Source: Acidobacteria bacterium SCN 69-37
GTDB taxonomy: Bacteria > Acidobacteriota > Vicinamibacteria > Vicinamibacterales > SCN-69-37
DNA length: 64,000 bases
NCBI GenBank assembly: GCA_001724025.1
Contig: MEDJ01000010.1
Span: forward strand, 1 to 64,000
Direction of reading: 5' to 3'
Shown: piece by piece, positions 1 to 64,000 of the stretch
How the letters are laid out: each line of letters starts with the position of its first letter
How positions within the stretch are numbered: the stretch's first letter is position 1
Translations under genes and position numbers: made by a program
The notes under the pieces: generated by a model
What the model was told of the DNA's origin: nothing
The model's input: the letters and a program-made list of their open reading frames with translations, nothing else
Databases searched by the model: none

Positions 1-47
1 TTCATATGAGTCTCCGACAGATCTGCGAATCTTGTAGCAGTCGAACG

Positions 48-1802
48 CTATGGAGTCCTATTGCCCCAGATAATGGTGTCGCCTCGGACTTCGCCGTTGC
101 GGTTGCCCCAGATGATGGTGTTGCCGCCGACGCCGCCACCGTCACGGTTGCCCCAGATGATGGTGTTGCCGCCGACGCCGCCACCGTCACGGTTGCCCCA
201 GATGATGGTGTTGCCGCCGACGCCGCCACCGTCGCGGTTGCCCCAGATGATGGTCGAGCCCCATACGAGAGAGTCCGCCTCACCGCCGTCGTCGCCACGG
301 CCGCTCCAGACAATGGTGTTGCTGTCGAGGCCGCCGCGACGGTCGCCATACGTGCCGGAACTGCCGAAGGCAATCTCGGACGCCGTCAGCACTTCGCCTC
401 CGAACTGGACGGCCACGGGGGCGTCGGCCACGTGGCGGCTCTGCACGAGCGCGGCCGCCAGCGGGACGTTGAGGCTGCCGGCGCCCTGCTCGATGATGCC
501 GAAGTCATCTAGGCGCTGAGCCGTGAACTGCAGCGCAAATTTCACCTCGGCGGGGGTCAGCCGGGGCTGGAGTTGGAGCAGCTGCGCCACGGCGCCTGAC
601 GTCACGGCCGTCGCCATGCTCGATCCCGACAGCACCAGGTAGCTCCCGCCGCTGTCGCCAACCAGGCGCCGGCTGGGGTAGTTCTCCCAGAGATAGCTGC
701 CCTCCGCGCCGGCCGACACGATCGCATTGCCCGGCGCCACGAGGTCGGGCTTGATCATCCAGGTCGACTGGTCATCGGGATTGCCCACGGGGCCACGCGA
801 GCTGAACGTCGCCACGCCGTCGTCGGCCCTGGCTACGGTCCCCTTGGTATTGACCGCGCCGACCGTCAACGCCCCGGGCGTGAAGCCTGGCGACACGATC
901 ATGCCGATGACCGGCGTGCCGTCCTCCGTCTTGCCGAGGTTGCCCGCTGAGGCCACCACGACGATGCCCGCGCGCACGAGCCGCTCGACCATCCGACCCA
1001 GCGGATCGTCCCGGTAGTCGTTCGTCGTCGCGTGACCGAGTGAGAGATTGACGACGCGAATCTTGTGCGTGTGGCGGTTGGCCAGCACCCACTCGAGCCC
1101 GGCCAGCACGTCCGACACGTTGCCCGTGCCGTCGGCCCCGAGCACCTTCACGCTGACCAACTCGGCTCCGGGCGCCATGCCGACATACTGCGACCCCTCG
1201 GCCGTCCGGCTGCCCGCGCCGCTGCCGGCGATGATGCCGGCCACGTGCGTGCCGTGACCGTAGGCGTCGTTCGGGTCGCCGCCGCCCGTCACGTCGACGG
1301 CCAGCCGTACGCGCCGCGCCAGGTCGGCGTGCGGCGCAATGCCGGAGTCGAGCACGGCCACGCCCACGCCGGCGCCGGTCAGGCCGCCGAACCGCGTGCC
1401 GCGGGCCTCGTCGCCCCAGAGCAGGCTCGCCCCCGTCGACTGCGTGCTCACCGCCATCGTGCTGACGACCACGTCGTCGGCTGCCAGGGACGTGAGGTTG
1501 GCGTCGCCCGCCAGGCGCGTCACCTGGGCGGCATCGCCGGCCAGCGCCGCGCCCATCCCGAGACGGCGCTCGACACGCAGGCCGTAGGTCCGCGCCAGCC
1601 GGTCCACTTCGGCCTGCGGCGCTTCGACCACCACCCGCATCGTTCCGCCCTCGGCCAGTTGCCTGGCGAGGTCCCGACTCATGCGCGCCCGGTGCTGGGC
1701 GGCCGCATCGAGCGGCGTGAAGACGGTCAGCACGCCGGCGGCCAGCAGGCCAACCAGTGCTGTCCGGCGCGCGAACGAAACGAAGCGAAGCGATGCAGTC
1801 AT
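48..1802 (-). CDS. Secreted S8 (subtilisin-like) serine peptidase with C-terminal WGN repeats
   Basis: A 584-residue subtilase. The chosen start (MTASLRF) gives a clear signal peptide ending near DAAAQ; the open frame continues 43 codons further upstream but that part has no export-signal character. The catalytic triad is visible as Asp152 (VLDSGIAPH), His183 (GHGTHVAG) and Ser395 (SGSSMAT), with the oxyanion Asn at about 288. Residues 40-110 look like an I9-type propeptide. The last 90 residues are a run of NTIIWGNRDGGGVGG repeats, a tail type I associate with subtilases of Acidobacteriota; its role is unknown. It is transcribed alone, away from a 602-bp intergenic region. Proteolysis outside the cytoplasm is well supported; the substrate is not known. 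Confidence 0.9.
   Translation of the reverse strand: MTASLRFVSFARRTALVGLLAAGVLTVFTPLDAAAQHRARMSRDLARQLAEGGTMRVVVEAPQAEVDRLARTYGLRVERRLGMGAALAGDAAQVTRLAGDANLTSLAADDVVVSTMAVSTQSTGASLLWGDEARGTRFGGLTGAGVGVAVLDSGIAPHADLARRVRLAVDVTGGGDPNDAYGHGTHVAGIIAGSGAGSRTAEGSQYVGMAPGAELVSVKVLGADGTGNVSDVLAGLEWVLANRHTHKIRVVNLSLGHATTNDYRDDPLGRMVERLVRAGIVVVASAGNLGKTEDGTPVIGMIVSPGFTPGALTVGAVNTKGTVARADDGVATFSSRGPVGNPDDQSTWMIKPDLVAPGNAIVSAGAEGSYLWENYPSRRLVGDSGGSYLVLSGSSMATAVTSGAVAQLLQLQPRLTPAEVKFALQFTAQRLDDFGIIEQGAGSLNVPLAAALVQSRHVADAPVAVQFGGEVLTASEIAFGSSGTYGDRRGGLDSNTIVWSGRGDDGGEADSLVWGSTIIWGNRDGGGVGGNTIIWGNRDGGGVGGNTIIWGNRDGGGVGGNTIIWGNRNGEVRGDTIIWGNRTP
56..265 (-). repeat. 45-bp tandem coding repeat in the subtilase tail
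   Basis: Three nearly identical 45-bp units start at 101, 146 and 191, with degenerate copies at 56-100 and from 236. They encode NTIIWGNRDGGGVGG. The near identity at DNA level (one base differs at the end of the third unit) points to recent duplication or active copy-number change. Confidence 0.9.
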
Positions 1803-2063
1803 AGGAGTTCCCGTGTCCCGCGGGCCAGGCACACCGCGTGCGGCCGTCGGCTGAGACGTCTTCAAGGCACGTCGTATGCCAGCCCAGCCACCCCGCCACA
1901 GGCGGGCACAGCTGTAACCGGCACCAAACACTCGACTTGTGGTCGAGTCTTACAAAAACGCGCGACCGTTTCTAAAAACGAGATGACGATGCCAGAACGG
2001 GTATTCGATGTTGCGTCCGGACCCTGGCTGAGGTGCCGAACGAGCCGATTAGTACACGATTAA

Positions 2064-2103
2064 TGCCAATTTTGAAAGTCATATTTCAGTAATGTCATTG
2101 GCA
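2064..2103. promoter_or_regulatory. Inverted repeat inside the 602-bp intergenic region 1803-2404
   Basis: The region between the subtilase and the aminotransferase holds no convincing gene. Its middle part (about 1980-2240) is much richer in A and T than its surroundings, as expected for divergent promoters. It contains TGCCAAT (2064-2070) and its perfect complement ATTGGCA (2097-2103), 26 bases apart. An operator for one of the divergent genes is possible but unproven. I could not assign a clear -35/-10 pair. Confidence 0.3.
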
Positions 2104-2404
2104 ATAGGGTTAAGTTGCACGCAATTGCGCTGTCTGTCACGGTTTATCTGGCGTCACAGCAGCCATGCGCGAGCAACGAGACTGTCATCTCTTGTGGGTG
2201 AAATTACATTTTTATGGTCTGCCACAGGACGCCCGCAATGGCGAACCGACAGTGCTGGCTGCGGCAGACGAAATCGTAAGCAACCGGAAGAACATCGGCC
2301 TCTGTTCCTCCGCCGCAAATCAAGGCACAATCGCCTCACCCCACCGCCGTGCGCCTCGCCAACAGTGCGGCGCGGGCTACCCAATAAAGGGAGAGAAGCG
2401 CACG

Positions 2405-3505
2405 ATGTCACTGCCGTCCACATCCCGTCTCCTGCTCGGCCCCGGGCCGTCACCCGTATCCCCTCGCGTCCTGGAGGCCCTCAGTGCCCCCCAACGGTCG
2501 CACCTCGACCCCGAACTCGTCGTTCTGCTCGACGACATCCGCGCGCGGCTGCAGCGCGTGTTCCGCGCGAGCCCTGACAGCGAGACGCTCGCGATTTCGG
2601 GCACCGGATCCTCGGGGCTCGAGGCCGTGGTCGCCAACCTGACCGAACCCGGCCGGCGGGCGCTCGTCATCGTCACGGGCTATTTCGGGGATCGCCTCGC
2701 CGGTGTCCTGACGCGGTATGGTGCGACTGTCGACCGACTCGAGGGGGAGTGGGGGCGCGCCATCGATCCCGCCCGCGTCGAACAGGCTCTGACTGCGAAG
2801 ACCTACGACCTCGTGGGCCTCGTGCACGCCGAGACGTCGACGGGGGTGTGTAACCCGGTGCCGGAGATTGCCAGGCTCGTGCGCGCACACGATGCCCTCC
2901 TGATCGTCGACGCCGTCACGTCGCTCGGCGCACTGCCGCTCGAGGTCGAGGCCTGGGGGATCGATGCGTGCTTCTCATGCTCGCAGAAGGGGCTCGGCGC
3001 GCCTTCAGGCCTCGCGCCCGTCGTGTTCTCGCCGCGCGCGCTGGCCCGGAAGGTTTCGTGCCGCAGTTTCTACCTGGATCTGGATCTGCTGCTCGACTAC
3101 TGGGTGCGGCGCAAGTACCACCACACGATTTCCGCGCCGTTGATTTACGCACTGGCCGAGGCCCTGGCCGAGGTCGAGGACGAAGGGCTCGAGGCGCGCT
3201 GGGCACGGCATCGTCGCGTGCACGAGACGTTCGTCGACGCGGTGGCCGGCCTCGGCCTGGCGTTGCTGCCGCCGCCGGCCGAACGGCTCTGGAGTCTCAA
3301 CACCGTCCGCGTGCCGGCAGGGGCCGATGACGCCGCCGTGCGCCGGACCCTGTTGGAGCAGGACAATATCGAGATTGGCGCCGGCCTGGGGCCGCTCGCG
3401 GGCCAGGTTTTCCGCATCGGCCTGATGGGCACCGGCGCGACGACCGAGAACGTCTCGCGCCTGGTCGAGGCCCTCGGTCGCGCCCTGAACGTGTCACGCG
3501 CATGA
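2405..3505 (+). CDS. Class V PLP aminotransferase (alanine-glyoxylate / serine-pyruvate type)
   Basis: A 366-residue fold-type I PLP enzyme of the alanine-glyoxylate aminotransferase group. The start is set by the Shine-Dalgarno-like GGGAGAG about 10 bases upstream and by the family N-terminus LLLGPGPSPVSPRV. Visible motifs are the cofactor loop SGTGSSGLEA (about residue 65), VDAVTSLGA with the cofactor-binding Asp, and the Schiff-base lysine in SCSQKGLGAP. The usual reaction moves an amino group between alanine or serine and glyoxylate or a 2-oxo acid. Exact substrate is not decidable here; a phosphonate or purine-catabolic transaminase is an alternative. Its stop overlaps the M48 gene start (ATGA), so the two are translationally coupled. 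Confidence 0.85.
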   Translation: MSLPSTSRLLLGPGPSPVSPRVLEALSAPQRSHLDPELVVLLDDIRARLQRVFRASPDSETLAISGTGSSGLEAVVANLTEPGRRALVIVTGYFGDRLAGVLTRYGATVDRLEGEWGRAIDPARVEQALTAKTYDLVGLVHAETSTGVCNPVPEIARLVRAHDALLIVDAVTSLGALPLEVEAWGIDACFSCSQKGLGAPSGLAPVVFSPRALARKVSCRSFYLDLDLLLDYWVRRKYHHTISAPLIYALAEALAEVEDEGLEARWARHRRVHETFVDAVAGLGLALLPPPAERLWSLNTVRVPAGADDAAVRRTLLEQDNIEIGAGLGPLAGQVFRIGLMGTGATTENVSRLVEALGRALNVSRA

Positions 3506-4932
3506 ACGCCCTCGTCCGCCTGCTGCTCGTCGTTGCCCTGGCCTGGGGCTGCGCCACCAATCCCGCCACCGGGCGCCGGCAACTGATGCTGATGTCCGAG
3601 GCCGAAGAGATTCAGGTGGGACGGAAGTCGGACGCGGAGATCCGCCAGCAGATGGGGCTCTACGATGATCCCGATCTGCAGGCCTACGTGCGGGCGGTCG
3701 GCACGAAACTCGCGACGGCCTCGCACCGGCCCGATCTGCCGTGGACGTTCGCCGTCGTCGACGAGCCGGCGGTCAACGCCTTCGCAGTGCCGGGCGGCTT
3801 CATCTACATCACGCGCGGCATCCTGCCGTTCCTGCGCGACGAAGCCGAACTGGCCGGTGTGCTCGGCCACGAGGTGGGGCACGTCGACGCGCGTCATTCC
3901 GCCGAGGCCTATTCCCGGCAGCTTGGGGCTGGCGTCGGCCTGGCCATTGCCGGCGTGCTGGCGCCGAGCACGCAGCCGATCCAGGGGGTGGCCGGGGCCG
4001 GGCTCGGGGTGCTGTTCCTGCGGTACGGCCGCGAGGCCGAACTCGAGTCCGACAGGCTCGGCGTCGGCTATGCGGCCAGCCAGGGCTGGGATCCACACGG
4101 TGTGCCCGGCATGCTGTCGACGCTCGCCCGCCTCGATGCGGCCAGCGGATCGAGCCGCGGCGTGCCCAACTGGGCGCTGACCCACCCTCCAGCCGCCGAC
4201 CGCGTCGCGCGCGTGCAGGAGGCCGTGGCCGCCGCGCCCATCAGTTCCGGGCTGACGAACGCGTCGACACTCGATCGGCACCTCGATGGTCTCGTGTTCG
4301 GTGACAGTCGTGAAAAGGGCATCGTGCGCGGCAGCGAATTCCTGCACCCGGTGCTGCGGTTTGCCGTGCGCTTTCCTGAAGGCTGGCAGGTGAGCAACGG
4401 CGAGACGCAGGTCTCGGCACGACGAGACGGCCAGGGCAACAGCGTGATGCTGCTCGAACTCGTGCAGGGGACTGGACCTGTGCGGCAGGTGGCGTCCGAT
4501 CAAATGACGAAGGCCGGCTGGCGCGAGACGGACGGCGAGGCGGCGCGGATCAACGGACTCGATGCGTACGTCGGTACGTATCAGGGCACGATCGAGAATA
4601 CGGCCGTGACGCTCCACGCCGCGCACGTGCGCGCGGGGACGCAGACCTACGTCATCGCGGGCGTGGCCCCGAGCCAGGAGTTTGCCGCGTCGGCCGGCCT
4701 GTTCGAAGCGTCGATCCGGAGCTTCCGCACCCTGACGCAGGCCGAGGCCGACCGCATCCAGCCGAGCCGCGTCGATTTCCGCGTGGCGCGCGGCGGCGAT
4801 ACGTGGGAGTCACTGGCCCGGGACCTCGGACGCGGCATCATCTCGGCATCGTCGCTGGCCATCATGAACGGTCGTGACGCGTCGGTGTCGCCCCGCACGG
4901 GCGAGCGCCTTCGCGTCGTCGTCGGCGGGTGA
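3502..4932 (+). CDS. M48-family metalloprotease, predicted lipoprotein with LysM-like C-terminus
   Basis: A 476-residue zinc peptidase. The N-terminus is a hydrophobic segment ending in AWGC, a near-consensus lipobox (Cys17), so it is likely anchored in the envelope. The zinc site is HEVGH (123-127) with the third ligand in LESDRLG (Glu182), as in BepA/LoiP-type periplasmic M48 proteases that check outer-membrane protein assembly. The last 50 residues (GGDTWESLARDLG... to the end) resemble a LysM peptidoglycan-binding module. It overlaps the aminotransferase upstream and the transglycosylase downstream by four bases each. A periplasmic quality-control or cell-wall role is inferred. Confidence 0.88.
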   Translation: MNALVRLLLVVALAWGCATNPATGRRQLMLMSEAEEIQVGRKSDAEIRQQMGLYDDPDLQAYVRAVGTKLATASHRPDLPWTFAVVDEPAVNAFAVPGGFIYITRGILPFLRDEAELAGVLGHEVGHVDARHSAEAYSRQLGAGVGLAIAGVLAPSTQPIQGVAGAGLGVLFLRYGREAELESDRLGVGYAASQGWDPHGVPGMLSTLARLDAASGSSRGVPNWALTHPPAADRVARVQEAVAAAPISSGLTNASTLDRHLDGLVFGDSREKGIVRGSEFLHPVLRFAVRFPEGWQVSNGETQVSARRDGQGNSVMLLELVQGTGPVRQVASDQMTKAGWRETDGEAARINGLDAYVGTYQGTIENTAVTLHAAHVRAGTQTYVIAGVAPSQEFAASAGLFEASIRSFRTLTQAEADRIQPSRVDFRVARGGDTWESLARDLGRGIISASSLAIMNGRDASVSPRTGERLRVVVGG

Positions 4933-5798
4933 GACGCGTGGCCCGGCGTCGCTCTTCCCGCGGGGCGCTCGTCTTCCGCATCGTCATCGGCAGCCTCGCC
5001 ATCGTCTACGCGTGCGCGGCGTACAGTTGGCTCATGCTGCCCGACGTCCGACCGCTGATCGCCGATCCGCCGGCGCGGACGGCGTTCATGGACCTGCGCG
5101 CCACCGAAGCGCGCGCTGCCGACCGTCCGATCCGCGAAGAACGGCGATGGCTGGCGTTCAATCGGATCGCTCCCACCCTTCGTCGCGCCGTACTCGTGGC
5201 TGAAGACGATGCGTTCTGGGACCACGACGGCGTGGACTACCGTGAACTGCGTGCCTCGTTCGAAGCGAGCCTCGAGGACGGCACGGCGATGCGCGGGGCC
5301 TCGACTATCACGCAGCAACTGGCGAAGAACCTGTATCTGTCGCCGTCGCGTAATCCGTGGCGGAAGGTGGTCGAACTGATGCTGACGCGGCGCCTCGAGG
5401 CCGAGTTGTCGAAGACGCGCATCCTCGAGCTCTATCTCAACGTGGTCGAGTGGGGCGACGGCCTCTGGGGGGCCGAGGCGGCCGCGCGCGCGTACTTCGG
5501 GCAGTCGGCGTCGTCGCTCTCGGCATCGCAGGCGGCGCTGATGGCCGGGGCCCTGATCAATCCCCGCATCTATTCGCCGGCCAGCCCCAACAGGCGACTG
5601 GTCGCGCGTCAGCGCATCATTCTTGGACGGATGAGCCGCGGGGTCGCGGCACCGGCTCCGCCATCGCTCCCCGCGTCCACAGACGGGCCGTCTGACAGGT
5701 CACTGCCGGTTGGCGCGCCGCCGCGCGCGCCGATACCAACCGATCCGGCGGATCTGCTCCGGCCGCCGGCTGCGACAGACGTCGAACGCGAACCCTGA
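4929..5798 (+). CDS. mtgA: Monofunctional peptidoglycan transglycosylase (GT51)
   Basis: A 289-residue inner-membrane glycosyltransferase that polymerises lipid II into glycan strands. One membrane segment lies at about residues 15-36. GT51 motifs follow in order: EDDAFWDHDG (catalytic Glu), GASTITQQLAKNLYLSPSR, then KTRILELYLNVVEWGDGLWG and AARAYFG. There is no transpeptidase domain, so it is the monofunctional class. The GTG start at 4929 overlaps the M48 stop; a second GTG at 4938 is a possible alternative. The C-terminal 65 residues are proline-rich and outside the usual family length. It ends six bases from the convergent NlpC/P60 gene. Confidence 0.9.
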   Translation: MRRVARRRSSRGALVFRIVIGSLAIVYACAAYSWLMLPDVRPLIADPPARTAFMDLRATEARAADRPIREERRWLAFNRIAPTLRRAVLVAEDDAFWDHDGVDYRELRASFEASLEDGTAMRGASTITQQLAKNLYLSPSRNPWRKVVELMLTRRLEAELSKTRILELYLNVVEWGDGLWGAEAAARAYFGQSASSLSASQAALMAGALINPRIYSPASPNRRLVARQRIILGRMSRGVAAPAPPSLPASTDGPSDRSLPVGAPPRAPIPTDPADLLRPPAATDVEREP

Positions 5799-5804
5799 AA
5801 TTGC

Positions 5805-6368
5805 TCAGGACGCGGGTGGCATCGTCAGCGCCAGCCGCCTGGCGCCGAGCATCCGTCGTTTCCAGTAGGGCGAGTCGAAACGTTCGACGCGCACGTTCGC
5901 ACCCGTGCCCGGGGCGTGCACGAACGTCCGCGCGTCCGGATCGACGACGATGCCGACGTGGGTGGCGCCGGGTCCTGTTGTCGAAAAGAACACGAGATCG
6001 CCCGAGCTGACGTGCGAACGCGCGACCTCGCGTCCGACGTGGAACTGTTCGGCCACGGTGCGCGGCATGTCCAGGCTCGCCTGCGCGAACACGTAGCGAA
6101 CGAACCCGCTGCAGTCGAACCCCGCCTGCGGAGTCGAACCGCCGAGCTGATAGCGCGCGCCCCGCAGCGCCAGGGCCGTGGCCACGATATCGGTCGTGAC
6201 GGCCTCGATCTGCGGCGCTCGATGGTCGGCCCATGTCTGCGGCGGTGAGCCCGGGAAGGGGAGTGGTCGGGCGCCAATCGGCGGTGCCGAAGCGCAGGCA
6301 CTCCCGCCGAGGCCGACGAAGAGCAGGAGCGCGGCGGTACGCCAGGAACTGCGGGCCAGCGCGATCAT
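5805..6368 (-). CDS. NlpC/P60 cell-wall peptidase, lipoprotein
   Basis: A 187-residue lipoprotein: signal peptide with lipobox GSAC at about residues 22-25, then an NlpC/P60 domain from about residue 55. The catalytic Cys lies in FDCSGFVRY, the His in THVGIVVD and the third polar residue (His) in FVHAPG. Such enzymes cut the peptide stems of peptidoglycan (gamma-D-Glu-diaminopimelate bond). It converges on mtgA with six bases between the stops, so a cell-wall synthase and a cell-wall hydrolase sit tail to tail. Confidence 0.9.
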   Translation of the reverse strand: MIALARSSWRTAALLLFVGLGGSACASAPPIGARPLPFPGSPPQTWADHRAPQIEAVTTDIVATALALRGARYQLGGSTPQAGFDCSGFVRYVFAQASLDMPRTVAEQFHVGREVARSHVSSGDLVFFSTTGPGATHVGIVVDPDARTFVHAPGTGANVRVERFDSPYWKRRMLGARRLALTMPPAS

Positions 6369-6449
6369 GTTCCCGTTATCGTGCCGGACCGCGGCCGGCT
6401 GCAGTCGTCAGACGTGTCGTCGCATGCCATCCGTGTAACTCTCTGATAT

Positions 6450-6503
6450 CTGGCATGTTACCAGTGCCAGTTTCTTGACAGCTCCGGACGCTTCCAGCAG
6501 AAT
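6450..6503 (+). promoter_or_regulatory. Promoter of the HNH gene with overlapping inverted repeat
   Basis: TTGACA (6475-6480), a 17-base spacer, then CAGAAT (6498-6503) form a good sigma-70-type promoter. The -10 ends 11 bases before the ATG at 6515, which implies an mRNA with no or almost no leader. Just upstream, CTGGCA (6450-6455) and TGCCAG (6465-6470) form an inverted repeat that could bind a regulator. Confidence 0.6.
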
Positions 6504-6514
6504 GCCAACAGGCC

Positions 6515-7045
6515 ATGGAACAGACACTTCTTCTGAACGCGACTTACGAGCCGCTGAAGGTCGTCCATTGGCAGAAGGCCATCACGCTGTGGGCGCAGGG
6601 CAAGGTCGAGATTGTCTCGGTCTACGATCGTGAGATCCGGTCGGTGTCCTTCAGCATCAAGCTGCCGTCGGTCATCCGCCTGCTGCGCCGGATCCGCATC
6701 AGGCGGTCGATCGAGCACGTGCCGTTCTCCCGGGCCAACATCTACGCGCGCGACGACCACACATGCCAGTATTGTGGCGTGTCGTTCCCGACGGGCGAAT
6801 TGACGTTCGACCACGTCGTGCCCGTGGCACAAGGCGGACGGAAGGACTGGGAGAACATTGTCACCTGCTGCATCACCTGCAATCGGCGCAAGGGCGGACG
6901 GACGCCCGAGCAGGCCGGCATGCGCCTCACGCGCCCACCGCGCCGGCCCACGAAGGCGCCGGCCATCCGCATCACGTTCGGCCTGCGCAACGCGCCCGAC
7001 AGCTGGCGCGACTACGTCTACTGGAACGTCGAACTCGACGAATAG
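6515..7045 (+). CDS. HNH endonuclease domain protein
   Basis: A 176-residue protein with a central HNH nuclease fold and a CxxC zinc knuckle: CQYCG at about residue 87, the metal-site sequence TFDHVVPVAQGG, then CCITCNRRKGG. The N-terminal 70 residues (LLLNATYEPLKVVHW...) are typical of a widespread, usually chromosomal, HNH family of unknown biological role, separate from restriction enzymes and homing endonucleases. There is no convincing ribosome-binding site, in line with the leaderless promoter. The next gene starts nine bases after its stop and probably shares its transcript. Confidence 0.85.
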   Translation: MEQTLLLNATYEPLKVVHWQKAITLWAQGKVEIVSVYDREIRSVSFSIKLPSVIRLLRRIRIRRSIEHVPFSRANIYARDDHTCQYCGVSFPTGELTFDHVVPVAQGGRKDWENIVTCCITCNRRKGGRTPEQAGMRLTRPPRRPTKAPAIRITFGLRNAPDSWRDYVYWNVELDE

Positions 7046-7054
7046 GGAGGGCGC

Positions 7055-8080
7055 GTGACCGGGGCGGCCGTGGCGACCGTGCCGGCGTGCGCGATCCCTG
7101 GCGGGATCGTGTGCGTCACGTTCGATCCGCCGCGTCCCGTGTCATCGGCGATCCCCCAGATCAGGGTCGGCGACGCGCCGGCCCGCGTTGTCGGGGCCTC
7201 ATCGCGGCATCTGCGCTTCCGCGTGCCATCGGGCACGGACGGCGGCGTGTTGCCCGTGCGTATCGAATCGGACGGCCTGGACGTCGGCACGGTGACCGTC
7301 GCGCGACCGCACGTCGACGGCCTGCACCAGGTCGACAGCCCGGCCTTCGACGGTCTCGGGCGCCTGTATGTGACCAACAGCGGATCGCGCGGCGTGAAGA
7401 CGCCGGTGCCGCTGCACCGCGTGTGGCCTGACGGCCGGCGTGAACCGCTCGCCGTCGAGATCCCGAATCCCACCTCGCTTGCGCTCGGACCCGATGGGGC
7501 GATGTACGTGTCGAGCCGGTTCGAAGGGCAGGTCTATCGGCTGGCCGACGACGACACGGTGGACGTGTATGCGTCGGATCTCGGTGTGCCGACGGGGCTG
7601 GCGTTCGCCGGCGATGGCACGCTGTTCGTCGGCGACCGATCGGGCACGATCTTCCGCGTCTCGCGTGATCGCCAGGTCGACACGTTCGCGTCGCTCCCAC
7701 CGAGCGTCGCCGCGTTCCACCTGGCGTTCGGGCCCGACGACCACCTGTACGTCTCGGCACCGACCTTGTCGGCGCACGATGTCGTGTACCGCATTTCGCC
7801 GGACCGGCTCGTCGACTCGTGCGGCCGCGGATTCGGCCGGCCCCAGGGCCTGGCGTTCGACCATGACGGCACGTTGTACGTGGTCGACGCCCTGGCCGGG
7901 GCGAGTGGCGTCGATCGGCTCGCCCCGTTGCCGGAGCCTCTGGCGCCTGCGCGTGTGGTGGCGGCGCCCGCCATCGTGGGACTCGCTTTCGATCCGCGCG
8001 GCGGGGTGGTCGTTGCCTCGAGCGATACGATCTGGCGGTTCGACGGGCCGCTCGGCGAGGTGCGCGGAGTGACGCGATAG
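7055..8080 (+). CDS. IPT-like plus NHL/SMP-30-type beta-propeller protein
   Basis: A 341-residue protein with no signal peptide. Residues 1-85 look like an IPT/TIG immunoglobulin-like fold ([15 protein letters not shown]... ending in VTVARP). The rest is a six-bladed propeller with recurring blades of the type [39 protein letters not shown] and [13 protein letters not shown], as in NHL and SMP-30/gluconolactonase-like proteins. No clear lactonase metal site can be assigned, so the enzymatic role is open. The GTG start has GGGAGG four bases upstream. Co-transcription with the HNH gene is likely; the functional link is unknown. Confidence 0.7.
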
Positions 8081-8123
8081 AATGATCGGGACGACCCCCG
8101 ATCGTCCGCCGAAGACACAGCCC

Positions 8124-10961
<2,838 letters not shown>

Positions 10962-11153
10962 CAGGTGTGTATCAATTGACACGGTCATTCTGTCCCTGAC
11001 TGTGGCACAACTGACACGATCCATGGTGGGCACCGGGTAGTCCCTTCCGGGAACTCATTTTCTAAGTTGACTCTAATGAATGGTTTACGAGAGTATTTAC
11101 CGCGGCACGTCGCCTCTGGCAGGCCACTTGCTAGGGGGTAACACCTGGGACGG

Positions 11154-12062
11154 ATGTCGTTGATGGCGTCACAGCGAACGGTTCGCCGAACAGTCACTTG
11201 CGCCGGGATTGGTCTTCATTCCGGCCACAAGGTCACCCTCACTCTCAAGCCAGCTCCAGCCGACACCGGAATCCGATTCCAGCGTGCCGACCTGGCGGGC
11301 CTGGAAATCCCCGCGCACGTCGCGCACCTGAGCGGCCGCCAGCAACTGCAGACCGGCCTGGCCGCCGATGCCGCGTCGGTCGATACCGTCGAGCACCTGC
11401 TGGCCGCGCTGCGCAGCCTGGGCGTCGACAACGCGTACATCGAACTGAACCACCCGGAAGTGCCAATCATGGATGGCAGCGCGGCGCCCTGGGTCTACCT
11501 GATCCAGGACGCCGGCATCCGAGACCAGGGCGTGCCACGACGGATCATCCAGGTACGGCGCTCGATTCAGGTCCAGCAGGGCGACAAGCGCATCGCGCTG
11601 TATCCGTCGGATTGCTTCAAGATCACCTACACCATCAGCTTCGATCACCCGCTGCTGCGTCACCAGCAGAAGACGCTGGACCTCGACGAGCAGGTGTTCA
11701 TCGACGAGATCGCGCCCGCACGGACGTTCGGCTTCCTCAAGGAGGTCGAGATGCTGCGGCAGCGCGGTATGGCGCTCGGCGGCTCGCTCGAGAACGCGAT
11801 CGTGCTCGGCGAAACCGGCGTGCTGAACCCGCTGCGGTTCGACGACGAGTTCGTGCGGCACAAGATTCTCGACGTGATTGGGGACTTGGCGCTGGTGGGG
11901 TACCAGCTGCAGGGGCACCTCGTCGTGCACCGCGGTGGTCATGCGCTGCACACGGCCCTGGCGGCCGAGTTGCTGCGTCAGCGTGATGCGTGGCAGTTCG
12001 CCGATGCCCCGACGACCGAGTCGGTGAGTGTCGCCGCCGGCGTGCGCGCCACGGCCAACTGA
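11154..12062 (+). CDS. lpxC: UDP-3-O-acyl-N-acetylglucosamine deacetylase
   Basis: A 302-residue zinc amidase that performs the committed step of lipid A synthesis, so the organism makes lipopolysaccharide or at least lipid A. Zinc ligands are visible in VDTVEHLLAAL (His81) and HKILDVIGDLAL (His and Asp); HRGGHALHTAL carries the catalytic His. A second in-frame ATG lies three codons on (MASQRTV) and may be the true start. The 192-bp region upstream of it contains TGACAC twice (10977 and 11012), a TTGACT at 11067 and a small hairpin across the uvrA stop, but no firm promoter. Confidence 0.96.
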   Translation: MSLMASQRTVRRTVTCAGIGLHSGHKVTLTLKPAPADTGIRFQRADLAGLEIPAHVAHLSGRQQLQTGLAADAASVDTVEHLLAALRSLGVDNAYIELNHPEVPIMDGSAAPWVYLIQDAGIRDQGVPRRIIQVRRSIQVQQGDKRIALYPSDCFKITYTISFDHPLLRHQQKTLDLDEQVFIDEIAPARTFGFLKEVEMLRQRGMALGGSLENAIVLGETGVLNPLRFDDEFVRHKILDVIGDLALVGYQLQGHLVVHRGGHALHTALAAELLRQRDAWQFADAPTTESVSVAAGVRATAN

Positions 12063-12125
12063 GCGCGGTTCGCGCGCGCCGATTTTCTCTCCGCTGTGGT
12101 CTGCCTCGCCCGGGGCAGGCCGGTC

Positions 12126-12407
12126 CTACCGTTCCGATTCCGTCGTCCGGATCACCCGCCGGACGAGTGTCGTCATCCGCTCGTTCTCGAAGCGGTTGAA
12201 GCTCATGAACAGGCTTTCCTTCAGGTACGTCCTGAGGTCGGTCTCGTCGAGCTGATCGATCACGTACTGGAACTCGCGCGCCACTTCCTCGAAACCGTAG
12301 TCGAGGGCGTGGCGACGCATGAGATCGCGGGAGATCGCCTCGAGCACGGCCAGGACGTCGCCGTCGAGCTCGATCGGGGTACCGGAGGCGGTGGTGATCG
12401 TGCGCAT
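12126..12407 (-). CDS. Conserved-looking 93-residue protein of unknown function
   Basis: A 93-residue, mostly helical, charged protein without signal peptide, membrane segment or recognisable motif. It is the last gene of a three-gene unit: its ATG lies two bases after the stop of the STAS gene, which itself overlaps the ECF sigma gene. That constant spacing argues for co-expression and a role in the same regulatory circuit. I do not recognise the family. An unknown partner or regulator of the STAS protein is one possibility; this is inference from position only. Confidence 0.7.
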   Translation of the reverse strand: MRTITTASGTPIELDGDVLAVLEAISRDLMRRHALDYGFEEVAREFQYVIDQLDETDLRTYLKESLFMSFNRFENERMTTLVRRVIRTTESER

Positions 12408-12409
12408 GG

Positions 12410-12751
12410 CTAGCCTCCGAAGCTCGCCAGGGCGGTGGGGCGGTCGGCGTAGACCTCGAGGAAGTGGTGGGCCCCGGTCATCGTCAGCATCGTCTCGACG
12501 CGTTTCTGCACGCCGGCCAGCTTGAGCCGTCCGCCGGTCGCCGTGGCCTGGCGGTAGAGATCCATCAGGCAGCCGATCGTGGCGCTGTCGACGTACCCGA
12601 CGGCGCCGAGATCGATCACGAGGCGCTTCTCACCGCGCGCGATCAGGTCGGCGGTTACCGTCGCGAAGTCCGCGAGGACCGGATAGGTCAGCCGCGATTC
12701 GTTCACGGTGACGATGGTCACCGGCCCGTGCTGAGCAGTCGTGACGTTCAT
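12410..12751 (-). CDS. STAS-domain anti-sigma factor antagonist
   Basis: A 113-residue single STAS domain of the SpoIIAA/RsbV type. The phosphorylatable Ser is in YVDSATIGCLMDLYR, directly after the beta strand KRLVIDLGAVG. In the known systems an HPK-like kinase (RsbW/SpoIIAB) phosphorylates this Ser and the unphosphorylated form frees a sigma factor. No such kinase is encoded nearby. The ATG overlaps the sigma gene stop (ATGA), so the two are translated together, which is unusual for an ECF sigma factor. Confidence 0.88.
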   Translation of the reverse strand: MNVTTAQHGPVTIVTVNESRLTYPVLADFATVTADLIARGEKRLVIDLGAVGYVDSATIGCLMDLYRQATATGGRLKLAGVQKRVETMLTMTGAHHFLEVYADRPTALASFGG

Positions 12752-13380
12752 TCCATGCCTCCTCCGGTCGCCGCGGGTCGCGGGACGGGTTGCTGAGCCT
12801 GAAGACGGCGAACCTGGCGCGCCAGTTCCAACCGGCCGCGATTGATCCGCGATTTGACGGTGCCCTCGGGCAGCTTCAGGCGCTCGGCAATCTCCAGGTA
12901 CGAGAAATCCTGCAGATCGCGCAGCGTGACGGCCTCCCTGAGCGTGGGGGGCAGTTCCGCGAGCGCGGTGCGCACGAGTTCGCGCACGTCGAGCTCCTCG
13001 AGCCGGCCGTCCGGGCTGCGTTCGCGCGACCGCGGCGTGAGCGTCGAGGCGTCGACCTCGCGCGCCATCGTCTCGCGTTCCTTGCGCCGGCTGCGATAGT
13101 GGTCGATGCAGAGGTTCCGGCTGATGCTGATCAGCCACGTCTGGAAGTTGGCGCGCCTGTCGAACGTGTGGAGCGCGCGGAAGATCCGCAGGAAGATGTC
13201 CTGCGTGAGATCCTCGGCCTCGTCGTGGCGCCCGACGAACTTGTAAGCCAGGTTGAACACCTTCCGCCAATGCAGACGGACGATGTCGGCCCAGGCGTCC
13301 TGGTCGCCGGCGAGGCATCGTTCGATCAGCGCGTCGAGGACGGCGTTCGGATCGGGCGGTTCGGGAGCGATGGACGACAT
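12748..13380 (-). CDS. ECF-type RNA polymerase sigma factor
   Basis: A 210-residue sigma-70 protein with region 2 (FNLAYKFVGRHDEAEDLTQDIFLRIF, then FQTWLISISRNLCIDHYR) and region 4 (LPPTLREAVTLRDLQDFSYLEIAERL, then EGTVKSRINRGR). Regions 1 and 3 are absent, as in ECF sigma factors. It heads a minus-strand unit with an STAS antagonist and a 93-residue unknown protein rather than a zinc-type anti-sigma factor. It is divergent from lysA, 81 bases apart. Confidence 0.9.
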   Translation of the reverse strand: MSSIAPEPPDPNAVLDALIERCLAGDQDAWADIVRLHWRKVFNLAYKFVGRHDEAEDLTQDIFLRIFRALHTFDRRANFQTWLISISRNLCIDHYRSRRKERETMAREVDASTLTPRSRERSPDGRLEELDVRELVRTALAELPPTLREAVTLRDLQDFSYLEIAERLKLPEGTVKSRINRGRLELARQVRRLQAQQPVPRPAATGGGME

Positions 13381-13445
13381 GCCGGGCTCGGTCGGGAACG
13401 TCCGGCATCATAACAAAGTGAGCGGCCGTCCCGGTCCGACCGCGA

Positions 13446-13451
13446 TACAAT
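13446..13451 (+). promoter_or_regulatory. -10 element of lysA (leaderless architecture)
   Basis: TACAAT, five of six consensus bases, ends 10 bases before the GTG start of lysA. No clear -35 is seen at the right distance. The short distance implies a leaderless transcript, and there is no ribosome-binding site before the GTG. Confidence 0.5.
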
Positions 13452-13461
13452 CGGCGGTTCT

Positions 13462-14709
13462 GTGACTGGATTCACGCGGGTACGGGGAACATTGGTCTGT
13501 GACGAGGTCGCCCTCGACGCGATCGCGCGCGAGGTGGGGACGCCGTGCCACGTCTACAGCGCCGCGCTGCTGACCAGCCGGTTCGCCGCCCTGGAGCAGG
13601 CCATGGCCTCGGTGCCGCACCGGCTGCACTACGCGCTCAAGGCCAATTCGACGCTCGCCATCGTCCGGCACCTGCGGCAGCTGGGCGCGGCCGCCGACGT
13701 GAACTCGGCCGGCGAACTCGAGGTGGCGCTGCGCGCCGGCTTCACCCCGGATCAGATCGTCGTCACAGGCGTGGGGAAGACGCGGGCCGAACTCGCGCGT
13801 GCCGTCTCGCTCGGCGTGGCGGCGATCAATGCCGAGTCGTTCGGGGAGATCGATCGGATCGAGGCGGCCGCCATCGCCGCCGGCCGCGACGCGCGGATTG
13901 CCGTCCGCATCAACCCGGATGTCGAGGCCGGTACGCACAGACACATCTCCACGGGCGCGAGCACGACGAAGTTCGGTGTTTCGCTCGACGAAGCGCGCGT
14001 GATGATCCGCGAGGTGGCCCGGCGGCCGCGGCTGCGGATCGTCGGCCTGCACGTCCACGTCGGATCGCAGATCACCACCAGCGTGGAGCCGCTGGCGCGC
14101 GGCGCGGCCATTGTTGCCGACCTTGCGCGCGAACTGATGGCGGGCGGCGTCGCGCTCGAACACCTGGACCTGGGCGGCGGGCTGGGCATCCCGTACCGGG
14201 CCGGCCAGCCGGTCATCTCGCCGGAGGCCTACGCGGCCGCGATCCTGCCGGCCGTGCGGGAGACCGGACTCGTGATCCTGCTCGAGCCGGGCCGGTGGAT
14301 CGTGGGCCCCTGCGGCGTGCTCCTTACCGAGGTCGTCGACACCAAGACGCGTGACGCCGGCACGACCTTCGTCATCGTCGATGCCGGTATGACGGACCTG
14401 ATCCGTCCGGCCCTCTACGAGGCGTGGCACGAGATCGAGCCGGTCGTCTCGCGCGACGGCGCGGCCGTGCCCGTCGATGTCGTCGGGCCCGTGTGCGAGA
14501 CGTCCGATACGTTCGCGTCGGCGCGCGCGCTGCCGCCCGTGGTCGTCGGCGATCTGCTGGCGATCCGCGATACGGGGGCATACGGCGCCGTGATGGCGTC
14601 CAATTACAACCGGCGTCCGCTGGCCGCCGAAGTGCTGGTCGAGGCCGGACGCTGGCGGTTGATCAGGCGCCGGCAGACGATCGACGATCTGCTCCAGTGG
14701 GAGTCCTGA
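13462..14709 (+). CDS. lysA: Diaminopimelate decarboxylase
   Basis: A 415-residue PLP enzyme of the alanine-racemase fold (group IV decarboxylases) that converts meso-diaminopimelate to L-lysine. The Schiff-base lysine is in HYALKANS (about residue 55), the phosphate-binding region in HVHVGSQI and DLGGGLGIPY, the catalytic Cys in GPVCETSDTF and the C-terminal Tyr in GAYGAVMASNYN. The CETSD signature supports diaminopimelate over ornithine or arginine as substrate. Its stop overlaps the tmk start (TGATG). Confidence 0.94.
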   Translation: MTGFTRVRGTLVCDEVALDAIAREVGTPCHVYSAALLTSRFAALEQAMASVPHRLHYALKANSTLAIVRHLRQLGAAADVNSAGELEVALRAGFTPDQIVVTGVGKTRAELARAVSLGVAAINAESFGEIDRIEAAAIAAGRDARIAVRINPDVEAGTHRHISTGASTTKFGVSLDEARVMIREVARRPRLRIVGLHVHVGSQITTSVEPLARGAAIVADLARELMAGGVALEHLDLGGGLGIPYRAGQPVISPEAYAAAILPAVRETGLVILLEPGRWIVGPCGVLLTEVVDTKTRDAGTTFVIVDAGMTDLIRPALYEAWHEIEPVVSRDGAAVPVDVVGPVCETSDTFASARALPPVVVGDLLAIRDTGAYGAVMASNYNRRPLAAEVLVEAGRWRLIRRRQTIDDLLQWES

Positions 14710-15293
14710 TGATCATCGCGTTCGAGGGGCTGGATCAGAGCGGCAAGGAAACGCAGGCGCGCCACCTGCGCACGCGGCTGCGCCAGCAGGCGCGCGTGGT
14801 GCGCGCCGTGTCGTTTCCGGACTACGAGACGCCGATCGGTCGCGAGATCCAGGAGGCACTCGCCGGCCGCCGCGAGTTCGGTCCCGAAGTGATGCAACTG
14901 CTCTACGTGGCCAACCGCTGCGAGTACAAGTCGCGGCTCGATGCCTGGCTGCGCGCCGGCGATTACGTCGTCTGCGATCGATACCGCGCGTCGAGCCTGG
15001 CCTACGGCGAGGCGATGGGGCTCGATCCGGCGTGGCTCGACCTGATCCAGCAGCCCCTGCCGCCGGCCACGCTCACGGTGCTGCTCGACATTGCTCCGGA
15101 GACGGCGGTGCAGCGCAAGCAGACGGGGCGCGATCGATTCGAGCGCGACCTCGGCCTGCTCGCCCGCGTGCGGGCCAGTTACCGCCGACAGGCGTCGGCT
15201 CCGGGCTGGGTCGTCATCGACGCGGAGCAGTCGAAGGACGACGTCAGCGAGGCCGTGATGCAGGCGGTGGCGCCGGTACTCGCGCAACCGTGA
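14709..15293 (+). CDS. tmk: Thymidylate kinase
   Basis: A 194-residue P-loop kinase for dTMP to dTDP. The P-loop reads FEGLDQSGKETQ, with the DR-Y motif CDRYRASSLAYGEA and a lid with arginines (QRKQTGRDRFER). The common GxGKsTQ lysine is present; the second residue pair QSGKET is slightly unusual. The ATG shares one base with the lysA stop. The 3' end runs 50 bases into the convergent comF gene, so the two reading frames overlap tail to tail. Confidence 0.92.
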   Translation: MIIAFEGLDQSGKETQARHLRTRLRQQARVVRAVSFPDYETPIGREIQEALAGRREFGPEVMQLLYVANRCEYKSRLDAWLRAGDYVVCDRYRASSLAYGEAMGLDPAWLDLIQQPLPPATLTVLLDIAPETAVQRKQTGRDRFERDLGLLARVRASYRRQASAPGWVVIDAEQSKDDVSEAVMQAVAPVLAQP

Positions 15294-16011
15294 GCGCACG
15301 CACGCGGCCGACCCCTGCGTCGAGCAGCGCGCGCGTGCACCCGTCGATCGTCGCCCCTGTCGTCATCACATCGTCCACCAGCACGACCGCGCGGTTCTGG
15401 AGCCGCGCCGCCCGCACCCGGTCCCAGTCGAGCATGAACAGCGGGCGGTGGGTGAACGCGTGCGCGACGTTCGTCTGTCGCTCGCGGCGTCCGAGGCGCG
15501 CCTGCGGCGGCCCGTGCCGGATGCGCCGGATGGGATGCCAGACGTCCAGACCCAGGTGACGCGCCAGGTCGTCGGCCTGATTGAAGCCGCGCGCCATCGC
15601 CCGCCACGGGTGCAGCGGCACCGGGACGACCGCGTCGGCGTCAGCGAGCAGCGTCGCACCGGCCTCGCGCAGCAGGGCCGCCAGCGGTACGGCCAGCGTG
15701 CGGCGGCCGTCGTACTTGAACGCGTGGATGATGGCCTTGAGGGCGCCCGTGTAGGCGCCTGCACTCCGCGCGGCCTCGAAGCGCGGCGGATCGCCGAGAC
15801 ACGCGCGGCACAGCCGGAAGGGCGCCGCGTCAGGCGGCAGCGGATCGCCGCAGAGGTCGCAGAGCGGATCGGTCAGCCGCGACACCGACTGCCAGCACAG
15901 CGGGCAGACAGCGCCGTCGAGCGGACGGACGAGCGGAGCGCGGCACGCCGCGCAGTCGGGCGCGAGCAGCGTCCGGACGAGTGAATTCGCCGCAGTTCGC
16001 AGGAAGGGCAC
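15244..16011 (-). CDS. comF: ComF-family phosphoribosyltransferase-like protein
   Basis: A 255-residue protein with four CxxC zinc knuckles at the N-terminus (CAAC, CPLC, CDLC, CRAC) and a PRTase-type domain with the PRPP loop VVLVDDVMTTGATI near residue 215. ComF proteins serve DNA uptake in naturally competent bacteria, and dprA is also in this window. The start is GTG. The C-terminal coding sequence overlaps the end of tmk by 50 bases in the opposite orientation. Confidence 0.88.
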   Translation of the reverse strand: MPFLRTAANSLVRTLLAPDCAACRAPLVRPLDGAVCPLCWQSVSRLTDPLCDLCGDPLPPDAAPFRLCRACLGDPPRFEAARSAGAYTGALKAIIHAFKYDGRRTLAVPLAALLREAGATLLADADAVVPVPLHPWRAMARGFNQADDLARHLGLDVWHPIRRIRHGPPQARLGRRERQTNVAHAFTHRPLFMLDWDRVRAARLQNRAVVLVDDVMTTGATIDGCTRALLDAGVGRVRALTVARVPAPPPASRPR

Positions 16012-16108
16012 GCAGGCCCACAGTGCAAACGGGCTGCCGCCAATTCACGCCAGAACTCGCCTGTTTCAGCGGGCGGATTGCAGAATTTGCGATCCACCCA
16101 CCGACCGG

Positions 16109-16510
16109 TCACGCAGGAATTTCAATCCGCTCGGCATCGCCCCACAGCCGCTCGAGCCCGTAGAACTCGCGCGTCGCCGGCGTGAAGACGTGGACGATGA
16201 AGTCGAAATAGTCGAGGAGCACCCACTCGGCGCGGATCTCGCCTTCGACGATCGTGGGCTTGATCCCGTGCGTGCCGAGCGCCGACTGGACGGCGTCGGC
16301 AATCGCCTGGACCTGGCGCGTGGTTGCGCCGGTGCAGATGAGGAAGAAGTCCGTGAAGGCCTGGCTCTTCCGGAGATCGAGGACGATCAGGTCCATGGCC
16401 TTGCGGCCGGCGGCCGCGGCGACGGCCTGCGCCACCTGGTCGGGCAGCCCGGGCGTCATGGGCGTCTTCTTGCGCGTGCGTGTGGTGCGTGTGGCGGGTG
16501 TCTTGCTCAT
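16109..16510 (-). CDS. rsfS: Ribosomal silencing factor RsfS
   Basis: A 133-residue RsfS/YbeB/Iojap protein that binds ribosomal protein L14 (uL14) and blocks subunit joining during starvation. The core KAMDLIVLDLRKSQAFTDFF and GEIRAEWVLLDYFDFIVHVF is typical. The first 20 residues are a basic extension beyond the usual start. ATGA overlap with nadD upstream. It closes the obgE-nadD-rsfS unit. Confidence 0.94.
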   Translation of the reverse strand: MSKTPATRTTRTRKKTPMTPGLPDQVAQAVAAAAGRKAMDLIVLDLRKSQAFTDFFLICTGATTRQVQAIADAVQSALGTHGIKPTIVEGEIRAEWVLLDYFDFIVHVFTPATREFYGLERLWGDAERIEIPA

Positions 16511-17169
16511 CCTCTCGGGGCCTCCAGTGCACCGGGTGCGCGGTACAGTCCGTGACGCACAGCGTACTCCGCAACCGCGTCGGGTAGAAGGTCGTCGACG
16601 GGCGCGCCCTCGGTCAGTGCCTGCCGGAGCTCCGTCGACGAGACCGGTGCCGTGGCCGCGTCGACGAGAAAGATACCCGGCGTGGCGGTCACGGGGCAGG
16701 GCGCGTCGTGCATGCGCGCCGCCAGATCGGGCAGCGCCTCGCGAAGCGTCGCGGCCGGGAGCCCCACGCGCGATACCACGGCGAAGTGGCAGCGGTCGAG
16801 CAGGTCGGGCCAGCGATGCCACGTACGGATGTCGCGGAAGGCATCGCTGCCGGTGATGAACACGAACGTGCCGGTGCGGGCGGGCTCGATCCGTTCGATC
16901 CGATCGAGTGTGTCGATGGTGAACGACGGGCCGTCCTGATCCATTTCCGCATCGCTCACGCGCAGGCGGGCGTCACCGGCAATGGCCAGCGCGGTCATGG
17001 CAAAGCGGTGCGCCGCCGACGCCAGCGGCGGTGTCCTGTGCGGCGGCCGGCGCGCGGGAATGAACCTGACGGTCTCGAGCGACAGGGCCTCGTGCACGGC
17101 GCGCGCGACGTCGAGGTGCCCCTGATGGATTGGGTCGAACGTCCCACCGAACAGGCCGACTGCCTTCAT
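16507..17169 (-). CDS. nadD: Nicotinate-nucleotide adenylyltransferase
   Basis: A 220-residue nucleotidyltransferase that adenylates nicotinate mononucleotide in NAD synthesis. The family signature [12 protein letters not shown] (HxGH-type) is at residues 8-19, and SSTELRQAL near residue 180 is the conserved C-terminal motif. It overlaps obgE upstream and rsfS downstream by four bases each, the order seen in many bacteria. Confidence 0.95.
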
Positions 17170-18254
17170 GGCTCGGACGGGGCGTCGTCCTCGACGTCGT
17201 CGTCGAACTCGTCGGCGTCGTCGGCCTGGACGTCGGCAGCAGCGATGCGCGCCCACATGGCCTCGAGCAGGGCGGGCACTCCCTGGCCCGTCGCGGCCGA
17301 GATGGGGAAGCACGGGATGCCTCGCTGCCGCAGGTGAGCCTCGAGCCGGTGCAGGCGATCGGGATCGTCGAGAGCGTCGATCTTGTTGGCCGCGGCAAGC
17401 TGCGGTTTGCCCGCCAGCGGGGACTGGTCGTCGTCGTTCCCGGTGAAGCGGGCGAGCTCGCGGCAGATGATCTCGAAGTCGTCGACGGGATCGCGATCCG
17501 TCATCGAGGAGACATCGACGACGTGCACGAGCACCTTCGTGCGTTCGAGATGGGCCAGGAAGCGCGTGCCGAGGCCGTGGCCTTCGTGCGCTCCCTCGAT
17601 CAGGCCGGGCACGTCGGCTACCACGAACGACCTGTCGTCGCTCAGGCCGACGACGCCGAGGTTCGGGGTGAGAGTGGTGAACGGATAGTCGGCAATCTTC
17701 GGCCGGGCCGCCGAAATGCGTGCGATCAGCGTGCTCTTGCCGGCATTCGGGAAGCCGACCAGGCCGACGTCAGCGAGCAGTTTCAGGCGCAGGCGCAGCG
17801 TGCGCTCTTCGCCGGGCCGGCCGGGCTCAGTGTGCCGCGGCGCGCGATTGGTGGGCGTTGCGAACGCCGCGTTCCCCCGGCCGCCGTGTCCACCGCGGGC
17901 CACGAGGACGCGGTCGCCGACCCCGACCAGATCGCCGAGCTTGATCAGGCCGTCGGGTCCTGACTCGTAGACCACGGTACCGGGCGGGACTTCGAGCTCG
18001 AGGTCCTGCCCGCTCTTGCCCGTGCAGTTCGAGCCCATGCCGTGCTGGCCGCGCTTCGCCTTGAATTCCGGGTGGAATCTGTAGGTGACGAGCGTGTTCT
18101 GGTGCGGACTGGCGACGAGCCAGATCGATCCGCCGTGGCCGCCGTCGCCGCCGCTCGGGCCGCCGCGGGGCACACGCATCTCGCGGCGGAAGGCCATGCA
18201 GCCATTCCCGCCGGCACCAGCCGTGACGTGGATGTCGACTTCGTCGACGAACAT
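17166..18254 (-). CDS. obgE: GTPase Obg (ribosome assembly)
   Basis: A 362-residue Obg GTPase needed for late assembly of the 50S subunit. The glycine-rich Obg fold ([28 protein letters not shown]) fills residues 1-158, followed by the G domain: G1 [10 protein letters not shown]3 [10 protein letters not shown]4 NKID and G5 SAATG. The C-terminus is a strongly acidic tail rather than the longer OCT domain. A terminator-like hairpin separates it from rpmA, so its level may be set partly apart from the ribosomal proteins. Confidence 0.96.
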
Positions 18255-18274
18255 GGGAAGTGGGGAACACTAAA

Positions 18275-18307
18275 CGCCTGCCGGGCACGGGACGCGGCCG
18301 GCAGGCG
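18275..18307 (-). terminator. Terminator-like hairpin between rpmA and obgE
   Basis: CGCCTGCCGG (18275-18284) pairs perfectly with CCGGCAGGCG (18298-18307) around a 13-base loop. Read on the minus strand it follows rpmA and is trailed by TTTAG, a weak T-run. Partial termination that lowers obgE-nadD-rsfS relative to rplU-rpmA is plausible. Confidence 0.5.
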
Positions 18308-18332
18308 ATAGGTGCGGGGGAGAGCGGGCCGG

Positions 18333-18620
18333 TTAGCCCTGGGTCTTCTCGACGGCCTCGGCGACCTGCACCGGGATCACGCTGATCCGGCGACCGCTCA
18401 CGCCATGGTCGCTGAACTTCACGTGACCGGTCACCTTGGCAAACAGCGTGTCGTCCTTGCCGCGGCCGACGTTGTGGCCGGGAAGAAAGCGCCGCCCGCG
18501 CTGGCGTACCAGGATGGATCCGCCCGTCACGAGGTTGCCATCAAACCGCTTCACGCCGAGACGCTGCGACTGGCTGTCGCGACCGTTTCGTGAACTGCCC
18601 TGACCTTTTTTCGAAGCCAT
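18333..18620 (-). CDS. rpmA: 50S ribosomal protein L27
   Basis: A 95-residue L27 (bL27), a component of the peptidyl-transferase region of the large subunit. The start [22 protein letters not shown] and [16 protein letters not shown] are family hallmarks. No N-terminal cleavable extension of the Firmicutes type is present. It is 45 bases downstream of rplU with a GC-rich self-complementary stretch between them. Confidence 0.96.
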
Positions 18621-18665
18621 AACTCACCCTGGCGAACTGGCCGGCCGGCCACGGCCGGCCCGGAT

Positions 18666-18980
18666 CTAGACGTTGATGCTCGTGACGCGCACGTGCGTCT
18701 GCTGCGTGCGGTGTCCACGCGTCTTCCGGAAGTGCTTACGGCGCTTCATCTTGAACACGCGGATCTTCTTCGCCTTGGCCTGGGCCTCGACGACGGCGGT
18801 GACCGACGCACCGGCCACGTACGGGGCACCGGCGACGAACTCCCCTCCGTCGGTGCCAACGAGCAGGACCTTGTCGAAGGTCACCTCGGCGCCCGGTTCG
18901 GCGTCGAGCCGATCCACGACGACCACGGCGCCCGGCGCCACCTTTTCCTGCCGACCCCCAGCCTGGACAATGGCGAACAT
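18666..18980 (-). CDS. rplU: 50S ribosomal protein L21
   Basis: A 104-residue L21 (bL21), which binds 23S rRNA. Start chosen at MFAIVQAGGRQEKVAPG, the family N-terminus, with GGAG about 10 bases upstream; the frame stays open further 5' but carries no L21 sequence there. The C-terminus KIRVFKMKRRKHFRKTRGHRTQQTHV is diagnostic in pieces. The 187 bases upstream, before the next gene's stop, should hold the cluster promoter; only a weak candidate is visible. Confidence 0.96.
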   Translation of the reverse strand: MFAIVQAGGRQEKVAPGAVVVVDRLDAEPGAEVTFDKVLLVGTDGGEFVAGAPYVAGASVTAVVEAQAKAKKIRVFKMKRRKHFRKTRGHRTQQTHVRVTSINV

Positions 18981-19167
18981 GTGCACACGCTCCAACAGAG
19001 ACGAGAACTCGATAGACCTGGCCGACCGCCCGATCTGAACCCCCAAGGCTACCATTCCAGGGCCAATCGAGGCAACCGTGACATGAGCGGACACTGGGGC
19101 CGGTCCCAGTGGGGCATCATCGATCCGGGGCTGCGCAGGGGGCCCACCCCGGTGTCGGCCCGAGAGC

Positions 19168-19929
19168 CTACTTCAGCAGGACGCGCGAGCCTCTGATCTT
19201 CTGGGTGCTCAACGTGTTCAGGAAGCTCGGCAGCACCTTGTCCATCAACTCGAAATAGGACGAGAGGGGCGGCGTATTCTGGCTCGTCGGGTAGAGCACT
19301 TCCTCGTGGTACGCCTCGGTGTAGAGCTGTTCGCCGGTCCGGCCGTCGATGAAGACGAAGTTGGGCGACAGCGCGTAGCCGTGCATGTCGCTGTACTCGC
19401 GGACGGTGCGATACTGCTCGATCCCCTGCTGATCGACGTACGTCTGCGGACGCGAGACCACGCCGCTGCGGCTGACTTCGTTGAAGAAGACCGTGCCGGT
19501 CACGATCAGCGGCTGCTGGTACTCGTCGCCGATCTGCTTCCAGTACGCGGCGTCCTTCAAGATTGCCGCGTGCGCTTCGAGTGCCTTTTCGTCCTCGAAC
19601 CGCGCGGTCTCGTCGGTCTCCTGGCCGGGCGGCGTCAGGCCGAGGCGCTCGTCCATCTCCTCGACGAGCGGGATCACGTCGGCATCGATCACGCGCAGTT
19701 CCTGCCTGTTGCGCAGCTGGCTCCGCAGCAGGCGCGCCGTTTCGGCGTTGACGTCGATGCTCTGGCTGCCCCCGTTGAGGAAGCCCGCCACCAGCACCCG
19801 CTGGAACGCGCCAACGTCGATCTTCGCCTGGATCGGCGTCTCGACCGGGATCTCGTAGAACGAGGCGCAGCCGGCGAGCGGCCACGCCATCGCCAGGCTA
19901 GCGATCGCGACGACGGTTCTGGCGGTCAT
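19168..19929 (-). CDS. Predicted lipoprotein of unknown function
   Basis: A 253-residue lipoprotein: signal peptide with lipobox LAGC (Cys21), then a mixed alpha/beta domain (QRVLVAGFLNGG, ELRVIDADVIPLVEE, LIVTGTVFFNEV, PNFVFIDGRTGEQLYTEAY). This pattern resembles the nucleotide-free TolB-N/CsgG-like fold used in outer-membrane-associated lipoproteins, but the match is by eye only. It overlaps the upstream TPR gene by 32 bases, so both are expected to be made together. Confidence 0.75.
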   Translation of the reverse strand: MTARTVVAIASLAMAWPLAGCASFYEIPVETPIQAKIDVGAFQRVLVAGFLNGGSQSIDVNAETARLLRSQLRNRQELRVIDADVIPLVEEMDERLGLTPPGQETDETARFEDEKALEAHAAILKDAAYWKQIGDEYQQPLIVTGTVFFNEVSRSGVVSRPQTYVDQQGIEQYRTVREYSDMHGYALSPNFVFIDGRTGEQLYTEAYHEEVLYPTSQNTPPLSSYFELMDKVLPSFLNTLSTQKIRGSRVLLK

Positions 19930-20251
19930 AGATTTCGCGGAACAGATCGTAGTTGTTGCGGATGTACGTATTGTTCGGCTCGACATCGAGGGCCTTCTCG
20001 TACGCCCGCCGCGCGTCGTCGAAGCGCCCGAGTTGCTCGTAGCCGACGCCGAGGTTGTTCCAGGCCGCGCTGTAGGTGGGATCGATTTCCGTGGCGCGCT
20101 CCCATCGGGACGCAGCTTCCCGCCACAGCCCGCGTTGCGCGACCACGATGCCGAACTCGACCTGCGACTTCGCGTCTGATCGGCGATCGGCCAGCAGGGG
20201 CGTGCCGACGAGTGTGACGAGGACGAACGCGATCCAGAGTCGAGTGCGCAT
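19898..20251 (-). CDS. Exported TPR protein
   Basis: A 117-residue periplasmic protein with a cleavable signal peptide (cut near PLLA-DRR) and about two tetratricopeptide repeats (residues 30-105; AAWNNLGVGYEQLGRFDDA is one repeat). TPRs mediate protein contacts. It overlaps the lipoprotein gene by 32 bases. A TATATT -10-like element on the minus strand (20273-20278) lies 22 bases before its ATG. Confidence 0.75.
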   Translation of the reverse strand: MRTRLWIAFVLVTLVGTPLLADRRSDAKSQVEFGIVVAQRGLWREAASRWERATEIDPTYSAAWNNLGVGYEQLGRFDDARRAYEKALDVEPNNTYIRNNYDLFREIYDRQNRRRDR

Positions 20252-20348
20252 CGCGAGGGGTTCCGGGGCTCAATATAAACCGGTACCCGGCGTTCTGTAC
20301 GAGACATCCGCGGGCGTGGCAGAAACTGCGATGCGTCGCGGGGCCATC

Positions 20349-20363
20349 TGGCAGATTCTGCCA
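20349..20363. promoter_or_regulatory. Perfect 15-bp palindrome upstream of dprA
   Basis: TGGCAGA-T-TCTGCCA lies 70 bases before the chosen dprA start, in the divergent region shared with the TPR gene. A related half-site (GTGGCAGAAAC) occurs about 30 bases earlier. It may be an operator for dprA; the regulator is unknown. Confidence 0.4.
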
Positions 20364-20432
20364 CCTGCGTATGACGGGCGACAGACGGCACGCGGTGCGG
20401 GGACTGGCACGCCGGCTGCACGGGGGGACCCC

Positions 20433-21527
20433 ATGGCGATCATCTCCCACGGGCGGCAGTACGACAGGGACGTCGAGAGCGCCGTGGCGGCGTCGCTGCT
20501 GCGGTGGGGCGGCGACACTCGCGCGGCGCGCGCGTACCGGGCGCTGTGGATGTCGGCCCCGGCGTCGCCGCCGGGGCTGCGGCAGCTCAGTCTCGCGCTC
20601 GAGCCGCAGCCCGATCGACGCGCGGTTGCCGAGCGGGCCGCCGCGGCACTGGCCACCCAGGCGCTGGCGCGGGCGACGGCCGCGGGCATCACGCCAATGG
20701 CCTTCGGCGACGCCGCCTATCCGGCGCGCCTGGTGCCGCTCGTCGATCCGCCAATCGTCCTCTGGGGCCTGGGCGACCCCGCGGTCCTGGCGGCGCCCGC
20801 CGTGGCCCTCGTCGGATCGCGGCGCGCCACGCCCGGTGGCCTGGCCATGGCCCGCCGCCTGGCGGGCGACCTGGCGAAGAACGGCCTGGTCATCATCAGC
20901 GGGCTCGCGCGGGGCATCGATGCGGCGGCCCACGAGGGAGCCCTCGACGCCGGGGGCCTGACGGTCGCCGTGCTCGGGTGCGGTGTCGATGTTGTGTATC
21001 CTCGACAGCATGAGGCACTCGTCCGGCGGATCGGTCAGGCCGGATGCCTCGTCTCGGAACTGCCCCCGGGAACTCCGCCGCTTCCCCGGCATTTCCCGCT
21101 GCGCAACCGGATTATCAGCGGATTGTCGCTGGCGGTCGTGGTCGTCGAGGCCGCCGAACGCAGCGGTTCACTGATCACGGCCCGGATGGCGCTGGAGCAG
21201 GGCCGGGACGTCCTGGCAGTCCCGGGCCCTGTCGTTTCCGGTTGCCATCGGGGCTGTCATGCGCTCATAAAGGATGGAGCCGGTCTCGTCGAGCATGCCG
21301 ACGACGTCCTGGCGGCCCTGGGGCGACCGGGGACCCCGGTGACGGCCGCCCGGGATGGGCGGAGCGGACTGGCGGCCCACATGCCGCCGGGCGAACCGCT
21401 CTCGGTCGATGTCCTGGCCGAGCGTGCCGGCCTTGCCTCGCACGCGGCGCTGGCGGAACTCGGCCTGCTCGAACTCGACGGCACGGTGGCGCGGACCACC
21501 GGGGGCCTGTTCGTGAGGCTTGACTGA
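20433..21527 (+). CDS. dprA: DNA-processing protein DprA
   Basis: A 364-residue DprA/Smf protein that protects incoming single-stranded DNA and loads RecA during natural transformation. The Rossmann-like core is clear: VALVGSRRATPGGLAMAR, ISGLARGIDAAAHEGAL, VAVLGCGVDVVYPRQH, RNRIISGLS and EAAERSGSLITARMALEQ. The C-terminal 60 residues resemble the winged-helix DML1-type domain. The start MAIISHG is the most likely of several in-frame starts, with GGGGGGA upstream; an ATG at 20331 is the alternative. It leads into topA after 36 bases. Confidence 0.92.
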   Translation: MAIISHGRQYDRDVESAVAASLLRWGGDTRAARAYRALWMSAPASPPGLRQLSLALEPQPDRRAVAERAAAALATQALARATAAGITPMAFGDAAYPARLVPLVDPPIVLWGLGDPAVLAAPAVALVGSRRATPGGLAMARRLAGDLAKNGLVIISGLARGIDAAAHEGALDAGGLTVAVLGCGVDVVYPRQHEALVRRIGQAGCLVSELPPGTPPLPRHFPLRNRIISGLSLAVVVVEAAERSGSLITARMALEQGRDVLAVPGPVVSGCHRGCHALIKDGAGLVEHADDVLAALGRPGTPVTAARDGRSGLAAHMPPGEPLSVDVLAERAGLASHAALAELGLLELDGTVARTTGGLFVRLD

Positions 21528-21563
21528 CCTGTTACCTATAGAAGAAGTAGAGGCACACGGTTC

Positions 21564-24020
21564 ATGGCAAAGGCTCTGGTGGTCGTCGAGTCGCCGGCCA
21601 AGGCGAAGACGATAAACAAATATCTGGGTCGCGATTTCAAGGTCCTGGCGTCGATGGGGCATGTCCGCGATCTGCCCAAGAGCAAGCTCGGGGTCGACGT
21701 CGAGGGCGGGTTCCAGCCCGAATACGTCGTCCTGCCCGACCGCGCGAAGGTCATCAAGGAGCTCAGGGACGCTGCGAAAGCCGCCGAGCACGTCTACGTC
21801 GCGACCGACCCTGATCGCGAGGGCGAGGCGATCGGCTGGCACCTGGTCGAGGAACTCGGCAAGGCGGACCGCAAGAAGGTCCAGCGGCTGATGTTCAACG
21901 AGATCACGAAGAAGGCCATCCTCGAGGCGGTCCAGAAGCCTGGCGTCATCGATATGCGGATGGTCGACGCGCAGCAGGCGCGCCGCGTGCTCGATCGCCT
22001 GGTCGGCTACAAGATCAGCCCGATCCTGTGGGACAAGGTCCGGCGCGGCCTGAGCGCGGGACGCGTCCAGTCAGTGGCGCTGAAGCTCATCTGCGATCGC
22101 GAGCGCGACATCGAGGCGTTCGTCCCGGAAGAGTACTGGCACGTCACGGCCGGACTGGCCGGTCCGGAACCGCCGGACTTCGAGGCCCGGCTGGTCAAGC
22201 AGGGCGATCGGACCGCGAAAATCCGCAACGAGGCCGAGGCCAAGGCCGCGCTCGCCGACCTTGAGCGCGCCGCGTTCGTGGTCTCCGCCGTCCAGACGAA
22301 GGAACGGCGCCGGCACGCTGTGCCGCCGTTCATCACGAGCAAGCTCCAGCAGGCGTCGCGCTTCCCGGTCAAGCGCACGATGATGGTGGCGCAGCAGTTG
22401 TACGAAGGCATCCAACTGCCCGACGAGGACGCGCCTGTCGGCCTGATCACCTACATGCGAACTGACTCGGTGCGCGTCGCCGACCAGGCGCTCGACGAGG
22501 TGCGCGATCACGTCGGCCAGCAGTACGGGGCGGACTACGTGCCCGCGCAGCCGAACCGCTACAAGATCAAGAGCAGCGCGCAGGATGCGCACGAGGCGAT
22601 CCGGCCGACGTCGATGCGCTTTACGCCCGAGGCCGTGCGGGCACACCTGTCGCCGGACCAGTACTACCTCTACCGGCTCATCTGGAACCGCTTCGTGGCC
22701 TCGCAGATGGCGCCGGCCACCTTCGACGATACGACCGTCGACATCACGGCCGGCGACTACCTGTTCCGCGCGAAGGGATCGGTGCCGAAGTTTGCCGGCT
22801 GGCTGGCGGTCTACGGATCGGGCACAGGGGAAGCCGACGAGAGCGAGCGGACCGAGCGTCCGGCGCAGGCGAACCAGGGCACCTCAGCCGAGGCCGAGGA
22901 CGAGCCGTCGTCGGGCGTGTTGCCGGCGCTGGCCGTCGGGCAGACGTTGACGGTGCGGGCGATCCGGCCGGATCAGAAGTTCACGCAGCCGCCGCCGCGG
23001 TTCAACGAGGGGTCGCTCGTCAAGGCGCTCGAGGAAAACGGCATCGGCCGCCCGAGCACCTACGCGTCGATCATCGGCGTGCTGCAGGCGCGCGACTACG
23101 TGACGAAACTCGACGGCCGGTTCCGGCCGACGATCCTGGGCCGCCGGCTCGTCGATCGCCTGCTGCACCCGGTGTTCGATGACATCCTCGACATCGAGTA
23201 CACCGCGCGCATGGAAGATCAGCTCGACCAGATCGAGAAGGGCAGCGCGGACTACAAGGACACGCTGGCGGCCTTCTATCGGAAGTTCGAGCAGGATCTG
23301 TCGACAGCTGCCGAGCAGATGCCGAGCTTCAAGGAAGGCCAGCCGACAGGGCAGATCTGCGAGAAGTGCGGCCAGGGCGAGATGGTGGAGAAGGCCGGGA
23401 AGTTCGGGATCTTCCTCGCGTGCAGCCGCTATCCCGAGTGCGACAACACGCGGGAGCTCGAGCCCGCCGAGTCGGCCACGGACGAGCTCGAGGAGACGTG
23501 CGAGAACTGCGGCAAGCCGATGGTCGCCAAGCGCGGGCGGTTCGGCATGTTCCTGGCGTGTACCGGGTATCCGGACTGTAAGACCACGCGCAAGATCATC
23601 GCGACCAAGCAGGGCGTGTCGGCCGCCAAGCCCGATCAAATCCTGGACGAGATCTGCCCGAACTGCGGCAAGCACCTGGTGCTGAAGCAGGGACGGTTCG
23701 GCGAATTCACGGCGTGTTCGGGGTACCCGACCTGCAAGTACGTCAAGCAGAAGCTCACGGGCGTGAAGTGCCCCAAGGACGGGGGCGATATTGCCGAGCG
23801 CAAGTCCCGGCGCGGCAAGGTGTTCTACGGCTGCGTCAATTATCCGAAGTGTGACTTCACCCTCTGGAACCGGCCGGTTCCCGAACCATGCCCGAAGTGC
23901 GGTGCGGCGTTCCTCACGGAGAAGATCACGAAGCGCCACGGCCGGCAGTTGATCTGCGCCACCGAGGGCTGCGACTACGTGCGGTCGGCCGAGCTCGAGG
24001 AATCCGTCGCGGGCGCGTGA
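21564..24020 (+). CDS. topA: DNA topoisomerase I
   Basis: An 818-residue type IA topoisomerase that relaxes negative supercoils. It begins with the Toprim domain (ALVVVESPAKAKTI, then ATDPDREGEAIGWH) and carries the active-site tyrosine in GLITYMRTDSVR. Five C-terminal zinc-ribbon-like modules follow from about residue 595, most starting CxxCG and ending CxxxPxC (CEKCGQ, CENCGK, CPNCGK, the degenerate CPKDGG, and CPKCGA). A low-complexity acidic stretch sits at about 415-450. The order dprA-topA-trmFO-xer matches a cluster known in Firmicutes and others. Confidence 0.97.
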   Translation: MAKALVVVESPAKAKTINKYLGRDFKVLASMGHVRDLPKSKLGVDVEGGFQPEYVVLPDRAKVIKELRDAAKAAEHVYVATDPDREGEAIGWHLVEELGKADRKKVQRLMFNEITKKAILEAVQKPGVIDMRMVDAQQARRVLDRLVGYKISPILWDKVRRGLSAGRVQSVALKLICDRERDIEAFVPEEYWHVTAGLAGPEPPDFEARLVKQGDRTAKIRNEAEAKAALADLERAAFVVSAVQTKERRRHAVPPFITSKLQQASRFPVKRTMMVAQQLYEGIQLPDEDAPVGLITYMRTDSVRVADQALDEVRDHVGQQYGADYVPAQPNRYKIKSSAQDAHEAIRPTSMRFTPEAVRAHLSPDQYYLYRLIWNRFVASQMAPATFDDTTVDITAGDYLFRAKGSVPKFAGWLAVYGSGTGEADESERTERPAQANQGTSAEAEDEPSSGVLPALAVGQTLTVRAIRPDQKFTQPPPRFNEGSLVKALEENGIGRPSTYASIIGVLQARDYVTKLDGRFRPTILGRRLVDRLLHPVFDDILDIEYTARMEDQLDQIEKGSADYKDTLAAFYRKFEQDLSTAAEQMPSFKEGQPTGQICEKCGQGEMVEKAGKFGIFLACSRYPECDNTRELEPAESATDELEETCENCGKPMVAKRGRFGMFLACTGYPDCKTTRKIIATKQGVSAAKPDQILDEICPNCGKHLVLKQGRFGEFTACSGYPTCKYVKQKLTGVKCPKDGGDIAERKSRRGKVFYGCVNYPKCDFTLWNRPVPEPCPKCGAAFLTEKITKRHGRQLICATEGCDYVRSAELEESVAGA

Positions 24021-24057
24021 CGGGGCCGGGGAGCTGCAGGCGCGAAAGAACGCAGCA

Positions 24058-24097
24058 AGGCGACGAGGCTGCGAGGCGACAAGGCCACAAGGCTGAG
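24058..24097. repeat. Five 8-bp imperfect tandem repeats between topA and trmFO
   Basis: Five consecutive 8-base units, AGGCGACG, AGGCTGCG, AGGCGACA, AGGCCACA and AGGCTGAG, follow the consensus AGGCnnCR. They lie in the 147-bp noncoding gap. Origin and role are unknown. Confidence 0.7.
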
Positions 24098-24108
24098 GAG
24101 CCGAGGCG

Positions 24109-24126
24109 CTGGGGCTTCAGCCCCAG
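24109..24126. other. Near-loopless GC hairpin between topA and trmFO
   Basis: CTGGGGCT and AGCCCCAG form a perfect 8-bp arm pair with only TC between them. There is no T-run after it, so it is not a classic terminator; it looks more like a REP-type palindrome. It follows the 8-bp tandem repeats directly. Confidence 0.5.
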
Positions 24127-24167
24127 AGGAACGGCGTTACACCGACTTCTGACAGGACGAAGACAAC

Positions 24168-25634
24168 GTGGTACGTGTCATAGGGGGAGGCCTGGCCGGC
24201 TGTGAGGCCGCGTGGCAGGTGGCGCGTGCAGGCGTACCTGTCGTGCTGCACGAGATGCGGCCCGACCGGCCAACGGCCGTGCACCACACGGGCGATCTGG
24301 CCGAGCTCGTCTGCAGCAATTCGTTTCGCGGCGACAAACTCGACAATGCGGTCGGCCTCCTGAAGGAGGAGATGCGGCGGCTCGGGTCGCTGATCATGCA
24401 GGTGGCCGACGACGTGCGCGTGCCTGCGGGCGCGGCGCTGGCCGTCGATCGCGAGCGATTCGCGGCCGCTGTCACCGCGCGCATCGCGGCCGAGCCGCTC
24501 ATTACCGTGGTGCGGGGAGAGGTGACGGCCATCCCGGCGCCCGACACGGCCGCGGCCGTCATCCTGGCCACCGGACCGCTGACGTCCGAGGCCCTGTCGG
24601 CCGACATCGCCGGCTTCGTCGGACGCGAGCACCTGGCGTTCTTCGACGCCATCAGCCCGATCGTCCTGGCCGACACCATCGACATGTCGCGCGTCTTCCG
24701 CGCGTCGCGCTGGGATCGCTCCTTCGCCGCGAGTGACTCCCCCACGGCTTCGGAGCGCAAGCCGCTCGCCGCGGCGAGCCACGGAGACCAGGGCCCGCCT
24801 TCCGAGGCGCCGCCGGATCCGCCGGGCGGTGCGGAGGAGGGCGACTATCTCAACTGCCCGTTCACGAAGGACGAGTACGTGCGCTTCGTCGAGGCGATTC
24901 TCACCGCGGAGAAGGCCACGGTACGCGACCTCGACAACACGAAGTTCTTCGAGGGATGCCTGCCGATCGAGGTGATGGCGCATCGCGGCGTCGAGACGCT
25001 GCGCTTCGGGCCCATGAAGGCGGCAGGACTCACGGATCCGCGCACGGGCCGCTGGCCGTACGCCGTGGTGCAGCTACGCCAGGACAACCTCGCCGGCGAT
25101 CACTACAGCCTCGTGGGATTCCAGACGCAGTTGAAGTGGCCCGAGCAGGCCCGCGTGTTCCGCATGATCCCCGGGCTCGAACAGGCAGAGTTCGTGCGGT
25201 TCGGGATGATTCACCGCAACACGTACATCAACGGCCCGACGGTCCTGACCGACACGTGGCAGACGCGTGCGCGTCCGGATCTGTTCTTCGCGGGGCAGGT
25301 CTCGGGCGTCGAGGGTTACGTCGAGTCCGCGGCGTCGGGCCTGGTGGCCGGGATGAACGCGGCGCGCCGGGCGCGCGGGCTCGATTCGTGGGCCCTGCCA
25401 CGCGAAACGGCGCTGGGCTCGCTGGGGTACTACGTTTCGCACGCGGACCCGCGTCATTACGATCCCTCGAACATCACGTTCGGCATCATGCCCGCGCTCG
25501 ACGCCCCGCCCCGCGGCCGGAAGGATCGCCAGTTGGCCACGAGCGATCGTGCGCTGACCGCGCTGGCCGCCTGGCTCGCTGGTGATCGGAACGGCACGGC
25601 CGGGACTCCGGCGGAGGCGGGTGCCCGATCGTGA
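24168..25634 (+). CDS. trmFO: tRNA (uracil-5-)-methyltransferase, folate/FAD-dependent
   Basis: A 488-residue TrmFO that makes m5U54 in the tRNA T-loop using methylene-tetrahydrofolate and FAD. The dinucleotide fold VRVIGGGLAGCEAAW opens the protein, and LVCSNSFRGDKLDNAVG, FTKDEYVRFVEA and GQVSGVEGYVESAASGL are family motifs. Between about residues 185 and 225 there is a low-complexity Ser/Pro/Ala-rich insertion with no counterpart in the usual fold. Start is GTG. Its stop overlaps the GTG of the recombinase gene. Confidence 0.95.
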   Translation: MVRVIGGGLAGCEAAWQVARAGVPVVLHEMRPDRPTAVHHTGDLAELVCSNSFRGDKLDNAVGLLKEEMRRLGSLIMQVADDVRVPAGAALAVDRERFAAAVTARIAAEPLITVVRGEVTAIPAPDTAAAVILATGPLTSEALSADIAGFVGREHLAFFDAISPIVLADTIDMSRVFRASRWDRSFAASDSPTASERKPLAAASHGDQGPPSEAPPDPPGGAEEGDYLNCPFTKDEYVRFVEAILTAEKATVRDLDNTKFFEGCLPIEVMAHRGVETLRFGPMKAAGLTDPRTGRWPYAVVQLRQDNLAGDHYSLVGFQTQLKWPEQARVFRMIPGLEQAEFVRFGMIHRNTYINGPTVLTDTWQTRARPDLFFAGQVSGVEGYVESAASGLVAGMNAARRARGLDSWALPRETALGSLGYYVSHADPRHYDPSNITFGIMPALDAPPRGRKDRQLATSDRALTALAAWLAGDRNGTAGTPAEAGARS

Positions 25635-26608
25635 GCCGCACGCCGGTGCCGAGCCTGCAGGCGTGGATCCGCGAGTACCTGGCGTTCCTCCAGTACAACC
25701 GGCACGTGTCGGTCCACACCCTGCGTGCGTACCGGACGGATCTCGAGTTGTGGCTTGCGTTCCTCGCGACGCGCGCGGGCTGCCGTCCCAGCCAGGTGCC
25801 GCTCGAGGCGTTCGACGTCGACGGCGTCCGCGGCTTCCTGGCGTCGCTGCGCGATCGCGGCAACAGCCGCTCGTCGACGGCGCGACGCCTGGCCGCGCTG
25901 CGCACGTTCTCGCGCTACCTGATCCGCGAGGAGCGCATCGCGATTGATCTCACAGCGATGATTGGCGCGCCGCGACGCGAGAAGACGCTGCCGGCGCACC
26001 TCTCGGGGGCCGACGTCGACAAGCTGCTGCTGGCGCCCGATCCGGACACGGTGGCCGGCCGCCGGGACGCGGCGATCCTCGAGCTCTTCTACGCGTCGGG
26101 CCTGCGGCTGAGCGAACTCGTGGCGCTCGATCTGGACGACGTGAACTTCGGCAGCCGCGTGGTGCGCGTGCTGGGCAAGGGGGGCAAGGAACGGATCGTG
26201 CCGTTCAATCAGGCCGCGGCGCGGGCGCTGCGGACGATGCTCGCCGATCACGTGTCGCTGCCGCAGCCGGTGATCCGCACCGCGCCCAGTCGCCATCGTC
26301 GGTCGCGCGCGCCGCTCTTCCTCAGCTTGCGCGGCACGCGCCTCACCACCCGCAGCGTCGATCGCATCGTCCGTCGCTACGCGCGTGAGGCGGCGGTCGC
26401 GCAGGGCATCAGTCCGCACGCCCTGCGCCACACGTTCGCCACGCACCTGCTGCAGGCCGGCGCAGATCTGCGTGCCATCCAGGAACTGCTCGGCCACGCA
26501 CGGCTCAGCACCACGCAGCGCTACACCCACCTCGACGTGCAGCACCTGATGGACGTGTACCGCCAGGCACATCCGCGCGCGGAAAAAGTGGAGAAGGATC
26601 CGGCGTGA
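25631..26608 (+). CDS. xerC: Xer-type tyrosine recombinase
   Basis: A 325-residue site-specific recombinase, probably for chromosome dimer resolution. An N-terminal SAM-like core-binding domain (residues 10-105) precedes the catalytic domain. Catalytic residues are seen in ASGLRLSEL (Arg), LGKGGKERIVP (Lys), HALRHTFATHLL (His and Arg), LGHARLST (His) and the nucleophile Tyr in QRYTHLD. The position after trmFO is the classic xerC place, though XerD cannot be excluded from sequence alone. GTG start overlapping the trmFO stop. Confidence 0.9.
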   Translation: MSRTPVPSLQAWIREYLAFLQYNRHVSVHTLRAYRTDLELWLAFLATRAGCRPSQVPLEAFDVDGVRGFLASLRDRGNSRSSTARRLAALRTFSRYLIREERIAIDLTAMIGAPRREKTLPAHLSGADVDKLLLAPDPDTVAGRRDAAILELFYASGLRLSELVALDLDDVNFGSRVVRVLGKGGKERIVPFNQAAARALRTMLADHVSLPQPVIRTAPSRHRRSRAPLFLSLRGTRLTTRSVDRIVRRYAREAAVAQGISPHALRHTFATHLLQAGADLRAIQELLGHARLSTTQRYTHLDVQHLMDVYRQAHPRAEKVEKDPA

Positions 26609-26623
26609 GACGACGGGCCGGTG

Positions 26624-26649
26624 GGGCGTGCGGCCGTGACCGCACGCCC
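26624..26649. terminator. Hairpin between the convergent xer and two-component genes
   Basis: GGGCGTGCGG (26624-26633) and CCGCACGCCC (26640-26649) form a perfect 10-bp stem with a 6-base loop, centred in a 46-bp gap between converging genes. It has no clear T-run on either side, so it may act as a bidirectional, possibly Rho-assisted, stop. Confidence 0.55.
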
Positions 26650-26654
26650 GTGGG

Positions 26655-28058
26655 CTACGCGTGGACGGGATCGACGAGCACGCGACGGCCGCGTGGGATC
26701 TCGATGTTGAGGATCTTGATCTTGTAGTTCATGACGCGCGGGCTGATGCCGAGCAGTTCCGCGGCATCCTTCTGCACCCAGTTCGACATGCGCAGCGCTT
26801 CGACCACGGCCTGCCGCTCGATCTCCTCGAGTGGGATGCCCGTCGGGGGAATCTTGACCGCCATCGCGTGATCGCCGGACGCCGTCGGCGACGACGGCTC
26901 GCCGATCTGCAGGTCGCCGATGCCGACAGTACCGCCATCGGCCAGGAGCACCGCGCGCTCGATCACGTTTTCGAGTTCGCGGATGTTGCCCGGCCAGTTG
27001 TGCCGCATCAGTACCTTCAGCGCATCGGGCTGCAGGCCGTCGATCCGCTTCTTCAGCTCGTTGGTGAACCGCGTGACGAAGAAGTCGGCCAGTGCCGGGA
27101 TGTCGTCCTTGCGGTCACGCAGTGGCGGCATCTCCACCGAGACGACATTCAGGCGGTAGAACAGGTCCTCGCGGAACCGGCCCTCCTGCACCATCTGCGT
27201 GAGGTTCCTGTTGGTCGCCGCAATCAGGCGGACGTCGACGCGCAGTGTGCGCGTGCCGCCGAGCCGCTCGAACTCGTGTTCCTGGAGCACGCGCAGGATC
27301 TTCGCCTGCGTGCTCGGGCTCATGTCGCCGACCTCGTCGAGGAACAGCGTGCCGCCGTCGGCCTGTTCGAAGCGGCCGATGCGCTGCTTGTCCGCGCTCG
27401 TGAACGCGCCCTTCTCGTGGCCGAACAGCTCCGACTCGAGCAGGTTCTCCTGCAGCGCCGCGCAGTTCACCTTGACGAACGCGCGGTTGGCGCGCGTGGA
27501 GTTGTGGTGGATGGCCCCGGCGATCAGCTCCTTGCCGGTGCCCGTTTCGCCGCGGATGAGCACCGTCGAATTGCTGCGCGCCACCTTCTTGACGATGGTC
27601 AGCACCTGCTGCAGCGCGCCGCTCGCGCCGACGATGCGATCGAAGTCGTAGATGTCCTGCTGCTCGTGGCGGAGGTACTCGACCTGGGACTTGAGGTGAC
27701 GAAGCTCGATCGCCTTCTCGATCTTCATCTCCATCTCTTCGATTTCGAACGGCTTCTGCACGAAATCGAACGCGCCGATCTTCATGGCCTCGACAGCCGT
27801 GTGGATCGAGCCGAACGCCGTCATGAGGATCACGGCCGCGTTGGGCTGAATCGAGCGCGTGGTGCGCAGCACGTCCATGCCGTCGGCGCCGCCCATGCGC
27901 AGGTCGGTGAGCACGACGTCGAACTGGCTGTCCTGCAGCCGCTCGATGGCCACCGTCCCGTTGGCGGCCTCCTCCACGTCGTGTCCCGCGTTCGACAGCG
28001 CCCGTACGAGACCCTTGCGGAGCGAGTCGTGATCGTCGACTACCAGAATACGTCCCAT
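26655..28058 (-). CDS. NtrC-family response regulator with AAA+ domain (GAFTSA variant)
   Basis: A 467-residue activator: receiver domain 1-120 with phospho-acceptor Asp52, AAA+ ATPase about 140-380 (Walker A GETGTGKE, Walker B GTLFLDEVGD, arginine region FREDLFYRLNV), then a Fis-type HTH at the C-terminus. Members open sigma-54 promoters with ATP. The sigma-54 contact loop reads GAFTSA (217-222) instead of GAFTGA, which may alter or weaken that contact. It starts two bases after the stop of its kinase gene. Target genes are unknown; no firm -24/-12 promoter was seen in the window. Confidence 0.92.
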   Translation of the reverse strand: MGRILVVDDHDSLRKGLVRALSNAGHDVEEAANGTVAIERLQDSQFDVVLTDLRMGGADGMDVLRTTRSIQPNAAVILMTAFGSIHTAVEAMKIGAFDFVQKPFEIEEMEMKIEKAIELRHLKSQVEYLRHEQQDIYDFDRIVGASGALQQVLTIVKKVARSNSTVLIRGETGTGKELIAGAIHHNSTRANRAFVKVNCAALQENLLESELFGHEKGAFTSADKQRIGRFEQADGGTLFLDEVGDMSPSTQAKILRVLQEHEFERLGGTRTLRVDVRLIAATNRNLTQMVQEGRFREDLFYRLNVVSVEMPPLRDRKDDIPALADFFVTRFTNELKKRIDGLQPDALKVLMRHNWPGNIRELENVIERAVLLADGGTVGIGDLQIGEPSSPTASGDHAMAVKIPPTGIPLEEIERQAVVEALRMSNWVQKDAAELLGISPRVMNYKIKILNIEIPRGRRVLVDPVHA

Positions 28059-28060
28059 GC

Positions 28061-29257
28061 CTATCTCCCCATGCTGCGAACCACCGGCACCACCGGCAGC
28101 GTGACCTTGAAGGCCGCGCCGCGGCCGGGGGCCGAGACTGCCGTGATACGCCCGTCGTGGGCGTCCACCACCTTGCGCACGATCGCCAGCCCGAGCCCGG
28201 TGCCCTGGGGCTTGGTGGTGAAGAACGGACTGAAGATCCGCTCGAGATCGTCGGGCCCCATGCCGGGCCCGTTGTCGCGTACCTCGACGGCCACCTGCGG
28301 CGGCAGTGGATCGAGGCCGCCGGACGGCTCGTCTTCGCCTGGAATCAACTCGGCGCTGATGTCCACGTGCCCGTCGCCGCCGAGTGCCTCGAAAGCATTG
28401 GCCAGCAGGTTCGTGAACAGCTGTCGGAGCTGGTGGGCGTCGGCCAGCAGCGCCGGCACGTCGGGGGCGATTTCGGTGCGGATCGACACCGCACCGCGCC
28501 GCATCTTGGCCTCGGCCATCGTGATCGAGTCCTTCAGGATCTCGTCGAGGGCCGATCGTTCGACCTGCAGCTGGATCGGCCGGACGAATTCCAGGACCTC
28601 GACCACGATCGCGTTGGCGAGCTTGGATTCCTTGATGATGTCGTTGAGCGTCTCGAGCGCCTCGGGCTGATCGTGGAGCTGGCGCTTGAGCACGCCGGCC
28701 ATCACCTCGATGCTGGCCAGCGGATTCTTGACCTCGTGGGCGATGGCCGCGGCCATCTCGCCGAGTGCGGCGAGCCTGTCGCGCAGCCTGTCGCGCTCCT
28801 CGATCTGCTCGACCCGCGTGAGATCCCGGAAGAACAACGTCGCCCCCACCAGCCGCCCGTTGTCGTCGTGGATGCGGGAGAGGGAGTAGCCGATGGCGCG
28901 GCCGGTCTTGCGCAGCCGCATTTCGGCGCGATTCGGCAGGTCATCGGTGTCGAATGCGCGCTGCAGGACCTGGCAGACCTCGGGGCAGTCGTGCAGGACC
29001 TCTGCGAACGGTCTACCCAGGTGACTCGCGTCCGGGGTCAGCCCGAGCACGCGATACCCCATGTCGTTGACCGCGGCCAGGTCGCCTTCGTCCGTGATGG
29101 CCACCACGCCGGCACGCAGGTTGAACACCAGGTGGCGGAAGAAGCGATCCGTGCGTGCCTCGGCCATGGTTGCCGCGGACGACGAGCGTTCGGGCCCCCC
29201 GGGGTCGCGGGAAGCTGTGGATGGGCCTGTCTGAGGTGTCTGCCGCACGAACGTCAC
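28061..29257 (-). CDS. PAS-containing sensor histidine kinase (NtrB/AtoS-like, soluble)
   Basis: A 398-residue kinase with no membrane segment, so it senses a cytoplasmic signal or a partner protein. A PAS domain covers about residues 40-150, then HisKA with His174 in AIAHEVKNPLASIE, and HATPase with N box LFTNLLANAFEAL, G1 DNGPGMG and G2 GTGLGLAIV. The GTG at 29257 gives the longest form; a Met at residue 31 (MAEARTD) is an alternative start. It is paired with the adjacent NtrC-type regulator. Confidence 0.9.
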   Translation of the reverse strand: MTFVRQTPQTGPSTASRDPGGPERSSSAATMAEARTDRFFRHLVFNLRAGVVAITDEGDLAAVNDMGYRVLGLTPDASHLGRPFAEVLHDCPEVCQVLQRAFDTDDLPNRAEMRLRKTGRAIGYSLSRIHDDNGRLVGATLFFRDLTRVEQIEERDRLRDRLAALGEMAAAIAHEVKNPLASIEVMAGVLKRQLHDQPEALETLNDIIKESKLANAIVVEVLEFVRPIQLQVERSALDEILKDSITMAEAKMRRGAVSIRTEIAPDVPALLADAHQLRQLFTNLLANAFEALGGDGHVDISAELIPGEDEPSGGLDPLPPQVAVEVRDNGPGMGPDDLERIFSPFFTTKPQGTGLGLAIVRKVVDAHDGRITAVSAPGRGAAFKVTLPVVPVVRSMGR

Positions 29258-29386
29258 TCCTGGTACCAGCCCACACGACAGGCAAGGCCTGTACCCACCG
29301 CTCAGCGACCTCGGTCAACAGAAGCGTCTGAGGCTGGTGTCGGCGAACCGACAGACGTGACGTCGCGTCCTACAGAAGTGGCATTT

Positions 29387-29404
29387 AATTACATTAATGT
29401 AATT
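29387..29404. promoter_or_regulatory. Perfect 18-bp AT-rich palindrome
   Basis: AATTACATTAATGTAATT is a perfect palindrome in an otherwise very GC-rich region. It sits 130 bases before the kinase gene and five bases after the ABC-F stop. The TTACAT/ATGTAA halves resemble sites of dimeric repressors such as BlaI/MecI or MarR types; which protein binds here is unknown. Confidence 0.55.
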
Positions 29405-29408
29405 GAAC

Positions 29409-31439
29409 CTACTCGGCGACATCGGCCGCCTGGAGATCCTCCCATTGCTGCATCAGGTCTCCGACCTCCCACATGAGCGTCTGGTGACGTCCGATCACGG
29501 TTTCGGCCGCAGATCGGTCGTCGTAGAAGCCTTCAGCGGCCATTTGGGCCTCCAGTTCCTTGACCTGGCCCTCGCGGTCGGCAATGCGTGATTCCAGTTC
29601 CGTAATGCGGCGGGCCCGTCCCTGGGCTTCCCGTCGCTTCCGGCGGTCCTCGGCGTCGGCGCGCTTCTTATCTTCGTAGCCCGGCTTGCCGGCGGCCTTG
29701 GGTGACGACGCGCCGACAGCCGATTTGGGGCCGTTGGTGTCGACGGACCGGCCATGCGGCCGGGTTTCCGTCGAGGGGCGCGCCGCGCCGGCGCCACGGC
29801 CGGCCGGCGCCGGATCCTGCTGACGCGGGCGGGCACGCTCCTGGCGGCTCCACAGGAACTGCTCGTAAGTGCCGGGATAGACCTCGACAGTCCCGTCACC
29901 GACGACCACGATTTTGTTGGCCAGCCGGTCCACGAAATAGCGATCGTGCGAGACGAAGATCAACGTGCCGCCGAAGTCCTCGAGCGCCTCGAGCAGCACG
30001 TCTTTCGAATCCAGGTCCAGGTGGTTCGTCGGCTCGTCGAGCAGCAGCGTATTGGCGGGCTTCAGGAGCATGCGCGCCACCGCGAGGCGCGTGCGCTCGC
30101 CGCCCGAGAGGACCCCGGCGCGCTTGTAGATGTCGTCGCCGGAGAAGAGGAAGCCGCCGAGGATGTTCCGGATCGCCGGCACCATGGCCATCGACGACTC
30201 CACCTCCATGACCTGGTACACGGTGGCGTCGGGCGGCAGGCGGTTGGCCTCGTCCTGCGCAAAATACTGCATGACCACCTGATGGCCGAGGTGACGCTCG
30301 CCCGAGTCCGGGGCTTCGGCCCCCGACAACATGCGCATCAGCGTCGACTTGCCCGCGCCGTTGGGCGCCACCAGCGCGATGCGATCCCCGCGTTCGACGT
30401 GCAGCGAGACGTCGCGCAGCACCTCGTGCCCGTCGTACTGTTTGCCGATCCCCTCGAGCGCGATCACCGTGCGGCCGCTCTTCGGACACGCGGGGAACGT
30501 GAAGCGCACGCGCTTGCGTTCGGGCGGCACCTCGATGGGCACCACCTTTTCGAGCATCTTGATGCGGCTCTGCACCTGCGCGGCCTTCGTCGCCTGGTAG
30601 CGGAACCGATCGATGAACGCCCGCATGCGCGCCACCTCGTCGTCCTGCTCCTGCTTCGCTTTGCGGAGCCGGTCGAGATCGGCCTCGCGGTCCCGCAGGT
30701 ACTTCGAGTAGTTGCCGACGTAGTCGGTGATCGTCCGGAGCGACAGATCGGCGACGCGGGTGACCACGGCGTCGAGGAAGAACCTGTCGTGTGAGACGAG
30801 GATGACGGCGCCCGGATAGGCGTTCAGGTAGCCCTCGAGCCAGTTCCGCGCGTCGAGATCGAGGTGGTTCGTCGGCTCGTCGAGCAGCAGGACGGTGGGG
30901 CGCACCAGCAGCAGTTTGGCCAGCGCGATCCGCATCTGCCAGCCGCCCGAGAAGGTCTCGGCCGGTTTGTCGATGTCGGTTTTCGCGAACCCGAGCCCCT
31001 CGAGCACCTGCGTCACGCGCAGTTCGATGTTGTGCCCTTCGCCCTGCCTGTACGCCTCCGAGAGGTCGTGGTACCGCACGAGCAGCGTTTCGTACTCGCC
31101 CTCGGCCCGCGTCTGGTCGGCCAGCGCGTGCTCGATGCGATCGATCTCGGCCCGCATCTCGAGCAGGGGGCCGAAGGCGAGCGAGGCCTCTTCGATCAGG
31201 CTGCGGCCCGAGTGCGCCAGGCCGTCCTGCGGCAGGTAGCCGACGGTCAGCCCTGTCGATCGCACGATGTGGCCGGCGTCCGGCTCGTCGAGGCCGGCCA
31301 GCATCCGCAGGAGCGTGGTCTTGCCCGCGCCGTTGGGACCGCAGAGCCCCACGCGTTCGCCCGCGTTGACGGTCCAGGTGACGTTGTCGAGCAGGATGCG
31401 TTCGCCGAAGGCCTTGGTGAGTCCGGAAAGCTGAATCAT
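29409..31439 (-). CDS. ABC-F family ATPase (ribosome-associated translation factor)
   Basis: A 676-residue ABC-F protein: two fused ATP-binding domains and no membrane segments. Walker A motifs are CGPNGAGKTT and VAPNGAGKST, signatures FSGGWQMR and LSGGERTR, Walker B LLLDEPTNHLDLD in both halves. The inter-domain linker (about 245-320, rich in Arg/Lys/Gln) is the P-site tRNA interaction motif region. The C-terminal 130 residues are a basic, Pro-rich stretch followed by a coiled coil. This is the Uup/YdiF-like layout: translation or ribosome assembly rather than drug export. Antibiotic resistance cannot be inferred. Confidence 0.92.
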   Translation of the reverse strand: MIQLSGLTKAFGERILLDNVTWTVNAGERVGLCGPNGAGKTTLLRMLAGLDEPDAGHIVRSTGLTVGYLPQDGLAHSGRSLIEEASLAFGPLLEMRAEIDRIEHALADQTRAEGEYETLLVRYHDLSEAYRQGEGHNIELRVTQVLEGLGFAKTDIDKPAETFSGGWQMRIALAKLLLVRPTVLLLDEPTNHLDLDARNWLEGYLNAYPGAVILVSHDRFFLDAVVTRVADLSLRTITDYVGNYSKYLRDREADLDRLRKAKQEQDDEVARMRAFIDRFRYQATKAAQVQSRIKMLEKVVPIEVPPERKRVRFTFPACPKSGRTVIALEGIGKQYDGHEVLRDVSLHVERGDRIALVAPNGAGKSTLMRMLSGAEAPDSGERHLGHQVVMQYFAQDEANRLPPDATVYQVMEVESSMAMVPAIRNILGGFLFSGDDIYKRAGVLSGGERTRLAVARMLLKPANTLLLDEPTNHLDLDSKDVLLEALEDFGGTLIFVSHDRYFVDRLANKIVVVGDGTVEVYPGTYEQFLWSRQERARPRQQDPAPAGRGAGAARPSTETRPHGRSVDTNGPKSAVGASSPKAAGKPGYEDKKRADAEDRRKRREAQGRARRITELESRIADREGQVKELEAQMAAEGFYDDRSAAETVIGRHQTLMWEVGDLMQQWEDLQAADVAE

Positions 31440-31496
31440 GTCGTTCGCACTGCGCGCCGGTGACGCCGGCGGACCGGGGGCCCGGTCCCGATCCTC

Positions 31497-32087
31497 TCAG
31501 GATGTCGCCGGCGAGATCGTCGAGGTGACGCCGAGCGCCCGATCGGCCACGGCCACGATCCGGTCGGGGCGGAACGGCTTGATCAGGTAGCCGTTCACGC
31601 TCAGATTGATCGCCTCGATCGCCACGGTTTCCGACGAGGCCCCCGTGATGATGACGACGGCTATCGTACTCGACTGGCGGCGGGCGGCGCGTACCAGGCT
31701 CAGGCCGTCGATCCCGGGCATCCAGACGTCGGCGATCAGCAGATCGTACGCCTCGGCAGCCAGCATGTCGAGGGCCCTGGTGCCATCGGGCGCCGAGGCA
31801 GCGGTGTAGCCGGCGCTCGACAGCGTGGCCACCAGTACGTCCCTGACGCTCTGCTCATCGTCGACGATGAGGGCGCGGGCGGGGCGGTCGCGGACCGGGA
31901 TGGCCAGGCCGTTGGCGCGGCGATGGGCTTCGAGCCAGGCCTCGATCGCCGTCCGCTCGAATCGCCATTGGCGGCCGACGCGCACGGCGGGGAGCCGGCC
32001 GGCCTTGATCAGGCGATAGACCGTGCGCAGGTTGATCTGCAGATAGTCCATGACCTCATCGGTCGTCAGGAACGTGTCGTCGCTCAT
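31497..32087 (-). CDS. HTH (excisionase-type) and receiver-domain fusion
   Basis: A 196-residue protein with reversed architecture for a response regulator. Residues 5-55 are a MerR/excisionase-type HTH (LTTDEVMDYLQINLRTVYRL, with VGRQWRF), and residues 72-188 are a receiver domain with acidic pair Asp76/Asp77, phospho-acceptor Asp120 and Lys170. Start MSDDTFL chosen over an upstream in-frame Met because it opens the HTH. It is divergent from the ECF sigma gene. No cognate kinase is adjacent. Confidence 0.85.
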   Translation of the reverse strand: MSDDTFLTTDEVMDYLQINLRTVYRLIKAGRLPAVRVGRQWRFERTAIEAWLEAHRRANGLAIPVRDRPARALIVDDEQSVRDVLVATLSSAGYTAASAPDGTRALDMLAAEAYDLLIADVWMPGIDGLSLVRAARRQSSTIAVVIITGASSETVAIEAINLSVNGYLIKPFRPDRIVAVADRALGVTSTISPATS

Positions 32088-32243
32088 GGGACTCGACTGG
32101 TGGTGTGCGGGGCAGTGTAGCACCGCGTCTCGGCCGGTATACTCGACCGAGGTGCCCGGTACCGACTGGATGGCCACCTCGCCCGTCTAACGGTGCAGGT
32201 TGCGCGGCTTCAGTCCTGCCTGGGCCCGCACCGATTGGCCTTC

Positions 32244-32852
32244 ATGACCCGGACGGATGAGGAACTCGTCGCCAGTGCCCAGGCTGGCGACCTCGACGAC
32301 TTCAACCAGCTCGTTTCGCGCTGGGAGCGGCCGATCTTTGCCCTGGCGTACCGGACGCTGGGCCGCGAAGAAGAGGCGCGTGACGTCGTCCAGGAAGCCT
32401 TCATGCGTGCCTACCGCGGGCTGCGCGGTTTCAAGGGCGAGGCGAAGTTCTCGTCCTGGCTCTACCGGATCACCCTGAACCTGTGTCGGGACTGGATCCG
32501 GCGCGAGCGGCGGGCGCCCCTCGTGGCTGTGCCGGAGGGCGTCGATCCCGTGGACCTGGCCGACAGCCAGGCGGCGCCCACCGAGTCGGTCGAGGACCTG
32601 GTCGCAAGGCGCGAGATGTCGAAGGCCGTGGCGCGGGCCATGGCCGAACTGCCGGAGGAGCAGCGGATGACGATCCTCCTGAAGGAGTACCACGGCCTGA
32701 CGTTCCAGGAGATTGCGGACATGCAGAGCTGTCCGCTGAGCACCGTCAAGACCCGGCTCTACCAGGGGCTTTCGGTGCTGCGGCGTCGCCTGGAGCGCCA
32801 GCAGGCAGAAGACGCCGCGTTGCGACGGGCCACCTGGGAGAGCACGTTGTAG
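32244..32852 (+). CDS. ECF-type RNA polymerase sigma factor
   Basis: About 202 residues from MTRTDEELV. Region 2 (FALAYRTLGREEEARDVVQEAFMRAYRGL, then KFSSWLYRITLNLCRDWIRR) and region 4 (LPEEQRMTILLKEYHGLTFQEIADM, then STVKTRLYQGL) place it with the ECF group close to RpoE. A GTG at 32193 would add 17 residues without family character. A TATACT element lies at 32138-32143 in the divergent region. The next gene encodes a zinc anti-sigma factor, the normal partner. Confidence 0.9.
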   Translation: MTRTDEELVASAQAGDLDDFNQLVSRWERPIFALAYRTLGREEEARDVVQEAFMRAYRGLRGFKGEAKFSSWLYRITLNLCRDWIRRERRAPLVAVPEGVDPVDLADSQAAPTESVEDLVARREMSKAVARAMAELPEEQRMTILLKEYHGLTFQEIADMQSCPLSTVKTRLYQGLSVLRRRLERQQAEDAALRRATWESTL

Positions 32853-32898
32853 CAGGGCTGGGGAAGTGCGGCCGACATCGGGCAGGTGAGTATCGACC

Positions 32899-33573
32899 AT
32901 GTGTGACGAACGAGAACGACTGATCGAATACGTCTACGGGGAAGCGGAGCCGGACGACCGTCAGCGGGTGGAAGCGCACCTGGCCGACTGCCACGAGTGC
33001 CGCACCGAAATCAGCGGCTTCCGCAGCGTCAGGGACGACCTGCTGGCGTGGGCCGTGCCGGATGCGGATCCGATCTGGCGCCCCGTGAAGCCGGTGCCTG
33101 TCGTGGCCGCGCGTCGGTCCTGGCCGACGTGGGCCCTGGCCGCCGCGGCCGGCGCCGTCTTCACGGCTGGCCTGGCTGGCGGCGTGACCGCTCGCGGCTG
33201 GCTCGCGCCAGTGCCGCCCACGGGATCGACCGTCGTGGCCGAGGTCGATCCACTCCCGGCGGCTGGCGGCCTCACGATGACGCCCGTGTCAGCCACGTCG
33301 GCGGCGGGGGTCACGCAGGAGGATCTGGCCCGGCTCGAGGCCGCGATTCTCGAGCAGGTCCGGACGGAGATGGGACAGCAACTCCGCACCGTGCGATCGG
33401 GCGATACGGCCGCGCGCCTGGCCGTGATTGAGCAGTGGATGGACGACCAGATCAGCCTGAACAACCTCTTCAACAGCAAGTTCGGGTCTCTCACCAGCCG
33501 TACGAGCAGCCTCTCGGAACAGATTGAACTGTCGCGCCTGCAGCGGACCGGGCTCGAGGGGAGTCTGCGATGA
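32899..33573 (+). CDS. Membrane-bound zinc anti-sigma factor (zf-HC2)
   Basis: A 224-residue protein. The N-terminal zinc-binding anti-sigma domain carries His27, Cys31 and Cys34 in HLADCHEC. One membrane helix follows at about residues 74-98, then a periplasmic part with a coiled-coil-like segment (about 145-215). It should hold the upstream sigma factor inactive until an envelope signal triggers release. The stop overlaps the next gene (ATGA). Confidence 0.88.
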   Translation: MCDERERLIEYVYGEAEPDDRQRVEAHLADCHECRTEISGFRSVRDDLLAWAVPDADPIWRPVKPVPVVAARRSWPTWALAAAAGAVFTAGLAGGVTARGWLAPVPPTGSTVVAEVDPLPAAGGLTMTPVSATSAAGVTQEDLARLEAAILEQVRTEMGQQLRTVRSGDTAARLAVIEQWMDDQISLNNLFNSKFGSLTSRTSSLSEQIELSRLQRTGLEGSLR

Positions 33574-34259
33574 AGTCCGCCACCGCTCTGACCCGACGCG
33601 CCGTGGTCCTGGCCACGGCGGCCACGCTGGCCGGACCAGGCCTGGTGCTGGCCCAGAGCCCGGCGGCCGCCGCGGCTGAGGAGAATCCGGCACGGTCGCA
33701 GGCCTTCGTCTTCGAGCGGGCCCTGCGTGGGGCCGTGGAACTGGGCGGCCAGCAACTGGCGAAGCGCGCGCTCGTGCTCGCACCGGAGTTCCTGCTCTCG
33801 ACCGAGGAAGCCACGGTCCGCGGCGTCCGGCTCGGCGGGTACGGGTTCTATTTCGACGTGCAGGTGCCCGACATCCAGAGCACGATGATCGTGCTCGACA
33901 TGATGGCGGCGCGTCAGCGGCGCGGCGGGCCGTCGCAACCGGTCTCCGACATGAGCGCTGTCGAGGACGAGGCAATGACCGCCTCGCCCGCGTTCGATGC
34001 CGATCGGGAGTATTCGAGCTTTGTCCGGCAGGCGCTGACCGACGCCATGCTCGACAGTTCAGGCGTGTTGACCATCGGGCCGAACGACCGGCTGACGGTG
34101 GCGGTGAGCGGCATCGAGCGGCGCGGGCCCAATCCGCTGTACCGGTCCGAATCCGGCAAGCTGATGATGACGATCATCGGGGCCGACCTGGTGGACCTGC
34201 GGCAGGGACGTATCACCAGGGACGAGGCGCGGGCACGCGTGGTGGTCGAAACCTTCTGA
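33570..34259 (+). CDS. Exported protein of unknown function in the sigma/anti-sigma operon
   Basis: A 229-residue protein with a signal peptide (cut near VLAQ-SPA). The mature part has no motif I recognise; it contains a strand-rich core around RGVRLGGYGFYFDVQVP and a second around LTIGPNDRLTVAVSGIERR. Its four-base overlap with the anti-sigma gene implies coordinated production, so a role in sensing or modulating the envelope signal is possible but inferred only from position. Confidence 0.75.
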   Translation: MKSATALTRRAVVLATAATLAGPGLVLAQSPAAAAAEENPARSQAFVFERALRGAVELGGQQLAKRALVLAPEFLLSTEEATVRGVRLGGYGFYFDVQVPDIQSTMIVLDMMAARQRRGGPSQPVSDMSAVEDEAMTASPAFDADREYSSFVRQALTDAMLDSSGVLTIGPNDRLTVAVSGIERRGPNPLYRSESGKLMMTIIGADLVDLRQGRITRDEARARVVVETF

Positions 34260-34261
34260 TC

Positions 34262-34267
34262 TACAAT
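34262..34267 (+). promoter_or_regulatory. -10 element of the 34278 lipoprotein gene (leaderless)
   Basis: TACAAT ends 10 bases before the ATG at 34278 and starts three bases after the previous stop. No -35 is recognisable. The spacing implies a leaderless transcript and independent expression from the sigma operon. Confidence 0.5.
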
Positions 34268-34277
34268 CGCGGCCATC

Positions 34278-34820
34278 ATGAACAAGCTGCTGGGTGTGCT
34301 GGTACTCGCGCTCTCCCTCGCGGGAGCTGGCTGTTCGCAGGTGGACCTCTCGAAGGCCCTCAGCGTCACGGACGTGTTCACGGGCTACTACCACGTGGGG
34401 GTGGTGGACGAGATCAACAACAAGATGGTCCCGAGCGTCACCTTCAAGCTGGCGAACGTGGGCGACACGGCCGTCAGCCGGGTTCAGCTCATGGTCGGCT
34501 TCTGGCAGGTCGGCGCTGACGGGCTCGAACTCGACTCGAAGCAGATCGAGGGCGTCGGGCCCACGGCCCTCGAGCCCGGAGCGTCGACCGAGGCGTTGCT
34601 CGTGCGATCGGAGAAGGGCTACACGCTCTCGATCGAGGCGCCGCGCGAGCAGATGTTCGAGAACAGCGTGTTCCGCGACGTCACAGTGAAGCTGTTCGCG
34701 CGCCGCGACGGCAGGCTGGTATCGCTCGGGGAGTTCCCAGTCGAGCGTCGCCTGATTCCGTCGGCCTCGACGGGCGCGCCGACGGCGGTGCCCGACGTGC
34801 CGGTGGCGCCCGTGCCCTGA
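34278..34820 (+). CDS. Predicted lipoprotein of unknown function
   Basis: A 180-residue lipoprotein with lipobox AGAGC (Cys19). The mature part looks like an immunoglobulin-like beta sandwich (VPSVTFKLANVGDTAVSRVQ, then LEPGASTEALLV), similar to domains that describe additive or FxLYD-type folds. The C-terminus is a Pro/Ala/Val tail. No function can be assigned. It converges on the permease gene, 52 bases apart, with the palindrome GGCGTCGACGCC in the gap. Confidence 0.75.
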   Translation: MNKLLGVLVLALSLAGAGCSQVDLSKALSVTDVFTGYYHVGVVDEINNKMVPSVTFKLANVGDTAVSRVQLMVGFWQVGADGLELDSKQIEGVGPTALEPGASTEALLVRSEKGYTLSIEAPREQMFENSVFRDVTVKLFARRDGRLVSLGEFPVERRLIPSASTGAPTAVPDVPVAPVP

Positions 34821-34872
34821 GGGAGCTGAGCGTCCGGTCAGGGGCGCCGGCGTCGACGCCTCTCGCCGCGCG

Positions 34873-36264
34873 TCACTGGCGATCGGCCGTGGCCGATGCG
34901 GTCGGTCGCAGCCAGAGGCGGTAGACGAGGGCGCCGGCCGCCACCGTGGCAATGGCCCACCAGCCTTCCACCTGGCCGCTTCGCGCGAAGAAATAGAAGA
35001 CCCAGCCGTTCATCGCCACGTAGAGCAGCGGGATGGCCGGATAGGCCACGTCGACCCACCGCGATCGCTTCCAGCCCGGCCGTCGGCGAAACTTGAAGAT
35101 GGCCAGCACGGCCAGCGCCGAGAGGAAGAACAGCGTGAACCCGATGTAGGACGCCAGGCTCTCGAACGTGCCGGTCAGGATCAGCAGGCAGCAGCACGCG
35201 CCCTGCGCCACGACCGCCACCCAGGGGCTCTGCCAGCGCGGGTGCAGCCGGGCGGCCACGGGGAAGAACGCGTTGTTCTGCGCCATCGCGTAGTAGACGC
35301 GCGGGCCGATCATCGACATGGCGTTCACGGTGGCCAGCAGCGAGAGGGCCATGGCGATGCTGAACCAGCCGCCGGCTCGCTCTCCGAACAGTGCGATGGC
35401 CGCGCCGGCGCCCACTGCCTGCACGCCCGCCATCCCGGCGAGCGGCGTCGCATAGATGTACAGCACGTTGAGCGCCGCGTAGATGAGCGCGACGGTGATG
35501 GTGCCCGTGATCAGCGCGAGCGGCAGCGTGCGCTCGGGCCGGCGGATTTCCTCCGCCACGTAGACCGCCGCGTTCCACCCGCTGTAACCGTAGAAGACGA
35601 AGACGAGGCTGGTCGCGAACTGGGTGGCGAGCGGTGTCGACGACGTCCGGGTCATCCCCTCGGAGAAGTGTCCCCAGTCGCCGTTCCCCAGCGTGAAACC
35701 GAGCAGCAGCAGGCTGCCGATCACCGCGAGCTTGGTGATCGTCAGCGCGTTCTGCACGGCGGCGACCTGCGAGGCCCCGACGATGTTGATGGCGGTGAAC
35801 GCCAGGACGATGGCGCAGGCGACCAGTTGCAGAGGCCCGATCTCGATCGTGGCGATTCCGAGCGACAGCGACGCGAACGCGGGCGTGCCGGCACCGAGCG
35901 CCGGAAAGAACACCGCGAGATACGCGCAAATCGCGAGCACCGCGGCGGCAATCGGGGCCGAGAAGCCCGCGAAGAAGCTCACCCACCCGTTGATGAAGCC
36001 CCAGGTCGGGCCCCATGCCTCGGTGAGGTAGACGTACTCGCCGCCGGACCGCGGGAAGTTCACGGCGAGCTCGGAGTAACAGAGCGCCCCGGCCAGCGCG
36101 AGCGCGGCCCCGACGAACCAGATGCCGATCACGAGCCACGGCTCGCCGAGATCGCCGGCGAGGAATCCGGTGGTCGTGAAAATACCCACGCCGATCATGT
36201 TCGAGATCACGAGCGCCGTCGCACTCAGGTACGAGAGTTGGCGGACGAGGACCGGCTTCGACAT
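34873..36264 (-). CDS. APC-family amino acid permease
   Basis: A 463-residue integral membrane transporter with about 12 hydrophobic segments. The first helix carries the APC signature ISNMIGVGIFTTTGFLAG, where the unwound glycine region binds the substrate, and GGEYVYLTEAWGP is also typical of the amino acid-polyamine-organocation superfamily. The substrate cannot be read from sequence. It is transcribed alone, downstream of the PEGA gene in the same direction. Confidence 0.88.
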   Translation of the reverse strand: MSKPVLVRQLSYLSATALVISNMIGVGIFTTTGFLAGDLGEPWLVIGIWFVGAALALAGALCYSELAVNFPRSGGEYVYLTEAWGPTWGFINGWVSFFAGFSAPIAAAVLAICAYLAVFFPALGAGTPAFASLSLGIATIEIGPLQLVACAIVLAFTAINIVGASQVAAVQNALTITKLAVIGSLLLLGFTLGNGDWGHFSEGMTRTSSTPLATQFATSLVFVFYGYSGWNAAVYVAEEIRRPERTLPLALITGTITVALIYAALNVLYIYATPLAGMAGVQAVGAGAAIALFGERAGGWFSIAMALSLLATVNAMSMIGPRVYYAMAQNNAFFPVAARLHPRWQSPWVAVVAQGACCCLLILTGTFESLASYIGFTLFFLSALAVLAIFKFRRRPGWKRSRWVDVAYPAIPLLYVAMNGWVFYFFARSGQVEGWWAIATVAAGALVYRLWLRPTASATADRQ

Positions 36265-36311
36265 GCAGCCTAGACTCTATGCGAAACGTACGCGGGGGCA
36301 CGAGGCGGGAT

Positions 36312-36340
36312 GGGCGCTGCGGCGTGGAACCGCAGCGCCC
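36312..36340 (-). terminator. Terminator-like hairpin after the PEGA gene
   Basis: GGGCGCTGCGG (36312-36322) and CCGCAGCGCCC (36330-36340) form a perfect 11-bp stem with a 7-base loop, 14 bases beyond the PEGA stop on the minus strand. No T-run follows. Confidence 0.5.
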
Positions 36341-36354
36341 GGACGGACCGACGA

Positions 36355-37194
36355 TTACTGTTTCTTCATGTTGACGCGTTCGGTGCGCGTCCGCCCCTCG
36401 CGCACGTCGATCTGGCCCGTGTAGGTCTGATACCCATCGGCACGCAACTCGAGCTCGTGCCGGCCCTCGGGCAGGATCAGGTGATCGGTGAGTCCGCCGA
36501 ACTCGCTGGCCACGCCGGCCAGCGCGCCGTCGATGTAGACGCGCGCCTGACCCGGATTGACGCGGAGCCTGATCGATCCCGTCGCCAACTCGTCCCTCAC
36601 GGCCGCGTCGTCGCGACCGCTGATCGTGCCACCGCCCCAGTAATAGGGCCTGCCGCCATAGGCAAAGGGCCCGTACAGGAAGGGATCGCCCCAGTAGCCG
36701 CCGTAGAGCCACGGGTCGTACACGTACCCGTACGGATAGCCGTACCCGTAGCCGTAGTTGTATCCGTAGTTGTAACCCCAGCCGTACCACGGCAGCCGGA
36801 CGTTCCCCGACGGACGCGGCAGCGGTGTGGCGCCCGTGCGCGGCTGCGCCTGGCCGCGAATCGCCTGGTTCGATCGCGCCCGCGGACCTGACGAAACGCC
36901 GGGCGCGCTGTCACCCCCACGCGCGCCCGACGACCCGACGCGGCTGCCGGCCGGACGGGCCGCGCGGCCGCTGTCGCCAGACGGCTGGCTCGGGCGTTCG
37001 CGTACGGCTGGCGCCGGGGCCGGTGCCGGGGCGCTGCGTGGAACCGCGACGCTGCCGCCACCCTGCGACCCGCCGCTCGACGACGATCCCGAACTCGATC
37101 CGCCGCGCCGCTGCGCCTGGGCCTCGAGGGCCGACGGCGCCGCCAGTGCGATGGCGACAATGACCGAAGCCAAAAGTGCGGAGTGTCTGGTCAT
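36355..37194 (-). CDS. Exported PEGA-domain protein with Tyr/Gly-rich segment
   Basis: A 279-residue protein: signal peptide (cut near LEAQA), a Ser/Gly/Pro low-complexity region to about residue 130, a striking Tyr/Gly-rich stretch at 136-190 (repeated YGY and YNYGY), and a PEGA domain at about 205-275 ([21 protein letters not shown], then [16 protein letters not shown]). PEGA domains are surface or periplasmic beta modules. The start is fixed by GAAGGAGAT upstream of the ATG. It is divergent from hslV. Confidence 0.85.
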
Positions 37195-37339
37195 GGTCGA
37201 ATCTCCTTCAGTGGACACGTTCCCCTGGATGTTACGTCCAGTGCAACTCCGCTGCCAGCCCCTGCACCCAGGGGCAGGGGCCCGATCGCCGCAGGCGCCG
37301 CCCGCCGACGCGCGGATCGTCCCCGCCGGTGGACGCGCC

Positions 37340-37368
37340 TTGCCCTTCCCTGTGCGGGGCACTACGAT
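37340..37368 (+). promoter_or_regulatory. Candidate hslVU promoter
   Basis: TTGCCC (37340-37345), 17 bases, then TACGAT (37363-37368), each four of six consensus bases. It would give a leader of roughly 40 bases before hslV. No heat-shock operator (CIRCE-type) was seen. Confidence 0.4.
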
Positions 37369-37414
37369 GCGGATCCGGGGTCTGTGCAGCGGGACCCGCG
37401 CCATCATCACGCTC

Positions 37415-37947
37415 ATGACCGATCCGCACGCTACTACCGTCCTCGCCGTTCGCCACCGCGAGCAAGTCGTCCTCGCCAGCGACGGCCAGGTCACGCTCGG
37501 CCAGACCGTGGTCAAGCACCAGGCTCGAAAGGTCCGGCGCCTCTATCACGATCGGGTACTTGCCGGATTCGCCGGATCAGCCGCCGATGGGTTCGCGCTG
37601 TTCAGCCGGTTCGAATCGAAGCTCGAGGAGCATCGCGGGAATCTCGAACGTGCCGCCGTCGAACTGGCACGCGACTGGCGCGTCGACCGCGCTCTGCGCC
37701 GGCTCGAGGCCATGCTGCTCGTGGCCGACGCGCGTGCGACCTACCTGCTGTCGGGCACGGGGGATTTGATCGAGCCCGACGACGGGGTCATGGGCATCGG
37801 GTCGGGCGGCCCATACGCGATGGCCGCGGCGCGGGCGCTCGTGCGCCACAGCGACCTGCCGGCGCGGGCGATCGTCGAAGAAGCGATGGCCATTGCCGCC
37901 GACATCTGCATCTACACCAACAACCGCCTCGTCGTGGAAGCCCTCTG

Positions 37948-37948
<1 letters not shown>
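37415..37948 (+). CDS. hslV: ATP-dependent protease peptidase subunit HslV
   Basis: A 177-residue proteasome-like subunit. The N-terminus [14 protein letters not shown] has a six-residue leader before the Thr-Thr pair, so Thr7 is the likely nucleophile after processing, as in Firmicutes-type ClpQ rather than E. coli, where only Met is removed. [21 protein letters not shown] and [16 protein letters not shown] are family motifs. It forms a double hexamer capped by HslU. The stop shares one base with the hslU ATG. Confidence 0.95.
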
Positions 37949-39341
<1,393 letters not shown>

Positions 39342-39345
<4 letters not shown>

Positions 39346-40427
39346 CGATCCGCGCGGCCCTCCTCGTCTGTGCCGCCCTGGCCGTGATGGCCGCCGGCTG
39401 CGGGAAGAAGGGCAACCCGCTCCCGCCGCTGCGCCCCGTGCCCGCGCGCATCGCGGACATGACGGCCACGCGCACGGCCGGCAAGGTCGAGCTGCGCTTC
39501 ACCGTGCCGAACATGAACCTCGACGGCACGACGCCGGTGGCCATCGACCACGTCGATATCTTCGCGCTCCGATCGATGACGCCCGGTGCCACGCCGCCGC
39601 CAGCCGGCCAGGTGTCGGGCAATCCCCGTAATCTCATCGACAGTCTGGCCGTGCGTCGTCCGCTGGCGGCTGATGCCGGTCCGTCGGGCACGCCGGTGTC
39701 CGAGTTCGTCCCGCTGCCCGGCGACGTCGCGACCTATGTCGCCGACACCGCCGCGGCCGAGCAGGCGGGGGCGAGCGCCATCTTCTATGTGGTGGTCCCG
39801 GTGGCTGGATCGGGACGCGGGCGTCCCGGTCCCCCCACGCCCGTGGCGAACGTGCCGCTCGGGCCGCTGCCGGGTGCCGCGACGCAACTCGTGCTCGAGC
39901 ACGACGCCACCGAGTTACGTGCCACATGGACGGCCCCGGGCGAGGGTGTGGCCTATCGCGTGTTTGCCGCGCCGGCCAAGCTGTTGACCCCGACGCCGGT
40001 GACGACCGCGAGTTTCAGCATGCCGGTGACGTTCGGCGAGGAGATCTGCCTCACGGTGCAGACGATTACGGTGACGGGGGCGATCACCGTGGCAGGCGCG
40101 TCTACTGAGCGCGTGTGCACGACACCCGTCGATCGATACCCGCCGACGGCTCCGGCCGGGCTGCGCGTCATCCAGGAGGGGCCCGTGGTCACGCTGCTCT
40201 GGGACACCGTCGAGGCTGCCGATCTGGCCGGCTACGTCATCCTGCGCGGCGAGGGGACGACAGACGCCCTGACGCCCATCGTGCGCGAGCCCGTCACGGC
40301 CACCACGTTCCGGGACACGTCGGCCGTGGCCGGGACGACATACACGTACGCGGTGGCTGCTGTCGACACGGCATCCGTGCCGAATGTCAGCGAACCATCG
40401 GCGCGCGAAACGATTACTGTCCGCTGA
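39342..40427 (+). CDS. Lipoprotein with CGKKG motif and fibronectin type III-like domains
   Basis: A 361-residue lipoprotein: lipobox AAGC (Cys20) followed directly by [12 protein letters not shown], the short motif seen in small YifL/LptM-type lipoproteins. The rest has three fibronectin type III-like modules; the last, [20 protein letters not shown] to [12 protein letters not shown], is the clearest. GTG start overlapping the hslU stop. The attachment of this gene to hslVU is probably transcriptional only; a role at the envelope is inferred. Confidence 0.75.
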
Positions 40428-40436
40428 GAGGAGACG

Positions 40437-40973
40437 ATGGTGACTGCCGTCCGGTTGTCGCCCGTCACCGCCCGCGCGAGGATCGCCGGGCGAGTGGTGG
40501 CTGCGCTCGCGGTCGCGCTCCTCGTCCCCTCTGTCCCGGTCATGGCCGATGAGCCGGGACCGGACACGGTGACGGACAGCCTGCCGGCCCTGGCGGTGTC
40601 GTCAATCCGCAGCGCGACGGTTGGGCTGCCGGCGCCGTCGTCGCCCGACAGGCCGTTACAACTCAGTCCGCGACGTGCGCTCCTGCGTCAGCCCGTCGAG
40701 TCGTCTGTCCGCATCACGATCGGCGGTGGGACGGCTGCGGCGGCGACGCAGACGACCGCGACCATCGGACGCTCGCGGACGACGGCCCCGAGGAAGGCCG
40801 GTGCGCTGTGGGGGCTGGCGATTGGCGCGACCGCTGGTGGTATTGCCGGCGCGATCCATTGCCGGACCGATTGCGGCGGCGGCCCGGAACGTGGCGCGCT
40901 CGTCATGGGTGGGGTGGGCGCCGGCAGCGGGGCCCTGGCGGGTTACCTGATCGGCTGGCTGTTCGACAGGTGA
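40437..40973 (+). CDS. Exported glycine-zipper protein of unknown function
   Basis: A 178-residue protein with a signal peptide (cut near PVMADEP), an Ala/Thr-rich middle part, and a C-terminal glycine zipper (WGLAIGATAGGIAGAI, then GGVGAGSGALAGYLIGW) that probably inserts in or packs against a membrane. Good ribosome-binding site GAGAGGAGA before the ATG. Ten bases after the previous stop, so part of the hslVU transcript or its tail. Confidence 0.65.
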   Translation: MVTAVRLSPVTARARIAGRVVAALAVALLVPSVPVMADEPGPDTVTDSLPALAVSSIRSATVGLPAPSSPDRPLQLSPRRALLRQPVESSVRITIGGGTAAAATQTTATIGRSRTTAPRKAGALWGLAIGATAGGIAGAIHCRTDCGGGPERGALVMGGVGAGSGALAGYLIGWLFDR

Positions 40974-41141
40974 GCGGGAAGGGACGCCGTCCGGGCGTTG
41001 CAGGCACCCTGAATGCCCCGAAAACGGCAATCGGTCGTATGATCATGGGCTGAACCAGTCAGCTGTCCGACAGCCTGGCCCAGCGCGTATGGCGCGCGGC
41101 CGGGCCGCACGATGCGGCGGCAGACACAGACCGAGGCTGCT

Positions 41142-41798
41142 ATGAAACTGTTCATCGATTCCGGCAATCTGCGCGACATCGAGGCCCTGGTGCCGCTCGG
41201 CATCATCGACGGCGTGACCACCAATCCCTCGTTGATGGCGAAGGAGGGCGGCGATCCCCGCGCCATCATCAAGCGGATCTGCGAGGTCGTGAAGGGGCCG
41301 GTGAGCGCTGAAGTCGTGGCGACCGACTGGGAAGGCATGGTGGCCGAGGGACGCGATCTGGCGGCCATCGACGAGCATGTCGTCGTCAAGGTGCCGCTCA
41401 CGCGCGATGGCATACGGGCGACCAAGGTCCTGTCCGACGAGGGCCACCGCGTGAACGTGACGCTGGTCTTCTCGCCCGCGCAGGCGCTGCTGGCAGCCAA
41501 GGCGGGGGCGGCGTACGTCAGCCCGTTCGTCGGCCGGCTCGACGACATCGCGACCGACGGCATGGACCTGATCCGGCAGATCGTCGAGATCTTCGACGCG
41601 CACGAGTTCGCCACCGAGATCCTCGTCGCGAGCGTGCGGCACCCGATCCACATCGTCGAGGCCGCGCGACTGGGCGCCGACGTGTGCACGTGCCCGACGA
41701 AGGTCATCGATGCGTGCTTCAACCATCCGCTGACCGATATCGGCCTCGCGAAGTTCCTGCAGGACTGGGAGAAGGCACAGGCCGCCAGGAAGGGCTGA
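41142..41798 (+). CDS. fsa: Transaldolase-like / fructose-6-phosphate aldolase family protein
   Basis: A 218-residue small transaldolase (TalC/FSA type). The Schiff-base lysine is Lys83 in [33 protein letters not shown] and [10 protein letters not shown] are family motifs. Whether it is a true transaldolase of the pentose-phosphate pathway or a fructose-6-phosphate aldolase cannot be told from the residues I can align by eye. The start MKLFIDS has GAGG nearby; an in-frame ATG 10 codons earlier is less likely. Its stop shares a base with the carboxylase gene. Confidence 0.9.
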
Positions 41799-43339
41799 TG
41801 GATCCCGTCTCCCGTCTCGCCGAACTCGATCGGCTCACCGAGCGCGGGGGCGGCGAGACGCGGCGCTGGCGTCAGCACGCCGCCGGCAAGCTCACCGCGC
41901 GCGAGCGCATCGACCTGTTGTTCGATCCCGGCACGTTCGAGGAGATCGATCGCTTCGTCACGCACCGCTGTCGCGACTTCGGCATGGAGGCCGAGCGCAT
42001 CCCGGGTGACGGCGTGGTGGCCGGGCACGGCCTGGTGGACGGACGTCCCGTGTGGGCGTTCGCCCAGGATTTCTCGGTCTTCGGCGGGTCGCTGTCCGAG
42101 ACCAACGCGGCCAAGATCGTGAAGGTCATGGATCTGGCCGTGAAGATGGGCGCGCCGATCGTCGGCCTGAACGACTCGGGCGGCGCGCGGATCCAGGAAG
42201 GCGTGCTCTCGCTCGGCGGCTACGCCGACATCTTCCTCCGCAACACGCTCGCGTCGGGCGTCGTGCCGCAGATCTCGGCCATCATGGGGCCGTGCGCCGG
42301 CGGGGCCGTGTATTCGCCCGCCATCACCGACTTCACCGTCATGGTGGAGGGGACGAGCTACATGTTCGTGACCGGCCCGGACGTGATCAAGACCGTCACG
42401 CACGAGGACGTCACGAAGGAAGCGCTCGGCGGGGCGATGACGCACAACGCGACGAGCGGCGTGGCGCACTTCGCGGCGGCCGACGATCGCGCCTGCCTGC
42501 GGCTGCTGCGCGACCTGCTCGGGTACCTGCCCTCGAACAACCTCGACGATCCGCCCGTGGTGCCGACCGACGACGCCCCGGATCGGGAGGCGCCGGCGCT
42601 CGACGATCTGGTGCCGCGGCAGTCGAATCAGCCGTACGACATCCTGCGCCTCATTCACGCCGTGGTCGACGACGGCGTGTTCCTCGAGGTGCACCAGCAC
42701 TTCGCGCGCAACATCGTGGTCGGATTCGCGCGGCTGGCGGGCCGATCCGTCGGGATCGTCGCCAACCAGCCCGCGGTGCTCGCGGGGTGTCTCGACATCG
42801 ACGCGTCCGAGAAGGCGGCGCGGTTCGTGCGCTGCTGCGACGCGTTCAACATTCCGCTCGTGACGTTCGAGGACGTGCCCGGCTTCCTGCCGGGCGTGGC
42901 GCAGGAACACGGCGGCATCATCCGCGCGGGCGCGAAGCTGCTCTATGCGTTCGCGGAGGCCACGGTGCCGAAGGTCACGGTCATCACGCGCAAGGCCTAC
43001 GGTGGCGCCTACTGCGTGATGGCCAGCAAGCACCTGCGCACGGACTTCAACTTCGCGTATCCGACGGCGGAGATCGCGGTGATGGGACCGGAGGGCGCCG
43101 TCAACATCCTCCATCGCCGCGAGATTGCCGAGGCCGACGATCCGGCGGCCGAGCGCGATCGCCGCGTGGCCGCGTTTCGCGAGGCGTTCTCGCACCCGTT
43201 CGTCGCGGCGGCGCGGGGATTCGTCGACGCGATCATCGAGCCGCGCACGACCCGTCGCCGCCTGATCGCCGCGCTCGCCGCCTGCGCGCACAAGCGCGAC
43301 CAGACTCCGTCACGCAAGCATGGCAACATTCCGCTCTGA
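41798..43339 (+). CDS. Acyl-CoA carboxylase, carboxyltransferase subunit (propionyl-CoA type)
   Basis: A 513-residue carboxyltransferase of the PccB/MmdA family. The N- and C-lobe crotonase folds are intact: [26 protein letters not shown], then [17 protein letters not shown] and [14 protein letters not shown]. Such subunits transfer CO2 from biotin to propionyl-CoA or acetyl-CoA. A biotin carboxylase and a separate biotin carrier protein follow, giving a complete three-part enzyme. Coupled to the transaldolase gene by TGATG. Confidence 0.93.
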
Positions 43340-43372
43340 CGTCGTCGGAATGTCCCCGGTCTCCCTGTGTCC

Positions 43373-44877
<1,505 letters not shown>

Positions 44878-44881
<4 letters not shown>

Positions 44882-45405
44882 CGATCGATCTGGAGATCGG
44901 TGGACGTGCGTATCGCGCCGTCGTGGCCGCCACGCCCAGCGACAGTCAGCGCCTGCGCATCCGACTCGTACCACTCGACGGCGACGGAGCGGCGATCGAC
45001 CGGGAGATCGACGTGCGGCCGACTGGTGCGGGTTACGTCCTGGTGCAGGCCGACGGCCACGTGATCGACGCGGCCGTCGCGCCCGCCGGGCCGCGCGATC
45101 ACTGGCTCGTCCAACTCGCCGGCGTCGACCTCGACGTGGCGGTGAACGGCCGGCGCCACGATTCCGGGACCGGCGCGGGGGTCGGTGCCGGCGAGCAGCG
45201 CGTGTCGGCGCCGATGCCGGGACGGGTGCTGCGTGTGCTCGTGGAGGCCGGGGCGCCGGTGACCGCCGGCCAGCCGCTCGTGATCGTCGAGGCCATGAAA
45301 ATGGAGAACGCGCTCACGTCGGCGCGTGACGGTGTGGTCCAGGACGTCGCCGTGGTCGAGGGGGCGTCGGTCGAGGCCGGCCGCCTGCTCATGCGCATCG
45401 TCTGA
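44878..45405 (+). CDS. Biotin carboxyl carrier protein
   Basis: A 175-residue carrier. The biotinyl domain occupies the last 75 residues (SAPMPGRVLRVLVEAGAPVT) with the biotinylated lysine in VEAMKMEN. The first 100 residues resemble the BT/linker domain of acyl-CoA carboxylases, which links carrier and catalytic parts. Together with the two upstream genes it makes a propionyl- or acyl-CoA carboxylase feeding methylmalonyl-CoA. Confidence 0.92.
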
Positions 45406-45469
45406 TCGACGTCTGCCGGCCCCTGATCGGGCGGGCTGGCGCGATGACCCCCTACGGTAAGCTGAACAG

Positions 45470-48400
45470 GTGAGCGAGACCACGCCCCCGCCGCCGGACG
45501 CGCCCGTCCCGACGACGGGTCCCGAGCCCTCTCCGGCGCCTGCGTCGTCGAAGCGGCGCGTGGCCGGGCGGTGGATGCGACGCGCCTTCGCGCTGGGCGT
45601 GGCCGTGATGGCCGCCGTGTTCGTCTCGGTCTTCAGTCTCGATCTCGGACGGATTCCCCAGCTCAGGCAGCAGGCCGAGCACCACGGCAGCAACTACCTG
45701 CGCCGGCCGCTGCACATCGGATCGATTTCCGCGCGTCTCGTGCCCGGCGTCTTCGTCCTCGACAACGTCGTCATCGAAGGCCGTGCGCCCGGCGACCGGC
45801 CGTTCTACGAGGTGCGCCGCATCCTCGTCAATCTGCCGTGGTGGACGCTGATCCGCCGCGAACTGCACCTGAACCTCCGGCTCGACGACTGGACGATGGT
45901 GATCGAAAGCTGGGCCGACGGCACGCACAACATCCCGCACCTGGTGCCCGATCGCCGGGAGCCGTCGGGGCCGAAGCGGTTCACGACGACGGTCGACTAC
46001 GCGTACGCGCACGGCGGCACGTTCATCTACGAGGATCACGGCACGCCCTGGAGCGTGGTGGCGCCGAACCTCGACTTCGACCTCGTGCGATCGGCGGCGC
46101 TCCAGGAGTACGTGGGCACCGCGATGTTCCGGCAGGGCGTCGTGCAGATCCAGGACTACGAGCCGATGACGGCCGACTTCCGGACGCAGTTCAAACTCGA
46201 TGGATCGAAAGTGTTCATGCGCCACATCGACCTGGTGGCCGACGGCAGCCGATCGAGCATCACGGGCGAACTCGACATGGCCAACTGGCCCAACCAGGTC
46301 TACGACATCGAGTCGACGATCGACTTCGCGCGGATGAAGGCGCTCTTCTTCACGCGCGAGACCTGGCGGCTGGGCGGGCAGGGACGGTTCACCGGCCGGT
46401 TCCTGCTGGGCAAGGACGGCGTGCGCGACCTGACTGGACAGTTCTCGAGCGACGCCGCCATCGTCAACGACATCCCGTTCAGCGCACTGCGCGGCGACCT
46501 CACGTGGGTGCATTCACACTTCACCGTCACGCACGCGGAAGCCCACGTGCTCGGCGGCCGGATGGGATTCGGATACCGGATCGCGCCGCTCGGGACGCCG
46601 GACGGGACGACGATGCGGTTCGAGACCGACTACCGGGATCTCGATCTGGCGGCCCTCGGTCAGGTGATGCAACTGCGCGGCCTGCAGCTGGCCGGGACGG
46701 CCAGCGGGGATCTCGCGGTGGCGTGGCCATCGGGCCACATGGCCGCGGGACGACGCGGCGTCGGCCACACGATCATCAGCCCGCCGTCCGGCGAACGGCT
46801 CGCACCCGATCTGTTGCCGCAGACGCCGCTGGCGGCTGCGCACGAACCGCTGCCGTTCGATCCGCAGCCCGGGACGCGCGCGATTCCCGTGGGCGCCGAC
46901 CTGCACTACCGGTTCGAGCCCGGCGCCACGATTTTCGGGGAGAGCCGGTTCGCAACCACGCACTCGTTCATCCGCTTCGATGGCCGGCTCGAGTCGAGCG
47001 GCGCCGCCAGGTTTCCGTTCCACGTCACCAGCCACGATTGGCAGGAGAGCGACAGGCTGCTCGCGGCGATCATGACGGCGGTGAGCGGCCCGACGGGCGC
47101 CGTCGAGGTTGGCGGCCGCGGGACGTTCGACGGCGTGATGACGGGATCGTTCACCTCGCCCCGTATCGACGGACGTTTCGACGGGGCCGACATCCGGGCC
47201 TGGGACGTGCGGTGGGGACGGGCGTCCGCGGATCTGGCCATCGAAGGCGGCTACATCGACATCGTCAACAGCCGGATCGGTGATACGTCGGACGCCGTCA
47301 TCGTGGCCGATGGCCGCTACGCCCTCGGCTTCCGCCACGACGACGCCGAGGAGATCAGGGCGCACGTACAAATGGCGGGCTGGCCGGTGGCGGATCTGCG
47401 GCACGCGTTCGAGCTCGACGACTGGTCGTTCGACGGCGTGATGGGTGACCTGGATCTCGATTTGAGCGGCCAGTACCGCAACATGTTCGGTCGCGGCCGC
47501 ATGCGGATCGATCGGGGGCGCGCCTGGGGCGAGTCGTTCGAGACGGCGACGGCCGATCTGGAACTCGAGGGCACCGGGCTCCGCGTGAGCCGCATCGATC
47601 TGCAGAAGGCGTCGGGGCGCATGCTCGGCGCCGCGCGCATCGGCTGGGACGGCACGTACGTATTCAACGCCGACGGTGACGGCGTGCCCGTCGAGGCACT
47701 CGACACGTTCCGTCTCGAGACCGCCCCGCTTTCGGGACGACTCCGGTTCAAGGTTTCGGGTGCGGGCGAGTTCGATCGGCCGCAGTACACGTTCGAGGGA
47801 TCCGTCGACGACCTCTTCGTCGGCGACGAGGGCATCGGCGCCGTCAGCGGACGCATCACGATCGACGACGACGTGATGCGGATCGAGCGGTTGGTGGCGG
47901 CATCGAGCCGGCTGCAGGGGCTCGCCAGCGGCACGGTCGTGTTCGACGACGCCTACACGTCGGATCTGCGCTTCCGGTTCCAGGAAACCTCGCTCGACCC
48001 GTACCTGAAGTTCGTGCTCACCGACGACATTTCACCGTACACGCGTCTCGTCGTGGGCGGATCGCTCGACGTGCGAGGCCCGCTGTCGTCGCCCGCGGAC
48101 CTGACGATCGACACGACGATCGACGACGCGACGCTGACCCTGTACGACTACGACCTGCGCAACGACGGGCCGCTGCGGCTGCGACTCGACGATGGCCGCC
48201 TGGCCGTGACGGCCTTCGAACTGCAGGGCCGCGACACGAACCTCGAGCTGGCCGGCGGCGCCGACGTGCGTGCGCGTACCTTCGACCTGACGGCGGCTGG
48301 CGACGCCAGCCTGTCGATCCTCCAGCTGTTTTTCGAAGGCGTCACCTCGGCCGGCGCGGCCCAACTCAACGCAAAGGTCTCGGGCACGTTCGACGCGCCG

Positions 48401-49618
48401 CTGCTGACGGGCGAAGCCTCGATTACCGACGGCCGGCTGCGGCCGTTCGGATCGCCGCACAGCCTGGAGTCGCTCGACGGACACGTGCGCTTCGCATCGA
48501 ACGCCATTAACCTCGACCAGGTCACGGGCCGGATTGGCAGTGGCGAGGTCACGTTCGGCGGCAGCCTGGCGCTCGACGGGTACCGGCTGACCGAGTACAA
48601 CCTCACGGCCACCGGGCGATCCATGCGGCTGCGGTATCCGACCGGTTTCAATTCCACTGTCGACATGCGACTGTTCTTGACGGGTCCGCGCGATGCGCCG
48701 ATGCTGACCGGGGCGATCGACGTGCTGCGCGTGTCGCTCGTCGGGGCGTCGCAGCCGGGCACGAGCCTGCTCGGCTTCGCCACGTCTTCGACGCCCGCGA
48801 CACCGGGGGCCACGGAGTCCGCGCCGACCGTGTCGACAGGGACGTCCATCGGCCTGGACCTGCGCGTGACGGCCCCGCGCATGCGCGTGATCGACAACAA
48901 CGCCGCGCGGCTGGAAGCATCGGCCGACCTCCAGGTCCGGGGGACGTACGACGTGCCGCTGATCGAGGGCGCCGTCGACATCGCGGGCGGTGAGGTCCTG
49001 TTCAACGGCAACCGCTATTTCGTCCGCGAAGGATCGGTCGACTTCACGCCGGGCCAGCCGGAGCCGGTTTTCGACCTGGCTGCCGAAACGCGTCCGCGCG
49101 TGTCGGGGCAGACGTTCACCGTCAGCGTCGGCATCAGCGGGACGTTCGATCGCATCAGCTTCACCACGTCGTCCGATCCGTGGCTGCCCGAGAGCGACGT
49201 CATCTCGCTGCTGTTCGGCGGCACACCGGCGCTGGGCACGGCCGAGGAACGATCGCTGCGATCGTCGCAGGAACTGCAGCAGCAGATGCTGCAGACAGCC
49301 GGGGCGGCGCTGCTCGCCAGCCCGATCACGTCGCGCGTGGGCGCGGCCGTGGAGCGGACCGGGGCGTTCGACACCGTGCAGATCACCCCGGTACTGAGCA
49401 GCGAAGAGGCGTTCCAGCAGCTCAACCCGACGGCGCGCGTGACATTCGGCAAGCGGATCTCGCCGCGTGTGTTCCTCACGTATTCCCGGACGATTGGCGG
49501 GCTCGAGGAGGAGATCATCCTGCTCGAGTACGACCAGAGCGATCGCGTGTCGTGGGTGTTCTCGCGCAACGAGGACCGGACGTTCGCGCTCGATTTCCGT
49601 ATCCGGTACGTCTTCTGA
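45470..49618 (+). CDS. TamB-like / AsmA-like inner-membrane translocation protein (DUF490)
   Basis: A 1382-residue protein with an N-terminal membrane anchor (about residues 30-56) and a very long repeated beta-groove region, ending in a TamB C-terminal domain: ARLEASADLQVRGTYDVPLIEG, VLFNGNRYFVREGSVDF, then PWLPESDVISLLFGG and the outer-membrane-facing RVFLTYSRTIGGLEE. Bridge-like proteins of this kind move phospholipids or help outer-membrane protein insertion with an Omp85 partner. The partner gene follows, coupled by TGATG. GTG start with only a weak ribosome-binding site. Confidence 0.9.
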   Translation: MSETTPPPPDAPVPTTGPEPSPAPASSKRRVAGRWMRRAFALGVAVMAAVFVSVFSLDLGRIPQLRQQAEHHGSNYLRRPLHIGSISARLVPGVFVLDNVVIEGRAPGDRPFYEVRRILVNLPWWTLIRRELHLNLRLDDWTMVIESWADGTHNIPHLVPDRREPSGPKRFTTTVDYAYAHGGTFIYEDHGTPWSVVAPNLDFDLVRSAALQEYVGTAMFRQGVVQIQDYEPMTADFRTQFKLDGSKVFMRHIDLVADGSRSSITGELDMANWPNQVYDIESTIDFARMKALFFTRETWRLGGQGRFTGRFLLGKDGVRDLTGQFSSDAAIVNDIPFSALRGDLTWVHSHFTVTHAEAHVLGGRMGFGYRIAPLGTPDGTTMRFETDYRDLDLAALGQVMQLRGLQLAGTASGDLAVAWPSGHMAAGRRGVGHTIISPPSGERLAPDLLPQTPLAAAHEPLPFDPQPGTRAIPVGADLHYRFEPGATIFGESRFATTHSFIRFDGRLESSGAARFPFHVTSHDWQESDRLLAAIMTAVSGPTGAVEVGGRGTFDGVMTGSFTSPRIDGRFDGADIRAWDVRWGRASADLAIEGGYIDIVNSRIGDTSDAVIVADGRYALGFRHDDAEEIRAHVQMAGWPVADLRHAFELDDWSFDGVMGDLDLDLSGQYRNMFGRGRMRIDRGRAWGESFETATADLELEGTGLRVSRIDLQKASGRMLGAARIGWDGTYVFNADGDGVPVEALDTFRLETAPLSGRLRFKVSGAGEFDRPQYTFEGSVDDLFVGDEGIGAVSGRITIDDDVMRIERLVAASSRLQGLASGTVVFDDAYTSDLRFRFQETSLDPYLKFVLTDDISPYTRLVVGGSLDVRGPLSSPADLTIDTTIDDATLTLYDYDLRNDGPLRLRLDDGRLAVTAFELQGRDTNLELAGGADVRARTFDLTAAGDASLSILQLFFEGVTSAGAAQLNAKVSGTFDAPLLTGEASITDGRLRPFGSPHSLESLDGHVRFASNAINLDQVTGRIGSGEVTFGGSLALDGYRLTEYNLTATGRSMRLRYPTGFNSTVDMRLFLTGPRDAPMLTGAIDVLRVSLVGASQPGTSLLGFATSSTPATPGATESAPTVSTGTSIGLDLRVTAPRMRVIDNNAARLEASADLQVRGTYDVPLIEGAVDIAGGEVLFNGNRYFVREGSVDFTPGQPEPVFDLAAETRPRVSGQTFTVSVGISGTFDRISFTTSSDPWLPESDVISLLFGGTPALGTAEERSLRSSQELQQQMLQTAGAALLASPITSRVGAAVERTGAFDTVQITPVLSSEEAFQQLNPTARVTFGKRISPRVFLTYSRTIGGLEEEIILLEYDQSDRVSWVFSRNEDRTFALDFRIRYVF

Positions 49619-52533
49619 TGCGGACGACAGCGGGACGGATCGGGGTGGCTCTCGTGTTGTGGCTGACGCTGGCGGCCGCGGCGTTCGCACAGGAGGCGGC
49701 CGGGCCGATCGGCCAGCCCGTCGTGGCGGTCCGATTCGACGTGGAAGGGCGGCCCAACGAGGAGCCGCCACTGATGGGCCTGTCGGCCGTGCGTGTGGGC
49801 GAGCCGCTCCGGAGCGAAGACGTGCGCTCCACGATCGCGCGGATCGACGGGCTCGGCACCTACGACGACGTCTCGGCGTCGGCGGGATTCGTGCCCGGCG
49901 GTGTCGAGGTGGTCTTTCACCTGGTCCCGCGGCGCCCGGTCACGGCGCTCCAGATCGAGGGCACGACGGGCATGCCGGCCGGGACCCTGCGTCGCCAACT
50001 CCAGCAGCGGTATGGCGGCATCCCCGCGACCGCGCGGCCGTCGTCCGTCGAAGCGACGGTCACGCAGATGCTCAATGACGAGGGGTATCTCTCGGCGCGC
50101 GTCACGAGCCGTCTCGAGACGAGCGTCGACGCCGACGCGGCCACGCTCGTGCTGGACGTGACCGCCGGGCCGCAGGCGGTGGTGCGCAGCGTCGAGGTGC
50201 GCGGGCAGTCGCCGCGCTCGCCCGAGAGTCTCATCGCGCAGACGCGTACGGCTGTCGGATCGCCCTACCGCCGGCGCGAGATCGAGACGGCGCTGACGAC
50301 GATCGAGGAAGACCTGCGCAGTCGCGGCTACTACGAGGCCCAGCTGACGCTGCAGGCCACACCGGCCGATGACGGGGTGGACCTCGTGATCGGCGTGAAT
50401 GCCGGACCGCGCGTCGAGGTGCGCGTGCTGCCTGCCGGCGTGCTGCCGGGCAGCCTCGCGGACCTCGTCCCGATCCGGCGGCTCGGGTCGGCCGATCAGG
50501 ATCTGCTCGAGGACTCGCGGGCGCGGATCGAACGTGCGCTGCGCGCGCAGGGCTACTGGAAGGCATCGGCGCCGTTCACCCGCACGCTCGAACAGGACGG
50601 GGCGCTGCTCGTCATCACCTTCCCGATCGCGCGCGGTCCGCGCTATTACGTGGACGACGTCGAGGTCCCGGCGGGCCTGGCCTTGAGCGCCGCGCGGATC
50701 CGCGATTTGATCGGCGTCGCCCGTGGAGACATCTTCGACGAGGACCGGTTCCTGGCCGGCCTGGCGCGCGTGGCCGACGCGTATCGGCGCGCCGGCTATT
50801 ACGCCATGCGGGCCGAGCCCACGTACGAGGAAGTGCCCGGCGGCGATCCGTCGCGCGCTGCTGTCGTGCTGCACCCGACGATTACCGAGGGGCCGGCCGG
50901 GCGGCTGACGGCGGTAACCATCGACAACGGTGAGGCCGCGCAGGTGCCCGACGCGGACATCCGCCAGGTGATGGCGTCACACGTCGGTGAGCCGTACGTG
51001 GAGGAGATAGCGGCCCGCGATCAGATCGCGATCAGGAGCCTGTATCTCGACCGCGGATTTCCAGGGGCAGCGGTGACCATGCGCCCCGTGTTCGGCGAGG
51101 ACGGACGGGCCGTGACGCTCGACGTGCACGTGACCGAGGGCGTGCGCGTCATGATTGCGGACATCTCGGTCGTGGGAAACGAGCGCGTCTCGACACGTGC
51201 GATCCTCGATGAGATGCGCCTGGCGCCGGGACAACCGGCCGGCGCGAGCGCGCTCGAGGAGGCCCGCCGGCGACTCGTCGAGATGGGGGTCTTCCGTCGA
51301 ATCACGATCTCGATGGCCGATCGCGCGGCCGGTGAGACGCAGGGACACCTGATCGTCAACGTTGTGGAGGCGCCGGCCACGACCGTCGGGGTCGGCGGCG
51401 GGCTCGAGGCGGGGCGCTACACCCGCATCAGCCCGGCAGGGCGCAGCGATCGCGTGGAGTTCGCACCGCGCGGATTCTTCGAGATCAGCCGTCGGAATCT
51501 CGGCGGCCGCAACCGCATCGTCAGCTTTTTCTCGCGGGCGGCGTTGAAGCGCAACCAGGGTGCCGTCGATGAGGACGAGCCGGACGATGGCTCGGGGTTC
51601 ACGGAATACCGCGTCACGGGCACGTACCGTGAACGGCGGGCCTTCGGATCGGCCTCCGACCTGCTCCTCGGTTTCACCTCGGAACAGGGCCGGCGCACGA
51701 GCTTCGATTTCGGCCGCCAGCGGGCGAACGCCGAAGCGCTGCGGGTTTTTTCGCCCACGCTCAGCGTGTCGGGCCGGTACGCGCTCGAGTTCAGCCGGTT
51801 GTTCGCCGATCGGATCGAGCCGAGCGACAGGCCGCTCATCGACAGACTGTTCCCCGAAGTCCGTCTCTCGATAGTGGCGAGCGGGGTATCGTGGGATCGT
51901 CGCGACAGCCCGATCGATCCAACGCGCGGCACGCTCGTCACCGGCGATGTCGAACTGGCGGCCCGCGCGATTGGCTCGCAGGTCGGATACGTGAAGAGCT
52001 TCTTCCAGGGATCGGCATTCCGCCGGCTCGACGCCGCCGCCCACACGGTCGTCGCCGGGCGCGTGCTGGTGGGGGGCGCGCGCGGCTTCCTGCGGACCGT
52101 GACGTCGGCCGACGGGGCAACCGAGGAGGTCGTCCAGGACCTGCCGGCCAGCCAGCGCTTCTTCGCGGGCGGCAGCACCACGGTCCGCGGCTTCCAGCTC
52201 GACAGGCTCGGCGTCGACGAGATCATCCGGAACGGCCTGTCGATCGGCGGGAACGGCATCGTGGTGGCGAACGTGGAGATCCGGCGGTTCGTCACGCGTC
52301 TGCTGGGACGTGATTTCGGGCTGGTCGGATTCCTCGATGCCGGCAATGTCTTCCGTCGCGCGGGCGACATCGACCTCGGCCGGCTGCGGACCGCGACGGG
52401 CGTTGGCGTGCGCTACGACTCGCCGCTGGGGCCGCTGCGGCTCGACTTCGGGTTCAAGATCCGACCGCACACGATGCCCGACGGTCGCGAACGTGGCTGG
52501 GAGTATCACCTCAGCATCGGGGAGGCCTTCTGA
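49618..52533 (+). CDS. Omp85-family outer-membrane protein with seven POTRA-like repeats
   Basis: A 971-residue outer-membrane protein: signal peptide 1-24, then seven successive POTRA-like modules at about 34-104, 106-185, 186-264, 265-341, 342-426, 427-508 and 509-586, most ending in a G[PV] turn. The 16-stranded-type barrel follows to residue 971, with the Omp85 motif VRGF at 856-859 and a C-terminal Phe. E. coli TamA has three POTRA domains and BamA five. Direct coupling to the TamB-like gene supports a TamA-like partner; BamA function cannot be excluded. Confidence 0.9.
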   Translation: MRTTAGRIGVALVLWLTLAAAAFAQEAAGPIGQPVVAVRFDVEGRPNEEPPLMGLSAVRVGEPLRSEDVRSTIARIDGLGTYDDVSASAGFVPGGVEVVFHLVPRRPVTALQIEGTTGMPAGTLRRQLQQRYGGIPATARPSSVEATVTQMLNDEGYLSARVTSRLETSVDADAATLVLDVTAGPQAVVRSVEVRGQSPRSPESLIAQTRTAVGSPYRRREIETALTTIEEDLRSRGYYEAQLTLQATPADDGVDLVIGVNAGPRVEVRVLPAGVLPGSLADLVPIRRLGSADQDLLEDSRARIERALRAQGYWKASAPFTRTLEQDGALLVITFPIARGPRYYVDDVEVPAGLALSAARIRDLIGVARGDIFDEDRFLAGLARVADAYRRAGYYAMRAEPTYEEVPGGDPSRAAVVLHPTITEGPAGRLTAVTIDNGEAAQVPDADIRQVMASHVGEPYVEEIAARDQIAIRSLYLDRGFPGAAVTMRPVFGEDGRAVTLDVHVTEGVRVMIADISVVGNERVSTRAILDEMRLAPGQPAGASALEEARRRLVEMGVFRRITISMADRAAGETQGHLIVNVVEAPATTVGVGGGLEAGRYTRISPAGRSDRVEFAPRGFFEISRRNLGGRNRIVSFFSRAALKRNQGAVDEDEPDDGSGFTEYRVTGTYRERRAFGSASDLLLGFTSEQGRRTSFDFGRQRANAEALRVFSPTLSVSGRYALEFSRLFADRIEPSDRPLIDRLFPEVRLSIVASGVSWDRRDSPIDPTRGTLVTGDVELAARAIGSQVGYVKSFFQGSAFRRLDAAAHTVVAGRVLVGGARGFLRTVTSADGATEEVVQDLPASQRFFAGGSTTVRGFQLDRLGVDEIIRNGLSIGGNGIVVANVEIRRFVTRLLGRDFGLVGFLDAGNVFRRAGDIDLGRLRTATGVGVRYDSPLGPLRLDFGFKIRPHTMPDGRERGWEYHLSIGEAF

Positions 52534-53033
52534 TGATCGGACGACTGTTGATCTGCCTTGCGGTTGCCGGCCTGGTGGCCGTCGGGATTCCGGCGACGGC
52601 GCAGGTGGAGCTCGATCGCATCGTGTCGCGCGTGGCGGGCCGCCTGATCACCCTCTCGGACATCCGCCAGGCCCGCACGCTCAGGCTCGTCGACGAGACG
52701 ACGTCGGACGAGGCGACGCAGCGCGCCCTCGAGTCGCGCCTGCTGATCCTGCACGAGCTCTCGCGCGGCTCGGCGGCGCCGCCACCGGATCGCGAGGCCG
52801 TGGCTGCCCGCCGGGCCGAGTGGACGGCCAGCATGGGCAGCGACCAGGCGGTGCCCGCGTTGCTGGCGCAGGGCGGCATGAGTGATGGCGACCTCGACGC
52901 CTGGTTCAGAGACGACGTGCGGATCCGCGCGTACCTGCGCCGGCAGTTCGGGAGGCTCGACGACGCCGAGCGCACCGAGGCGATGCGCGAGTGGCTCGGG
53001 CGGCTTCGGCAGCGGGCCGAACTGCCGCAGTAG
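52533..53033 (+). CDS. SurA N-terminal-like periplasmic protein without PPIase domain
   Basis: A 166-residue exported protein (signal peptide cut near ATAQ-VEL). VELDRIVSRVAGRLITLSDIRQAR is the SurA/PpiD chaperone N-terminus, and the end (YLRRQFGRLDDAERTEAMREWLGRLRQRAEL) matches the returning chaperone helix. The parvulin domain normally between or after them is missing. It is coupled to the Omp85 gene by one shared base, consistent with a chaperone for outer-membrane proteins. Confidence 0.8.
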   Translation: MIGRLLICLAVAGLVAVGIPATAQVELDRIVSRVAGRLITLSDIRQARTLRLVDETTSDEATQRALESRLLILHELSRGSAAPPPDREAVAARRAEWTASMGSDQAVPALLAQGGMSDGDLDAWFRDDVRIRAYLRRQFGRLDDAERTEAMREWLGRLRQRAELPQ

Positions 53034-53042
53034 GCGGGGCGA

Positions 53043-54308
53043 TCAGGGGCGCGGCGTCGTACCGGCAACGAGCGCGTCGTAAACGGCGATCTGGCGCTTC
53101 ACGATAACCGTCCACGCGAACTCGCGTTCGACGATCGCGCGGCTGTCGTCGCCCATCGTGCGGAGCCGCTCGCCGGCGTCGGCCGTGGCAATGAGCGCCT
53201 CGGCGAGTGCGTCGGCATCATCGGGCGGCACGAGCCAGCCGTTGACACCGGGGCGGACCTTGTCGGGCAGTCCGCCGGCACGCGTGGCCACGATGGCGCG
53301 CCGGTGTCCCATGGCCTCGAGCGTCACGAGCGAACTGCCCTCGTAGCGTGTCGGGTGGACGAAGACCGAGGCCGCCACGTACCACGCGTGCAGGTCGCGT
53401 TCGCTCGCCCGGCCGGCGAACACCACGCGATCCACGATGCGGTGCTTCGCGATGGCCTGTTCGATCTCGGGACGGAACGGTCCGGTGCCGACGATCACCC
53501 AGCGCCACGGTCTCGTGCCAAGGCGGCCGCTGCGCGCGGCGCGGCCGATCGCCTCGGCCAGCACGTCGAATCCCTTGTTGAACTCCAGGCGCCCGACGCT
53601 CAGCCACACCAGATCGTCGGCGCCGATCTGGTGGCGCTGCCGCATCAGGCAGCCGTCGGCCATCCCGGCCATCGTTCCGAGTTCCACCAGATCGATGCCG
53701 TTCGGCACGGTGACGAGCTGACCCGGGCGTGGCGCCAGGTGGCGCGTGACCGTGGGCTCGAGGACCGCGTCGGTGGCGATGATCCGATCGGCGCGCCGGG
53801 CCACCCGCCTGACCGCGCGTCGGAGCGGGGCATAGCCGATCCGCTTCAGCAGCACCTGCGTGGGCGCCGTGGCGCCGAATTCCTCGAGGCCCTGCGGGTT
53901 GAGGACGAGGGGGACGTCGTGGCGGCCGAACGTGGCCCCGAGCAGGCTGGCGCCGAACCCGTGAACGATGTGACCGGCGCCGCCGGCCCGCGCCAGCGCG
54001 ATGGCCCGGCGTCCGGCCCGCAGGCCGTAGAGCAGGTACGCCGTCGAGCGATCGAGGATCGTGGTGCCGCGACGATTCGCCAGCGGGAACGTGAGATACG
54101 ACACGTGGCGCACCTGGATCAGGGGCGAGGCGAACGGATCGCTCAGTCCGTCGTGACGCACGGTGGGTGGCGGCACGATCAGCGTGACGGGCACGCCGCA
54201 GGCGGCCAGGTGACAGACGAGATCCCGGACCGATCGCTCGAGGCCGCCGAATCCGTGCATCGGCATGGCCGCGCGAGCGACGACGATGATCCGCAGGGGG
54301 GAGGTCAT
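53043..54308 (-). CDS. Glycosyltransferase family 4
   Basis: A 421-residue GT-B enzyme. The N-terminal acceptor domain opens with VARAAMPMHGFGGLERSV; the C-terminal nucleotide-sugar domain has VWLSVGRLEFNKGFD and VFVHPTRYEGSSLVTLEAM, the EX7E motif region. It adds a sugar to a surface glycan or lipid carrier; donor and acceptor unknown. Last gene of the coupled unit (ATGA overlap with the gene upstream) and nine bases from the convergent SurA-like gene. Confidence 0.88.
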   Translation of the reverse strand: MTSPLRIIVVARAAMPMHGFGGLERSVRDLVCHLAACGVPVTLIVPPPTVRHDGLSDPFASPLIQVRHVSYLTFPLANRRGTTILDRSTAYLLYGLRAGRRAIALARAGGAGHIVHGFGASLLGATFGRHDVPLVLNPQGLEEFGATAPTQVLLKRIGYAPLRRAVRRVARRADRIIATDAVLEPTVTRHLAPRPGQLVTVPNGIDLVELGTMAGMADGCLMRQRHQIGADDLVWLSVGRLEFNKGFDVLAEAIGRAARSGRLGTRPWRWVIVGTGPFRPEIEQAIAKHRIVDRVVFAGRASERDLHAWYVAASVFVHPTRYEGSSLVTLEAMGHRRAIVATRAGGLPDKVRPGVNGWLVPPDDADALAEALIATADAGERLRTMGDDSRAIVEREFAWTVIVKRQIAVYDALVAGTTPRP

Positions 54309-55585
54309 GACGGGCCGTGGGCCTGGTGCAGGACCTGATGATAGACGGCTTCGACGCGGGCCACGACGCCCGTGGCGGCGAACCGCGTGTGGACGTCGGC
54401 GCGGGCCGCGGCTCCCAGGCGACGTCGCAGATCCGGATCGTCGACGAGCGTCCGCAGATCGCGCGCGAACCCGTCTGCATCGTCCGAGAGCAGTCCAGTC
54501 TCGCGGTGCCTGATGATGTCGGGCGTCCCCCCGGTGTTCATCGCCGCAATCGGCGCACCGAGTGCGGCGGCCTCGATCAACACGCGGCTGAGCGACTCGG
54601 GCCCGTACGACGGGAAGGCGAGCAGGGCGGCGTGCTGCATCCAGGCCCAGACTCGATCGCGATCGAGCCAGCCCTCGACGCGCATCTCGATCCGCAGCTG
54701 GCGCGCCTGGGCCTCCAGGGATGCGCGGAGCGGGCCGTCGCCGACGATGACCAGCGGCCAGGTGATGCGGGCGCGCGCGAGGGCCGGCAGCAGGTACTGG
54801 ACGCCCTTGTTGACGGCCAGCTTGCCCGCGTAGAGGACGTACGGGCCCTGGATGGGCGGCGTCGTGTGCATGAACGCCTGATCGAGGGCGGCCATGTCGA
54901 TCGGGTTCGGGATCGTGTGCAGTCGATCCGCTGCCAGCGTGGGGATGCGCTGCCGCAGATCGCGCGCGATGGTCGTGCTGACCGCGATGACGGCGTCGGC
55001 GGCCGCGAGCGTGCGGCGCTTCGTCGCGAGGTTGGCGCGCATGTACGGAATCAGCGGCCAGCTGGCGACGAACGCGCCACCGGCCCGCGGCTTCACGCAG
55101 CGCGTCATCATGCCGACGGTACACGCCGGGCAGAGCGCGGGCTGTGACGGGTCGTAGATCAGATCCGACCAGTAGCAGACGGGCCAGTAGTCCCTGACGG
55201 TCGCGACCACCGGGATGCCGGCACGGCGTCCCGCGCGGATGGCGGGCACGGTGGTCATCACGTGCTGTGCGTGGATGACGTCGATCCCGCGCCCGAGTCG
55301 TGTCTCGCGCAGGTAGGTGTCGAGTCGTCGCCACAGCCACTCGTTCTTCAGCACGTTGCGGAGGTAGGGCACGGCCGGCGCTTGCTGATCGAACGTCGTG
55401 ACGGGGACGCCCTCGTACTCGTGATGGCTGATACCTGTGACGTCGGCGCCGCGCGCCCGGATCACCTCGACGTGGTGGCCGCGGGCGACCAGGCCGCGCG
55501 TCAGTTCCCACGTGCTCCAGCCGCTCCCGCCGCAGTGCGGCGGGAACGCGTCGGTCACGATCAGGACGCGCAGCGCGGCGCTCAT
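54305..55585 (-). CDS. Glycosyltransferase family 4 with cysteine cluster
   Basis: A 426-residue GT-B enzyme starting VLIVTDAFPPHCGGSGWS. Between the lobes it carries VRDYWPVCYWSDL and CPACTVGMMTRC, a cysteine cluster found in some GT4 enzymes that probably binds zinc. The donor domain has VLYAGKLAVNKGVQYLLP and LAFPSYGPESLSRVLIEAAALG. ATGA overlaps with both neighbouring glycosyltransferases mark it as part of one operon. Confidence 0.88.
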   Translation of the reverse strand: MSAALRVLIVTDAFPPHCGGSGWSTWELTRGLVARGHHVEVIRARGADVTGISHHEYEGVPVTTFDQQAPAVPYLRNVLKNEWLWRRLDTYLRETRLGRGIDVIHAQHVMTTVPAIRAGRRAGIPVVATVRDYWPVCYWSDLIYDPSQPALCPACTVGMMTRCVKPRAGGAFVASWPLIPYMRANLATKRRTLAAADAVIAVSTTIARDLRQRIPTLAADRLHTIPNPIDMAALDQAFMHTTPPIQGPYVLYAGKLAVNKGVQYLLPALARARITWPLVIVGDGPLRASLEAQARQLRIEMRVEGWLDRDRVWAWMQHAALLAFPSYGPESLSRVLIEAAALGAPIAAMNTGGTPDIIRHRETGLLSDDADGFARDLRTLVDDPDLRRRLGAAARADVHTRFAATGVVARVEAVYHQVLHQAHGPS

Positions 55586-56730
55586 CGACCCCGCGCGAGC
55601 GCGCGCAGCCGCTTGTCGAGGATGGCGCAGTGAGCCTGCCAGCTGAAGTCGCGCACGACGCGGGTGCGGGCGGCCGCCCCGATCCGGCGGCGCGTGGTTT
55701 CGTCGGCCAGCCGTGTCAGCGCGCGGTCGAGCCCGCGGGCCTCGCGCGGGTCGTACAGCATCCCCTCGACCTTGTCCTCGACGAGCCGCTTGAGCCGCGG
55801 CAGAGCCGGCGCGACGACGGGCAGGCCGACGGCCATGTACTCGAAGATCTTCAGCGGCGACCAGTAGAACCCGAGTCGCAGCGGACCGTGCCGGAACGGC
55901 TCGAAGGGCGCCACGCCGATGTCGGCCGCGGCCAGTGCCGCCGGCAGTGCGCTGTGTGGCAGTGCGCCGGTAAAGGTCACGCCCGGCAGATCGCGGGCCG
56001 CACGTTCGACGGCGGCTCGCTCGGGACCGTCGCCGATGAAGACCGCGCCGAAGCGGTGATCGCCATCGCGGTGCAGCCGCGCGAGCGCCGCCGCGAGTTG
56101 GACCACGCCGTGCCACGAGCGGAACGCGCCGGCAAAGACGCAGAGGATGCGGTCGTCGGTCCGCGTGAACGGCACGGGGCCGCGCGCCTCGGGCGTGAAG
56201 TGCGCGATGTCGGCGCCCCACTCGATCTCGAGGACCCGCCGCCGCTCGACCCACGCGGGCAGGATATCGGCCGACGTGGTGACGAACATCTGCGTCCGGC
56301 GGCAGATCGCGTCCCGCCAGCGCCGCATCGGCTCGACGAGCAGCGCGCGATCGATCTTGGACTTGAGCGATCCCGGATAGTCGATGACCGGGGCGTTGAC
56401 CTCGAGGACGGCGGGGACGCCGAGCCGCGAGGCCGCGAGGACACCTTCACCGCCGAAGTTGTAGTACCGCTCCATGATGACCTGGGCACCGATGCGGCGC
56501 GCCAGATCGGTCAGGGCCCCGACACGCAGCCAGCGCAGCTGCTGCCGGCCGAGCGGTGGGCCCATCGCGTGCCACTGCACGGCCCCGGCCGGCCAGGGAC
56601 CGCCGGGCCGGGTGGCGACGTGGACCTCGTGTCCGCGCGCGGCCAGGCCTTCGGCCACCGCCTGCACGTGGACCGAGCCGCCGAGCGTGCCCGGTACCGT
56701 CTGATCGAGCGCCGCGTAAAGGACGCGCAT
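55582..56730 (-). CDS. Glycosyltransferase family 4
   Basis: A 382-residue GT-B enzyme. N-terminal PGTLGGSVHVQAVAEGLAARG is the glycine-rich acceptor loop; the C-terminal half has CVFAGAFRSWHGVVQL and YWSPLKIFEYMAVGLPVVAP, the donor-site helix. Related by architecture to the other GT4 genes here but not a recent duplicate. It starts one base after the stop of the methyltransferase gene. Confidence 0.87.
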   Translation of the reverse strand: MRVLYAALDQTVPGTLGGSVHVQAVAEGLAARGHEVHVATRPGGPWPAGAVQWHAMGPPLGRQQLRWLRVGALTDLARRIGAQVIMERYYNFGGEGVLAASRLGVPAVLEVNAPVIDYPGSLKSKIDRALLVEPMRRWRDAICRRTQMFVTTSADILPAWVERRRVLEIEWGADIAHFTPEARGPVPFTRTDDRILCVFAGAFRSWHGVVQLAAALARLHRDGDHRFGAVFIGDGPERAAVERAARDLPGVTFTGALPHSALPAALAAADIGVAPFEPFRHGPLRLGFYWSPLKIFEYMAVGLPVVAPALPRLKRLVEDKVEGMLYDPREARGLDRALTRLADETTRRRIGAAARTRVVRDFSWQAHCAILDKRLRALARGR

Positions 56731-56731
56731 G

Positions 56732-57808
56732 TCAGCGCTCCGTGGCCTGCGGGCTGCCGGCGGCCGGCTTGCGGAGCAGCGCGAAGAACGGGCCTGTCGG
56801 GATCCGGCCGAACAGCCACAGGTCGATCTGCATCAGCGCCGTGGCCGCCCGCAATCCCCAGTAGAGCGCGCCGCCGCGACGCACGCGGGCCTGCGCGGCG
56901 CGGCGCGCTGCCCGGACGGCCGCGTGATCGTCGGTGGGGCCGGCGGCCGGCAGCCGACGACCGGCCCGGCGCGCGAGCCAGTGTTCGGCCATGCGTGCGA
57001 GGACGTTCTCCATGAACGCGCCGATCACCGGTGAGTAGTAGGTGATGCGCGCGATCTCGAAGCCGCAGGCCGCCGCCACCTGCCGCAGGTCGTCGTGATC
57101 GGCGAGCGGGTTCAGGTGATCGGACTTGCGCAGCCGCTCCTGCCGCAGATCGAGCAGGCCGACGCGCTCGCACACGCGGGCGATCCGGTTGACCAGCCGC
57201 ACGCCGAGGGCGGGCCAGCCGTTCTTCCGCACGTGCGTGTAGATGAACAGCGTGCCGCCGGGCGCGAGCACCCGGTTGGCTTCGCGCAGGACGTCGGTGA
57301 GCGCCTGCGGCGACAGGTGCTCCATCACGTCGAGCGACCAGGCCTTCGTGAACACCGCGGACTGCAACGGCAGCCGGCGGAGATCGCCGAGGATCAGGTC
57401 CGCGCGATCGATGGCCTCCTGCGCGAAGAACGGGCTGATGTCGACGCCGAGAACGGCCGCGCCCGATCCGGCGTTCCAGACGATGGCCCTGCCGCTGCCG
57501 CAGCCGAGATCGGCGATACGGTCGCCGGGACCGGGGCGCAGGAAGCGCCGCAGCATGTCGTTGCGGATCTTCGATCCCAGCACGGGCGGCGCGATCGACT
57601 CGTGCCGGGCGTCGGCGTGCAGCTCGTGATCGAGGTACTTCGTCTGTTCCTCGAACGTCGCGAGCGGACGGAGATCGAGATACCCGTGGCGCGTGTCGAA
57701 TCGCCGGCGGCAGCCGCCGCAGGTCATCGCCTCGTCGTCGGTGGCGCGGATGAGCGCGCTCCGGCAGTCCGGGCACTGCACGAGTTGCGTCATGGCAGCC
57801 GTGATCAT
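56732..57808 (-). CDS. SAM-dependent methyltransferase with zinc ribbon
   Basis: A 358-residue class I methyltransferase. A Trm112/zinc-ribbon-like N-terminus (CPDC at 12-15, CGGC at about 30) precedes the SAM domain, whose motif I is IADLGCGSGRAI and whose LDVMEHLSP is the post-II motif. The C-terminal 100 residues include an Arg/Ala-rich part and two hydrophobic stretches that may attach it to the membrane. Placed among glycosyltransferases, it probably methylates a sugar of the same glycan or its lipid carrier. Start chosen at the ATG that overlaps the preceding stop. Confidence 0.85.
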   Translation of the reverse strand: MITAAMTQLVQCPDCRSALIRATDDEAMTCGGCRRRFDTRHGYLDLRPLATFEEQTKYLDHELHADARHESIAPPVLGSKIRNDMLRRFLRPGPGDRIADLGCGSGRAIVWNAGSGAAVLGVDISPFFAQEAIDRADLILGDLRRLPLQSAVFTKAWSLDVMEHLSPQALTDVLREANRVLAPGGTLFIYTHVRKNGWPALGVRLVNRIARVCERVGLLDLRQERLRKSDHLNPLADHDDLRQVAAACGFEIARITYYSPVIGAFMENVLARMAEHWLARRAGRRLPAAGPTDDHAAVRAARRAAQARVRRGGALYWGLRAATALMQIDLWLFGRIPTGPFFALLRKPAAGSPQATER

Positions 57809-58986
57809 GCCGCGGCCGCCTGCAGGGCCGCCTCGAGCCGCTCGGCCCGGGCCTCCCACGTGTAGCGCGGCACGAGCGCGCGCGCCGCGGTCGCGAGGCG
57901 GGCGGCCAGCACCGGATCGGTCCGCAGCCGCTCGATCGCCGACGCCAGCGCAGCGGCGTCGCCGGCCGGTACGAGCAGCGCCGTGTCGCCGTCGGTCAGC
58001 ACTTCGCGGATGGCCGGGAGGTCGGACGCGACGATGGGGCGGCCCAGGGCCAGGTACTCGAACAGTTTCAGCGGCGACGTGTAGCGCTCCGAGATCGCCG
58101 ATGGCGTGTTCGGCAGCACGAGGATCGTCGCGGCCGCCAGGCGCCCGGCCACGTCGGCCGGCGGGAGCAGGCCGGTGAACGTGAGGCGTCCGTCCACCCG
58201 CAGGGTCGACGCAAGCGTGCGGACACGTGCCAGATCGGGCTCGGCCGGGTGCCCGCCGATGATCAGCCCTTCGGCATCGGGAACCGCGGCCATCGCGTGT
58301 ACGAGCACGTCGACGCCCTTCCATGGATACAGGTGCCCGGCGTAGCCGACGACCGTGCGGCCGTCGGACCGCGCGCCGGGGATCGCGTCGTCAGGTGGAA
58401 CGGGCGGACCACCGTCGGGGACCACGTGCACGTGGGCGCGATCGCCGAACCGCGCGCGCAGGTCGTTGGCCAGGGCGGCGGTCAGCGTGACGTACGCGGC
58501 GGCGCGCGCCCAGACGAGGGCCTCGCGGCGTGCGAGCCGCTGCTGCTTGGCTGGCGACGGCGCGAGATCCGGACGGCCGAGCAGCGCCGGCATCTCGGCG
58601 CTGACGACATCGGCCATGCCGTGCGACTCGTACACGACACGTCGCCGCGCCGCGACCGGCGCGCGCAGCAGGAACGCCGCCAGGCCGAGATCGCGCGTGA
58701 ACACGACGCCACCAGTGGTGGTCGTCGCGGCGAGGGCTTCGAGGAGGAACCGCATCCGTGTCAGTGGCGGGCCCGGGGCCCGGCCGATGGTCCGGATGGT
58801 CAGGCCGTCCGGACGCGAAACACCATAGAACGTGAACGGATCACGCGCCGGCACGGCGGTATCGGGCCGCACCATCAGCGTGACCGCGTGGCCACGCCGC
58901 GCCAGCGCACGACACGTCGCCATGGTCTGCGCGCCGTTGGCACGCTCGATCGGAAATCTCGTGTCGGCGAGGTAGAGGACGGTCAC
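57805..58986 (-). CDS. Glycosyltransferase family 4
   Basis: About 393 residues from the GTG giving MTVLYLADTRFPIERANGAQT, a typical GT-B opening; a TTG six codons earlier is possible. The donor domain has VVGYAGHLYPWKGVDVLVHA and TSPLKLFEYLALGRPIVASDLP. ATGA overlap with the methyltransferase gene. The first of the tightly coupled five-gene run; a 63-base gap separates it from the GT-C gene upstream. Confidence 0.87.
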   Translation of the reverse strand: MTVLYLADTRFPIERANGAQTMATCRALARRGHAVTLMVRPDTAVPARDPFTFYGVSRPDGLTIRTIGRAPGPPLTRMRFLLEALAATTTTGGVVFTRDLGLAAFLLRAPVAARRRVVYESHGMADVVSAEMPALLGRPDLAPSPAKQQRLARREALVWARAAAYVTLTAALANDLRARFGDRAHVHVVPDGGPPVPPDDAIPGARSDGRTVVGYAGHLYPWKGVDVLVHAMAAVPDAEGLIIGGHPAEPDLARVRTLASTLRVDGRLTFTGLLPPADVAGRLAAATILVLPNTPSAISERYTSPLKLFEYLALGRPIVASDLPAIREVLTDGDTALLVPAGDAAALASAIERLRTDPVLAARLATAARALVPRYTWEARAERLEAALQAAAA

Positions 58987-59049
58987 GCACCTGGGGGCCG
59001 GCAACGGCCGGACAAAATCCTAGTCTATCGCGGCCGTCACGCCTGCGGC

Positions 59050-60489
59050 TCACTCGCGCGGCAGGCCGTAGAACGACTCGCGGTCGACGACGTATCTGAC
59101 GACGATCGACGGCAGGAGGCGCGGCAGGTCGACGAATGTCACGCGGGCATTCCCGGCGATCTCGAGACGCTGGCGATCCATGATGTGCAACCCGAACTGC
59201 GCCATCAACCCGACGTTCCACCAGATGAGCAGCGCGGCGGTCGCGACGGCCAGGGCGCGGAGCACGCGGCGGCGGCCCGTGGGCCAGCAGGCAGCCAGGC
59301 CGACCGCCAGCACGGGCGTGAGGGCCACGAACCGGCGTTGCCCGAAGGCCCCGGCCACGGTCCACGACTCGACGCTCCCCGACACGTAGATCTGCAGCAG
59401 CGTCATCACGAGCATGAGCCCGGCGATCCACCGGAGATCGGACGCGTGGATCGTCGGCGGCGGGGACGCGGCGTGCGCGCGTCGTCCACCACTGACGAGC
59501 AGCCAGATCAGGCCGGCGATTGCCACGGCCGCCAGCGGGGTCCAGAGGAACAGCCCGTGCTGCGGTGAGATCAGCACATCGAAGAAGTGCGGGGACGACC
59601 ACGTCATCTTGCGGGCCACCTTGTCGGTGGGGGTCGGGTGGCCGTTCAGCGCCTGGTACGCCGCCAGTTGCGGCAGGTACGCCAGCCCCGCCGTGGCGAT
59701 GCCAACGGCGGCGGTGAGCAGCGGACGCCGCCAGATCGACGCAGTGGGGGCGTTGGCGCCGCGGACGTGTCGCCACGTGAATCGGGCGAAATCCAGCGCC
59801 GGTCCAAGGACGAAGAAGGCGTCCTGCTCACGGACCATCGGCAGCAGCGCCGCTGCCAGGCCGAGTGCGACCACGCCCGGCATCGACCAGCGATCGCGGA
59901 TGCGCAGCCAGATCCAGAGGAACAGCGCCACGGCGAACGCCGACGTGGCGTGCGCGAAGGCCGGCGCGACGTACATGTAGAAGATCAGCGGCGTGCCGGC
60001 CCAGACGATGGCCGCCGGGCCGATGCCGGATCCGCCCAGCAGTCGTCGCACGATGGACGCCGACAGCAGCAGCGCGAGCAGGCCGTAGACGGCCGATCCA
60101 TAGGCGACGGCGGCGACGTAGGGCCGGCCCAGGCCATCGGTGAGCGCGCCCGAGAGACCGGCGGCGAGGTGGCCGGCGGCGTAGAACGGCATCCACAGGA
60201 TGGCCGATCCGATCGGCGCGAAGTTCGGCCGTCGTCCTGCCTCGTTCGTGTCCTCGAGGAACGTGCTGATGAAGCCCGGCGTACGGCCGGGACCAGCGTC
60301 GTGGAAGTAGCGGTATTCGTTCTCGAAGTCGACATCGCGATCGAACGTCCAGCTGTGGAGCCACGAGAAGAACTGGATCTCGTCGGACGCATTGATACGC
60401 GTCGTCACCGCGGGCAGCGAGAGGACGAAGACGAGGATGAGCAGCCAGACCGCGCGGGCGTGTCCGTCGAGCCGGGAGGGGCCGGTCAT
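59050..60489 (-). CDS. Polytopic membrane protein, GT-C glycosyltransferase-like
   Basis: A 479-residue membrane protein with roughly 10-11 hydrophobic helices. After helix 1 the loop contains NASDEIQFFSWLH; an acidic pair at this place is the catalytic hallmark of GT-C transferases that use polyprenyl-phosphate sugars. A final soluble loop precedes a helix-free C-terminus. The likely task is transferring a sugar on the periplasmic side of the membrane. The assignment rests on topology and the DE pair only. Three bases downstream of the CPBP gene. Confidence 0.7.
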   Translation of the reverse strand: MTGPSRLDGHARAVWLLILVFVLSLPAVTTRINASDEIQFFSWLHSWTFDRDVDFENEYRYFHDAGPGRTPGFISTFLEDTNEAGRRPNFAPIGSAILWMPFYAAGHLAAGLSGALTDGLGRPYVAAVAYGSAVYGLLALLLSASIVRRLLGGSGIGPAAIVWAGTPLIFYMYVAPAFAHATSAFAVALFLWIWLRIRDRWSMPGVVALGLAAALLPMVREQDAFFVLGPALDFARFTWRHVRGANAPTASIWRRPLLTAAVGIATAGLAYLPQLAAYQALNGHPTPTDKVARKMTWSSPHFFDVLISPQHGLFLWTPLAAVAIAGLIWLLVSGGRRAHAASPPPTIHASDLRWIAGLMLVMTLLQIYVSGSVESWTVAGAFGQRRFVALTPVLAVGLAACWPTGRRRVLRALAVATAALLIWWNVGLMAQFGLHIMDRQRLEIAGNARVTFVDLPRLLPSIVVRYVVDRESFYGLPRE

Positions 60490-60492
60490 GGG

Positions 60493-61266
60493 TCAGGCCC
60501 CGAGCGTGCGTGCCATGACGCCCTGGAAGACCTGCAGGGCGTTGAAGCCGGCGTGGTTGACGATCGGCAGCACGGCCGATCGTCGCCGGATGTAGATCAG
60601 GCCCCAGATCAGGCCCAGCAGGCCGACGGCAATCGACACGTCGATGCCCTGGTCGGCGTGCAGGGCGCCGAACGCGATCGTGAACAGGACGAGGCCGAGG
60701 TGAATGCCGCCGAGGCGCTGTTCGAAACGGTGGAGGATGAAGGCGCGCTGGAGTTCCTCGCGCACGCCGCCCGCCACGATCACCACCACGATGAACACGG
60801 CCGCATCCAGCGGCGAATCCATGAACGCGGTGAGCGGATTGACGAGCACGTTCTGTGTCCACGGGAGGACCGCGCGCAGGGCCAGCACGACCAGCGCCAC
60901 GCCAATCAGCACCACCGGGACCAGCATCAGGCCCAGCCGTGCCTCGCGGCCGACGGGCCGCTGCCCCAGAAAGACGTCGCGTGGGCGTTCGCCGCTCGCG
61001 CGCAGGAAGAACCCGATGAGGCCGACGACGAGCAGCGTGTCGAGCAGGCTCAGCGTGGCGAAGAAGGGCAGCGACAGATCGTCTCCGTCGGTCGGGGACA
61101 GGGGTGTTGCCATCAGCAGGACGGAGGCGATCAGCACCTGCGTCGGCACGCCGCAGACGAGCAGGGTCTCCATGAGCGCGAGCCAGCGCGGCTGCCGGGG
61201 ATGCGCGTCGGGGATGGGCAGGGACACGGCGGGCGCCGCGATCACGGGATCGTCCACACCGGGCAC
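60493..61266 (-). CDS. CPBP-family intramembrane glutamic endopeptidase
   Basis: A 257-residue membrane protein with about seven helices. The Rce1/CPBP catalytic motifs are present: REELQRAFIL (the EE pair), FGALHADQG (FxxxH) and VNHAGFN (HxxxN). Members cleave prenylated or membrane peptides, and in bacteria some serve bacteriocin or signal maturation. GTG start; other in-frame GTGs near it are possible. It leads the minus-strand unit with the GT-C gene three bases away. Confidence 0.82.
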   Translation of the reverse strand: MPGVDDPVIAAPAVSLPIPDAHPRQPRWLALMETLLVCGVPTQVLIASVLLMATPLSPTDGDDLSLPFFATLSLLDTLLVVGLIGFFLRASGERPRDVFLGQRPVGREARLGLMLVPVVLIGVALVVLALRAVLPWTQNVLVNPLTAFMDSPLDAAVFIVVVIVAGGVREELQRAFILHRFEQRLGGIHLGLVLFTIAFGALHADQGIDVSIAVGLLGLIWGLIYIRRRSAVLPIVNHAGFNALQVFQGVMARTLGA

Positions 61267-61351
61267 TCTACATCAGGCGGTCGGGCGACGCGCCAGCCGC
61301 AGGAGATGCGGAGGCCGTGCAAACCTGAGAAAATAGGGCAAGTGCAAAAAC

Positions 61352-61368
61352 GGCCCGTCTGACGGGCC
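61352..61368. terminator. Perfect hairpin in the CPBP-nrdJ divergent region
   Basis: GGCCCGT (61352-61358) and ACGGGCC (61362-61368) pair around CTG. It is flanked by five A's on the left, so on the minus strand the stem is followed by a T-run, the form of an intrinsic terminator reading toward the CPBP gene. It probably insulates the two divergent units. The 354-bp gap between CPBP and nrdJ otherwise holds the sites listed next. Confidence 0.5.
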
Positions 61369-61371
61369 TTG

Positions 61372-61419
61372 TCCCCGTATGTCGTGGTAGGGATGGCTGT
61401 TATGCACAAGATGTCGTGG
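61372..61419 (+). promoter_or_regulatory. Tandem NrdR-like boxes upstream of nrdJ
   Basis: The sequence ATGTCGTGGTA occurs twice, at 61379-61389 and 61411-61421, exactly 32 bases apart. Read as 16-mers (61372-61387 and 61404-61419) they match the known NrdR consensus ACACwATATmTwGTGT at 9 and 11 positions by my count. NrdR sites characteristically come in pairs about three helical turns apart. The pair lies just upstream of the nrdJ -35 element. Confidence 0.55.
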
Positions 61420-61428
61420 TAATCGACC

Positions 61429-61457
61429 TTGACAACGCCAGGGGCGAGGCGCATAGT
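61429..61457 (+). promoter_or_regulatory. Promoter of nrdJ
   Basis: TTGACA (61429-61434, perfect -35), 17 bases, then CATAGT (61452-61457, four of six). The leader would be about 155 bases, with GGGGAGG just before the nrdJ ATG. I looked for a cobalamin riboswitch in this leader and did not recognise one. Confidence 0.6.
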
Positions 61458-61620
61458 TCGGCTTCCGGTTTATCGGCGACGCGGACCTGTCCGGCCTGCG
61501 GAGTCTGGACCATCGACATACCAGTCCCCTTGCCCGCGGCGACGCGTTGCCGTGTACGGGGGAGACGTTGACGCACGGATCGGGTGACGCCGAGGCGCCC
61601 GGCCAGGGGAGGACAGCAGA

Positions 61621-64000
<2,380 letters not shown>

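Follow-up and report, generated by a model that had tools for sequence, protein, structure and literature searches.

The window, by which we mean the whole stretch of 64,000 nucleotides that was analysed, contains three overlapping genes on the plus strand, read from the open reading frames as a tamB-like gene, an omp85 gene and a small SurA-like gene in this order (Table 1). Both junctions have the sequence TGATG, the final A of each stop codon being at the same time the first base of the next start codon. The coordinates and the length given for the Omp85 gene in the original prediction were found to be correct, as was its overlap with the 1,382-residue TamB gene, which amounts to a single base. 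The tamB-like protein matched the Pfam TamB domain at residues 1018–1380 with 133.7 bits against a cut-off of 22.4, and its beginning is AsmA/DUF748-like, with a DUF748 match of 6.6e-12 that is yet under the cut-off of its own family. It stayed below the TamB equivalog NF047952 (19.5 against 825 bits). By sequence reading, this protein would have an N-terminal membrane anchor and the 971-residue Omp85 protein a signal-peptide-like N terminus. The terminal residue of the tamB-like protein is Phe.

Table 1. Features of the tamB-omp85-SurA-like locus and of the single-chain paralogue (POTRA, barrel and SurA-core folds are predicted)
Feature	Position	Strand	Evidence
tamB-like gene, 1,382 aa	45470..49618	+	ORF; Pfam
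TGATG, tamB stop and Omp85 start codon share one base	49616..49620	+	Sequence read
Omp85 gene, 971 aa, ATG start	49618..52533	+	ORF, Pfam, AlphaFold2, structure alignment
POTRA 1, residues 34–104	49717..49929	+	AlphaFold2; hhalign 95% to BamA POTRA1
POTRA 2, residues 108–182	49939..50163	+	PF07244, AlphaFold2
POTRA 3, residues 188–261	50179..50400	+	PF07244, hhalign, AlphaFold2, structure alignment
POTRA 4, residues 265–336, divergent	50410..50625	+	hhalign 98.6% to fusion POTRA2; AlphaFold2
POTRA 5, residues 342–423; modelled place of BamA POTRA3 and TamA POTRA1	50641..50886	+	PF07244, AlphaFold2, structure alignment
POTRA 6, residues 429–506	50902..51135	+	PF07244, AlphaFold2
POTRA 7, residues 512–584, adjoins barrel	51151..51369	+	PF07244, hhalign, AlphaFold2
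16-strand Omp85 beta-barrel, residues 588–971; VRGF at 856–859	51379..52530	+	Pfam, AlphaFold2, Foldseek
TGATG, Omp85 stop and SurA-like gene start codon overlap	52531..52535	+	Sequence read
SurA chaperone core gene, 166 aa, N-terminal domain and C-terminal helix	52533..53033	+	AlphaFold2; VIA-align; profile search
Single-chain TamB-Omp85, 2,332 aa	C21:95601-102596 (L006:1602-8597)	+	Pfam, domain search

The arrangement of the three genes is conserved among related loci. A profile scan of genome contigs yielded 404 loci, of which the best 80 were taken as the orthologous family set; almost all of them carry the label Acidobacteria, Vicinamibacteria or Vicinamibacterales. TamB adjoins the start of Omp85 in 78 of these best 80 loci, and in 72 of 73 under a stricter test; of the two loci without a scored TamB, one has its start only 43 nt away from the end of its contig, and the other (L092) was given a start that lies too far upstream, within the tail of TamB. 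The exact one-base overlap between tamB and omp85 was present in 53 of the 78 loci with a readable TamB end when counted against the real TamB stop, and in 55 of the 80 by sequence context alone, the start codons of the loci having been chosen by a script that favours TGATG or TAATG. Of 78 TamB tails from related loci, 77 end in Phe. The last residue of the C-terminal strand of E. coli TamB is aromatic. Furthermore, 68 of the best 80 loci have a relative of the SurA core in the 900 nt that follow, as do 60 of the 67 in which 900 nt of sequence are present there. When 247 Acidobacteriota genomes were searched with P0001 at E up to 1e-60, relatives were obtained in 29, of which 23 belong to its own order. 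Five loci carry other labels, namely Acidimicrobiia (three), Bifidobacterium breve and Cyanobacteria (L056, L075, L079, L088 and L128); these oddly labelled MAGs with Vicinamibacterales-like operons are probably mislabelled, mis-binned or contaminated bins.

Predicted folds of the Omp85 and SurA-like proteins

The Omp85 protein belongs to the Omp85 superfamily, as PF01103 was matched with 127.8 bits against a cut-off of 24 and a 16-strand barrel is predicted after the POTRAs. The VRGF motif, present in this barrel, is a hallmark of Omp85 proteins. The original prediction had counted seven successive modules before the barrel, and named structure prediction as the check; five POTRAs together with a non-POTRA domain would speak against it, an outcome that was not obtained. 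With Pfam, PF07244 marks five POTRA stretches, corresponding to modules 2, 3, 5, 6 and 7, and modules 1 and 4 fall below detection. The AlphaFold2 model was made from an alignment of 79 sequences; of the 80 loci, 78 were used in the family alignment (L060 and L092 were excluded for over-long frames). In this model, which has a mean pLDDT of 89.9, all seven modules show the order strand-helix-helix-strand-strand, and the ten-residue means are at least 85 across all of them. In addition, when the family alignments were split by module and compared profile to profile, every one of the seven found a partner among the other POTRAs at no less than 94%. Module 4 matched module 2 at 97% and the second module of the fusion protein described below at 98.6%, and module 1 matched BamA POTRA1 at 95% and modules 6 and 7 at 94%. 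The modelling and the profiles together support seven POTRA folds, modules 1 and 4 included, as had been counted originally.

The next gene had been described as encoding a short SurA-like chaperone, and its predicted fold and a profile match to SurA agree with that description. The AlphaFold2 model of the 166-residue protein has a pLDDT of 91.9 and aligned by VIA-align with SurA 8pzv_F over 134 residues (Z 11.3, rmsd 3.9), a Z score in the range below about 13 that may be unspecific in helical proteins. Foldseek alone gave weak matches (best E 0.07; 1m5y E 0.08), and the profile search with the small-gene family, aligned from 36 loci and the window gene out of 64 loci listed, reached SurA at E 3e-4. 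The window protein is without any Pfam match; SurA_N was matched by 5 and SurA_N_3 by 8 of the 37 family members. Rotamase_2 (PF13145) was matched by 12 of the 37, the window protein not being among them, and its model contains the core elements only, with no parvulin PPIase domain in the 166 residues. The model thus supports a SurA core fold in a protein too short for the PPIase domain.

A single-chain TamB-POTRA-Omp85 paralogue

Searches of the same genome with Omp85 and TamB domains converged on one open frame of 2,333 residues on contig C21. Pfam placed DUF748 similarity from residue 10, TamB at 1231–1566, POTRAs from 1597 and the Omp85 barrel at 2031–2332 in this chain, giving the order of an AsmA/TamB body, the TamB C-terminal strands, a 17-residue linker, five POTRAs and a barrel. 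The C21 paralogue reads as a putative single-chain TAM that would extend from an inner-membrane anchor to an outer-membrane barrel. A comparison of module number among the Omp85 paralogues of the genome, which the original prediction had proposed, thus sets five POTRAs in the fusion against seven in the window Omp85.

A continuous TamB-POTRA-Omp85 frame was found in 50 of 247 sampled Acidobacteriota genomes, distributed over 25 families, and in 40 of 120 genomes of the order among the matches listed, which at the order level reached down to about E 1e-32, weaker than the fusions counted. The genome counts refer to drawn samples, both of which include the present genome, and G046 and G154 were not counted as fusions because their matches end at POTRA1. 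An assembly artefact was rejected as an explanation of the C21 fusion, since the unbroken frame recurs in the phylum and, among the matches listed, in the order. The distribution is patchy in the window's own family, where no other sampled genome had a fusion among the matches listed. Two fusion genes per genome were noted in G055, G037 and G298 by one tally and in G055, G047, G071, G118 and G037 by the other.

In 23 of the 50 genomes, Pfam detected no TamB besides that of the fusion (PF04357 at E up to 0.001); 20 of these 23 are at least 90% complete and one, G174, is a single-contig genome. The other 27 have a separate TamB beside the fusion, as is the case in the present genome. TamB, POTRA and Omp85 domains were detected by Pfam in all of 37 fusion proteins taken from the 60 loci fetched, and the frame was uninterrupted in every one. 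The fusion alignment covered 49 of the 60 loci, the remaining 11 being duplicates or truncated. The TamB tail strand is kept in the fusions, with F at the terminal column in 37 of the 49, and the linker from the TamB tail to POTRA1 has 14–25 residues (median 17) and is rich in Gly, Ala, Pro and Arg. Such a junction could be a cleavage site, and the single chain might be cut after its synthesis to give a functionally ordinary two-part TAM. We consider this unlikely, as the frame is unbroken in all 37 aligned members with their three domains and the fusion is the only TamB found in nearly half of the genomes having it, although both observations are compatible with cleavage.

The five modules of the fusion (F1–F5) best fitted window modules W3–W7 in the profile-profile comparison, with W3-F1 at 99.5, W4-F2 at 98.6, W6-F4 at 99.7 and W7-F5 at 99.4. 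W5 matched F4 (99.6) better than F3 (98.5), and W2 matched F1 (99.1) and F3 (99.0) about equally well, so that a one-to-one POTRA register is not fixed by sequence. The tamB-omp85 gene order would make such a fusion possible; as the two genes are in different frames, however, losing the TGATG stop would not by itself join them.

Position relative to BamA and TamA

BamA gave the best NCBIfam score of the window Omp85, which at 252.7 bits is under the cut-off of 297.15 of the BamA equivalog TIGR03303. The score for the TamA equivalog NF047950 was 112.3 bits, under the cut-off of 625, and a canonical identity as BamA or TamA was rejected because both cut-offs were missed. TamL was likewise not indicated, with 98.6 against 400 bits for NF052279 and no cysteine for a lipoprotein signal among the first 30 residues. 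The protein shares with TamA the adjoining TamB gene, and the seven POTRAs of the model fit neither the five of BamA nor the three of TamA. A search for another bamA elsewhere, as suggested with the original prediction, led to a protein on contig C8 of the same genome that scored 435.2 bits, over the TIGR03303 cut-off, and is the true BamA. The window Omp85 is therefore an additional Omp85 linked to TamB, which does not take the place of BamA, and the earlier suggestion that the additional modules replace missing partner proteins is weakened.

When the Omp85 model was searched with Foldseek, E. coli BamA structures were the top matches (E 6e-41) and TamA 8us1 was matched with a target TM-score of 0.76. 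VIA-align set model residue 342 on BamA residue 174 (8bnz, Z 27.4, rmsd 6.5) and on the start of TamA (8us1, Z 24.2, rmsd 5.0, 529 residues). Longer-reaching rows paired residue 187 with residue 24 of BamA, at the cost of an rmsd of 12–14. In the model, modules 5–7 hold the places of TamA POTRA1–3 (rmsd 5.0), and modules 3–7 most likely those of BamA POTRA1–5, as judged from the rows with rmsd of 12–14. The membrane-distal modules 1 and 2 would then be additions, because TamA aligns on modules 5–7 and BamA on 3–7. By profile, module 1 resembles BamA POTRA1, yet the structural rows with rmsd of 12–14 set BamA POTRA1 on module 3.

The relation of the barrels was examined in a tree of 60 rows, comprising 13 of the 80 stand-alone loci, 24 fusion loci, 12 of 29 BamA loci, 6 distant relatives, 3 sequences of the genome itself and 2 of E. 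coli. The acidobacterial BamA rows formed one group (98/99), the stand-alone family another (100/99, 14 rows), and the fusions a clade (100/99, 24 rows) from which L192 alone fell outside. The stand-alone family and the fusions came together, apart from acidobacterial BamA, with support of 94/95, just under the star of the tool. The sole TamA row, that of E. coli, fell to the side of BamA with a branch of 3.11, which is very long, and the tree thus does not confirm the link with TamA drawn by Heinz et al.

It may be argued that the adjacency of TamB is an ancestral operon habit and that TamB works mostly with other Omp85 proteins. The best NCBIfam score and the top Foldseek matches, both to BamA, are in line with this, as is the TamB/BamA/Skp gene cluster described for Negativicutes, Halanaerobiales and Spirochaetes (PMC5007114, in excerpt). 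Against it, the window Omp85 misses the BamA cut-off while a canonical BamA exists in the genome, TamB adjoins in nearly all of the best 80 of 404 loci and mostly with the one-base overlap, and the barrel clusters with TamB-fused Omp85s rather than with acidobacterial BamA. An ancestral habit of this kind seems rather unlikely to us, and a dedicated pairing of the two proteins is preferred.

Known systems and the proposed mechanism

A second, TamB-linked BamA of Acidobacteria, in some cases with seven POTRAs, has been described (Heinz et al, 2015; PMC4494059, in excerpt). The window Omp85 has in common with it the phylum, the TamB linkage, a canonical BamA besides, the seven POTRAs and a divergent internal POTRA. 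It differs in gene order, which is BamA-TamB in the Acidobacteria of that study and TamB-Omp85 in the window, and in the place of the divergent module, the third there and the fourth here, where modules 1 and 4 escape Pfam. Heinz et al. also grouped the second BamA with TamA, which the present barrel tree does not show. The terms fusion, fused and SurA are absent from the main text of that paper. As Omp85 proteins have one to seven POTRAs according to a 2026 review (PMC13067283, in excerpt), the count of seven is a known upper case and not new. That only five are true POTRAs, with modules 1 and 4 as spacer segments, was rejected as very improbable: PF07244 matches five stretches only and the divergent internal module was doubtful to Heinz et al. 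as a POTRA (PMC4494059, in excerpt), but the model has the complete POTRA element order in modules 1 and 4 with ten-residue pLDDT means of 87–97, and the profile matches to other POTRAs are 97–99% for module 4 and 94–95% for module 1. For this lineage, the seven-POTRA arm therefore supports a doubtful point of the 2015 paper on TAM evolution.

The locus shares with the proteobacterial TAM an Omp85 barrel with POTRAs adjoining TamB, and barrel and modules 5–7 align with TamA 8us1. It differs from this TAM in having seven POTRAs instead of three, in missing the TamA cut-off (112 against 625 bits) and in the position of tamB, which is upstream of omp85 in the window and downstream of tamA in E. 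coli. The BAM-TAM hybrid of Borrelia has in common a BamA-like Omp85 with TamB and no TamA, but the Omp85 there is the only BamA, with five POTRAs, and that of the window is a second Omp85 with seven (PMC13382580 and PMC11361582, in excerpt). TamB, Omp85 and periplasmic chaperone genes also stand together in the TamB/BamA/Skp cluster, where the chaperone is Skp and not a SurA core (PMC5007114, in excerpt); a SurA core in such a cluster was not found in the excerpts of the literature searched. For the fusion, Omp85-WD40 proteins are a precedent in which a partner-like domain is joined to the Omp85 barrel, a BamB-like propeller there and a whole TamB in the C21 chain (Heinz and Lithgow, 2014; PMC4104836, in excerpt). 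No report of a TamB-Omp85 fusion was found in the excerpts of the open-licence literature searched, in which the occurrences of "fusion" and "fused" that were read, for PMC11361582 a part of them, referred to tags, WD40-Omp85 proteins, autotransporters, OmpM and an efflux protein name.

We consider it probable that the three genes constitute a TAM-like trans-envelope module of Vicinamibacterales, with TamB, its Omp85 partner, a SurA feeder and distal POTRAs that dock TamB. TamB, anchored in the inner membrane, would reach toward the outer membrane, where the Omp85 protein, a TamB-linked relative of BamA and TamA, would be its dedicated partner, and the short SurA core may feed the Omp85 with unfolded outer-membrane proteins. 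For E. coli, a hybrid barrel formed by strand 1 of TamA and the final strand of TamB has been described, with contacts of TamB to POTRA1–3 (PMC12800296, in excerpt). Binding of the TamB DUF490 to BamA POTRAs 2–3 has also been described (PMC11361582, in excerpt). By analogy with the published E. coli TamAB structure, the TamB tail, which ends in Phe, may pair at the lateral gate with strand 1 of the barrel, and the beta-taco body of TamB may dock on the POTRA arm and deliver phospholipid or aid insertion. The contact of TamB with Omp85 and the activity of the window system are accordingly proposed from work on E. coli and Borrelia. POTRAs 1 and 2, the additional distal ones, could be the TamB docking arm, because the covalently joined paralogue has equivalents of POTRAs 3–7 only. 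In the fusion, TamB sits where modules 1 and 2 would be, which would fit a docking role better than mere length.

For the phylum as a whole, we lean towards the view that a single-chain TAM of about 2,000–2,800 residues arose in Acidobacteriota, probably early and on one occasion, as a covalent bridge for phospholipid or outer-membrane proteins, often as the only TamB, and that the window Omp85 is its two-chain sister, in which distal POTRAs would provide docking instead of linkage. TAM may bridge the membranes stably or may dock and release, and a natural covalent TamB-Omp85 chain fixes both its attachment and its stoichiometry. As the tail strand of TamB is only 14–25 residues away from POTRA1 in this chain, the geometry proposed for the hybrid barrel can be put to a direct test, and species with no TamB other than the fused one show whether a cell can do without a detachable TamB.

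Other proteins with Omp85 or POTRA domains were also noted in the genome. A small Omp85-like protein of 472 residues (C1:306746-307243, L004) matched PF01103 with 38.7 bits, and the POTRA search of the genome gave no match at this protein. A 425-residue protein whose start is signal-like (C1:290962-292236; L132:4963-6240, plus strand) has PF07244 and POTRA_2 matches and no barrel, and frames of 475–476 residues related to it were found in 2 of 39 other genomes searched. An Omp85-like barrel (C9:227959-228513; L005:1486-3552, minus strand; 31.5 bits) lies behind what read as TolB/WD40-like propeller repeats, and this protein resembles the Omp85-WD40 proteins that Heinz and Lithgow (2014) described as a class.

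Follow-up and report, generated by a model that had tools for sequence, protein, structure and literature searches.

Layout of the nrdJ locus

The window analysed here, the whole stretch of 64,000 nucleotides (64 kb), ends within nrdJ. Upstream of this gene lie a promoter, two predicted NrdR boxes that contain a direct repeat, and a terminator-like hairpin on the opposite strand:

61352–61368, minus strand: terminator-like hairpin, then TTTTT, for leftward transcripts; a neighbour, outside the operator
61372–61387, plus strand: distal predicted NrdR box (weak), TCCCCGTATGTCGTGG; C4 and G13 kept, position 6 is G, not A
61388–61403, no strand assigned: inter-box spacer, TAGGGATGGCTGTTAT, 16 bp, without the CCTAA common among relatives
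61404–61419, plus strand: proximal predicted NrdR box (strong), GCACAAGATGTCGTGG; top-scoring 16-mer of the window
61429–61434, plus strand: -35 hexamer TTGACA, with a 17-bp spacer to the -10
61452–61457, plus strand: -10 hexamer CATAGT; in relatives mostly CATATT or CATAGT
61620–64000, plus strand: nrdJ, class II B12-dependent ribonucleotide reductase, ATG at 61620, running beyond the window end

The hairpin sits between the nrdJ operator and a divergent CPBP-type gene (60493–61266). As the first-pass annotation had proposed, the downstream gene encodes a class II ribonucleotide reductase, its product scoring 1312 bits against NF005122/PRK06556 (cut-off 859). The perfect TTGACA and the 17-base-spaced promoter that it described were likewise recovered, and shuffled versions of the promoter stretch held 0.0 such promoters on average. 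Its statement that the repeat ends nine bases before TTGACA is correct if the count starts where the 16-mer box ends (61419); from the last base of the repeated 11-mer the distance is seven.

With a terminator-like hairpin on the minus strand, the repeats might be thought to belong to an RNA element, either a riboswitch or a small RNA transcribed leftward as far as the hairpin at 61352–61368. Yet Rfam gave no above-chance match here and none at gathering score in 20 loci, the nrdJ leader was no more stable than its shuffles (z 1.64), and what is conserved is the promoter and the sequence upstream of it. A riboswitch or structured leader before nrdJ was rejected on the Rfam and stability results, and an RNA element as a whole is scarcely credible.

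A pair of boxes upstream of the promoter

The 11-mer ATGTCGTGGTA occurs at 61379–61389 and 61411–61421, at an offset of exactly 32 as first reported, in both cases before nrdJ, and the genome (4.43 Mb) contains no further exact copy. The copy number by itself would suit a chance repeat beside a promoter, since by estimate about 2 exact copies of an 11-mer are expected in 4.43 Mb and 2 were counted. However, ATGTCGTGGTA is the sole exact 11-mer repeat at offset 32 within the window (offsets 30–33 give 2), and both sites are kept at the same offset in relatives; conservation already refutes chance, to which we attach a negligible probability. Each repeat corresponds to the right half of a predicted 16-bp NrdR box, and the two boxes lie 32 bp apart from centre to centre.

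We took as defining features of an NrdR operator two 16-bp boxes with a spacer of 14–17 bp (or 24–27 bp), C4 and G13 in each box, a position upstream of a ribonucleotide reductase operon, conservation in relatives, and a genome-encoded NrdR with Zn-ribbon, ATP-cone and DNA-reading residues. All five were found here: the spacer is 16 bp, distal and proximal boxes alike carry C4 and G13, the pair precedes nrdJ, and conservation and the regulator are described below. For four NrdRs tested in vitro, the common range of functional spacers is 14–17 bp (PMC12051234). We take C4 and G13 to be the GC pairs, at a distance of nine bases, that matter for binding in Streptomyces coelicolor; inverting them in a single box there weakens binding 50-fold (PMC9110341). 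The published expression C.[AT].A[AT].[AT].G is passed by the proximal box and failed by the distal box at position 6 (G); because this expression is a search filter and not a rule of binding, it was not counted as a defining feature.

The skeleton of the proximal box is canonical (C4, A6, A8-T9, T11, G13), its core CACNANATNTNGTG has a single occurrence in the genome, and at 19.05 bits with a lineage matrix it is the best 16-mer in the window, as it is with a matrix of E. coli boxes only. The distal box reaches 5.96 bits with the lineage matrix (rank 7 of 63,985 in the 64-kb window), which bears out the earlier remark that the first site is the weaker. Such weakness, the lack of A6 and the better distal boxes of several members of the window's own family could mean that NrdR works mainly via the strong proximal box and that the distal box is vestigial in this species. 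We consider this unlikely: the distal box retains C4, G13, the central AT and T11, its right half is the same as the proximal one base for base, and a single intact box in E. coli binds 530–1000 times more weakly (PMC12051234).

Conservation in relatives

Our sample comprised 108 non-redundant nrdJ upstream regions, placed in the order Vicinamibacterales from record titles and including some loci whose records are labelled as other phyla. The CACNANATNTNGTG core, with at most one mismatch, was found in 87/108 regions compared with 0.94 in shuffles. A box followed by TTGAC 7–11 bases past the core was present in 93 of the 108, mostly at a distance of 9 (61 regions) or 10 (20 regions). In other genomes CACNANATNTNGTG alone was not specific, control patterns being about as frequent; what is informative is where it lies, before nrdJ, and not the pattern itself. 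The published expression, applied as a pair with a 14–17 bp spacer, matched 67/108 regions versus 0.2 in shuffles.

When a symmetric matrix of the proximal box was slid upstream in the 93 loci, a set chosen for having the box and TTGAC within 7–11 bases, the sole peak was at offset 32, with 71/93 loci positive and a mean of 0.15 versus −18.4 for the next shift; the next best shift had no positives. Both C4 and G13 of the distal box are retained at this fixed offset in 76/93 loci. A motif pair is therefore shared by the nrdJ upstream regions of relatives, the first of the checks suggested in the first-pass annotation.

The pair in the window is the best in 64 kb with the lineage matrix (25.0), and it still ranks first when the window's family is left out of the matrix (20.9 bits, the next independent pair being below 0). 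With a matrix of six NrdR-bound E. coli boxes, their sequences taken from PMC12176259, it again ranks first in 64 kb, at 14.7 versus 6.3 for the second, so that a comparison with known NrdR boxes, in the spirit of the published-matrix scan suggested at the outset, points the same way. Since the lineage matrix and the anchoring of the loci share the proximal core, the evidence that is independent comes from the peak at offset 32 and from the E. coli matrix. The idea of a diverged lineage box did not survive: the proximal box is canonical and the boxes of relatives are near-textbook (e.g. CACAATATGTTGTG), only the distal box here being degenerate. In the nrdJ upstream regions of a few relatives (L090, L096), an NrdR-like palindrome runs directly into TTGACA (CACTACATGTTGACA), and the box seemingly overlaps the -35 rather than lying nine bases upstream of it.

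The same alignments bear on whether the repeats are the operator of another regulator, be it DnaA, LexA or another. In E. coli, nrdA is a target of DnaA, and TTATGCACA at 61400–61408 resembles a DnaA box, with one mismatch to TTATCCACA. Its equivalent occurs in only 1/93 loci, whereas the NrdR palindrome is found in 93/93 by selection and in 87/108 unselected regions. The DnaA box was rejected for want of conservation, and another regulator at this site is very improbable.

Many relatives carry a further element. CCTAA lies within the inter-box spacer in 52/93 loci, at one and the same position in 46 (1.5 after shuffling), and is accompanied by a distal box in a TTGCG variant (e.g. L032, L036, L046, L153); it is absent from the window's family. 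The combined pattern ATNTTGCGNNNGNCCTAA was found in 14/40 genomes, once in each, and all 14 occurrences are directly before nrdJ. As a tentative suggestion, the distal TTGCG and the fixed spacer CCTAA may form a further determinant of the nrdJ operator in many families of Vicinamibacterales other than the window's own, and NrdR might act there with another factor or need a particular DNA shape.

The regulator and a probable second operator

NrdR is a widespread repressor that turns down the genes for DNA building blocks when dATP is plentiful. One match above cut-off to the NrdR Zn-ribbon family was found in the genome, another of the suggested checks. The protein is complete, with 152 residues, both CxxC pairs of the Zn-ribbon, an ATP-cone and the DNA-reading residues D15, R17 and RRRR at 26–29. 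Among proteins of solved structure, its best relatives all bear the name transcriptional repressor NrdR, and the Zn-ribbon was matched in 78/80 related genomes. The nrdR gene (contig C1) is not adjacent to nrdJ (contig C10), and a box scan found no NrdR box at nrdR itself.

The genome also encodes a class I reductase, nrdAB (contig C24), preceded by CAACAACATATTGACT and GCGCTAGATATTGGGG at an offset of 31, which make up a second predicted NrdR box pair:

L121:1185–1231 (G000:C24): predicted NrdR box pair upstream of nrdAB
L121:1219–1435 (G000:C24): cobalamin riboswitch before nrdAB, 97.7 bits

The riboswitch overlaps the second nrdAB box and extends on from there. The boxes overlap TTGACT and TAGATA, which we read as a -35/-10 pair; the automatic scan did not call the pair. 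Matches of microRNA type in Rfam at L121 were far under their gathering scores and were discarded. At the nrdA loci of five relatives, a pair at offset 30 or 31 tops the scan in 5/5, weakly in one, and the riboswitch is present in 3/5. The same NrdR probably controls class I nrdAB too.

A search for an ATP-cone in the complete NrdJ ORF found none. The dATP feedback on the class II reductase is therefore probably transcriptional, and as NrdA of the same genome has two ATP-cones, such feedback may matter most for NrdJ.

Discussion

What the analysis shows directly is the sequence, its conservation, the distance between the sites and a regulator encoded in the genome. On this basis we consider it very probable that each repeat forms the right half of one box in an NrdR pair serving as operator of the nrdJ promoter, with NrdR binding, repression and a nucleotide response as predicted consequences. 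The NrdR proposal of the first-pass annotation is thus supported, the pair being kept in relatives and nrdR present in the genome. Its broader suggestion, NrdR control extended to a lineage with a diverged box, is supported for the lineage and not for the box. A known mechanism in a new lineage, and an ordinary member of a known system to which NrdR is predicted to bind, is a well-supported description of the locus.

Structures from S. coelicolor and E. coli suggest that at high dATP, NrdR carrying ATP or ADP plus dATP would form a tetramer that grips both boxes, three helical turns apart, and kinks the DNA; the kinked complex would keep RNA polymerase off the nrdJ promoter. At low dATP, NrdR would release the DNA and nrdJ would be expressed. 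A start site about seven bases past the -10 would put the proximal box centre near -53 and the distal one near -85, so NrdR may occupy the place of an UP element, where kinking could hinder polymerase.

Three points count against this interpretation. NrdR boxes frequently overlap the site of polymerase, but here the whole pair precedes the -35; the distal box, with its G at position 6, fails the published expression; and the nrdR gene is without a box of its own. Boxes wholly upstream of the -35 have a precedent in Streptococcus pneumoniae nrdHEF (PMC12051234), where -35 and -10 are both downstream of the pair as they are here, although the spacers there are 24–26 bp and not 16 bp. Tight binding in E. 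coli requires both boxes (PMC12051234), so with a weak distal box affinity here could be low.

In S. coelicolor, NrdR acts on the operators of nrdRJ (class II) and nrdABS (class I) (PMC9110341), and according to PMC4991794, citing Borovok 2006, a cobalamin riboswitch acts on class I. With class I nrdAB bearing its own box pair and a cobalamin riboswitch, the circuit here resembles that one: a single NrdR, box pairs with a spacing of about three turns ahead of the class II operon and of the class I operon, and a riboswitch on the latter in both. The two differ in that nrdR here lies apart from nrdJ and has no NrdR box that the scan could find, and that the nrdJ pair is entirely upstream of the -35 with a spacing of 32 rather than 31. 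The boxes of E. coli nrdHIEF, nrdDG and nrdAB (PMC12176259) are likewise 16 bp with conserved C4 and G13, a 15–16 bp spacer and, at times, one poor box in a pair; they serve other reductase classes and are placed differently relative to the promoter.

A literature search for NrdR with Acidobacteri- returned an incidental mention only. A published NrdR-box scan took in all GTDB representatives (PMC12051234, section 4.6), and the lineage was therefore probably already included, unnamed.

In summary, our understanding of NrdR itself is unchanged. The 93 aligned promoters yield a lineage matrix for NrdR boxes and TTGACA-17-CATATT promoters, which can aid annotation in Acidobacteriota. On our reading, both reductases of a mostly uncultured order, class II as well as class I, would answer to the standard dATP-sensing repressor, and the cobalamin riboswitch on class I probably selects between them.
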